A stretch of 44,541 nucleotides of DNA from NCBI GenBank assembly GCA_903928015.1, contig CAIYPF010000100.1, positions 1-44,541 of the forward strand, read 5' to 3'. The notes beneath the pieces were generated by a model, which did not search any database, was not told the DNA's origin, and worked only from the letters and a program-made list of their open reading frames with translations. The DNA comes from an uncultured Gammaproteobacteria bacterium (lineage in GTDB: Bacteria; Pseudomonadota; Gammaproteobacteria; Pseudomonadales; UBA5518). Within the stretch, counting starts at the first letter, position 1. The number at the start of each line of letters is the position of its first letter. The position numbers were made by a program, and so were the translations under genes. This document shows, one piece after another, positions 1-44,541 of the stretch.

Positions 1-2567
1 CCTCGCCGACGAGCCCGACGTCGCCAACGAGCCCGACTTCTCCGACGAGTCCGACTTCGCCAACGAGCCCGACTTCTCCGACGAGTCCGACGTCGCCTAC
101 GAGCCCGACTTCGCCCACGAGCCCGACGTCGCCCACGTGTCCGACGTCGCCCACGAGCCCGACCTCGCCCACGAGTCCGACGTCGCCCACGAGCCCGACA
201 TCGCCGACTAGCCCGACTTCGCCGACCAGTCCGACGTCGCCGACTAGTCCGACTAGTCCGACTTCGCCCACGAGTCCGACGTCGCCGACTAGCCCGACCT
301 CACCGACGAGTCCGACCTCGCCGACCAGCCCGACGTCGCCAACGAGCCCGACGTCGCCAACGAGCCCGACCTCACCGACGAGCCCGACGTCGCCCACGGT
401 CTCGACCACGAGCCACACGGTTTACGAGTCGGGCTTGCAGCACGGGACCAGGGAAGGGATTGCCACGACCACGGTGATGGGTCACATCACCGTGGGCGAT
501 GCAGACGGAAGATCCGACATCCGCAGCATCACGATCGCCGGCACGGAGCTGACCATCGGCACATCGGGGCTGGCCGGACTTGTAGGTGAAAGTATCGACA
601 CGGGCTTCGGCACGCTGACGATCACAGCGAGTCATGGCGGCACGCTCGACTTCAGCTACACGCTGGATTCAACCGTGGACAATGACTCGGTCGCAGGTGC
701 GACCAACAGTGCCTACGTCGAGGCCATCCGGGTCACGGTACGTGACGCCTTTGCGAGCGCCAGCGCCGACATCCGCGTCGAGATCCGTGATGACGCGCCG
801 ATCGCAGGTCTCGCCCCTGCCGCGGCCGTAGTGGTCTCCGAGAACGCTATCGGGAGCGCGTCCGCAAGCCTGCAACTCAGTCTCGATACCACAGGCCATG
901 GCTCCGCAAGTGGTGCCGATGTACCGGCTGCGGTCCGATTCGGCTTGACGCTGCAGGCCAGTGGCCAGGACAGCGGCTTGCGCACCACGGACGGTCAGCA
1001 CGTGCTGCTGTACTCGGGTGGGCCGGGGTCCGTAATCGGCCGCACCGCGAGCGGGACGGAAGCCTTCCGGATCTCGGTCGATGCCGTTACCGGCCTGGCA
1101 ACCGTCACCTTGCTTGCCGCACTTGCTCACCCGGCAGGCACCGATGTTCTGCACCTGGGCGCGAACCTCGTGTTCGCCACCACCACCATCGTCGATGCCG
1201 ATGGAGACAGCGCCACGGCTTCGATCGATTTCAGCAGCCTTGCGGGATTCAGCGACTCACAGCCGGTGATCACGGCGGTCCAGAACGCAGCTCTTGGCAA
1301 CGAGGCTGGCCTTTCCGTGACAGGACACATCAGCGCCTCGGCAGCAGATACGGTCACGGGTTTCGACCTGTCACCAAGCCTGGCGCACGCGCCTGCCGGC
1401 CTCAGTTACGAGCTCCAGAGCGATGGCTCCTTGCTTGGCAAGGACAGTTCCGGGTCCTCTGTATTCAGCCTTTCTGTCAACTCCGATGGCGATTACACCT
1501 TCACCGCGCTGCGCAGTGAAGCGACGCTATCGGCTGGTACCTCGGGCTTCAAGAACCTGGCCGTCGCACCAGGCACGCCCACCGTGTCTGCCTCGACCGC
1601 TCTTTACGGAAGTTACGACCCGGCAACCGGCGCAGGAATCGGATCCGCCATCACATCGGTTGTCTTCTCATCGACGCAGGGCTCTCTGAACCCCTCTGCC
1701 GACGGGCTCGGCATCGGCAACAACCTGATCGACAACCCCAGGACGGCACCGGCGGAAGTGCTCGGCATGCAGTTCAGCGATGCGCTCTCGAACGCGTCAC
1801 TGAAGATCGGCAATCTGAACACGTCCGAGACGCTCACCTGGAAGGTCTACCTGCACGGAAATCTCGTCGATTCGGGCCAGATCGGACAGACCTACGTGGA
1901 TGTCAGCGGCCACACCGTTGCCATAACGCGCAGCGAAGCGCCGACCTACCTCTTCGACCTCGGCAAGAATGGTCTCGACGCCGGCGTCATGTTCGATCGC
2001 ATCGAAATCTCCGCAGGAGAGGGAACCTCCTACAAGTTCATCGGCCTCGGCATAGAAAAGCCGGTGCCGGTGCAGGACCTGCAACTCGAGTTCGGGGTGT
2101 CGGCGACAGACGGAGACGGTGATCGCTCCGCCACCGCGAATTTCACGGTGCATATGGCCGGTGCGGATAACGTCGTCCACGACACCTCCGGAGATACGGT
2201 TCTCACGGGCAGCGAGGGCGCGGATGTCTTCCGCTGGAGCCTTGCGGATGCCGGGGCAACGGACACTGTCACGGACTTCAACACGGCGAGCCCCGCGGCG
2301 GGCGGAGACGTGCTGGATATCCACGACCTCCTGCCACCGGAGAGTGCGGGCAACCTGGGAAGCTATTTGCGCTTCGAGGACTCGGGCAGCGGAGGCACGC
2401 TGCTGAAGATCAGCCAGGAAGGCGCCTTCAACGGGGATGCCGCGCATGATGCGGGCGTGAACTACCAGAGCATCGATCTGCAGCACGTGGATCTGGGCGG
2501 CCTGGGCAGCACGCAGCAGCAGATCATCGACAACCTGCTCGGCAGCGGTAAACTCATCACCGACTGA
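1..2567 (+). CDS. Large type I secreted (LapA/RTX-type) adhesin, C-terminal part; 5' end outside window
   Basis: The reading frame is open from the left edge (first full codon at base 3), so the ATG at 435 is internal; 854 residues are visible. Order: about 44 Ser-Pro-Thr tripeptides (bases 3-398); a repeat domain beginning VYESGL with GTREG and DADG motifs, as in VCBS/T1SS-143-type repeats; a stretch resembling DUF5801 repeats ([18 protein letters not shown]); a second DGDGD-containing repeat; and a C-terminal block from [13 protein letters not shown] to [11 protein letters not shown] that matches the VCA0849-type type I secretion target domain. No classical GGxGxD nonapeptide array is visible. 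Such proteins leave through an ABC-MFP-TolC channel and remain surface-bound as biofilm adhesins. The LapD-, LapG- and TolC-like genes just downstream support this role. The N-terminal retention module that LapG would cleave lies to the left and cannot be checked. Confidence 0.9.
3..398 (+). repeat. 44-copy 9-bp tandem repeat encoding (Ser-Pro-Thr)n
   Basis: Forty-four consecutive 9-bp units encode Ser-Pro-Thr in the adhesin frame, and the array continues past the left edge. Serine codons alternate between TCN and AGY, giving an 18-bp higher-order unit; the alternation slips once, where two AGT units are adjacent (about 246-263). One unit has TGT (138-140), turning Ser into Cys. Another frame reads EPDxxxEPD-like peptides but hits stops. 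The tract probably forms an extended, possibly glycosylated stalk (inference). Confidence 0.95.
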
Positions 2568-2577
2568 CCTTTTGTCG

Positions 2578-2604
2578 CTCCCCGGCGATCACCTCGCCGG
2601 GGAG
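2578..2604 (+). terminator. Perfect 11-bp hairpin after the adhesin gene
   Basis: Arms 2578-2588 and 2594-2604 are perfectly complementary (CTCCCCGGCGA and TCGCCGGGGAG) with a 5-nt loop, starting 10 bases after the adhesin stop. No T-run follows on the plus strand, so this is either a factor-assisted terminator or an mRNA 3'-end stabiliser that separates the adhesin from the small gene downstream. Confidence 0.55.
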
Positions 2605-2631
2605 TGGCTTGCGCCCCACCGGAGCCCGATG

Positions 2632-2958
2632 ATGAGTCACTACGTGAAGCGGAACGCCGAAGGGCTGGTCGTGGCTGTAAGCGTCGAGCCCTTGGACGGA
2701 TTCGAGATCGCTACGGCGAGCGGCGAGGAACTCGCCCGCGGCATGGAGCAATCACTGGAAACGCCGAGCCGCTTCGAAGAATCCGACCGGGATGTCGTCC
2801 GGGTGCTCGATGACCTCATCAACCTTCTGGTCGAAAAGAACACCATCCGTTTTACCGACCTGCCCCTCGCGGCCCAGCGCAAACTCCTGGAGCGCAAGGG
2901 GCTGCGCAGAAGCGGATCCCACCTCGGATTGCTCGGCGAGGACTCCTCGCTTTTCTGA
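2632..2958 (+). CDS. Small conserved hypothetical protein (108 aa)
   Basis: The protein begins MSHYVKRNAEGLVVAVS and ends LLGEDSSLF. The central part, DVVRVLDDLINLLVEKNTIRFTDLPLAAQRKLLERKGLR, resembles a family of small gammaproteobacterial proteins with a YVKRDxxG start and a RVLEDLIDxL...IxFTDLPxAAQxKLL core. From memory, these are sometimes labelled 'tryptophan synthase subunit beta like' without functional basis. The start at 2632 is preferred over the adjacent ATG at 2629 because GGAG (2621-2624) lies 7 bases upstream of it. No signal peptide or membrane segment is seen, so it is probably cytosolic. It sits between the adhesin and the convergent lapD-like gene; no role in adhesion can be inferred from sequence. 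Function unknown. Confidence 0.75.
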   Translation: MSHYVKRNAEGLVVAVSVEPLDGFEIATASGEELARGMEQSLETPSRFEESDRDVVRVLDDLINLLVEKNTIRFTDLPLAAQRKLLERKGLRRSGSHLGLLGEDSSLF

Positions 2959-2971
2959 TGCTTCCCTCGGG

Positions 2972-4909
2972 CTACGCGCCAGCCGGGCGCGCCGTCACAG
3001 CAGGCCCCGTAACACCATCGAATCCAAGCTCAAGCAAGGCCGAAATCTCGGCCTCGGTGCGCGCGCCCTCGCCTATCGCACTCAAACCTATCGAGTGGGC
3101 GATGATCGCAAGACCGCGCAAGAAGACCTGGTTCGCGGCGTTCTGTTCCAGTCCCTGCACGAACGAGGCATCGATTTTCATGTAATCGAGGCCGAGGTCG
3201 TGCAGCTGTCCGATACGCGATACCTGGTGCCCCACATGCTCGATGCCAAGGCGGCACCCGACGGGCTTCAGCAGCGCGCAAAGGACCCGGAACTGCTCGA
3301 TATTCTGGAACACGCCGTGCTCTGGAACCTCGAGCCACAGACGGCTCGCAATTTCGGGCATTCCCGCCAGACGGGCCGCAATACGGTGCAGCGTCACGGG
3401 GTCGCCCATGGCCTGCGCGGAGAGGTTCACGCACAGGGATTCCGTGCCGCCACGCAGTCGCTCCAGTGCAAGCCCTACAACGATTTCGTCCAGGCGCGGC
3501 CCGAAGCCCAGCCGGGATACCCAAGGCATGAACTCACCCGCTGCGAGCCACTCGCCATCCGCAGCGAGCCGGACGCGGGCCACACATTCGCTGTGCACTA
3601 CAGCACCCGATGCGTCGGTAACGGGATAGCTCTGCAGGCGTACATCGCCGCGCGCGAAGGCCTCTTCGAGTGATGTGCGCCAGCCGGGCAGCCCGCCTGC
3701 TCCCGATGCCTGCACCGGTGCAGCCTGCTCGGATGCGGCCACCTGTACCGGGTCACCGCTGTCCACCGCCGCGGCTAGCGCCGCGTCGACGCGCGCGAGC
3801 ACCGAGCCCATCTTCTCGCTGAAGTGATACGGAGTGGCGGCAGTCGGCATGCGGCACACCGCAGAGAGATTCAGTTCGCGCGCCAGCATGAGCATCGATT
3901 CGTGCACCGCGCGGGCAAGCGCCTGCGGGTCGGAAGCTCCCGGCGCAAGCACCGCAAAGTCTGATCCGTTCAGGCGGCCGAAATCCCATTCGGAGCCTTC
4001 GGGGGCCATCGCGCGCAGGGAGTCTGCAAAACGCCTGATAAAGCCATCCATCACCGACCAGCCTTCGTTGCGATTGAGTTCGGTGAGGTCTTGGAGACGG
4101 GCAATCAGCACTACCCCATCCGAACTCGCGTCATCGCGCTGCAGCACCGACTGAAGTCGCGCGATGAAATGCCCCCTGTTAAGCAACGCCGAGACCTGAT
4201 CGTAGTGGGCCTCCCGCCGCAGGTTGTCGAGTCGAAGCGACTCCTCCTCCAGCATCAGGCGTACGCGTTTTGTGAGCAGGTTCATCGAGCGCACGACTGC
4301 CTGGAACTCGAGGGTCCCTGGCTCGCGCGTGGTGATGAATCGGCGGGCGCCGATCGCCTCGGCCTGGGTTACAACATCATCAAGCGGACGGAGGATCACA
4401 CGCAGGAGGAAAGTGCCAGCAAGCCCGGCAAGCAGAGATGCAGCGAGGAACCAGCCGAGCAAGCGGGTGCTGCCGGCCCACAGCGAGGCATAGGCAAAAC
4501 GGGTGTGGCTCGCGATCTCCAGGGTGCCGTACTGCTTCCATCCGTCCTGGACCTGGGCTACCCCCGGGGCAACCTCGATCCTCAGCAGCTCGCGAAACCA
4601 GGCAGGTGCGCCCGGGTCACGGGCGTCGCTGGTGTACTCGACGATGACTTGCCCGCGCGGATCGATGAGCCGGATGTGCTCGTAGTTGCCCAGATCGAAC
4701 TGCGAGGAAAGCAGCAGCCCCACTTCCACTGGGTCCTTGGGCATCTGTCCCAGCACCGACGCGAGCGAATTGGCGTTGTCGAGGTTCTTGAGAGACAGCT
4801 GTTCCTCGAGGTAGCTCTTGGCCGAGAGGCTGCTCACCAGAAAACTGCCGCCGAAGGCGATGAGCATGAGTAGCGCGATGGCCAGCCACAGCTGCTTGAT
4901 CAGGGACAT
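2972..4909 (-). CDS. lapD: LapD-like c-di-GMP receptor (degenerate GGDEF-EAL)
   Basis: A 645-residue inner-membrane protein. TM1 is near residues 6-26, the periplasmic LapD/MoxY-type domain spans about 27-147 (DGWKQYG, W124, in the region corresponding to the conserved Trp of Pseudomonas LapD), TM2 is near 149-171, HAMP about 172-225, GGDEF about 235-390 and EAL about 410-640. Both enzymatic domains look dead: RLGGDEF is RLNGSDF (312-318), EAL is ECV (441-443), and DDFG is EHVG (557-560). That is the pattern of LapD, which binds c-di-GMP and sequesters LapG in the periplasm so that the adhesin stays uncleaved. Start 4909 (MSLIKQL) is chosen because GGAAGG lies just upstream and the N-terminus aligns with known LapD. 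An upstream ATG at 4948 overlaps the lapG stop as ATGA and is an alternative. Confidence 0.92.
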   Translation of the reverse strand: MSLIKQLWLAIALLMLIAFGGSFLVSSLSAKSYLEEQLSLKNLDNANSLASVLGQMPKDPVEVGLLLSSQFDLGNYEHIRLIDPRGQVIVEYTSDARDPGAPAWFRELLRIEVAPGVAQVQDGWKQYGTLEIASHTRFAYASLWAGSTRLLGWFLAASLLAGLAGTFLLRVILRPLDDVVTQAEAIGARRFITTREPGTLEFQAVVRSMNLLTKRVRLMLEEESLRLDNLRREAHYDQVSALLNRGHFIARLQSVLQRDDASSDGVVLIARLQDLTELNRNEGWSVMDGFIRRFADSLRAMAPEGSEWDFGRLNGSDFAVLAPGASDPQALARAVHESMLMLARELNLSAVCRMPTAATPYHFSEKMGSVLARVDAALAAAVDSGDPVQVAASEQAAPVQASGAGGLPGWRTSLEEAFARGDVRLQSYPVTDASGAVVHSECVARVRLAADGEWLAAGEFMPWVSRLGFGPRLDEIVVGLALERLRGGTESLCVNLSAQAMGDPVTLHRIAARLAGMPEIASRLWLEVPEHGVFQNIEQFRVLCALLKPVGCRLGIEHVGHQVSRIGQLHDLGLDYMKIDASFVQGLEQNAANQVFLRGLAIIAHSIGLSAIGEGARTEAEISALLELGFDGVTGPAVTARPAGA

Positions 4910-4947
4910 TCCGCCTTCCTCCGTAAAGATCACGCGGTCGCGCGACA

Positions 4948-5652
4948 TCAGTTTAGGCCGTCCGCCGACATCCGGCTAAGGAGGTCGCGCCAGCGGGACA
5001 AGCGAGCGTTGGGGTCCGCAACGGCAGGCCCGCGCGAGCCGGCCACCCACAAACCCTGGCTGTTGAAGCCGAAGATCGGGCGCAGATCCGTACGGCGCGA
5101 GGCAGGCCGCACTTCGCTCACGAGGTTGTCCAACACCAGCGGCTCGCCCTCGGGCGTCTCGTAATAGGCAAGCACCATATGGGCCTGGCTGAGACCACTG
5201 CCGGGCAGACCGAACTCCGCGCGCACGTAGGTGATGCGAAGCCGTTCTATAGGCACACCCAGCAGTCCCAGCGTGACGTACTTGCTGATGCTGTAGTCCT
5301 CGCAGTCGCCCTGGCCACGACCCAGGGTCTCCAGAGGCGTCGCCCAGTAATCAGCCTGCTTCCAGACGATCTGGTCATCCTCGAAGAGCACATGGCTGTT
5401 GAAGAAGGCGTTGACCAGCTCAAGGCGCTCACGCTCGGGCTTTGTCCTGGCTGATTCGATCATGCTGCGCCAGGCACGAAGGGTCTCCTCGCCCTGAGCC
5501 CCGTAACGCTCGGCGGCGAGAGCCACCACGCGATCGAGGTCGGGGGCGGCAGCGACGAGAACGGCAAAGAGCGCGACAAGCGGAAGGGCTATCAGTGCGC
5601 GCACTGAGCGGGAGACTGAACTGCGGATGATGCGGCCGGGAATGTTGGTCAC
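4948..5652 (-). CDS. lapG: LapG-like periplasmic cysteine protease
   Basis: A 234-residue bacterial transglutaminase-like cysteine protease. A basic N-terminus (residues 1-18) and hydrophobic stretch (19-36) act as an export signal. The catalytic triad is visible: C117 in GRGQGDCEDYSISKYV, H158 in QAHMVLAYY and D175 in VLDNL. LapG cuts the N-terminal retention module of LapA-type adhesins, usually at a di-alanine site, releasing them when LapD lacks c-di-GMP. The gene lies immediately upstream of the lapD-like gene on the same strand, as expected for a protease-receptor pair. The start is GTG at 5652 with no strong ribosome binding site; a GTG at V17 would still leave a signal sequence. The presumed substrate is the adhesin at the left end. 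Confidence 0.92.
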   Translation of the reverse strand: MTNIPGRIIRSSVSRSVRALIALPLVALFAVLVAAAPDLDRVVALAAERYGAQGEETLRAWRSMIESARTKPERERLELVNAFFNSHVLFEDDQIVWKQADYWATPLETLGRGQGDCEDYSISKYVTLGLLGVPIERLRITYVRAEFGLPGSGLSQAHMVLAYYETPEGEPLVLDNLVSEVRPASRRTDLRPIFGFNSQGLWVAGSRGPAVADPNARLSRWRDLLSRMSADGLN

Positions 5653-5727
5653 GTTGTGCCCGGATGCGCCCGCGCGCGACTGGATGTCATGGATGGAATC
5701 CGACTGGCTAACATCCGAGGGGGCCGA

Positions 5728-5733
5728 TATAGT
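5728..5733 (+). promoter_or_regulatory. Candidate -10 box upstream of tolC-like gene
   Basis: TATAGT lies 57 bases before the tolC-like ATG in the 138-bp divergent gap between lapG and tolC. No convincing -35 box is seen at the right distance, so this is a weak call. Confidence 0.25.
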
Positions 5734-5790
5734 TGCCCCGTCCGCTCATGGCCGACGGATTGCGGCTCAAGTATCGGGGACGGTTCGGTG

Positions 5791-7365
5791 ATGTTCAAGA
5801 AAAGCCTGTGGATAGCGCTGGCATCAGTGTCCTTCACGGTTGTCGCGCAGGAAGCGCCAACCCCGGGGGCTCTGGTGAGTCTTGTCGATGCAGCCCGGCA
5901 GAGCGTAGTCGAAAACCCCGAAGTCCTTGCAGCCTGGCACGAGTACGAAGCCGCATCCGAGCAGACGCGCGTCGCGCGCGGCGGGTATCTCCCCCGGGTC
6001 GACCTCGAAGCAGGCGTCGGCGAGGAACGCATCGACGACCCACGCTACGCCCAGAATACCTTCAGCCGGGACAGGGTCTCTGTCTCGCTCAGCCAGATGC
6101 TTTTCGACGGCTTCCGTACCCGCAACGAGGTGCGGCGCCTGAATCACGCCGCCAGAACCCGTTACTACGAGGTACTGGAGGCATCGGAGCAGGCGTCCGC
6201 AGAAACGGCACGCGCCTATTTCGATGTCCTTCGTCACCGCGGACTGGTCGAACTCTCCGAGGAGAACTACGCCACGCACCGCATGATCTACGACCAGATC
6301 GAGCGCAGGGTGCGCGCGGGCGTCAGTCGCCGGGTCGATCTGGAGCAGGTCTCGGGGCGTCTCGCACTCTCGGAGTCGAACCTCCTGACGGATGTGACCA
6401 ACCTCCACGACGTGAGCATGCGCTATCAGCGCGTTGTCGGTGAGATCCCCGCAGAGAAACTCGAGGAGCCCAGGATCGCTCCGGATCTCTTGCCTGGCTC
6501 GATCAAAGAGACACTGCAGTCCGCCTACCAGAACAGCCCTCTCATGAATGCGGCCATCGCCAACATGTGGTCAGCCGATGCCGCCACCGATGTTGCAAAA
6601 GCCGCCTACCTGCCGCGCTTCGACGTTCAGGCGCGCCAGGACGTCTGGCACGACAAGGACGACATCAACGGGCGCTACGAGCAAGGCATCGTGGAACTGG
6701 TGATGCGCTACAACCTGTACAACGGCGGCTCGGATTCCGCCGAAAAACGCCGCCTCATCGACAAAACCTACCAGGCCGTCGACATCCGTAACAAAACCTG
6801 TCGCGACATCCGGCAGGACGTGAGCATTGCCTGGAACAATACCCGGCGCCTTGAAGAGCAGAAAACCTACCTCGACCGCCACCAACTCGCCATCGAGAAG
6901 GCGCGCGAGGCATACAAGCGCCAGTTCGACATCGGACAGCGCACGCTGCTGGACATTCTGGACACCGAAAACGAGTACTACGAAGCGCGTCGGGCCTATC
7001 TGAACGCTGATCGAGACCACTCCATTTCCTACGCACGCACACTGGCGGGCAGCGGCAAGCTGGTCGCGGCACTCGGGCTGGGTCCGGATCTTCATCTGAT
7101 GGAACTGCCGCCCGGTTATGACGCGGCAAACCCCGACATGTACGCAATCTGTCCGCAGGAATCGGATGCGGCAATGTCCATCGACAAGGACAAGGTGTTC
7201 AGGGACGCGATGGAGAAGAGAGGCTACATGCAGCCCTCGCCGGCAGCGCAAACGCCGGCGGCCCCTCTTCCCTACATGAAGGGTGGTCCCGCGCCCGACA
7301 GCACCGCAAAACCCCAGGATCCGGCGGCATTGCCTGAAGAATCGCCGATGCCCCCGAAGTGGTGA
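5791..7365 (+). CDS. TolC-family type I secretion outer membrane protein (LapE-like)
   Basis: A 524-residue outer membrane efflux protein starting MFKKSLWIALASVSFTVVAQ, a signal peptide with likely cleavage after VVA. The start at 5791 is preferred because the longer frame to 5656 would bury the signal peptide. Family hallmarks are visible: LVDAARQSVVENPEVLAAW, LSQMLFDGFRT, RAYFDVLRHRGLVELSEENYATHR, the second repeat with YNLYNGG, and FDIGQRTLLDILDTENEYYEARRAY near the C-terminal helix. These place it with TIGR01844-type channels such as LapE/AggA. A Pro/Ala-rich tail (about 470-524) follows. It would form the outer membrane exit for the adhesin. It is divergent from lapG; no ABC ATPase (LapB) or membrane fusion protein (LapC) is found in the window. 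Confidence 0.92.
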   Translation: MFKKSLWIALASVSFTVVAQEAPTPGALVSLVDAARQSVVENPEVLAAWHEYEAASEQTRVARGGYLPRVDLEAGVGEERIDDPRYAQNTFSRDRVSVSLSQMLFDGFRTRNEVRRLNHAARTRYYEVLEASEQASAETARAYFDVLRHRGLVELSEENYATHRMIYDQIERRVRAGVSRRVDLEQVSGRLALSESNLLTDVTNLHDVSMRYQRVVGEIPAEKLEEPRIAPDLLPGSIKETLQSAYQNSPLMNAAIANMWSADAATDVAKAAYLPRFDVQARQDVWHDKDDINGRYEQGIVELVMRYNLYNGGSDSAEKRRLIDKTYQAVDIRNKTCRDIRQDVSIAWNNTRRLEEQKTYLDRHQLAIEKAREAYKRQFDIGQRTLLDILDTENEYYEARRAYLNADRDHSISYARTLAGSGKLVAALGLGPDLHLMELPPGYDAANPDMYAICPQESDAAMSIDKDKVFRDAMEKRGYMQPSPAAQTPAAPLPYMKGGPAPDSTAKPQDPAALPEESPMPPKW

Positions 7366-7373
7366 GACCGCGC

Positions 7374-8357
7374 TCAGGGAATCAGAACGATCTTCCCGAT
7401 ATGCGCGCTGGACTCCATCAGACGGTGTGCATCGGCAGCATCCGCCAGCGCTAAGCGTGCTGCCATGACGGCCTTCACCCTGCCCGACTCGATGAGCGGC
7501 CACACGTTCTGCTCGACCGCGCTGGCCAGCGCTGCCTTGAAGGCCTCCGGGCGCGCGCGCAAGGTGGAGCCCGTGAAGGTGAGGCGCTTCAGCATCACGG
7601 GCATCAGGTTCACAGACACGTTTGAGCCCTGAAGAAACGCAATCTGGACAATCCTGCCGTCCTCGGCCGCGCACTGGATGTTGCGCTGCACATAGTCCCC
7701 GCCAACCATATCGAGAATCAGGTCCGCGCCACGCCCGGACGTGAACTCTTTCACCACGGCCACATAATCTTCCGAACGGTAATCGACACAGCGCTCCGCG
7801 CCGAGTTGCTCGCAGGCCGTGCACTTCTCCGCACTGCCTGCCGTGGCGATGACACGCGCCCCCAGTGCCCGTCCCAACTGTATGGCGATGGTGCCTATCC
7901 CGCTGCTGCCACCATGCACCAGCAAGACTTCGCCTGCGGAAAGCCGGCCGCGCTCGAACACGTTGCTCCAGACGGTGAACACCGTCTCAGGCAGTGCTGC
8001 GGCCTCTTCGATAGACACGCCTCGTGGTACCGGCAAGGCCTGTCGGGCGGGAACGTTCACATACTCTGCGTAGCCTCCGCCCGAGACCAGCCCGCAGACG
8101 CGGTCGCCCACACGCCAGCGCTCCACCCCCGAACCGAGAGCGACGACTTCACCCGCAATCTCGAGACCGGGAATATCCGAGGCGCCCGGCGGAGGCGCGT
8201 AGAAGCCTTGTCGTTGCACCACGTCAGGGCGATTCACGCCAGCAGCGCTGACACGTACGAGAATCTCGCCCGGGCCTGCCGCAGGCCGCGGCCGCCTTGT
8301 CTCACGCAACACCTCAGGACCGCCGAAGGCACTGATCTCCACACAACGCATATCCAT
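7374..8357 (-). CDS. Zinc-independent NAD(P)H quinone oxidoreductase (PIG3 family)
   Basis: About 327 residues of the medium-chain dehydrogenase/reductase fold without zinc ligands. It begins MDMRCVEISAFGGPEVLRETRRP and carries AAGVNRPDVVQRQGFYAPPPGASDIPGLEIAGEV, typical of the PIG3/TIGR02824 quinone oxidoreductases. The nucleotide-binding loop is VHGGSSGIGTIAIQLG. It is expected to reduce quinones or enals with NADPH in the cytosol. ATG 8357 overlaps the stop of the upstream SDR gene as TGATG, suggesting coupled translation; TTG 8360 and ATG 8351 are other in-frame possibilities. It converges on the tolC-like gene with only 8 bases between the stops. Confidence 0.88.
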   Translation of the reverse strand: MDMRCVEISAFGGPEVLRETRRPRPAAGPGEILVRVSAAGVNRPDVVQRQGFYAPPPGASDIPGLEIAGEVVALGSGVERWRVGDRVCGLVSGGGYAEYVNVPARQALPVPRGVSIEEAAALPETVFTVWSNVFERGRLSAGEVLLVHGGSSGIGTIAIQLGRALGARVIATAGSAEKCTACEQLGAERCVDYRSEDYVAVVKEFTSGRGADLILDMVGGDYVQRNIQCAAEDGRIVQIAFLQGSNVSVNLMPVMLKRLTFTGSTLRARPEAFKAALASAVEQNVWPLIESGRVKAVMAARLALADAADAHRLMESSAHIGKIVLIP

Positions 8358-9181
8358 CAACGAATCCCCTTCCGTGCACGGTAAAACGCTTTTGCGCGGC
8401 GGCCACGCCGCTCCAAGGCAGGACGCAGCAGGCGGCGCAAACCTGGCAAGAGGTACGCCGCGTTGCTGAGCCAGCCCGAGACTACCGGATGTGCGCGCTC
8501 GTGGCGGCCGTCGCGGATACAGGCGAGCACCAGTTCGGCAATCTCGGCTGCGGTCGACATGGGCTGTGAGAACACCAGGTCGGGCACATGGTCGATGCCG
8601 GCCATGATGAAGCCCGTGTCGATGGGGCCCGGCGAAACCAACGATGCGCTGATACCGCTCCCGGTGAGTTCCTCGGCCAGGGCCAGCGTGAAACCACGCA
8701 GCCCGAATTTGCTGGCGCAGTAACTCACCTCACCCGGCAAGGCGACACGACCCGCGAGCGACGCGATATTCACGATGGCGCCCTCACCGGAGCGCCGCAT
8801 GATGGGCAGCGCGAGGCGCGTGAGCACCATCGGCGCACGCAAGTTGACGTCGATCACCTGCGCCACCTGGGCCGCAGTGAGTTCAGCGAAATCGCCGCGA
8901 TGGTTGACGCCTGCGTTGTTGACGAGGACTTGCAGTCCACCAAAGCGCGCCTGAACCGCCTCCAGCACTGCAGGTGCAGCGTCGCTGTCGGCGACGTCCC
9001 AGGGAAGCGCCAGAACGCGGTCGGGGGCACCCAGTTGCGCTGCCGCGGCCTCCAGCCTCGCGCTGTCTCGCGCGGTAATGACGACCTTCGCACCGAATTG
9101 CAGCAAACGCGCGGCAACGGCAAGGCCCACGCCCGCAGAGCCGCCCGTAACCAGTGCTGTTCGTCCAGCGACATCGCGCAT
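8357..9181 (-). CDS. Short-chain dehydrogenase/reductase
   Basis: A 274-residue classical SDR. The N-terminal cofactor motif is TGGSAGVGLAVA, followed by NNAGV, catalytic Ser in IVNIASLAG, and YCASK (Tyr-x-x-x-Lys). The C-terminal 40 residues are hydrophobic and arginine-rich (WLSNAAYLLPGLRRLLRPALERRGRR), suggesting membrane association, as in DltE/YqjQ-like SDRs. Start 9181 (MRDVAGRTALVTGG) places the Rossmann motif at its usual distance and has GGGAG upstream; the frame is open to 9226 but adds no homology. It is coupled to the quinone oxidoreductase gene. Substrate unknown. Confidence 0.87.
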   Translation of the reverse strand: MRDVAGRTALVTGGSAGVGLAVAARLLQFGAKVVITARDSARLEAAAAQLGAPDRVLALPWDVADSDAAPAVLEAVQARFGGLQVLVNNAGVNHRGDFAELTAAQVAQVIDVNLRAPMVLTRLALPIMRRSGEGAIVNIASLAGRVALPGEVSYCASKFGLRGFTLALAEELTGSGISASLVSPGPIDTGFIMAGIDHVPDLVFSQPMSTAAEIAELVLACIRDGRHERAHPVVSGWLSNAAYLLPGLRRLLRPALERRGRRAKAFYRARKGIR

Positions 9182-9439
9182 CAGGAACTCTCCCGTCAAG
9201 TGCGCGGATTGTGCCACACGGGCCACTGCCGTCCGGGCGCCAGGCGCAGGTCAATCCGTGGAAGCGCGCGTTGCCGGGCCCGGATCGCCCGATTAGCCTT
9301 GCCCGGCTTTTCACATCGCAACATCACGTTTCAAAACCGGACGCTTCGTTTTGCCGCTTGGTTGAAGCTCCCATCGCGCACGGAGCGCCGGGAGCGGCTA
9401 CAGTTGGACCGTCGTCCACAACACTGCCCCGGGAGGCAC

Positions 9440-11152
9440 ATGGCTGAGGACAGCTCGGCGTGGAAACAGCGATACGAGTTTGCTCTCGAGGCGATCGAGC
9501 GCACCGCCCGTGATCATCGTGAGTTCACCCAGGAGCTGGTCCGGGCCCTGAACCGTCTCAGCCTCGCTTGCGAGGGGCAGGACCACGAACTCGACATCGA
9601 ACTCCGCGAGCTTCGGGCTTTTTTGCGCCTGAAAACGCTCTCCCGCGAGGTGCTGGCCAGCAAGCTCGACGTGCTCGAGGAGCGGCTGCGGGAACTGGGA
9701 CGACGGGAGCGGAAGCTCGATGCGCGTCTCGAGCGCGCCATATCGACCCTGCTGGATCAGGTCGAAGCCTCACAGCCCCCACGCGAGACGCAGCGTGCAT
9801 CGCAAGTGCTGCGCCGTGAACTGCGCAGCCTCGACCCGCTGGAGGTCCTCTCCAGGGCCGTGGCGCTCCGTGCCGAAGTACAGCCGACGCACGATGCCAA
9901 AACACATGCCGCAACGCCCGGCTTGCTCGATCGCTTGTTCGGGACCAGAGCGCACGCAGCGGCTCCGGTTGCCGAGAAAGTCGTGGCGGCCCTCGCCCCT
10001 GCCGCGGCTGCGCCCTCCCCCTCCCCCAGAGCCGAGCAACCCGAAACCCGGGTAGAGCCTTCTGACGAGCCTGACCCGTCCGATGCGCCGCTTGATGAGT
10101 CCACACGCAAAAGCCTGACGGAGCTCGTCACGGCGCTGGAGCCCGCGGAGTCGAACGCCCAACTGCGCGCCGCGTACGACTCGGCGCGGAAACGCGTAGA
10201 AAGGAATATCCGCGTCGGCGAGCTTGGAAACGTCCTCGACGAGGTGCTTCTGCTGTCGCGCGCGGCACTTGAACAGAGTCGCCTCGAGTTCTCGGGGTTT
10301 CTGGAGCAACTGAGCTCGCGTCTTCTGGCAGCGGCGGAAACGATCGCCGAGGGCGGAAACCACGACGCAGCACGCCGGAGCAACAGCGAGACCCTTGATT
10401 CAGCGATGCGCGAGGGCATGAGCCACATCCGCAACGAGATTTCAGGCACGCGCGATCTCCAATCGCTCAAACGTGAAGTGAACAAAGGACTGGATGGCAT
10501 CGGACAAGCCTTCGAGACGTTCCGGGAGCAGGAGGAGCGGATCGGCAGCGAGAGTTCCGTTGGCGCTCGCGCACTCGCTGAACGGGTGATCGAGCTCCAG
10601 CAGAAAACCCGCGATGCGGAAGTCTTGATCGAAGAGCAGCGCAGACTTGCGCATACCGACACTCTTACACGGCTGCCGAACCGCGAGGCCTGGGCATTAC
10701 GCGTGCAGCAGGAACATCAGCGCTGGCAGCGTTACCGCAGACCACTTGCTCTCGCGATCTGTGACATCGACCGGTTCAAGAGTGTCAACGACCGCTTCGG
10801 CCACGCGGCCGGAGATGCCGTGCTGCGGGCTGTAGGGGAATGCGTGGAATCGACGCTACGCAAAACCGATTTCGTGGCCCGCTTCGGTGGCGAGGAGTTT
10901 GTGTTTTTGTTGCCGGAGACCACGCCGGAGCAGGCGACCAGCGCGATGGAAAAGCTGCGGGACGCAATTTCCGCGCTGTCCATCGACGCGGGAAACCGCA
11001 AGGGCATTACGGTGACGGCTTCGTTCGGCATAGCGGGCTTCTCAGGCGAGGACGAGCCGGAAAGAGTATTCACGCGCGCCGATGCTGCCCTGTACCAGGC
11101 AAAAGCCGCAGGGCGGAACTGCGTGATGCAGTACTCGGCAGAGGCCGGCTGA
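9440..11152 (+). CDS. Diguanylate cyclase (GGDEF domain, coiled-coil N-terminus)
   Basis: A 570-residue soluble protein. Residues 1-130 are charged and helical (EFTQELVRALNRLSLACEGQDHELDIELRELRAFLR), 150-220 form an Ala/Pro-rich linker, 225-400 are helical, and 400-565 form a GGDEF domain. The active site is intact (RFGGEEF, residues 481-487), and an RxxD inhibitory I-site (RKTD, 474-477) sits exactly five residues before it, so product inhibition is expected. CDIDRFKSVNDRFGHAAGD supplies the metal and substrate residues. Start 9440 has GGGAGG (9431-9436); the frame extends to 8588 only across the antisense of the SDR gene. It makes c-di-GMP from GTP. A functional link to the LapD-like receptor 4.5 kb away is plausible but inferred. 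Confidence 0.92.
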   Translation: MAEDSSAWKQRYEFALEAIERTARDHREFTQELVRALNRLSLACEGQDHELDIELRELRAFLRLKTLSREVLASKLDVLEERLRELGRRERKLDARLERAISTLLDQVEASQPPRETQRASQVLRRELRSLDPLEVLSRAVALRAEVQPTHDAKTHAATPGLLDRLFGTRAHAAAPVAEKVVAALAPAAAAPSPSPRAEQPETRVEPSDEPDPSDAPLDESTRKSLTELVTALEPAESNAQLRAAYDSARKRVERNIRVGELGNVLDEVLLLSRAALEQSRLEFSGFLEQLSSRLLAAAETIAEGGNHDAARRSNSETLDSAMREGMSHIRNEISGTRDLQSLKREVNKGLDGIGQAFETFREQEERIGSESSVGARALAERVIELQQKTRDAEVLIEEQRRLAHTDTLTRLPNREAWALRVQQEHQRWQRYRRPLALAICDIDRFKSVNDRFGHAAGDAVLRAVGECVESTLRKTDFVARFGGEEFVFLLPETTPEQATSAMEKLRDAISALSIDAGNRKGITVTASFGIAGFSGEDEPERVFTRADAALYQAKAAGRNCVMQYSAEAG

Positions 11153-11174
11153 AGAGCGCTCCGGCCCCGCGGTC

Positions 11175-12260
11175 TCAGGTTTGCCGGAGCTGAGATATCG
11201 CGCCCGACGCCGATGTGCCATCCCTTGACGATGCACGGCTCAGCACACCCACAAAGGCCAGAACCACGAGCGCTGCGCATCCCTGGTGCATGACCGCGGG
11301 CACCAGCGGCACCACATTGACCAGCGTGTATACGCCCAGCGCGTACTGCAGGCAGACAAGACCGAAAAACAGATGCAGAAAGCGCTGCTGCAGACCGTCG
11401 CGGGCGCTCTGCCGGTAGCGAAACCACACCCCCGCAACACCGAGCAGCAGCAGCGTGCCTAGCAGGCGGTGCATGAACTGGACTGTGGCGTGGTCTTCGA
11501 GCAGGCTCATCCACCACGGATCCATAGCGAGCACGGCCTCTGCGACCCATCGTTCGCCCATTCGCGGAAAACTGTTGTAACCCCATCCTGCATGCAGTCC
11601 GGCCACGAATGCGCCGTAGACGATTTGCAGGACGAGCAAAACACCAAGCCCCGCGAGCAACCGGCGCGGAATCCCGGCACCATCGTCACGGGGGCCTTGG
11701 GTCTGCGGTCGCAGCGACAGCAGCACCCACATCAGGTATCCCATGATCGACAGCGCGAGCCCAAGATGGGCCGCCAACCGGAAATGACTGACGCGCGGTT
11801 CGTCGACAAGGCCGCTCTTGACCATCAGCCAGCCCACCAGCCCCTGCATGCCGCCAAGCAACAGTGCAAACGCCAGGCGAATCGCCAACGGGCGCTGAAA
11901 GGACCCCCTGGCGAGAAACCAGAAGAACGGCAGCGCGAACGCCATCCCTATCGCCCTGCCGAGCACCCTGTGAACGTACTCCCAGAAGAAGATCGACTGG
12001 AAGCCCGCGAGGTCCATGCCGGGATGGGTCAGGCGGTATTGCGGGTATTGTTTGTAAGCCTCGAAGGCCGCGTTCCAGTCAGCCTCAGACAGTGGGGGCA
12101 CAACCCCCATGATCGGCTCCCACTCGACCATGGAGAGCCCTGAACCGGTCAGGCGCGTTATGCCGCCCACCACCACCATCGCAAACACCATGGCGATGAC
12201 GGTGACAAGCCAGATGCGCACGCCGCGCGCGGAGTGGTTCAGTTCAGGATGGCTTGTCAT
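11175..12260 (-). CDS. ctaA: Heme A synthase (COX15/CtaA family)
   Basis: A 361-residue multi-pass inner-membrane protein with about eight hydrophobic helices. GGITRLTGSGLSMVEWEPIMGVVPPLSEADW and FFWEYVHRVLGRAIG are hallmark CtaA/COX15 segments carrying conserved His; further His occur in the C-terminal half (QFMHRLLG, MHQGCAAL). The enzyme oxidises the C8 methyl of heme O to the formyl of heme A for aa3-type cytochrome oxidases. The start overlaps the end of the DUF4340 gene by 17 bases. No cox structural genes or heme O synthase (ctaB) are nearby, so its place at the end of a Gld-like ABC run is unusual. Confidence 0.93.
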   Translation of the reverse strand: MTSHPELNHSARGVRIWLVTVIAMVFAMVVVGGITRLTGSGLSMVEWEPIMGVVPPLSEADWNAAFEAYKQYPQYRLTHPGMDLAGFQSIFFWEYVHRVLGRAIGMAFALPFFWFLARGSFQRPLAIRLAFALLLGGMQGLVGWLMVKSGLVDEPRVSHFRLAAHLGLALSIMGYLMWVLLSLRPQTQGPRDDGAGIPRRLLAGLGVLLVLQIVYGAFVAGLHAGWGYNSFPRMGERWVAEAVLAMDPWWMSLLEDHATVQFMHRLLGTLLLLGVAGVWFRYRQSARDGLQQRFLHLFFGLVCLQYALGVYTLVNVVPLVPAVMHQGCAALVVLAFVGVLSRASSRDGTSASGAISQLRQT

Positions 12261-13350
12261 CAGTCTTGCCCGCCTCGGCTTTCACGGACTCGGTGTACTC
12301 ATCGAGACGCTTAGCCAGTTCACCGTAGATGTAATCCGAGACTCTGAAAGCCCAGCCCTGCACCCGCGCATTTATTGCTGCCGCCTCGGCAGCAACATCA
12401 GGAGTGCCGCTTTTATGGGCAGCAACCGCGGCATCGGTCGCAGGAACAGGAGCCTGCCCAGTGCCAGTTGCCGAGGCCTTGATCCGGACCCAGTTGGCAT
12501 CACCGGCCTTCACCGCATCGATGTCGAGCACCAAGCCATCGAAGAACCGAATGCGATTGCGCGCGAGGGCAGTGCCGCTGAAGAGTTCCTCGGAGGCTCT
12601 GCGCACATCCTCGGCCTCGGCTGTGAGCACCGCGCGCGCCGCAGCATCGAAGACCGAGTCGTAGCGCGGGCGGCCGCCCTCGGGGAGGCTCGCGACGCTC
12701 AGGCTGGGCGTGGCGGCATCGGGCCGCGCCGCCTCGAAGCCACTGCCATCGGCAAGACTTCGCGTAACACCTGCCACACGTTCGAACGCGAGGCCGAGGA
12801 GCTTGCGATCGATCCAGTCGCCGGGATCGGCAAAGGCCTGGGGAGAGCGGTCAACGAGCCATGTCTCGGGACTGCCCGCAAGCCGGAGGTAACGGCCACT
12901 GCGCCCCTCTGCCGCATTGCCCACGAGCACACGCCAGCGTGCGGCCGTGTCATCGCGCCAGATTTCGACGAGCACGGCCTTGCTGCCGGGCTTGTCGATG
13001 TCCTCGAGACCCAAGCGCCCGTAGAACTCGGGCTTCGAGGTCTTCTGCTCCAGCACTTTGGCGGCAGAGAGTTCCTTCAGCAGATCGGCCAGACGCTCCA
13101 TATCGACGCTGTAGCCTTCACGCTCTGCCAGTACCCAGCGTTCGCCCTCGCGGCGCAGGCTGGACGAAAGTGCGCCGGACTTGAGGTCGATACGCTTCAC
13201 CTCGCCGAGGCCTTCCTTGAGCCCCGCCAGCCAGGGGCCCGCAGCCCCCGTCCCGGACTCGGGCGCGCGCTGGTGCCCGAAAAGCGCGGCGAGTCCTGCG
13301 AGCAGTGCCACCAGCACTACCGCAATACCAAGACGTTGCTTCTGACTCAT
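12244..13350 (-). CDS. DUF4340 domain protein
   Basis: A 368-residue protein with one N-terminal membrane anchor (RLGIAVVLVALLAGLAALFG, about residues 6-25) and a large periplasmic part. VKRIDLKSGALSSSLRREGERWVLAEREGYSVDMERLADLLKELSAAKVLEQKTSKPEFYGRLGLED is the characteristic DUF4340 core. In many bacteria DUF4340 genes follow gldA/gldF/gldG-like ABC transporter genes, exactly as here, and the product is presumed to be an accessory subunit. Its start lies 12 bases after the upstream gene's stop and its end overlaps ctaA. The transported substrate is unknown. Confidence 0.88.
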   Translation of the reverse strand: MSQKQRLGIAVVLVALLAGLAALFGHQRAPESGTGAAGPWLAGLKEGLGEVKRIDLKSGALSSSLRREGERWVLAEREGYSVDMERLADLLKELSAAKVLEQKTSKPEFYGRLGLEDIDKPGSKAVLVEIWRDDTAARWRVLVGNAAEGRSGRYLRLAGSPETWLVDRSPQAFADPGDWIDRKLLGLAFERVAGVTRSLADGSGFEAARPDAATPSLSVASLPEGGRPRYDSVFDAAARAVLTAEAEDVRRASEELFSGTALARNRIRFFDGLVLDIDAVKAGDANWVRIKASATGTGQAPVPATDAAVAAHKSGTPDVAAEAAAINARVQGWAFRVSDYIYGELAKRLDEYTESVKAEAGKTDDKPS

Positions 13351-13362
13351 GCAGGGGCCCCC

Positions 13363-15231
13363 TCAGGCTGTTCCGCGCGCATCGCGCAACTGGCTGCGAC
13401 GTACACGAAACCTGTGCCAGCCGAAGAGGCAAAGCGTGAGCAGCACGGGCGCCACGACGATGTTCAACACCTTGAGAAGCGTACCGAGTTTCTCTATGTC
13501 GCTGTCCATGCGATGACGGACCTCCCGGAGCTCCTTGCGGATGCGGAGCTTCTGATCCTGGAACTCGTCGAGCGTTGCCTCCTGCTCCGGCGACAGCACC
13601 AGTTGGCGGGAGTCCTGCTTTCCATTCTGCAGTTCATCGAGCCGTTTCTCGGTCTCGTCGAGCCGCTTCTGCAACTCGTCAGCGCTGGCGCGGTAGCGCG
13701 CCTCGGCACCCTGACGAATCGACTGCACGAGATCGAAGGGCCTCGAGAAGCGACCGCGCCCGCGCACTTGAATCAATGACGAGTTGCCGCTCATGTTCTC
13801 GATGCCGTTCTGCAGGAAGGCCGCATTGTCGGCCCATGCCGTCGCGATACGCTGGCCGAAGAAATTCTGGACCTGAACCCAGAAGCGGTCCGCCAGCATG
13901 TCGGCATCCGCGACAACGAGCACGTTTATGTCTTTCGACTCCGCAACGTAGGCATCGCCTTCCTTCTGCGGCGCGGGAAAGGCGGACTTCGCGGGCCCGC
14001 TGATGCGCGCTGCAAGGGTATAGCGCTGGCCGCCGGGTTTGAGTTCAGCCAGGAGCACCGAAGGATCACGCGCGGCCTGCATGCGGGAGCTGTCGATCAG
14101 GCCTGCCTTATCCGAGCTCTGGAGCAAGGGTTCAAATCGTGTGGTGGCCCCCTTCGCCTGCGACAGTGCCCCGGCAAAACCGAGGTTCAGGCTCTCGAGG
14201 CGCGCCGTCACCACGTCACCGGATGCGACGTTATCCGGCCCCAGCCCGAGGAACCCGGGATGCGCGACCGGCGTCTGATCCGCACCCACGCTGATCTGCA
14301 ATGCGGTACCCGGATCACCCACGACCTTGTCCATCGCGTAGTCCACGCCCCAGGCGCTGAACAGGCTGCCAAGCGTGGAGGCAGTGGCACCCGGTTCCTG
14401 CGGCATCATCGGATTGGGAGTGGCACGGGCGGACTCGCAGTACGGATCGACGAAGACCAGCGCCTTGCCGCCCTTCATCACGAACTGGTCCACCGCGTAC
14501 TGCATCGCGGGGCTCAGGGTCGACGGATGCACCAGCAGCAGGGTTGTGATGTCAGCGTCGATCTTGTCGGCTTGAGGACCGAGGGTGCGCAGCTCGAAGC
14601 CTTCACGCAGCTGATCCACCACCATCCACGCCGGTGTGGGCTGGGAACTCATCATGTCGAAACCGCCAGCCATCTGGAGTCCGGACACCAGACCGATCAC
14701 CGGCTTCCTGGTCGCCGTGAGCGCGGCCACCAGTTTGCTCACCTCGTACTCGAGAAATTCCTCGCGCTCGGGCTGGAAAAACGGCAGCACCTGCTTGTCG
14801 CCATAGGCGTTTGTCGCCGCGAGACCGAGATAGACCTTGTCACCGCTGCCATCGAGCGGAACGGCCTGCAGGCCGAACTCGCCCGCCTGGTCCTCGGCCT
14901 CGGAGAAAGGCTCGGGGTCCACGACATGGAGCCGTATGCGACCGTCCGCCTCGTGGGCATATTCCTCGAGCAACTCGCGAACACGCCGTGCATAGGTACG
15001 AAGCGGCGCAGCCTCTCTGGTCGCCTTGTCGGAGAAAAAGAAATACACGTCGATAGGCTCGCCGATGCCGGCGATGATCTCGCGTGTGCCATCGGAGATC
15101 GTGTAGAGGCCGCCTTCGGTGAAATCGATGCGCAGCCTCCCGAACAGCAGGGTGTTCAGGGCACTGAATGCGATGAAACCCAGGGCAAGCATCAGGAGCA
15201 CGAGACGGGGATAGTTCTTGCGGTTGGCCAT
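13363..15231 (-). CDS. GldG-like ABC transporter auxiliary protein
   Basis: A 622-residue protein with an N-terminal TM (LVLLMLALGFIAFSALNTLLFG, about 9-31), a large periplasmic domain and a C-terminal TM (VLNIVVAPVLLTLCLFGWHRFRVRR, about 586-612). It contains FTEGGLYTISDGTREIIAGIGEPIDVYFFFSD and a GVDYAMDKVVGD segment typical of the GldG/uncharacterised ABC transport family (ABC_transp_aux). A long coiled-coil region (ARYRASADELQKRLDETEKRLDELQN and onward, about 510-580) precedes the last TM. It is 3 bases from the permease gene, in an operon with ATPase and DUF4340 genes. It is probably an exporter component; Gld names come from Bacteroidetes gliding, but homologues are widespread and no gliding is implied. 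Confidence 0.88.
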   Translation of the reverse strand: MANRKNYPRLVLLMLALGFIAFSALNTLLFGRLRIDFTEGGLYTISDGTREIIAGIGEPIDVYFFFSDKATREAAPLRTYARRVRELLEEYAHEADGRIRLHVVDPEPFSEAEDQAGEFGLQAVPLDGSGDKVYLGLAATNAYGDKQVLPFFQPEREEFLEYEVSKLVAALTATRKPVIGLVSGLQMAGGFDMMSSQPTPAWMVVDQLREGFELRTLGPQADKIDADITTLLLVHPSTLSPAMQYAVDQFVMKGGKALVFVDPYCESARATPNPMMPQEPGATASTLGSLFSAWGVDYAMDKVVGDPGTALQISVGADQTPVAHPGFLGLGPDNVASGDVVTARLESLNLGFAGALSQAKGATTRFEPLLQSSDKAGLIDSSRMQAARDPSVLLAELKPGGQRYTLAARISGPAKSAFPAPQKEGDAYVAESKDINVLVVADADMLADRFWVQVQNFFGQRIATAWADNAAFLQNGIENMSGNSSLIQVRGRGRFSRPFDLVQSIRQGAEARYRASADELQKRLDETEKRLDELQNGKQDSRQLVLSPEQEATLDEFQDQKLRIRKELREVRHRMDSDIEKLGTLLKVLNIVVAPVLLTLCLFGWHRFRVRRSQLRDARGTA

Positions 15232-15234
15232 GGT

Positions 15235-15969
15235 TCAGTCCGCCTGCTTCAGTTCGATGACCACGGCGGTGGCAGCGAGCCAGACCACCGTGAGTGATAC
15301 GAAGAACAGCACGTCCCGGAGCCCGATGACGCCCTTCGAGATCGCGGTGAAGTGCGTGAGGAAGCTCATGGACGCGATGGCGTCGATCAGCAACTGGGGA
15401 GCCCAGCCGCCGAGCGCGTCCAGCACCAGCGGAAAACCGCTCAGCGTGAAGAGGAAGCACACGACCACCGTGGTGATGAAGGCAATCACCTGGTTGCGGC
15501 TCAATGCCGACATGCATGAACCGATGGCGAGGAAACTTCCGGCCATCAACCAGCTGCCGAGATAGCTGGCGAGGATCACGCCGTTATCGGGCGATCCGAG
15601 CACGTTTACCGTGATCCACAGCGGGAAACTCAACGCCAGCGCGAGGCCGGTGAAAAGCCAGGCCGCCAGAAATTTGCCGAGCACCGCATCCATTTTCGTG
15701 AGCGGCAGGGTAAGCAGCAGTTCGATGGTGCCGCTCTTGCGCTCCTCCGACCAGAGCCGCATCGCGATCGCCGGCACCAGGAACAGGTAGAGCCACGGAT
15801 GGAAGCTGAAGAACGGCACGAGATCGGCCTGTCCCCGCTCGTAAAACCCGCCGATGTAAAAAGTGAAGACACCACCGAGCACGAGGAAGATCAGGACGAA
15901 GACATAGGCGAGCGGCGTCGCGAAATACGATCCGAGTTCCCGACGCGCGATGATGGAAACCATGCTCAT
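15235..15969 (-). CDS. ABC-2 type permease (GldF-like)
   Basis: A 244-residue membrane protein with about six TM segments, starting MSMVSIIARRELGSYFATPLAYVFVLIFLVLGGVFTFYIGGF. The segment LWSEERKSGTIELLLTLPLTKMDAVLGKFLA is the ABC-2 permease coupling region. Start ATG 15969 overlaps the ATPase stop as TGATG with GGGAGG upstream; the frame extends to 16047 inside the ATPase gene and is not used. It forms the membrane part of the exporter with the ATPase encoded immediately upstream. Confidence 0.9.
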   Translation of the reverse strand: MSMVSIIARRELGSYFATPLAYVFVLIFLVLGGVFTFYIGGFYERGQADLVPFFSFHPWLYLFLVPAIAMRLWSEERKSGTIELLLTLPLTKMDAVLGKFLAAWLFTGLALALSFPLWITVNVLGSPDNGVILASYLGSWLMAGSFLAIGSCMSALSRNQVIAFITTVVVCFLFTLSGFPLVLDALGGWAPQLLIDAIASMSFLTHFTAISKGVIGLRDVLFFVSLTVVWLAATAVVIELKQAD

Positions 15970-16895
15970 CACGCTGCCTCCCGTGTGATGTTGCGGAAGA
16001 CCTCGTCGAGCTTGCCGCGCTCCACGTGGAGTTCGTCTGCCACCCAACCCCGGTCGTGCACCAGGCGCGCAAGTGCTGCAAGCGGGCTGGCCTCCGGATG
16101 AGGCAGCACGAGGAGCCGCTTTCCGTCGGCATCCGCGCGCACTTCCCGCACACCCGCAAGCGCGGCGATGGCCGCGACGGCCCCTGCGTAGGCCTCGGCC
16201 AGATGCAGATGCACGGCGCGATGCGTGGGCGAGCGGGATTCGAGTTCGGCTGGCGTGCCATCGGCCACCACGCGGCCGTGCGCGACGATGATCGCGCGGT
16301 TGCAGACCGCGTGAACCTCTTCGAGGATATGCGTGGACACCACCACGATCTTCTCGTCAGACAGCCCGCGGATCAGCTCCCTGACCTGATGTTTCTGGTT
16401 CGGATCCAGACCGTCGGTTGGCTCGTCCAGGATCAGCACCTGCGGGTCGTGGAGAATGGCTTGCGCCAGACCGACGCGCCGCTTGAAGCCCTTCGAGAGG
16501 GTCTCGATGCGTTGCTGTAGCACCCCTCCCAGGTCCATGCGCTCGACCACCGAATCAAGCCTCGCATCGAGGTCGGCACCGCGCAGGGAACGGACCTTGC
16601 CGATGAATCGCAGGAACTCCATGACGCGCATGTCCTCGTAGCTCGGCGCGCCCTCTGGCAGATAGCCGATCAGGCGACGAGCGTCCTGGGTCTGCTGCTG
16701 CACGTCACGTCCGAAAATGCGAACGGATCCTGCGCTGGGCGCGATGAATCCCGCGATCATCTTCATGGTGGTGGATTTGCCGGCCCCGTTCGGACCGAGG
16801 AAGCCCAGGACCTCGCCGGGGCGCACCGTGAAACTGAGATCGTCAACGGCGACAAAGCTGCCGAAACGGCGGCTCAGGTGACTCACTTCGATCAT
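15969..16895 (-). CDS. ABC transporter ATPase (GldA-like)
   Basis: A 308-residue nucleotide-binding subunit. Walker A is GPNGAGKST, Walker B VLILDEPTDGLDP, and the signature is LSKGFKRRVGLAQ, the SKGF variant usual in this subfamily rather than LSGGQ; the H-loop is VSTHILEEV. A C-terminal domain of about 85 residues follows. It is the first gene of the five-gene minus-strand run ending with ctaA. AAGGAG lies 6 bases upstream of the ATG, and a candidate promoter lies at 16961-16990. Confidence 0.93.
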   Translation of the reverse strand: MIEVSHLSRRFGSFVAVDDLSFTVRPGEVLGFLGPNGAGKSTTMKMIAGFIAPSAGSVRIFGRDVQQQTQDARRLIGYLPEGAPSYEDMRVMEFLRFIGKVRSLRGADLDARLDSVVERMDLGGVLQQRIETLSKGFKRRVGLAQAILHDPQVLILDEPTDGLDPNQKHQVRELIRGLSDEKIVVVSTHILEEVHAVCNRAIIVAHGRVVADGTPAELESRSPTHRAVHLHLAEAYAGAVAAIAALAGVREVRADADGKRLLVLPHPEASPLAALARLVHDRGWVADELHVERGKLDEVFRNITREAA

Positions 16896-16960
16896 GCGTA
16901 CTCCTTGCGTCGAGAAAGGATCGGCCCAAAACCCGGGGATGCCGCGCAGAACGGGCGCGG

Positions 16961-16990
16961 ACTATAAGCCCGCTCACCGCACTGCGGCAA
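16961..16990 (-). promoter_or_regulatory. Candidate sigma70 promoter for the Gld-like ABC operon
   Basis: On the minus strand TTGCCG (16985-16990) and TATAGT (16961-16966) are separated by 18 bases. Transcription would start near 16954, leaving a leader of about 58 nt before the ATPase ATG at 16895. This lies in the 229-bp divergent gap with the metalloprotease gene. Confidence 0.4.
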
Positions 16991-17070
16991 CGCGAGCACC
17001 GTGCTCACGGACGAGGCTCAGGTGTCGCGCATATCGACAGCAATACGGCGCTGATCCACTCTAGAAGCCC

Positions 17071-17091
17071 CGCCGGACAGCGCGTCCGGCG
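17071..17091 (+). other. Perfect 8-bp hairpin in the metalloprotease leader
   Basis: CGCCGGAC (17071-17078) and GTCCGGCG (17084-17091) pair perfectly around a 5-nt loop. The hairpin lies 18 bases before the GGAG ribosome binding site and 33 bases before the ATG of the metalloprotease gene, so it may affect its mRNA. No T-run follows. Confidence 0.45.
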
Positions 17092-17124
17092 TGCCCTACG
17101 ACAGGCAAAGGAGTTCCGAGTTTC

Positions 17125-18354
17125 ATGACGACGCCCAGATGGGGAATTTTCCTGCTGCTGACAGTCCTGATCCTCGGGTCGGTGCCCGGCGCATCGGGCG
17201 CGCCCGCCCCTGCCAGCGTCTCGGGAGAGAACCGCTACGGCGTGCTCTTCACAGCGTGGATACGCCCGGGTGACCCCTTGGCCACGGTACGCATACGTCT
17301 CACCAAGAATGCGGAGTTCGTGCGCTGGATGCGGCTCTCTGCGGCCAGCCCCAAGTACAGCGCGTTCAAGGGCAGCGGCAGTATCACGCAGGAGGCAGAT
17401 GGCCTGCTGTGGCATCCCTCTGGCGAGCGGCCCTGGCTTCAGTACACGGTCAACCTCGAGAGCAAGCGCGAGTCGGGACGCTTCGACGGTCTGGTAACTG
17501 CGGATTGGGCGATTTTCCGCGCAGACGATCTGGTGCCGCCCGTGCATATCGACATGGCCGACGGCACCCGATCCGCCTCCAAGCTGAGCCTCGAACTGCC
17601 CACCGGCTGGAGCGCTGCCACACCCTTCCCGCCCTACAAGAGCGGCCGCTTCCGCATAGACAATGACGATCGCCGCTTCGACCGCCCTACGGGCTGGGTG
17701 GCGCTCGGCAAGCTCGGCATCCGTCGCGAGCGCATCAACGCTACGCGCCTCACGATTGCGGCACCCACGGGTCAGGGCGTCCGGCGGATGGACACACTCG
17801 CATTCTTCAGGGGGACCCTGCCGACGCTGCAGTCAGTGTTTCCGGAGTTCCCCGAACGCCTGCTCGTGGTGAGCGCCGGAGACCCGATGTGGCGCGGCGC
17901 GCTGTCGGGGCCGGACAGTCTGTTCGTCCATGCCGACCGCCCCCTGATCAGCGAGAACGGCACCAGCACGTTCGTACATGAGCTGGTGCATGTGGCGATG
18001 CGGGCACGCAGTCGGCCCGACTCGGACTGGATCGTCGAGGGGCTTGCCGAGTATTACTCGCTCGAAGTGCTCCACCGCTCGGGGATGCTGGGAGATGCCC
18101 GATTCGAGAAGGCGCACGCGGGACTCGCGGCCTGGGGTGCAGAGGCACCGACGCTTGCAGTTGCACATTCCACGGGCCCGGTCACGGCGAAGGCCGTCGG
18201 TGTGCTGCGTGCGATAGACCGGGACATCCGCAGCGCCAGCAAGGGCAAGAAAAGCCTGGACGACGTGGCGCGCGCGCTGGCTGCGGCCAATGAGCCCGTC
18301 ACCCGCGCAGGCTTTGACGCGCTGGTCGCTGCTGCAAAGAAGGGCGCGGACTAA
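17125..18354 (+). CDS. Secreted HELVH zinc metalloprotease (gluzincin, M61-like)
   Basis: A 409-residue protein with a clear signal peptide (residues 1-25: hydrophobic FLLLTVLILGSV, then GASGA). The zinc motif HELVH is at 285-289, followed by DWIVEGLAEYYS (301-312), whose E305 is the likely third ligand, as in M1/M61 peptidases. The first 240 residues are beta-rich with no recognised motif. It is probably periplasmic or surface-exposed. GGAG lies 11 bases before the ATG at 17125. Its TAA stop overlaps the TAG of the convergent CoA-transferase gene. Substrate unknown; the match is by motif, not full-length recognition. Confidence 0.75.
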   Translation: MTTPRWGIFLLLTVLILGSVPGASGAPAPASVSGENRYGVLFTAWIRPGDPLATVRIRLTKNAEFVRWMRLSAASPKYSAFKGSGSITQEADGLLWHPSGERPWLQYTVNLESKRESGRFDGLVTADWAIFRADDLVPPVHIDMADGTRSASKLSLELPTGWSAATPFPPYKSGRFRIDNDDRRFDRPTGWVALGKLGIRRERINATRLTIAAPTGQGVRRMDTLAFFRGTLPTLQSVFPEFPERLLVVSAGDPMWRGALSGPDSLFVHADRPLISENGTSTFVHELVHVAMRARSRPDSDWIVEGLAEYYSLEVLHRSGMLGDARFEKAHAGLAAWGAEAPTLAVAHSTGPVTAKAVGVLRAIDRDIRSASKGKKSLDDVARALAAANEPVTRAGFDALVAAAKKGAD

Positions 18355-19517
18355 TCCCCAAGGCCCAACTCGCGCAGGATCTCCGCGGTGTGCTGCCCGG
18401 GAGCAGGCGGCGGACCGGCCTTGCGCTTGTCGACGCCTGCCACGAATATCGGGCTGTTCACGGTGTGGGTGGCGTTGCCGATGGGCTCCTCCAGAGGCAG
18501 CAGGCCGCCGTTCAGCACCACCTGCGGGTCAGTGATGACTTCATCGAGCGTGCTGACGGCGATGAGGTCGATGCCACTGACCGCCATCACTGACTGCCAG
18601 TGTGCCCAGTCCTCCTCGGCAATCCGCTGCTCGAGCAGAGCGATAAGCACTGCAGCGTTGGCGCGACGGTCGGCGGTCGCTGCAAAGCGCGCGTCCTCCT
18701 CCAGATGCCCCAGACCCAGCGCTGCTGCGAAGCGAAGCCAATCGCACTCCTCGTCGAAGAGCCAGGGATAAAACCAGTGACCGTCACGGGTGCCATAGGG
18801 AATGGCCAGGGCGTTGTTCATCTCATGGCGCGGCGTCTCGAGCTGCACCTCTGCGCCCGAGAGCCGTGCCGCCAGAGGTATCCCGTTCGCCCACAGGCCG
18901 TTCGCGAGCAGCGAGCTGTAGACCTTGCCGCCCTGCCCCGTGCGCTCGCGCTGGTAGAGCCCCAGCATCACGGCACCGAACATCGACATGGCGCTGGCGT
19001 GGTCACCCCAGCCGAGAATACCGCCGGCCGGCGGGGCGTCGCGGTAACGCATCCGGTCCATCATCCCGGAGCGCGCCCACCAGCCCGTACGATCGAAGGC
19101 CGCAACGTTGGCATGCGGCCCCTCCTCGCCGTACCCGCTCAACTGACCGTACACAAGCCTGGGGTTGTGCGCCCCGAGGTCTTCCCAGCGCAGCTTCAGT
19201 TTTTCGAGTACCGCAGGCGGGAAGTTGGTAAGAAACACATCAGCGGTGCGCACCAGAGCCAACAAAGCGGCGTACGCATCGTCCTGCTTCAGGTCGAGCA
19301 TCACGCTCTTCTTGTTGCGCGAGGTGAGCTGCCAGGGATAGTTCTCGGTCGACTGCGGGAAACCGGGCACGAACTGCGCGCACCAGCGGTAGGTGTCGCC
19401 GCCGGGTGGAGGCTCGATCTTGATTACCTCGGCGCCGAAATCACCCAGCACCGTGGCAGCGGCAGGCGCCGCCACCCAGGATCCACAATCGATAACGCGC
19501 ATTCCTTCCAGCAACAT
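18351..19517 (-). CDS. CaiB/BaiF family (type III) CoA-transferase
   Basis: A 388-residue family III CoA-transferase. It starts MLLEGMRVIDCGSWVAAPAAATVLGDFGAEVIKIEPPPGGDTYR, the typical N-terminus, and contains NKKSVMLDLKQDDA, VFLTNFPPAVLEKLKL, NPRLVYGQLSGYGEEGP and GWGDHASAMSMFGAVMLGLYQRERTGQG. The start at 19517 is supported by GGAGG upstream; the frame to 19634 is not. These enzymes move CoA between carboxylic acids, often in catabolism of unusual acids. It is divergent from a GMC oxidoreductase (151-bp gap), so both may belong to one pathway with the following aldehyde dehydrogenase; substrate unknown. Confidence 0.9.
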   Translation of the reverse strand: MLLEGMRVIDCGSWVAAPAAATVLGDFGAEVIKIEPPPGGDTYRWCAQFVPGFPQSTENYPWQLTSRNKKSVMLDLKQDDAYAALLALVRTADVFLTNFPPAVLEKLKLRWEDLGAHNPRLVYGQLSGYGEEGPHANVAAFDRTGWWARSGMMDRMRYRDAPPAGGILGWGDHASAMSMFGAVMLGLYQRERTGQGGKVYSSLLANGLWANGIPLAARLSGAEVQLETPRHEMNNALAIPYGTRDGHWFYPWLFDEECDWLRFAAALGLGHLEEDARFAATADRRANAAVLIALLEQRIAEEDWAHWQSVMAVSGIDLIAVSTLDEVITDPQVVLNGGLLPLEEPIGNATHTVNSPIFVAGVDKRKAGPPPAPGQHTAEILRELGLGD

Positions 19518-19668
19518 GCGATTGGCCTCCGCACCGGCGTCCTTCAACTGCGGGCGATCATAGCCCCGATTGCAAAATGCCCGCTTAACAAAGCGTAATG
19601 GCTGCAGCATGGAGCCTTGAGCGCCCGATGCCACAGAATGCCCACCCGGAAAACGGAGCCCATCAGGC

Positions 19669-21288
19669 GTGCCAACAGACCCGCGAGAACCCGCCGACGA
19701 GTACGACTACATCGTGGTCGGGGCCGGCTCGGCCGGCTGCGCCCTTGCCGCCCGCCTGACCCGGGAGGCGAGTCGCCGGGTGCTGCTGCTTGAAGCGGGC
19801 GGCATGGATCGCCACCCCATGATCCATGTGCCGCTCGGCTTTGCCTTCCTGATGAAGAACCCGAGCGTGAACTGGTGCTATCGCACCGAACCCGAGCCCC
19901 AATTGAACTGGCGACGCATCGACTGGCCACGCGGAAAAGTGGTTGGTGGCAGCAGCGCGATCAACGGCATGGTCTACATCCGCGGACAGCGCGAGGACTA
20001 CGACGCCTGGGCGGCCGCGGGCAACCCGGGCTGGTCCTTCGCCGAGCTCCTCCCCTATTTCATCCGCACGGAGCACAACACGCGCGGCGCCAATGCCCTG
20101 CATGGCACCGGCGGCGGGGTGTGGGTCGACGAGGTGGGCCCGCGCCTCGACGCGACGGACCTCTTCATCCAGGCGGGTGTCAGCGTTGGCCTTCCCCACA
20201 ACAGTGATTTCAACGGCCCGAGCCAGGAAGGGATCGGCCGCTATCAGGTGAACGTGCGGCGCGGCGTTCGTCAGACAGCCGCTACGCACTTCCTGAAGCC
20301 CGCGGCGCGACGCGCCAATCTTGATCTGGTGACACGGGCCCTGGTTCTGGGCCTCGACATGGAGGGCGGGCGCGTCACGGGCCTGCGCTACGCCCGAGGC
20401 AAGGAATCGCGCGCGGTGAGGGCGCGCCATGGCGTAGTCCTGTGTGCCGGGGCAATCAATTCACCGCAACTCCTGGAGCTGTCAGGCATCGGAAGCAGCC
20501 CTGTTCTGGAGCGCGTGGGAATTCCGGTGCGTCACGCACTGCCCGGCGTCGGGGAAAATCTCCAGGACCATCTCACCGTGAATATCCAGCAGGGGCTGCG
20601 GCATACCCAGACCTTCGCCAACCACACCACTCCGCTTGCGCTGCTCGGCAACATTTTGCGCTGGGCCATCAGCCGCGAGGGTCTGCTGGTGCACCCGGCC
20701 TGTCAGGGCGGAGCGTTCTTCCGTTCCTCGTCAGGCGTCGATCGTCCCGACTCGCAGATCCACTTCACGCCCGCTGCGGGCCGCACCGACGAACGCGGCA
20801 ATATGGTCACAGTGCCCGGCACCACCGCCACCGTGTGTCACCTGCGTCCGGAAAGCCGCGGCAGCGTGCACATCCGCTCGGCCAATCCGGACTATGCGCC
20901 GGCGATACGCGCCAATTACCTCGCCACGGAGGCCGATCGCCGCGCCACCATCGACGCGGTACGACGCGTGCGCGAGATCTTCGCCTCACCGGTGCTCGAT
21001 CATTTCCGCGACGAGGAAATCCGCCCCGGCCGTCACTGCCAGAGCGATGCAGAGATTCTCGAATTCATCCGCCGCGAAGCCCAGTCGGTCTATCACCCGG
21101 TCGGCACCTGCCCGATGGGCTCTGACGAGAACAGCGTGGTCGACCATCGCCTTCGCGTGCATGGAATCGAGGGGCTGCGGGTAGCCGATGCCTCCATCCT
21201 TCCGCGGATCATCAGCGGCAACACACACGCGCTCTGCTGCGTGATCGGCGAGAAAGCAGCCGACATGATGATGGAAGACGAGCGCTGA
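19669..21288 (+). CDS. GMC family FAD-dependent oxidoreductase (choline dehydrogenase-like)
   Basis: A 539-residue glucose-methanol-choline oxidoreductase. The FAD motif is YDYIVVGAGSAGCALAARL, signature 1 is GGSSAINGMVYIRGQREDYD, and signature 2 is GAINSPQLLELSGIG. The C-terminal active-site region has YHPVGTCPMG and ISGNTHA with the expected His residues. The start is GTG at 19669, with GGAG further upstream. It likely oxidises a primary alcohol to an aldehyde using FAD. The aldehyde dehydrogenase gene starts 46 bases downstream, suggesting a two-step alcohol-to-acid route. The substrate cannot be read from sequence. Confidence 0.92.
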   Translation: MPTDPREPADEYDYIVVGAGSAGCALAARLTREASRRVLLLEAGGMDRHPMIHVPLGFAFLMKNPSVNWCYRTEPEPQLNWRRIDWPRGKVVGGSSAINGMVYIRGQREDYDAWAAAGNPGWSFAELLPYFIRTEHNTRGANALHGTGGGVWVDEVGPRLDATDLFIQAGVSVGLPHNSDFNGPSQEGIGRYQVNVRRGVRQTAATHFLKPAARRANLDLVTRALVLGLDMEGGRVTGLRYARGKESRAVRARHGVVLCAGAINSPQLLELSGIGSSPVLERVGIPVRHALPGVGENLQDHLTVNIQQGLRHTQTFANHTTPLALLGNILRWAISREGLLVHPACQGGAFFRSSSGVDRPDSQIHFTPAAGRTDERGNMVTVPGTTATVCHLRPESRGSVHIRSANPDYAPAIRANYLATEADRRATIDAVRRVREIFASPVLDHFRDEEIRPGRHCQSDAEILEFIRREAQSVYHPVGTCPMGSDENSVVDHRLRVHGIEGLRVADASILPRIISGNTHALCCVIGEKAADMMMEDER

Positions 21289-21334
21289 ACCCCACCGTCA
21301 ACGCGGCTACTGCCGCCCAGAGAGAGTACGCACC

Positions 21335-22789
21335 ATGAATACGGCAGCGGATCCGGCCACCGACACCGCACGCAGCGCGATGCTCTCCGTGCTGGAACTC
21401 CAGCGTCGCGCCTTCGAACTCGAGGGGCACGTCGAATACGGCACCAGGATCGACCGCCTGGATCGCGCGATCGCACTTCTGGTCGACAACCAGGACGCCA
21501 TCTGTGCGGCGCTCTCCGAAGATTACAGCTGCCGCTCGCCCTACATGACGCGCATGTCGGAGGTGATGACCTCCGTCGGCAACCTGAAGCACGTGAAAAA
21601 GAACCTCAAGGCCTGGATGAAGCCCGAAAAGCGCTCGGCCCCGGTGCCCATGAATCTCTTCGGCGCGCGCGCCAAGGTCTACTACCAGCCCAAGGGCGTG
21701 GTGGGAAACATGACGCCCTGGAACATCCCGGTAGGCATGGTCTTCAGTCCGATGGCCGACATGCTCGGCGCCGGCAACCGCGTGATGGTGAAGCCCTCGG
21801 AGTTCACGCCCGCCACATCGTCCCTCACCAGGGAACTGATCGCGCGTTACTTCGACGCGACGGAGGTGGCAGTGGTCACCGGTGGTCCCGAGGCCGGCGC
21901 GGCCTTCGCGTCACTTCCTTTTGACCACCTGCTGTTCACGGGTGCAACGTCGATCGGCCGTATGGTTGCGCGGGCCGCGGCTGAAAACCTCACGCCCGTC
22001 ACGCTGGAACTGGGCGGAAAATCGCCGGTGTTCATCGGCATCGGCGCCGACGTGGACGAGGCTGCCGACAAGATCATCACCGGCAAGGCGCAGAACGCCG
22101 GCCAACTCTGCATCTCGCCGGACTACGCCTTCGTACCCGAGGCCCGCCTCGAGGCCTTCATCGACGCATCCCGCCGTACCTTCAGCGCGCAATTCCCCAC
22201 CGTGGTCCTCAACCCGGACTACAACTCGATGATCAACGCGCGCCACTTCGAGCGGGTGCGCAGTGCCATCGAGGAAGCAAGAGCCGCAGGCGCGCGCGTG
22301 CTCGACTTGAACCCTGCCGGGGAAGACTGGTCCGACCCCGCCGTACGCAAGATTCCGTTGCATCTCGTCATCGACCCGCCCGAGCACTGCAGGTTGATGC
22401 AAGAAGAGATATTCGGACCGGTACTGGTGCTGCGCACCTACCGGGACCTCACGCGCTGCATCGCCTACGTCAACGGACGCCCGCGCCCGCTGGCACTCTA
22501 TTACTTCGGCACCGACGGCGCGGAGCGCGAGCAGGTACTCAAGGAGACCATCTCGGGTGGCGCGGCCGTGAACAACGTGCTGATGCACTTTGCCTGCGAC
22601 GACCTGCCCTTCGGTGGCGTCGGTGCAAGCGGCAACGGCCACTACCACGGATTCGACGGTTTCCGAACATTCAGCCACGCCAAAGGCGTCTACACCGAAG
22701 GGAGGGTCAACCTGCCCAAGCTCGCGGGAACCCTTCCGCCCTTCGGCGCGAAGCTCGCGAAGATGCTCGATTCGCAAATCAAGCGCTGA
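21335..22789 (+). CDS. Coniferyl-aldehyde-type aldehyde dehydrogenase
   Basis: A 484-residue NAD(P)-dependent aldehyde dehydrogenase. The catalytic residues are visible: N130 in TPWNIPV, E225 in VTLELGGKSP, and C259 in AGQLCISPDY. The CISPDY context and MKP..R..P....GA.A.VYYQPKGVVG resemble coniferyl aldehyde and class 3 fatty aldehyde dehydrogenases; the C-terminal PFGGVGASGNGHYHGFDGFRTFSHAKGV is also typical. It oxidises an aldehyde to the acid, probably the product of the adjacent GMC enzyme. Its stop codon forms part of a hairpin shared with the convergent hydrolase gene. Confidence 0.92.
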   Translation: MNTAADPATDTARSAMLSVLELQRRAFELEGHVEYGTRIDRLDRAIALLVDNQDAICAALSEDYSCRSPYMTRMSEVMTSVGNLKHVKKNLKAWMKPEKRSAPVPMNLFGARAKVYYQPKGVVGNMTPWNIPVGMVFSPMADMLGAGNRVMVKPSEFTPATSSLTRELIARYFDATEVAVVTGGPEAGAAFASLPFDHLLFTGATSIGRMVARAAAENLTPVTLELGGKSPVFIGIGADVDEAADKIITGKAQNAGQLCISPDYAFVPEARLEAFIDASRRTFSAQFPTVVLNPDYNSMINARHFERVRSAIEEARAAGARVLDLNPAGEDWSDPAVRKIPLHLVIDPPEHCRLMQEEIFGPVLVLRTYRDLTRCIAYVNGRPRPLALYYFGTDGAEREQVLKETISGGAAVNNVLMHFACDDLPFGGVGASGNGHYHGFDGFRTFSHAKGVYTEGRVNLPKLAGTLPPFGAKLAKMLDSQIKR

Positions 22790-22805
22790 GCGTCACGGCG
22801 CTCAG
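22786..22805. terminator. Hairpin between convergent ALDH and hydrolase genes
   Basis: CTGAGCG (22786-22792) and CGCTCAG (22799-22805) pair perfectly around a 6-nt loop. Each arm contains the stop codon of one flanking gene. There is no T-run, so it is probably a bidirectional 3'-end structure rather than a canonical intrinsic terminator. Confidence 0.5.
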
Positions 22806-23584
22806 TCGAGAAGGAATTCGCAAGCGCGCGGGATGAATACGTCCGGTTTCTCGGCGTGCAGCCAGTGCCCTGCGCCGGCGAGCGTCTCGATGACAGCGGC
22901 CGGAAACGGCGCATCGATGCTGGCCCGGTGCCCGGGCAGAACGTAATCCGAGCGTTCACCGCGAAGGAACAGCGCGGGACCGTTCCACGCACAGGACCCG
23001 GTGCCCATCACCGGCGGCGCGAGAATCTGCGGATAGCCCTCGACGATATGCCGCAGCCCCAGGCGCCAGCACCAGGCGCCGTCATCAAGCCGCTCCCGAT
23101 GCATCAGCAGCAGGGAAACCAGCGCGGGATCAGGCAGGCGCTCAGCTAGCAGCCGGGCCGTCTCGCTGCGATCGGCATCCGGCCGCTCGGCAATGTCCTG
23201 CAGTGCATCGAACACCGCACCGTGATGCGCTGCGTAGGCCACGGGCGCGATATCCGCCACCAGCAACCTCTCGCACCGCTCGGGAAAATCCAGCGCGAAC
23301 TGCATGGCGAGCTTGCCGCCCATGGAGTGCCCCAGCACCGACGCGTACGGAAGGCCGGCAGCATCGAGCGTCAGTGCAAGATCCAGAGCAAGATCGCGGT
23401 AGGACATCCCGGGAGCGCGGAAGGAGCGCCCGTGGTTGCGCAGGTCCGGCACGATCACCCGGCAGCGCGGCGCAAGCGCACGCGCGAGCGCACCGAGGTT
23501 GCTACCCAGACCAAGCAGGCCGTGAAGCAACACCACAGTGCGCTCGCCCTCACCGTAAGACCGGATATGCAGCGCTTCACTCAT
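22802..23584 (-). CDS. Alpha/beta hydrolase (YbfF-like esterase)
   Basis: A 260-residue alpha/beta hydrolase starting MSEALHIRSYGEGERTVVLLHGLLGLGSNLG. The oxyanion HG motif is LLHGLLG, the nucleophile elbow is GHSMGG, and the acid and base residues lie in LFLRGERSDYV and AGHWLHAEKPD. The motif order PDLRNHGRS...LGHSMGGKLAMQFAL matches the YbfF esterase group. It is likely a cytosolic esterase or thioesterase of broad specificity. The frame extends to 23620 but the ATG at 23584 gives the normal N-terminus. It is convergent with the aldehyde dehydrogenase. Confidence 0.87.
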   Translation of the reverse strand: MSEALHIRSYGEGERTVVLLHGLLGLGSNLGALARALAPRCRVIVPDLRNHGRSFRAPGMSYRDLALDLALTLDAAGLPYASVLGHSMGGKLAMQFALDFPERCERLLVADIAPVAYAAHHGAVFDALQDIAERPDADRSETARLLAERLPDPALVSLLLMHRERLDDGAWCWRLGLRHIVEGYPQILAPPVMGTGSCAWNGPALFLRGERSDYVLPGHRASIDAPFPAAVIETLAGAGHWLHAEKPDVFIPRACEFLLD

Positions 23585-23663
23585 GACCCGGATGGAAGCA
23601 CGGGGCGTTCCACCGGGCAAGCCGCGTTGCTATGATCGCGCGGCAACAAACGGAAGCTTCGCC

Positions 23664-24434
23664 ATGCGTCTCCTTGCCCTCGTCGTCTCGATACTCCTCC
23701 TCGTCTCAGGCTGTTCCAGCGGAGGTGGCATCGGCGATGGCGGTAGCGGCGCAGAGGCCACCCGGGTCAAATCCGAGTACGACCCAAGACTTGCCGACAA
23801 GACGCAATTCGGGCGGCTGCTGATCGCCAACATCAACCTCGGCAAACCGAGCCGGGCCTATCTTGAAGAGCATGAGTCGAACATCGACGACCTCGTGGCG
23901 GAGCGGCTCCGCGCTGCGGGCTACACACTCCAGCCCAGCAGCGAATTCGATCAGGCCTGGCGCGAGGGCGTGCGCAAGTGGGGCGAGCCCTACAACCCCA
24001 CCACCGGAAAACTGAACGTCCAGGCTCTTCAATATGTGTTGGCGGAGGCCGTCACCTGGCTCGCGGCGAACACCCAGGCGCAAGCCGTGGTCTTCACCAA
24101 CCTCGAGGAGCAGCAGGTCTACTTCAACCCCTCAGGGAACCACATGGCCTATTTCATGGGCGTGGGCCGCAAGCCCGCCACCCGCGGTGGAGAGGGAATC
24201 ACCGGCGATTTCAACTGGGTACAGGGTGTGGACGCGGTCAGCATCAACGTCAAAGTTCTGGACCTGAAACTCCAGCAACTCTTCAGTGGGGCCGGCGGCA
24301 TCGAAGTCACCGAAACGCTGGATCTGAAGGGATCGACCCCACGCTGGATGCGCTCGAAGAAGATCCTCGACAACGAGGACTTCATCGAAGAGGGCATCAA
24401 CCTGGCGCTGGATCCGTGGATCAAGCCTGACTGA
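23664..24434 (+). CDS. Conserved lipoprotein of unknown function
   Basis: A 256-residue lipoprotein. The N-terminus MRLLALVVSILLLVSGCSSGGG has a lipobox (LVSGC, Cys17) followed by a glycine-rich linker; residue 18 is Ser rather than Asp, consistent with outer-membrane sorting. The mature part contains FGRLLIANINLGKPSRAYLEEHESNIDDLVAERLRAAGYTLQPS and TQAQAVVFTNLEEQQVYF, an alternating alpha/beta pattern reminiscent of CsgG/LpoB-like periplasmic folds, but I do not recognise the family. The upstream frame to 23583 is noncoding; GGAAG lies before the ATG at 23664. It converges on the LLM oxidoreductase gene, sharing a stop-codon hairpin. Confidence 0.8.
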   Translation: MRLLALVVSILLLVSGCSSGGGIGDGGSGAEATRVKSEYDPRLADKTQFGRLLIANINLGKPSRAYLEEHESNIDDLVAERLRAAGYTLQPSSEFDQAWREGVRKWGEPYNPTTGKLNVQALQYVLAEAVTWLAANTQAQAVVFTNLEEQQVYFNPSGNHMAYFMGVGRKPATRGGEGITGDFNWVQGVDAVSINVKVLDLKLQQLFSGAGGIEVTETLDLKGSTPRWMRSKKILDNEDFIEEGINLALDPWIKPD

Positions 24435-24455
24435 GCCCTCCCCGCACAGGGCTCA
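24432..24455. terminator. Hairpin between convergent lipoprotein and LLM genes
   Basis: TGAGCCCT (24432-24439) and AGGGCTCA (24448-24455) pair perfectly around an 8-nt loop. The TGA stops of both genes form the outer ends of the stem. No T-run is present on either strand. Confidence 0.5.
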
Positions 24456-25310
24456 AATGCGCGGAATAAGCTCTGCGTACTCGTCGATCATGGGCATGAC
24501 GGCGTCGGGCTTGTCCCAGAGATCCACCGACACCCCGACGTTTACACGGTAGATGCCCGCATCGCGGTAGCGTTTCAGGTCATCGAGGCTGGGGTGCATC
24601 ATGGCCTGCAGCGTGATCTTCACCGCATCGGGGTCACGCCCGAACTCCGCCACCTGCTTGCGGAAGGCCGCAACAGAGGCAGCGACGTCGGGCAGCGCAA
24701 AGTCCACCGGGAACCAGCCGTCAGCCCACTCCGCCGCGTGACGGGTGCCAAGCGGCCCCATCGCACCGAAGATCACCGGAGGGCCGCCGGCCTGCAGCGG
24801 CTTCGGTGAGCACCACACCGCATCAAAATCGATGTACTCGCCGTGGTACTCGGATTCTTCGTCACGCCAGAGCGCGCGGGTTGCGGCTACCGTTTCGCGG
24901 AGCACGCCGTAGCGCTTCTTCCAGGGCTGGCGGCTGACGTTATCGAACTCTTCCTCGTTCCAGCCCACGCCAACGCCAATCTCCACGCGACCGCCGGAAA
25001 GGTGGTCGAGGGTTGCGATGGTCTTGGCCTGCGAGAAGAGATCGCGCTCGAGCATGAGCGCAATGCCGGTGCCTATCCGCAGACGCGTGGTGGCGGCCGC
25101 CGCGGCCATCAGCGAAACGTAGGGGTCCATCATGACCTTGTAGGGCTCGGGAAGACTGCCGCCACCCGGATAAGGCGTCTTCATTGCGCAGGGAATATGG
25201 CTGTGCTCCCCGTACCAGAGGGACTCGAAACCGCGATCTTCCAGGGCCCGCGCAAGGATCGCGGGCGAGGGATCGAGCAGCGTGTTCATGGAACTGAAGC
25301 CGATATGCAT
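24453..25310 (-). CDS. Luciferase-like (LLM class) oxidoreductase, F420-dependent type
   Basis: A 285-residue bacterial-luciferase fold protein starting MHIGFSSMNTLLDPSPAILARALEDRGFESLWYGEHSHIP. It contains TTRLRIGTGIALMLERDLFSQAKTIATLDHLSGGRVEIGVGVGWNEEEF and HAAEWADGWFP, typical of the TIGR03619-type F420-dependent group. Actual cofactor use (F420 or FMN) cannot be told from sequence. AGGAG lies before the ATG at 25310. It is 91 bases downstream of fdsD on the same strand and might be cotranscribed with the formate dehydrogenase genes, but no biochemical link is known to me. Substrate unknown. Confidence 0.87.
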   Translation of the reverse strand: MHIGFSSMNTLLDPSPAILARALEDRGFESLWYGEHSHIPCAMKTPYPGGGSLPEPYKVMMDPYVSLMAAAAATTRLRIGTGIALMLERDLFSQAKTIATLDHLSGGRVEIGVGVGWNEEEFDNVSRQPWKKRYGVLRETVAATRALWRDEESEYHGEYIDFDAVWCSPKPLQAGGPPVIFGAMGPLGTRHAAEWADGWFPVDFALPDVAASVAAFRKQVAEFGRDPDAVKITLQAMMHPSLDDLKRYRDAGIYRVNVGVSVDLWDKPDAVMPMIDEYAELIPRI

Positions 25311-25401
25311 CGGGAAACTCCTGGTGGGCAACGGGGGCCTTCGCATTCTACGCGAGGCAAAGACACTGAAACTCATCCGCTCGCAGTAGACGAGCGAGGG
25401 T

Positions 25402-25620
25402 TCAGCCGATCAGTTCCACCACCTTGCGGCCGAGATCAGACGGAGAGGCCTCGCCGGCGGCCACCGCCTCGCAGACGCTACGGCGCATGGCCGGCGTCCA
25501 GAAGCGTTTGATGTGGGAGGCTGCAGCCGCCGCAGCGGCATCGGGGTTTTCTTCCCAGCAGAGGTTGGCGCAAATCTGCTCCAGCATCTGCAGCCCGTGA
25601 TCTCGTTCGTGGTGTGCCAT
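25402..25620 (-). CDS. fdsD: Formate dehydrogenase delta subunit
   Basis: A 72-residue protein containing ASHIKRFWTPAMRRSV, the conserved core of FdsD, the small subunit of NAD-dependent molybdenum formate dehydrogenases. FdsD is needed for assembly or stability of the complex. The gene starts 14 bases after fdhD, matching the fdsGBACD order of Cupriavidus and Rhodobacter. It has high alanine content (residues 28-34) and several Cys but no cofactor motif. Confidence 0.88.
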   Translation of the reverse strand: MAHHERDHGLQMLEQICANLCWEENPDAAAAAAASHIKRFWTPAMRRSVCEAVAAGEASPSDLGRKVVELIG

Positions 25621-25634
25621 GGCTTGGGTACCGC

Positions 25635-26453
25635 TCAGGTGTCGAGGCGCTCGGGCGCCGTATAGACGGAAAACTTTCCCGGTCGCGCAAAAGCGACCAG
25701 CGTGAAGCCGGCGTCCCGCGCGAGGTTGACGGCGAGCGCGGTGGGAGCCGACACCGCCGCCAGAATCCGCATCCCCGCCCTGGCCGCCTTGGTGACCATC
25801 TCGTAACTCGCACGGCTCGAGACCAGAGCGAAGCCACTGTCACTGGCCGTCGCCGTGCGAGCCATCGCGCCGATCAGCTTGTCGAGCGCATTGTGACGCC
25901 CGACGTCCTCCCGCAGGAGGCGGATATCCCCATTGACCCCGCACCATGCAGCCCCATGGGCACCTCCCGTGCGCAAGGAGAGCGCCTGCAGCGGCGCCAT
26001 CGCAACCACTGCGCGCTCTACGGCCGCAGCAGATAGCACGGGACCGTCGGCAACGCGATCAACCGAGCGGATCGCCTGCTCGAGGGACTCCGCGCCGCAC
26101 AGGCCACAACCCGTCCTTCCCGTGAGATTCCGGCGCATGGTCTTCAGTGCATGCTCACGCCCTGGTGACAGACTCACCGCAAGCTCCAATCCGTGCGGAT
26201 GGGCCGAGGCTTCGATATCCCGTATCTCCGAGGCATGCGCGACGATACCCTCGGAGAGACTGAAGCCAACCGCAAAATCCTCGAGGTCGGCGGGGGTCAT
26301 CATCATCACGACATGCGAGATCCCGTTGTAGCTCAGTGCAACGGGCGTCTCCTCCGCCACCGCATCCTGCGCGGCCTCCACAGCGGCGCAGGAACTCCAG
26401 CGCCGCACAGCGACGTCCACCAGGCACTCGCCCGCCGTGCGAACCAGACTCAA
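25635..26453 (-). CDS. fdhD: FdhD/FdsC sulfurtransferase for formate dehydrogenase
   Basis: About 272 residues. AEETPVALSYNGISHVVMMMTPADLEDFAVGFSLSEGIV and the paired cysteines in GRTGCGLCG identify FdhD, which carries sulfur from a cysteine desulfurase to the bis-MGD cofactor before insertion into the formate dehydrogenase. ASYEMVTKAARAGMRILAAVSAPTALAVNLA is also typical. TTG at 26453 is proposed as start because it overlaps the fdsA stop as TTGA and gives a family-length N-terminus; the ATG at 26534 would overlap fdsA by 85 bases. The exact start is uncertain. It is the fdsC-position gene of this operon. Confidence 0.88.
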   Translation of the reverse strand: MSLVRTAGECLVDVAVRRWSSCAAVEAAQDAVAEETPVALSYNGISHVVMMMTPADLEDFAVGFSLSEGIVAHASEIRDIEASAHPHGLELAVSLSPGREHALKTMRRNLTGRTGCGLCGAESLEQAIRSVDRVADGPVLSAAAVERAVVAMAPLQALSLRTGGAHGAAWCGVNGDIRLLREDVGRHNALDKLIGAMARTATASDSGFALVSSRASYEMVTKAARAGMRILAAVSAPTALAVNLARDAGFTLVAFARPGKFSVYTAPERLDT

Positions 26454-29314
26454 GTCGGGGTACCGGCTTCCGCGATGGCCTGTTCGAGGAAGCGCTGCTG
26501 ACGCGCAGAGAACACTCTCTGCCTCTGCTGCCACTCGGAAGGTGCATTGACCCTGGAGGCCTGCACCGCAGTCACCTTGTACTCGGGGCAGTTGGTGGCC
26601 CAGTCGGAGTTGTCCGTGGTCACCACGTTGGCGCCGCTCACCGGGTGGTGGAACGTGGTGTAGAGCACGCCCGCCTGCACACGGTCCGTGACTTCCGCGC
26701 GCAATACCGTCTCACCCGCGCGGCTCACCAGACCCACCCAGTCGCCATTGCTGATGCCGCGTTCCTCGGCGTCGTGCGGATGGATCTCGAGGAGGTCCTC
26801 GGAATGGAAGCGGAGATTCTCGGTGCGCCGTGTCTGAGCACCGACGTTGTACTGGGACAGGATCCGGCCCGTGGTGAGAAGCAGGGGCAGACGGCTGCTG
26901 GCACGCTCTTCGGTGGGCACGAAGGGCGTCATCGCGAAATAACCCTTGCCACGCACGAAGGCGCCGACGTGCATGGTCGGGGTGCCCTCCGGAGTGTGCT
27001 CGTTGCAGGGCCACTGGATGCTGCCCAGCTGCTCGAGCTTGGCGTAACTCACACCCGTGAAGGTGGGGGTGAGCCTGGAGATCTCATCCATGATCTCGCT
27101 GGCAGCGGCGTAATTCATCGGATAGCCGAGCGCGTTGGCGAGCTTCTGGGTGATCTGCCAGTCCTCGAGTCCGGCGAGGGGGCTTACGGCCCGGCGCACG
27201 CGCGAGATACGACGTTCGGCGTTGGTGAAGGTGCCCTCTTTCTCGAGGAAGGTGGCGCCCGGCAGAAACACATGCGCGAACTTCGCGGTCTCGTTCAGGA
27301 AGAGATCCTGCACCACCAGACACTCGAGCTGGCGCAGCGCGGCCTCGACGTGCTGCGTGTTCGGGTCCGATTGTGCGAAGTCCTCGCCCTGCACGTACAT
27401 GCCGCGGAAACGGCCATCCAGAGCCGCGTCGAACATGTTGGGGATGCGCATGCCGGGCTCGCTGTCGAGTTCGACGCCCCACGCAGCCTCGAAACTGGCG
27501 CGCACGCCCGGATCGGAGACGTGCCGGTAGCCGGGGAACTCGTGGGGGAAAGACCCCATGTCACAGGAGCCCTGCACGTTGTTCTGGCCACGCAGCGGAT
27601 TCACGCCAACGCCACGGCGACCGAGGTTCCCGGTAGCCATTGCCAGGTTGGCGATGCCCATGACGGTGGTGGAACCCTGGCTGTGCTCGGTGACGCCGAG
27701 GCCGTAGTAAATCGCTGCGTTGCGCGCTCCGGCATAGAGCCTGGCGGCCGCACGCAATTCCCCGGCGGGAATGCCAGTGAGTGCGGCAGTGGCCTCGGGC
27801 GAGTGCTCCGGACGCGACACGAAGGAGCGCCACTGCTGCCACTGCGCGATTTCGCAGCGTTCTTCGACGAAGACCGTGTTCTCGAGGCCCTCGGTGACAA
27901 TCACGTGGGCCATCGCGTTGACGAACGCAACGTTGGTGCCCGGGCGCAATTGAAGGTGGTGCTCTGCGCGGATATGCGGGCTCGACACCAAGGCGATGCG
28001 GCGCGGATCCACGACGATGAGGCTTGCGCCCTCACGCAACCGCTTCTTCAGACGGGAGGCGAACACCGGATGCGCCTCGGTGGGGTTGGCGCCCATCACG
28101 ATGATCACATCGGCCTCGGCCACCGAGCTGAAGGACTGGGTGCCGGCCGATTCACCGAGCGTGGTCTTCAGGCCATAGCCCGTGGGCGAGTGGCAAACAC
28201 GTGCGCAGGTATCGACGTTGTTGTTGCCGAAGCCGGCACGGACGAGCTTCTGGACCAGCCAGGTCTCCTCGTTGGTGCAGCGCGAGGAGGTGATGGCGCC
28301 CACGCTGTTGCGCCCGTATTTCTGCTGGATGTCCTTGAACCGTGCCGCCGCAAAACCGACTGCTTCGTCCCAGCTGACTTCGCGCCATGGCTCGTCGATG
28401 CTGTTGCGGATCATCGGGTGACGGATGCGGTCTTTGTGGGTCGTGTAGCCGAAGGCAAAGCGGCCCTTGACGCAGGAGTGGCCCTCGTTCGCCTTGCCGT
28501 CCTTGTTGGGCACCATGCGTACCACGGTGTCGCCGCGCATCTCGGCCCGGAAGGAGCAGCCGACGCCGCAATAGGCGCAGGTGGTGAGCACGCTGTGCTC
28601 GGGCACGCCTGTCTCGATGACGCTCTTTTCCTGGAGCGTGGCGGTGGGGCAGGCCTGCACGCACGCGCCGCAGGAAACGCAATCGGATTCCATGAAGGAA
28701 CCGCCCTGCCCGGCCGCGATCTTCGAGTCGAAGCCGCGACCCTGTACCGTCAGCGCAAAAGTGCCCTGCACTTCCTCGCAGGCCCGCACGCAGCGCGAGC
28801 ACACGATGCACTTGGAGGGATCGAAGGCGAAGTACGGATTGGACTCGTCCTTGGCCGAACCAAGATGGCTCGCGCCATCGAAGCCGTAGCGCACCTTGCG
28901 CAAGCCCACCTCGCCTGCCACATCCTGAAGCTCGCAATCGCCGTTGGCGCTGCAGGTCAGGCAGTCGAGCGGGTGGTCCGAAATGTAGAGTTCGAGCACG
29001 TTGCGGCGAAGCCCTGCAAGCGCCTGCGTCTGCGTGCGCACAACCATGCCGTGTTCGGCCGGTGTGGTGCAGGAGGCCGGGTACCCCTTGCGGCCCTGGA
29101 TCTCGACCAGGCACACGCGGCAGGAGCCGAAGGCCTCGACGGAATCGGTGGCGCAGAGCTTGGGCACCTTGATGCCGGCCAGCGCCGCGGCCCGCATCAC
29201 CGAGGTGCCCTCGGGCACACTCAGTTCGAAGCCGTCGATGGTGAGTGATACCAGCCGCTCCGAGACACGCGCCGGCGTGCCCAGATCCTGTTGCGGTTCG
29301 TAGTACTGCAGCAT
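26450..29314 (-). CDS. fdsA: NAD-dependent formate dehydrogenase alpha subunit (Mo-bis-MGD)
   Basis: A 954-residue catalytic subunit. N-terminal [2Fe-2S] ligands are C54, C65, C68, C82; a His-Cys3 cluster follows (H114, C118, C121, C127); then two [4Fe-4S] sets (C169/172/175/179 and C212/215/218/222) and the MGD-domain cluster (C246, C249, C253, C281). The molybdenum ligand is cysteine C374 in ARVCHSPTGYG, not selenocysteine. GQNNVQGSCDMGSFPHEFPGY and the C-terminal molybdopterin-binding domain are complete. It oxidises formate to CO2 in the cytosol and passes electrons to the FdsGB subunit. GAGG lies before the ATG at 29314. Confidence 0.95.
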   Translation of the reverse strand: MLQYYEPQQDLGTPARVSERLVSLTIDGFELSVPEGTSVMRAAALAGIKVPKLCATDSVEAFGSCRVCLVEIQGRKGYPASCTTPAEHGMVVRTQTQALAGLRRNVLELYISDHPLDCLTCSANGDCELQDVAGEVGLRKVRYGFDGASHLGSAKDESNPYFAFDPSKCIVCSRCVRACEEVQGTFALTVQGRGFDSKIAAGQGGSFMESDCVSCGACVQACPTATLQEKSVIETGVPEHSVLTTCAYCGVGCSFRAEMRGDTVVRMVPNKDGKANEGHSCVKGRFAFGYTTHKDRIRHPMIRNSIDEPWREVSWDEAVGFAAARFKDIQQKYGRNSVGAITSSRCTNEETWLVQKLVRAGFGNNNVDTCARVCHSPTGYGLKTTLGESAGTQSFSSVAEADVIIVMGANPTEAHPVFASRLKKRLREGASLIVVDPRRIALVSSPHIRAEHHLQLRPGTNVAFVNAMAHVIVTEGLENTVFVEERCEIAQWQQWRSFVSRPEHSPEATAALTGIPAGELRAAARLYAGARNAAIYYGLGVTEHSQGSTTVMGIANLAMATGNLGRRGVGVNPLRGQNNVQGSCDMGSFPHEFPGYRHVSDPGVRASFEAAWGVELDSEPGMRIPNMFDAALDGRFRGMYVQGEDFAQSDPNTQHVEAALRQLECLVVQDLFLNETAKFAHVFLPGATFLEKEGTFTNAERRISRVRRAVSPLAGLEDWQITQKLANALGYPMNYAAASEIMDEISRLTPTFTGVSYAKLEQLGSIQWPCNEHTPEGTPTMHVGAFVRGKGYFAMTPFVPTEERASSRLPLLLTTGRILSQYNVGAQTRRTENLRFHSEDLLEIHPHDAEERGISNGDWVGLVSRAGETVLRAEVTDRVQAGVLYTTFHHPVSGANVVTTDNSDWATNCPEYKVTAVQASRVNAPSEWQQRQRVFSARQQRFLEQAIAEAGTPT

Positions 29315-29363
29315 GTCCCTTACCTCAGCAACAAATCGGGTGGCCTCGAGCGGCCCCGGTTAA

Positions 29364-29382
29364 GGCCACGGTTGTCGTGGCC
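29364..29382 (-). other. Intercistronic hairpin between fdsGB and fdsA
   Basis: A perfect 7-bp GC-rich stem (GGCCACG 29364-29370 and CGTGGCC 29376-29382) with a 5-nt loop lies in the 79-bp gap. On the minus strand a run of seven T precedes rather than follows it, so it is not an intrinsic terminator for the operon; it may set mRNA stability or subunit ratio. Confidence 0.4.
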
Positions 29383-29393
29383 GGAAAAAAACC

Positions 29394-31439
29394 TCAGTTC
29401 ACGGTTCTGACCGCGAAGTCCTCTGGCCAGTACTTCAACGCGCTCATCACGGGAAGCGGCGTAAGGCTGCCGAGAGCGCAGAGCGACGCGTTGGTAAGCG
29501 TCCCGCAGAGCTCCTCGAGCAGCGCCGTGTTGGCGGCGCGGTCTACGTCGGCCGTGATCTTGTCGATCAACTCGACACCACGGGTGGAGCCGATACGGCA
29601 CGGCGTGCACTTGCCACAGGATTCGAGTGCGCAGAACTCCATCGCGAAGCGCGCCTGGGCACGCATGTCGACGGTGTCGTCGAACACCACGACGCCGCCA
29701 TGCCCGACCAACGCGCCGAGCGCTGCGAAGGCCTCGTAATCCAGCGCCGTGTCCCACTGCGCGGCTGGCAGGTAGGCGCCGAGCGGGCCGCCGACCTGGA
29801 TGGCACGCACAGGACGGCCCGTGCGTGTTCCGCCGCCGAAGTCCTCGACGATCTGGCGCAAGGTCGTACCGAATGGCACCTCGATCAGGCCACCGCGTTT
29901 GATGTTGCCACCGAGCTGCACCGCAAGCGTGCCGCGGGAGCGCGCAACTCCGTTGCCCCAATAGGACTCCGGGCCCTCGCCAAGGATGGTGGTGACGGCA
30001 ACCAGGCTCATCACGTTGTGGATGAGCGTGGGCTTGCCGAAAAGACCCTTGATGGCCGGAAGCGGTGGCTTGGCACGCACGGTGCCGCGGCGACCTTCGA
30101 GGATCTCGAGCAGGGAAGTCTCTTCGCCGCAGACATAAGCGCCCGCACCGATGCGTAACTCGACATCGAAGGCCCGCCCGCTGCCCAGGACATCAGCACC
30201 CAGCCAGCCGTCGGCGCGTGCAAGCTCAATGGCGCGGCGCATCACGGTAGCCGCATGCGGGTATTCGATGCGCAAACCGATGTATCCCTTGTCAGCGCCG
30301 GTCGCGAGCCCGGCAACCGCCATGCCTTCGAGAAGCTGGAACGGGTCTGACTCGACAACGAGGCGATCGGCGAAGGTTCCCGAGTCCCCCTCCTCCGCGT
30401 TGCAGACGACAAACTTCTGCGCCGAGGGAGTGTCGAGCACGGTCTGCCACTTGATGCCCGACGGGAAGGCAGCGCCCCCGCGCCCACGCAGGCCCGATGC
30501 CTTCACCGCGTCGACGATCTGCTGCTGCGAAAGCGTCAGCGCATGACGCAGCGCCACCAGGCCGCCCTCTGCCCTGTAGTCGTCCCGCGACAGCGGGTCC
30601 GTGCGTCCGATGCGGCGGAAGCTCAAGCGTTGCTGTTTCGAGATCCAGGGATGCGCCTCGACCGGACCGATGCACAGAGGGTGAGCGGTATCGAAGCCGC
30701 CGTCGATCAGCGATGAGACGTCGCTCGCGCGAACGTTGGCAAAGCCGATGCGCTGTCCGTCGCGCTCGATCTCCACCAGTGGCTCCATCCACGCCGCGCC
30801 ACGCGAACCGTTGCGAACCACGCCAAGGCCGAGGCTGCGCTCCGCAGCAACACGGGCAAAGGCATTGGCAACTTCATCCGCGCCGAGCGAGATTGCAGTG
30901 GTGTCGGAGGGCACAAAAACGCGGATCGAGTTCGCAGGTGCAGCACTCGTCGCGGCAGCATCCACGATGCGAAGTGCCGACGTGCCACTGACCGCGCTCG
31001 CAAGAAGTGTCCCGAGACGGGCTGCATCGACCTCGCCATGGACCTTGTCGTCGATACGGACGCTGGGGCCGCAGGCACAGTTGCCGAGGCAATACACGGC
31101 GTCGAGCGTGAGCGAGCCGTCCGCGCTGGTTTCGCCGAAGTCGAGCCCGGTCAGTTTGCGTGCTGCCTCGGCAAGTGAGCGTGAGCCCACCGACTGGCAG
31201 GCCTCTGCCTGGCATACCTGCAGGCGGGTGCGCCCGGCAGGCTCCAGACGCAGGTCATGGAAAAACGTGACGAGCCCGTGCACCTCTGCGCGGGAAACGG
31301 ACAGCGCCTCGGCGATGCGGCCAACGCTCTCGGGCGGCACATGGCCGAATGCTTCCTGCACCGCGTGCAACACGGGAAGCAAGGGGCCGCGCGTGCCAGC
31401 GTGCTCGGCGAGAATCGAATTCAGTACATCGTGGTTCAC
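29394..31439 (-). CDS. Fused formate dehydrogenase gamma-beta subunit (FdsG-FdsB)
   Basis: A 681-residue NuoE-NuoF type fusion. Residues 1-150 are FdsG-like with [2Fe-2S] ligands C76, C81, C117, C121 (VCQAEACQSVGS, CLGNCACGPS). A short Ala/Ser linker (about 152-170) leads into a full FdsB: an N-terminal domain (RVFVPSDTTAISLGADEVANA), then FMN/NADH motifs GLRGRGGAAFPSGIKW (315-330) and GAGAYVCGEETSLLEILEGRRG (430-451), and [4Fe-4S] ligands C607, C610, C613 and C653. It takes electrons from FdsA and reduces NAD+. FdsG and FdsB are separate in Cupriavidus and Rhodobacter; a comparable fusion is known in the Methylobacterium formate dehydrogenase beta subunit. The start is GTG at 31439. Confidence 0.93.
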   Translation of the reverse strand: MNHDVLNSILAEHAGTRGPLLPVLHAVQEAFGHVPPESVGRIAEALSVSRAEVHGLVTFFHDLRLEPAGRTRLQVCQAEACQSVGSRSLAEAARKLTGLDFGETSADGSLTLDAVYCLGNCACGPSVRIDDKVHGEVDAARLGTLLASAVSGTSALRIVDAAATSAAPANSIRVFVPSDTTAISLGADEVANAFARVAAERSLGLGVVRNGSRGAAWMEPLVEIERDGQRIGFANVRASDVSSLIDGGFDTAHPLCIGPVEAHPWISKQQRLSFRRIGRTDPLSRDDYRAEGGLVALRHALTLSQQQIVDAVKASGLRGRGGAAFPSGIKWQTVLDTPSAQKFVVCNAEEGDSGTFADRLVVESDPFQLLEGMAVAGLATGADKGYIGLRIEYPHAATVMRRAIELARADGWLGADVLGSGRAFDVELRIGAGAYVCGEETSLLEILEGRRGTVRAKPPLPAIKGLFGKPTLIHNVMSLVAVTTILGEGPESYWGNGVARSRGTLAVQLGGNIKRGGLIEVPFGTTLRQIVEDFGGGTRTGRPVRAIQVGGPLGAYLPAAQWDTALDYEAFAALGALVGHGGVVVFDDTVDMRAQARFAMEFCALESCGKCTPCRIGSTRGVELIDKITADVDRAANTALLEELCGTLTNASLCALGSLTPLPVMSALKYWPEDFAVRTVN

Positions 31440-31499
31440 GCAGGAGATTCCGTGGAAGCGCGAATGCCGCGCGGAGTGGGACGTGGTTGCATCGCGGAC

Positions 31500-32345
31500 T
31501 CAGGCATGGAGGTGCTCCGCGTGGAAGGCGATGTGCTCGCCTATGAAACTGCTCACGAAAAAATAGCTGTGATCGTAGCCACGCTGCATGCGCAGGCGAA
31601 GCGGATACAGAACCGCGTCTGCCGCAGCCTGAAGCCGCTCGGGGCGCAACTGCACAGCAAGGAAGGAATCCGCGTCCCCCTGGTCGACCAGCATGGGAAG
31701 CCGTTCGCTGCTTCCCGCCATCAGCAGGCTGGCGTCATGGGCGGCCCACAGTTCCCGATCCGGACCGAGGTAGTTGCCCAGCGCTTTTTGTCCCCAAGGG
31801 CAGTCCGAAGGCGCACTGATCGGGGCGAAGGCACTCACCGAACGGAAACGACCTGGGTTGCGCAAAGCGATCGTGAGCGCGCCGTGACCGCCCATGGAAT
31901 GCCCGCTGATCGCCTGACGCCCCATGTCGATTGCGGGATGCAGCGCAAGGGATGCGGGCAGTTCCTGGCAGATGTAGTCATACATCCGGTAGTGCGCGCT
32001 CCACGGGGCCTGGGTGGCGTTCACGTAGAAGCCGGCTCCCAGTCCGAAGTCCCACGCGCCCTCGGGATCGCCGGGGACACCCTCGCCGCGCGGACTGGTG
32101 TCGGGCGCAAGGATGGCAATCCCGTGCTCCGCCGCATAACGCTGGGCGCCAGCCTTGGCGACGAAATTCTCGTCGGTGCAGGTCAGGCCCGAAAGCCAGA
32201 TGAGCACCGGTACGGCGCCCTCCTCGGCCTGCGGCGGAAGGTACAGCGAAAAGGTCATTTCGCAATCGAGCGTCGCGGCCCGATGACGGTAGCGTTTCTG
32301 CCAGCCACCGAAGCAGCGGGCCGATGCAATCTCTGTGGCGTCCAC
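31500..32345 (-). CDS. fghA: S-formylglutathione hydrolase
   Basis: A 281-residue esterase D-type hydrolase that converts S-formylglutathione to formate and glutathione. It contains CFGGWQKRYRHRAATLDCEMTFSLYLPPQ, the family N-terminus, the nucleophile in SGHSMGGHGAL, and the C-terminal catalytic His in YDHSYFF. GTG at 32345, 2 bases after the adhC stop, is chosen because it gives the usual short lead before CFGGWQKR; the frame continues upstream only through adhC antisense-free coding sequence. It lies between adhC and the fds genes, giving the middle step of formaldehyde oxidation. Confidence 0.94.
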   Translation of the reverse strand: MDATEIASARCFGGWQKRYRHRAATLDCEMTFSLYLPPQAEEGAVPVLIWLSGLTCTDENFVAKAGAQRYAAEHGIAILAPDTSPRGEGVPGDPEGAWDFGLGAGFYVNATQAPWSAHYRMYDYICQELPASLALHPAIDMGRQAISGHSMGGHGALTIALRNPGRFRSVSAFAPISAPSDCPWGQKALGNYLGPDRELWAAHDASLLMAGSSERLPMLVDQGDADSFLAVQLRPERLQAAADAVLYPLRLRMQRGYDHSYFFVSSFIGEHIAFHAEHLHA

Positions 32346-32347
32346 GT

Positions 32348-34387
<2,040 letters not shown>

Positions 34388-34391
<4 letters not shown>

Positions 34392-35866
34392 GAATTGCAC
34401 CCGACCAGCCGCAGTTCCTGCTTCGGACGAATCATGTAACGCGGCGGCGAGATGTTGTTTGCACGCGCAAGGGCTTCCGGACTCGAGCACCCCTGCCGTT
34501 TGGCGATACTCGCGATAGTGTCACCCGGGCGAACGACGTACTTGCGTCCACCACCATGGGCAACACTGCCGGGCACGCGTGCACGCTGCAGCTCCGAGGC
34601 CAGCGTGGCCATCCGTCCGTCAACGCACTGCGCAGCAAACACGGGGACCAGCACACCCGGCAGGGAAAGCTCGGAGCCAACGGGAATCGGCTTGTTCGGA
34701 TCCACACGCGGATTCAGGTTCCGCAGTGTCCGGAACCACCCATCACGGCTTCCGGCCTGCCCAAGGCAAACCGTGACTTCGCTCAGCGTCATCGCACGCG
34801 GCAGCTTCACCTCGCCCGGACTGCCATCGACCTTGGGGAACTCCAGCCCGTAGTCGTCCGGATGCAGGAACAGCCAGGCTGCAGCAAGAACATAGGGAAC
34901 GTACTCCTGGGTTTCCCGGGGCAACTGCGCCATGACGTCTGCAGACCAGAACGACTTGCTGCGCGAACGCTCCGCGATGCGCCGCATGCGCCCTTCGCCG
35001 CCGTTGTAGGCCGCGAGCGCGAACTCCAGGTTGTGGTTCAGTTCGCCGAAGCGTTCATTCAGGTACTCCACATTGGCGCGCGCCGCCTCTGCGGGATCGT
35101 AGCGGGTGTCGAAGCCGGCATCGGTCTTGAGACCGAAGCGCAAGCCCGTGTAGTACATGAACTGGAACGGTCCGGCTGCGCCTGCGTTGGAGACGGCGTG
35201 AACCTTGCCGCCAGACTCCTTCGCGAGAATCCCGAAGAGCAGTGCCTCTGGCAGTCCGGCTTTTTCGTAGGCCGGCCACATGAGGTAACGCATGTACTGG
35301 TAGTTCTCCCATGCGTCCACGAGGTTCGGACGCATCCAGGTGAGCCAGTCCTGGAGCGCGGCCTTGATGGGCCCGTTCACCTTGATCACCTGGTCAAGAT
35401 GCACGCCGTTCAGCGTGCCGATGGAGCGCGCCACCTCGGGCACGTCCTGCAGTGCGGGGAAGTCACGCTCGAGCGGCTCTACCTCGGAGAAACTCTCGCC
35501 GCTGCCACCTGCCAACGCCTCGCTGCGCAGTGCGAGAAGGTTGCTGTAGGCAGACATGAACCGCTGCGGCTCGCAGCCCTTGGTGCGTACGCAGGCGTCG
35601 CCTCCATCGGCGATATCGGCTGCTGCCTGGGTCATCAGCGCGCGCCCTTCCTCACGGCTCTGCTCCTCGAGCACCTTGTGCAGGCCGGCGCGATAACGTC
35701 CGACGGCAGCACCGAGCTCGGCATAAAGCTGGTCGGAATCAGCCGCACCGCCAGCCTGGGCAGAGGGTGAAGATTTGCCGCCTGGCGCGGCACAGCTACC
35801 CGCGAAAAGCAGGCAAGCACTGAGGACCAGGAGCGACGCAAGACGCCGCGAAAGAGGATGAGGCAT
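34388..35866 (-). CDS. Lytic murein transglycosylase with LysM (MltD-like lipoprotein)
   Basis: A 492-residue predicted lipoprotein (lipobox LLFAGSC, Cys25). The SLT domain is near residues 195-330: catalytic E217 in LAKESGGKVHAVSNAGAAGPFQFM, then FALAAYNGGEGRM and the ETQEYVPYVLAA motif typical of family 1 transglycosylases. A single C-terminal LysM (KYVVRPGDTIASIAKRQGCSSPEALARANNI...) binds peptidoglycan. MltD normally carries two or more LysM, so this is a shorter version with a long helical N-terminal region (40-190). It cleaves glycan strands in the periplasm. It is divergent from the C69-like gene (117-bp gap). Confidence 0.9.
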
Positions 35867-35983
35867 CGGTAATGTCCGGTCGGTAGCGCGCAGTGGGGCG
35901 GAAGGTTATCACGCCACTCACCCGGTGCGGCCGCAAGCGGCTTCGCGTATCTTCACATCGCCCCGTGCCCGGACAATTGCGGT

Positions 35984-37183
35984 ATGTGTGACACCTTCGT
36001 CGTCGTGCGACCGGATGGCGTGATCTTCGCCAAGAACAGCGACCGCGATCCCAACGAAGCACAGCGCCTCGAGTGGATCGCGGCGCGTGAACACGCGGCC
36101 GGAAGCACGCTTCGCTGCACATGGACGAGCATCCCGCAGGCCATGCGCACGAATGCCATGGTGCTGAGCCGCCCCTACTGGATGTGGGGAGCGGAAATGG
36201 GCGCGAACGAACACGGCGTCGCCATCGGCAACGAGGCGGTGTTCGCGCGGGGCGAACTGCTTGCCGATGGGCTCACGGGCATGGACCTGTTGCGTCTCGC
36301 ACTGGAGCGTGCGAGCAGCGCGGCCGGCGCAGTGGACGTGATCCGCGAACTCCTCGCATGCCACGGACAGGGCGGACAAGCCGGTTACGCGAAGGCGGAC
36401 TTCCGATACCACAACAGTTTCCTCATTGCCGACCGCGGTGAGGCCTGGCTGCTGGAAAGCGTAGGGCGTGATACCGAGGCCGAACGTATCGTCACGGGCA
36501 CCCGGGCCATCTCGAACGAACTGCAGTCACCGCGGCTGCGCCGTCACGCAAAGCGGCTGCACGGTCTGCTTGCGCGCGCAGCGCGACGACGCAAACGCAG
36601 CGAATGCCTCGCCGCAACAGTGAACACCGCCGGGGACGCGATGCGTGTGCTGGCAGACCATGGCGAAGGCAACGCGAGGCCCCGCTTCAACCGCTGGACC
36701 GGTGCGCTGGGCGCACCCTGTGTACACGCCGGAGGCTGGCTTGCCGCCACACAGACCACCGGAAGCTGGGTGAGCCAACTCTCTGCTGCCGGAGACCGGC
36801 ACTGGGCCACCGGCACATCTTCTCCCTGCATCTCGGTCTTCCGCCCGCTCGAGATACAGCGCCCGCGGCAAACGGGCATGCCAACGGGGCAACGTGACGG
36901 GCTCAGCCTCTGGTGGCGGCACGAGGCACTGCATCGCGCCATTCACGCAGCGGGCTGGGAAGCGCCGGATTCATTCAGGGCGGATCGAGAGCGTGTACAA
37001 GCCGCCATCCTGCAGGCCGGCGACGAGGGCTGGACGATTGCAGAGGACTGGCTCGAGCGGTGGGAGAACATCAGTCGCATGGCGCCCCGGGCATCACGCC
37101 CGCGCTGGCTGCAGCGCTATTGGCAATCGATCGTCGAAGACGCGGAAAAACCCGCCCTGCGCACGTGGCGTGACCCCGACTGA
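35984..37183 (+). CDS. C69/secernin-like Ntn hydrolase
   Basis: A 399-residue protein beginning MCDTFVVVRPDGVIFAKNSDRDPNEAQ; after Met removal Cys2 would be the N-terminal nucleophile, as in peptidase C69 and secernins. NSDRDPNEAQ, MWGAEMGANEHGVAIGNEAVF, GMDLLRLALERA and YHNSFLIADRGEAWLLES are family features. C69 members are dipeptidases or amidohydrolases; the precise activity here is unknown. It stands alone on the plus strand between the transglycosylase and SUF genes, and its stop is followed by a hairpin shared with sufE. Confidence 0.85.
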   Translation: MCDTFVVVRPDGVIFAKNSDRDPNEAQRLEWIAAREHAAGSTLRCTWTSIPQAMRTNAMVLSRPYWMWGAEMGANEHGVAIGNEAVFARGELLADGLTGMDLLRLALERASSAAGAVDVIRELLACHGQGGQAGYAKADFRYHNSFLIADRGEAWLLESVGRDTEAERIVTGTRAISNELQSPRLRRHAKRLHGLLARAARRRKRSECLAATVNTAGDAMRVLADHGEGNARPRFNRWTGALGAPCVHAGGWLAATQTTGSWVSQLSAAGDRHWATGTSSPCISVFRPLEIQRPRQTGMPTGQRDGLSLWWRHEALHRAIHAAGWEAPDSFRADRERVQAAILQAGDEGWTIAEDWLERWENISRMAPRASRPRWLQRYWQSIVEDAEKPALRTWRDPD

Positions 37184-37210
37184 GCCTGCAGGCGTGCTGC
37201 GATTGCAGGC
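37184..37210. terminator. Hairpin between convergent C69-like and sufE genes
   Basis: GCCTGCA (37184-37190) and TGCAGGC (37204-37210) pair perfectly with a 13-nt loop, immediately after the C69-like stop and 13 bases before the sufE stop. There is no T-run; probably a shared 3'-end structure. Confidence 0.45.
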
Positions 37211-37223
37211 CGGGAGCAAGACC

Positions 37224-37658
37224 TCAGGCAGATGCCGCGCGGGCGATCTCGCGGATGCGACTCACCATGGCGCGCAGGCCATTTCCTCTGGTGGGGCTGA
37301 GGTGGGAGAGCAGATCGAGCTGCCCGAAATAGCCCTCGACATCGTAGGCCAGCACTGCCTCGGGCTGTTTGCCTTCGAAAGCAGCGAGCACCAAAGCAAT
37401 CAGACCGCGCACGATGTGGGCATCGCTGTCGATGCGGAAATGGAGCAAGCCGTCGGCGTCTTGGGAGGCATCCAGCCACACCTGGCTCTGGCAGCCACGC
37501 ACGAGTCGATCCTCGCGCTTGTCGGCCTCCTGCATGCCGGGAACCTGCCGTCCCAACTCGATGATGTAGCGGTAGCGATCCTCCCAGCCATCGAGAAATC
37601 CCAGCGCGTCGACGATGTCGGCATCACTGATGCCGGTACCGAATGGATGGTCAGCCAC
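37224..37658 (-). CDS. sufE: SufE sulfur acceptor
   Basis: A 144-residue SufE-family protein. FLDGWEDRYRYIIELGRQVPGM and RLVRGCQSQVWL (acceptor Cys56) are hallmark motifs. It takes persulfide from SufS and raises its activity. The start is GTG 37658, supported by AGGGGAG eight bases upstream; no ATG gives a sensible length. It is the last gene of the minus-strand SUF operon, 35 bases after sufT. Confidence 0.93.
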   Translation of the reverse strand: MADHPFGTGISDADIVDALGFLDGWEDRYRYIIELGRQVPGMQEADKREDRLVRGCQSQVWLDASQDADGLLHFRIDSDAHIVRGLIALVLAAFEGKQPEAVLAYDVEGYFGQLDLLSHLSPTRGNGLRAMVSRIREIARAASA

Positions 37659-37693
37659 CGTCTGAACTCCCCTGCCGTTCTGCAGCACGCAGC

Positions 37694-38227
37694 CTAGAAA
37701 AACATGCCTGTCTCGAGCCGCGCCTCGTCGGACATCCGCTCGCGCGACCACGGCGGATCGAAGACCAGATCCACGTCCACTTCCCTGACGTGGGGAACTT
37801 TGGCGAGCCTGTACTTGACGTCGGAAACCAGGACCGGGCCCATGCCGCAACCCGGCGCGGTCAGGGTCATGCTGATCCGCACCAGACCGTGCTCCTGCTC
37901 CACGGAAATGCCGTATACCAGCCCCAACTCCACGATATCCACGGGAATCTCGGGGTCGTAGATGGACTTGAGCGCCTGCCGGAGCTGGGACTCATCGATG
38001 CGCCCGTCGGCAGGCGGCGTGAAGTCGAACTCGATGGGCTCCAAGCCAAGCGCGTCGGCATCGGTGCCATCCACCCGCGCCATGTTGCCGTTCAGGGTGA
38101 CGGTATAGCTGCCGCCCAGCGACTGCGTGATCGTGACGAAAGTATCGCGCGGGATTGTGACCGGCGTGCCCACCGGCACCAGTCGGGCCGGGCAGTCGCG
38201 CGTCGTGACCACCATGCGGCGTTCCAT
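37694..38227 (-). CDS. sufT: SufT family Fe-S assembly protein (DUF59/MIP18)
   Basis: A 177-residue protein. The N-terminal part (MVVTTRDCPARLVPVGTPVTIPRDTFVTITQSLGGSYTVTLNGNMARV) is the SufT-specific region, and the C-terminal half (ALKSIYDPEIPVDIVELGLVYGI...LTAPGCGMGPVLVSDVKYRLAKV) is the DUF59/MIP18 domain with its conserved Cys. SufT is linked to Fe-S cluster maturation when demand is high. The ATG at 38227 overlaps the sufA-like stop as TGATG. Confidence 0.9.
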   Translation of the reverse strand: MERRMVVTTRDCPARLVPVGTPVTIPRDTFVTITQSLGGSYTVTLNGNMARVDGTDADALGLEPIEFDFTPPADGRIDESQLRQALKSIYDPEIPVDIVELGLVYGISVEQEHGLVRISMTLTAPGCGMGPVLVSDVKYRLAKVPHVREVDVDLVFDPPWSRERMSDEARLETGMFF

Positions 38228-38592
38228 CAGGCGCCGGGCTCGCGGATGTTGAAGCTCTCGCCACAGCCGCAGTGGTCCTGGGCGTTCGGGTTCTCGAACT
38301 TCAAGAGGAAGTTCAGACCCTCGCGGACGTAGTCGACCGTGGTGCCCTGCAGCACAGGGATGGAGCCACGATCCACCAGAATCGGAACATCACCGTCCAG
38401 CAGCAGGGGCAGATCGCTATCTGCAGCCGACTCGGCGATATCAACCACGTACATATAGCCCGTGCATCCGCTTTCCTTCACGCGAAGACGAATGCCCGCA
38501 GCGGCCGTCCCGGCGAGCTTCTGGCGAAAATGGCGGATGGCGGCCGGCGTCACGTGCACCGGGCAACCGGGGTCGATGTGCTGGACACTCAT
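38227..38592 (-). CDS. sufA: SufA/IscA-type A-type carrier
   Basis: A 121-residue HesB/IscA/SufA protein. The three conserved cysteines are C43 (ESGCTGYMYVVDI), C108 and C110 (HCGCGESF). It carries Fe-S clusters from the SufBCD scaffold to targets. The start at 38592 (MSVQHIDPGC) has GAGG upstream and is family-length; the frame to 38730 lies inside sufS. In E. coli sufA is the first gene of the operon, whereas here it follows sufS. Assignment as SufA rather than IscA rests on operon context. Confidence 0.9.
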   Translation of the reverse strand: MSVQHIDPGCPVHVTPAAIRHFRQKLAGTAAAGIRLRVKESGCTGYMYVVDIAESAADSDLPLLLDGDVPILVDRGSIPVLQGTTVDYVREGLNFLLKFENPNAQDHCGCGESFNIREPGA

Positions 38593-38602
38593 GGCTGGTA
38601 CC

Positions 38603-39832
38603 TCAGAGGAATGTCTGTACTTTGCGCAAGGCAGTGAAGAAACGCTCCACGTCCTCGTGCGTGTTGTATAGCGCGAAGGACGCACGCACCGTTCCGGGAA
38701 TCCCGAATCGCGCCATTGCCGGCTGCGCACAGTGATGCCCGGTGCGTACCGCCACCCCCTGACGATCGAGGAGGGTTCCGACGTCGTGCGGATGCCCGCC
38801 GTCGAGCAGAAAACTCAGCACGGCAACCTTGTGCGCGGCGCGCCCGACGAGGCGGAAGCCAGGCATGGCCCCGGCGAGTTCGAGCGCGTGCGCGAGCAAT
38901 GCGTCTTCGTGCGCGGCCATGGCCTTGCGGTCGATCCCGCGGAGATAACGCACCGCAGCACCAAGACCGACAGCGCCGGCAATATGGGGAGTGCCCGCCT
39001 CGAACCGGTACGGGAGGCCCGCATAGGTGGTGCGCTCGAAACTGACGGTCTCGATCATCTCTCCGCCACCTTGCCAGGGCGGCATGGACTCGAGCAGTTC
39101 CCGCCGACCGAAGAGACCGCCTATGCCCGTTGGGCCGTACATCTTGTGGCCGGAAAACGCGAGAAAATCCACGTCCAGGGCCTGAACGTCGACCTCGAGA
39201 TGGGCGACCGACTGCGCGCCGTCGATCAGTACCACGGCACCTGCCGCGTGAGCGCGCGAGATGATGTCCGCGACCGGATGAATGCTACCCATGGCATTGG
39301 AGACATGTTCCAGCGCCACCAGCCGGGTACGCGGCCCGAGCAACTGCCCGAAGGCATCCATGTCGAGTTCCGCCGTGGCCGTTACCGGGATCGGTACGAC
39401 ACGCGCGCCTGTCGCCTCCGCCGCCATCTGCCAGGGAACAATGTTCGAGTGGTGCGCCAGACCCGAGACCAGTATCTCGTCACCGGGCTGCAGGCGTGGA
39501 CGCGCATAACACTGCGCGACGAGATTGATCGACTCGGTGGTGCCGCGCGTGAAGATCAGTTGTTCCGGCGTGGGGGAATTGATGTATCCCGCCACCAACG
39601 CCCTCGCCTCCTCGAAGGCTGTGGTCGCGCGATCGGCAAGCAGGTGCGCACCGCGATGCACATTGGAATTGATGCGCTTGTAGTAGTCCTCGACGGCCTC
39701 GATGACCGCGAGAGGCTTCTGGGTGGTGGCCGCGTTATCGAGGTACACCAGCGGCTGCCCGTGCACGGTCTGCGCGAGCAACGGGAAGTCCGCGCGCCTG
39801 GCTGCCGCATCAAACGAGGCGGCGCTCGTCAT
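38603..39832 (-). CDS. sufS: Cysteine desulfurase SufS
   Basis: A 409-residue PLP-dependent desulfurase. PLP Lys230 is in FSGHKMYGPTGIGGL, catalytic Cys368 in RTGHHCAQP, and VYLDNAATTQKP, HRGAHLLADRAT and SGLAHHSNIVPW are group II (SufS) features. It turns cysteine into alanine and passes persulfide to SufE. The ATG at 39832 overlaps the sufD stop as ATGA. The in-frame extension to 40042 lies inside sufD and lacks homology. Confidence 0.96.
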   Translation of the reverse strand: MTSAASFDAAARRADFPLLAQTVHGQPLVYLDNAATTQKPLAVIEAVEDYYKRINSNVHRGAHLLADRATTAFEEARALVAGYINSPTPEQLIFTRGTTESINLVAQCYARPRLQPGDEILVSGLAHHSNIVPWQMAAEATGARVVPIPVTATAELDMDAFGQLLGPRTRLVALEHVSNAMGSIHPVADIISRAHAAGAVVLIDGAQSVAHLEVDVQALDVDFLAFSGHKMYGPTGIGGLFGRRELLESMPPWQGGGEMIETVSFERTTYAGLPYRFEAGTPHIAGAVGLGAAVRYLRGIDRKAMAAHEDALLAHALELAGAMPGFRLVGRAAHKVAVLSFLLDGGHPHDVGTLLDRQGVAVRTGHHCAQPAMARFGIPGTVRASFALYNTHEDVERFFTALRKVQTFL

Positions 39833-41108
39833 GTCAGCGCCTCCGGTGCACGGCTGCCAAACCACTCCCTCAAACCGGCATCCATAAGTGCCTGTACCGG
39901 CGCGAGCTCGACGCCGGCGAAGAGCGCATTGACGAAGCCGAAGGCAAGCAACACCTCTGCCTCCTCTCGGGCGATACCACGCGACTGCAGGTAATACAGG
40001 CTTTTTTCGTCGATGCGGCTGACGGTCGCTCCATGCGAGCACTTCACATCATCGGCGTAGATTTCGAGTTCAGGCTTGGTGTCCACCTCCGCCCGGTCGC
40101 TGAGCAGCAGGTTGCGGTTGGAAAGGTCCGCACTGGTCTTCTGCGCGCCGGGACGGATGAGAATCCGCCCGTTGAATACCGCACGCGCCTCGTCATCGAC
40201 GATGCCGCGACAGATCTCGCGCGTCGTGCAATGCGGAGACTCGTGCTCCACAGTGGTGTGGAGGTCGACCAACTGGCTGCGGCGCGCAAGATACACCGCA
40301 TCGAGTGCGGCATCGGCACCGGGCCCGCGGTGACGCAGCCGGACATCGAGGCGCTTCAGACGGGAGCCGGTCGCAAGAACAAAGCCGCGGTACGCGGACG
40401 CATCGCGCAGATCGACGTGCACGCCACCGATATGCACAGCCTCTTCGGCGTCGAGTTGCAGGCGGATATGACGCAGCTGCGCTCCGGGCTGCAGATCGAT
40501 CTCGGTGAGGCCCGTCACAAATGCCGCGGCGCCACCGGGAAAGTGCTCAACAAGCGTGAGTTCGGAACGCGCACCCGCAACCAGAAGCAGCCGCTGCGCC
40601 CATGCGCAACCCGCGGCAGCATCGTCACCGAGATGGACGACACAGAGGGGACGAGGCGCAATGGTGCCCTCCTCCAGATGCACGAGCACGGCATCTTCGG
40701 TCCAGCAGGCGGCAAGCGCTGCAAAGGGGTTAGCCGTACCCGACGCTATGGAACCGAAGCGCTCGCGCAAGTGTTCGGGCGCATCGGCCAGACGATGGAT
40801 CTGCAGGCCGGATACCGGCTCGACGCGCGAGGCCTCGGCGTCGAAACGCCCGTTGCGAAAGACCAGGTAATCGGCCTCCAGGCCGGCAATGCGGTGATCC
40901 ACCCCGCCACTGGCGTGCGGCGGAACACGCAGCCAGGATCCCGACTCCAGCGCATCGAGCGAGGTGTACTTCCACTCCTCGGTCTTGCGTCCGGGCCAGT
41001 CCGAGACAAGCCATGCGGCACGCGATGCGCGCCTCGCCCCGGAGAACCAATCGCCAGCGTCAGCGCCACCATAGAGCGCCGCAGCGGCCTGCCGGTCGAA
41101 GTCCCCCA

Positions 41109-41109
<1 letters not shown>
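39829..41109 (-). CDS. sufD: SufD Fe-S scaffold subunit
   Basis: A 426-residue SufD. SDWPGRKTEEWKYTSLDAL near the N-terminus and the C-terminal half with HGATVSRIDEKSLYYLQSRGI are hallmark features; the core is the beta-helix shared with SufB. It forms the SufBC2D complex and is needed for iron entry. It overlaps sufC by one base at the TGATG junction and sufS by four bases. Confidence 0.95.
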
Positions 41110-41873
<764 letters not shown>

Positions 41874-41918
41874 CCCGTGAACCTCAACGCGCCACGCCCG
41901 CAGGGGCTGCGCTCCAGT

Positions 41919-41938
41919 GCTCCGCTACGGCGCGAAGC
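41919..41938 (-). other. Intercistronic hairpin between sufB and sufC
   Basis: On the minus strand GCTTCGC (41932-41938) pairs with GCGGAGC (41919-41925), seven pairs including one G-U, around a 6-nt loop in the 80-bp gap. Both flanking genes are in the same operon; the hairpin may affect processing or relative expression. Low confidence. Confidence 0.3.
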
Positions 41939-41953
41939 GAACCTCTTGGCAAC

Positions 41954-43390
<1,437 letters not shown>

Positions 43391-43401
43391 GGGCAGGTTC
43401 C

Positions 43402-43842
43402 TCAGGCCGCGCTGGCGGCAGCCTCGGCGCTGGCGCGGGCTTCGTGGCGCTGCAGCAGGTCGGCCAGAGTGATCCCGGCCAGAAAGCTCTGCAGATTCTC
43501 GCTGAGGTCGCTCCAGAGATGGTGCGTAAGGCAGGTATCGCCCTGCTGGCAATCCCCCCTGCCCTCGCAGCGGGTGACGTCGATGCGCTCATTAACGGCA
43601 TCGATGATCTGGGCAACACTTATGTCGGAAAGCGGCCTGCCGGCGCGGTAACCGCCGCCGGGCCCGCGGGCGCTGGCAACGAGTCCGCTGCGACGCAGGC
43701 AGGCGAAAAGCTGCTCGAGGTAAGACAGGGAAAGCCCCTGACGGGACGCGATATCGGCAAGCCTGAGCGGCCGCTGACCGGAATGCAGCGCCAGATCGAG
43801 CATCGCTGTCACAGCGTAACGGCCTCGGGTGGTGAGTTGCAT
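43402..43842 (-). CDS. iscR: IscR-type Rrf2 Fe-S regulator of the SUF operon
   Basis: A 146-residue Rrf2-family regulator. Cluster ligands C92, C98, C104 and H107 ([19 protein letters not shown]) sit at the same positions as in E. coli IscR; the helix-turn-helix is [29 protein letters not shown]. With a [2Fe-2S] cluster it would repress its own operon; loss of the cluster raises SUF expression. Start 43842 lies downstream of the candidate promoter, so the frame to 43908 cannot be translated from it. First gene of iscR-sufBCDSATE. Confidence 0.95.
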
Positions 43843-43877
43843 GGCGGCCTTGCCCTCATGGCGTTGGATCGGGCCGC

Positions 43878-43912
43878 AGTATAGCCAATACCCCACTACG
43901 CCGATCAACTAA
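43878..43912 (-). promoter_or_regulatory. iscR promoter and IscR type 1-like operator
   Basis: On the minus strand the 25-bp segment 43912-43888 has half-sites TTAGTTGA and TAGTGGGGTAT. Compared with the E. coli type 1 IscR consensus about 18 of 25 positions agree, with mismatches clustered in the centre. A -10-like TATACT is at 43878-43883 and a -35-like TTGATC at 43903-43908 (19-bp spacer), so the operator overlaps the -35 region. Predicted start is near 43871, about 29 nt before the iscR ATG. This implies autoregulation of the whole SUF operon. Confidence 0.65.
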
Positions 43913-43940
43913 AAACCCGAGTCCGTTACTGGGTCTTTTT
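43911..43940 (-). terminator. Intrinsic terminator upstream of iscR
   Basis: On the minus strand ACCCAGT and ACTCGGGT (one bulged C) form a 7-bp stem with a 5-nt loop, flanked by A5 and T5. It lies 8 bases after the stop of the right-edge gene, and its T-tract runs into the IscR operator. The A/T flanks make it bidirectional in principle. The most canonical terminator in the window. Confidence 0.75.
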
Positions 43941-43948
43941 ACCGCCCA

Positions 43949-44541
43949 TCAAGGCAATCCGAATTCAGGCCACTTGCCCAGCACATAGGTCTGGCAGTTA
44001 CCCCAGCCGGTGGCGCCGGTGTGATGATCGTGGACACGAATCAGGCAGTCGCGGAACTGGTTGAGGCGCGCGAGACTCTCCGGGCTGGAGCAATCCGCGA
44101 AGTACTCGCCCTCTACCTGCAGCGGCCCCCGCCAGGAGCCGTGATGCTTGCCGTCGAAACCATGGTAAAGGCCCGCACCCAGATGGAAGCCTGTCTCGCT
44201 CACGGCTTCGGCGGTCAGCAGACGTTCGGAGCCATCGGCCATCTGCACCCGGAACTCGCCACCGAGCAGCCGGAGCGTCGCCGGATCGAAGCGCAACCGG
44301 GGGCTCATCCCCACCAGTGGTTCCCTCCGCCCGTCCGCGTGCTCATAGCCTCCCTGGATCCGCTCGTGCCGGAAACCCGGGCCGCTGTAGTTCAGGTAGT
44401 ACTGGTGGAAGGCATACGTGGGGCCGTCGGGACGCTGGAAGTACAGCGGGTTCCAGACCGCGAGCGCGCTGGGAACACGTCCGTCCATCGGGTCCGGCGC
44501 GAGATCAGGGATCCTCACGCCAACATCCGGGCGAATCCCCC
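43949..44541 (-). CDS. Uncharacterised protein, 5' end outside window
   Basis: The frame is open to the right edge, so the GTG at 44518 may be internal; about 197 residues are visible. The sequence has no TM or signal peptide and is rich in aromatic and His residues: ALAVWNPLYFQRPDGPTYAFHQYYLNYSGPGFRHERIQGGYEHADGR, GAGLYHGFDGKHHGSWRGPLQVEGEYF, and RDCLIRVHDHHTGATGWGNCQTYVLGKWPEFGLP at the C-terminus. It resembles the beta-rich C-terminal half of large uncharacterised environmental proteins, but I cannot name the family. It ends 8 bases before a terminator, so it is not part of the SUF operon. Confidence 0.7.
   Translation of the reverse strand, partial: GIRPDVGVRIPDLAPDPMDGRVPSALAVWNPLYFQRPDGPTYAFHQYYLNYSGPGFRHERIQGGYEHADGRREPLVGMSPRLRFDPATLRLLGGEFRVQMADGSERLLTAEAVSETGFHLGAGLYHGFDGKHHGSWRGPLQVEGEYFADCSSPESLARLNQFRDCLIRVHDHHTGATGWGNCQTYVLGKWPEFGLP

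What the first reader, a model, noticed from the sequence alone, without database searches (positions are those of the whole stretch)
43878..43940. Terminator T-tract merged with an IscR-type operator
The intrinsic terminator of the right-edge gene ends in T5 that forms the first bases of the TTAGTTGA half-site, with the iscR -35 and -10 following within 35 bp. This packs termination of one gene and autoregulated initiation of the next into about 60 bp. A weak or conditional terminator would let upstream transcription reach the SUF operon and could be affected by bound IscR.
Basis: partly seen in the sequence, partly recalled or inferred. Interest (0 to 1): 0.5.

Follow-up and report, generated by a model that had tools for sequence, protein, structure and literature searches.

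The report
Tandem IscR operator resembling a terminator
The hairpin that looked like a transcription stop signal fused to an iron-sulfur regulator's binding site is better read as a second copy of that binding site, an arrangement already known from Pseudomonas aeruginosa.

Summary
The IscR site is solid: best match in the 4.27-Mb genome, and first in the window with a matrix trained outside the genus. The terminator is not: the strict scan found none, and a permissive scan found no more T5 hairpins in the window than in shuffles (4 against a mean of 3.2). The closest relative keeps the upstream gene (92%) but neither hairpin nor T-tract.

The hairpin coincides with a second IscR operator, site A (43913-43937), abutting site B without a gap. 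Two matrices trained outside the genus rank it 2nd and 1st of 44,517 positions. 66 of 112 related iscR promoters have a site A in this register (13 of 39 in an order-wide sample without the genus), as does P. aeruginosa, where A and B were footprinted. So this is a tandem iscR operator, probably autorepressing, before suf in a genus where no IscU was found. Site A doubling as a terminator is not excluded (about 0.25): its hairpin is the strongest of the 66.

The parts
43949..44539 (-). Upstream gene, Rv3169 family, 5' end cut by the contig end; stop codon 43951-43949
   Evidence: NF053593 104 bits, cutoff 150 not met; ORF
43911..43938 (-).
   Evidence: RNA fold -10.4 kcal/mol; not above shuffles by count
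43913..43937 (-). IscR operator site A, AAGACCCAGTAACGGACTCGGGTTT
   Evidence: Rank 2 with a symmetric B matrix and rank 1 with an A matrix, both trained outside the genus
43888..43912 (-). IscR type-1 operator site B, TTAGTTGATCGGCGTAGTGGGGTAT
   Evidence: Best in genome, top in window
43903..43908 (-). -35 element TTGATC inside site B
   Evidence: Sequence and comparison
43878..43883 (-). -10 element TATACT, 19-bp spacer
   Evidence: Sequence and comparison
43402..43842 (-). iscR (Rrf2 family)
   Evidence: PF02082; TIGR02010 best-scoring model, 193.9 bits, cutoff 207.55 not met
41954..43390 (-). sufB
   Evidence: NF008773 above cutoff
41109..41873 (-). sufC
   Evidence: TIGR01978 above cutoff
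39829..41109 (-). sufD
   Evidence: TIGR01981 above cutoff
38603..39826 (-). sufS
   Evidence: TIGR01979 above cutoff

Best explanation
The 60 bp are a tandem IscR operator in front of iscR-sufBCDS. Site B (43888-43912) overlaps the -35 and spacer; site A (43913-43937) abuts it directly upstream. Inferred mechanism, by analogy with P. aeruginosa: cluster-loaded IscR binds B first and A second, excludes RNA polymerase and represses its own operon; loss of the cluster under stress relieves this. The stem of the hairpin is formed by the two halves of site A, and the T5 is the junction of A's ...GTTT with B's TTAG. Shown here: operator sequence, register, recurrence in relatives, gene order. Inferred: binding, repression, control by the cluster.
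For: Site B: best in genome, top in window, present at the suf-linked iscR of 6 of 6 genus genomes. Site A: a symmetric matrix from 82 distinct B sites outside the genus gives the window's two best positions as 43888 (8.2) and 43913 (7.4), next -0.5; a matrix from 58 distinct A sites outside the genus puts 43913 first (19.4, next 5.6), and 0 of 20,000 shuffles of the 36-bp gap reach it. Offset -25 is special: 66 of 112 promoters score above 0 there, 0 or 1 of 112 in each of 13 control windows; 13 of 39 in the order-wide sample without the genus. With the A matrix, L002, L003 and L004 score best at the same offset (1.8, -0.6, -9.1). P. aeruginosa A (-67 to -43) and B (-42 to -18) are abutting 25-mers by DNase footprint, B primary (PMC6599224, passages). 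IscR ligand residues C92, C98, C104, H107 are conserved.
Against: Site A is degenerate: 15 of 25 to the E. coli consensus, a level reached or passed by 130 window positions, and 22 of 25 to the P. aeruginosa consensus, shared with 3 other positions. L005 shows no A and L006 only a weak trace; with the symmetric B matrix L003 and L004 fit best at -26, not -25. Only 5 of 17 suf-linked promoters have an A above 0. Site A does not in general make a stable RNA hairpin: mean -3.3 kcal/mol in the 66 A-bearing loci, weaker than their upstream control (-5.4), and 15 of 66 reach -5. The window's hairpin is the strongest of the 66, and stability plus T5 together occur in 0.12% of 6,000 GC-matched operator-model samples, so operator symmetry alone does not make this look likely and an added terminator role is possible. 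IscR is 13.7 bits under the TIGR02010 cutoff.
Confidence: 0.85

Rival explanations
1. Dual use: site A is an IscR operator and, in this species, also the intrinsic terminator of the upstream gene.
For: The gene stops 11 nt before site A; the hairpin is the strongest among 66 A-bearing loci; hairpin plus T5 is rare under an operator-only model (0.12% of 6,000). L004 has another hairpin 3 nt before a T6 at the same place, which my compact scan did not accept.
Against: L002 has the gene without hairpin or T-run. In L003 and L004 the T6 stands beside a divergent gene, so there is no evident codirectional gene to stop. Among A-bearing loci hairpin energy is the same with (-3.29, n=49) or without (-3.24, n=17) a codirectional ORF nearby, T-runs of 4 or more 5 of 49 against 1 of 17 (heuristic ORF test). 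The case was picked for its look.
Confidence: 0.25
2. One reading: a genuine terminator only, whose T-tract happens to overlap a single IscR operator.
For: Hairpin, T5 and position after a stop codon.
Against: The exact 25-bp register and two independent-of-genus matrices identify site A; hairpin not above shuffles by count and absent from the sister genome.
Confidence: 0.1
3. Neither: a degenerate stretch left from an ancestral site A, no longer bound, with a chance hairpin; only site B works.
For: Site A is weak or degraded in the other genus members and absent from 12 of 17 suf-linked promoters at score above 0.
Against: The window's copy scores 19.4 with the A matrix against a median of 26.2 for the training sites, and is first in the window.
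Confidence: 0.15

Closest known systems
P. aeruginosa iscR promoter, sites A and B (PMC6599224; abstract and passages seen)
   Same: Two abutting 25-bp type-1 sites in the same order, A upstream and B over the -35/spacer, in front of iscR.
   Different: There the operon is isc; here suf. Here the spacer is 19 bp, against 17 bp in 91 of 114 related promoters, and A is more G+C-rich and degenerate, with T5 at the junction.
E. coli iscR promoter type-1 sites (as described in passages of PMC6599224)
   Same: IscR autoregulation through more than one type-1 site.
   Different: In E. coli the sites are said to bind IscR independently and a minor site C exists; E. [quoted passage not shown]
Intrinsic (Rho-independent) terminators
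   Same: G+C-containing stem, 5-nt loop, T5.
   Different: Bulged stem, not kept in the sister genome, not above chance by count, and lying exactly on an operator.

Membership tests
IscR type-1 operator (site B) | 25-bp partial palindrome like ATASYYGACTRWWWYAGTCRRSTAT at iscR, overlapping the -35 | tested here: met
   18 of 25 matches, the window's best; matrix top hit; present in 6 of 6 genus genomes.
IscR type-1 operator (site A) | Second 25-mer exactly abutting B upstream, like the footprinted P. aeruginosa A | tested here: met
   Matrix ranks 2 and 1 in the window; but only 15 of 25 to the E. coli consensus, 22 of 25 to the P. aeruginosa one.
IscR type-1 operator | Binding and repression by cluster-loaded IscR | not testable with these tools
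   Needs footprinting and reporter assays.
IscR | Rrf2 family protein with C92, C98, C104, H107 | tested here: met
   Pfam Rrf2; ungapped alignment over residues 1-135 to 4hf1, a form with alanines at the three Cys positions; sequence.
IscR | NCBIfam TIGR02010 score above its cutoff | tested here: not met
   193.9 against 207.55 bits; still the best-scoring model. I therefore call it IscR-like in function, the name resting on the ligands, the operator and the operon.
Intrinsic terminator | G+C-rich stem directly followed by a T-run | tested here: inconclusive
   Stem with bulge and T5 present; strict scan 0; not above shuffles.
Intrinsic terminator | Kept with the gene it terminates | tested here: not met
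   Absent in L002, the one other genome of the six in which the upstream gene matches over all 189 residues.
Intrinsic terminator | RNA 3' ends at the T-run | not testable with these tools
   Needs Term-seq or in vitro transcription.

The most novel reading that the evidence does not exclude
Operator A has been recruited as the upstream gene's intrinsic terminator in this species: one 25-bp palindrome is read as a protein site in DNA and as a stop hairpin in RNA, so that IscR occupancy and upstream transcription influence each other at the head of what looks like the cell's only cluster-assembly operon.
Probability: 0.25. Interest if true: 0.45.

Novelty: new member of a known kind. Interest (0 to 1): 0.2.

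Why it matters
It shows that a tandem operator can pass for a terminator by eye, and that register in relatives separates the two readings. It also places the P. aeruginosa-type A+B promoter in front of suf in an uncultured Pseudomonadales genus in which no IscU was found, where this would be the autoregulated head of the only cluster-assembly pathway recognised here. If the dual use were true, it would be a compact case of one sequence serving a repressor and termination.

Tried and rejected
Terminator by energy and tail: permissive scans of the window give as many hits as shuffles (150 against 118-154 in 10 shuffles; 4 against a mean of 3.2 in 20), so a count cannot support it. Terminator by conservation: fails in L002. 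Bidirectional terminator: the plus-strand fold is weak (-6.1 kcal/mol, 70 of 200 shuffles as good), and the only plus-strand ORF listed as ending close by is one antisense to iscR. Site A as a terminator in general: hairpin strength does not follow the presence of a codirectional ORF. RNA element: no Rfam match at gathering score in the window. Attenuator of iscR: rejected, because the hairpin lies upstream of the promoter. Paper searches on terminators, promoters, operators and roadblocks listed 3, 0 and 3 papers, none about IscR by title; none was opened, and the library lacks most subscription journals. The E. coli consensus alone is too weak to see site A, which is why matrices were used.

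Rows dropped: of 131 loci with an IscR match, L031 (copy of L001), L059 (copy of L005), promoters with identical key stretches, loci with best site-B score under 8 (L039, L041, L042, L043) and, loci with too little upstream sequence were left out. That leaves 122, 112 or 114. The 66 of 112 is swelled by many Pseudomonas from one scan that kept its best 80; the order-wide sample without this genus gives 13 of 39.

Full report
SETTING. The window is the whole contig G000:C100 (44,541 bases) of an uncultured Pseudomonadales genome. On the minus strand the order is: a 5'-truncated Rv3169-family gene (43949-44539), a 36-bp gap to site B, iscR (43402-43842), sufB, sufC, sufD, sufS.

OBSERVATION. All letters are as described. 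The hairpin spans 43911-43938 (-10.4 kcal/mol, z -1.9); T5 is 43915-43911; TTAGTTGA starts at 43912. -35 TTGATC is 43908-43903 and -10 TATACT 43883-43878, 19 bp apart. The strict scan tool finds no terminator and no promoter in 42500-44541. My permissive compact-hairpin scan finds 4 T5 cases on both strands of the window, two being the two strands of this site, against a mean of 3.2 in 20 shuffles. The terminator call therefore rests on position.

SITE B IS AN ISCR OPERATOR. A degenerate type-1 pattern finds it as the best match in the 4.27-Mb genome, with 1 mismatch. A matrix from 82 distinct sites upstream of iscR outside this genus gives it 14.6 bits against 3.3 for the next of about 89,000 strand-positions. 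A site is present at the suf-linked iscR of all 6 genomes of the genus held here, with 14.6 to 25.9 bits. The window's is the weakest of the six and below the training median of 31.3.

THE HAIRPIN IS SITE A. Made symmetric, the same matrix puts 43888 (8.2) and 43913 (7.4) as the two best of 44,517 positions, exactly 25 bp apart, next -0.5. Over 112 non-redundant iscR promoters, offset -25 from site B stands alone: mean score -3.9 against a background of -38; 66 of 112 above 0; 0 or 1 of 112 in each of 13 control windows. In the order-wide sample without the genus it is 13 of 39. A second matrix, from 58 distinct site A's outside the genus, ranks 43913-43937 first in the window (19.4; next 5.6), and 0 of 20,000 shuffles of the 36-bp gap reach it.

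GENUS-MATES. With the A matrix L002, L003 and L004 score best at the same offset (1.8, -0.6, -9.1; per-position tail 0.00007, 0.00013, 0.0015); L006 is weak (-17.1, tail 0.013) and L005 has none. With the symmetric B matrix the picture is less tidy: L002 -11.0 and L006 -5.1 at -25, L003 and L004 best at -26. A footprinted P. aeruginosa site (nfuA) scores -11.9 with that matrix, so such scores do not exclude binding. Hairpins: L002 has no T-run and only another, weak pairing (-5.4); L003 folds to -10.7 through pairing of its T6 with no comparable stem; L004 has a different 5-bp hairpin 3 nt before its T6.

KNOWN PARALLEL. In P. aeruginosa the iscR promoter has site A (-67 to -43) and site B (-42 to -18), two abutting 25-mers protected together by IscR; B is high-affinity and primary, A secondary with a small effect on repression; the cluster is required (PMC6599224, abstract and passages). 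Window A and B match the E. coli consensus at 15 and 18 of 25; four P. aeruginosa sites scored the same way give 14 to 20. The IscR here has C92, C98, C104, H107 and E43 at E. coli positions, though TIGR02010 is 13.7 bits short of its cutoff.

MECHANISM. Most likely: cluster-loaded IscR occupies B, then A, and blocks the polymerase at the -35; loss of the cluster induces iscR-sufBCDS. Sequence, register and recurrence are shown; binding and control are inferred. In E. coli the position of the -35 within an IscR site decides between repression and activation, and adding 2 bp before the -10 of PhyaA left repression intact (PMC8561392: abstract, passages, section 10), so the 19-bp spacer here need not change the sign. 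That work concerned type II sites.

DUAL USE REMAINS OPEN. The window's A has the strongest RNA hairpin among the 66 A-bearing loci, whose mean is only -3.3 kcal/mol, weaker than their upstream control (-5.4); so operator symmetry does not generally give a stable hairpin, and a GC-matched operator-only model gives both the stability and T5 in 0.12% of samples. Against dual use: the case was chosen for its look; T6 at the same place in L003 and L004 stands beside a divergent gene; across A-bearing loci hairpin energy is the same with (-3.29, n=49) or without (-3.24, n=17) a codirectional ORF nearby; and L002 has the gene without the hairpin. I put dual use at 0.25.

HOW OFTEN. Of 122 promoters with site B, 3 (L001, L105, L125) have a compact hairpin of -5 kcal/mol or better with T4 or more ending within 15 bp of site B; in each the hairpin overlaps a site A.

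CONTEXT. No NifU_N/IscU match in any of the 6 genomes of the genus, with 12 of 14 control genomes positive; no HscA above cutoff in any of the 6, the sub-cutoff matches being presumably DnaK (that name is my inference). What is left of isc in the window's own genome is a second iscR followed by a cysteine-desulfurase-like ORF and an ndk-like ORF, both named by eye. The promoter of this paralogue lacks a type-1 site in 4 of 5 genomes. The suf-linked promoter is then the likely autoregulated head of cluster assembly. A survey of 139 Pseudomonadales genomes reports ISC in the large majority, with few SUF-only lineages (PMC11559095, abstract and section 12).

VERDICT. A new member of a known kind: a P. 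aeruginosa-type tandem IscR operator, here before suf. Interest 0.2.

Noticed in passing
L039 (G000:C41:8000-15000), 3985-6188; L040-L043: Relic of isc: second iscR, a desulfurase-like and an ndk-like ORF (by eye), with no IscU and no HscA above cutoff in the genus. Its promoter lacks the type-1 site in 4 of 5 genomes. Cluster ligands decay: L042 has none of the three Cys, L043 one out of register, both and L040 have Q for H107, L039 and L041 one extra residue between the 2nd and 3rd Cys.
   Followed up: partly
43878-43908; L001-L004: 19-bp spacer between -35 and -10 in four genus-mates and in no other of 114 promoters; 17 bp in 91 of 114. It comes from two extra bases before the -10 compared with L005 and L006.
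   Followed up: partly
L003 2043-2117, L004 2046-2108: The Rv3169-family upstream gene is reduced to a C-terminal remnant (25 residues in L003; a weak 21-residue match, E 0.18, in L004), next to a divergent SDR-like gene (named by eye).
   Followed up: partly
38603-39826: SufS scores highest with the family 2A encapsulin cargo cysteine desulfurase model (609 bits, cutoff 800 not met), while sufS TIGR01979 is above its cutoff.
   Followed up: no
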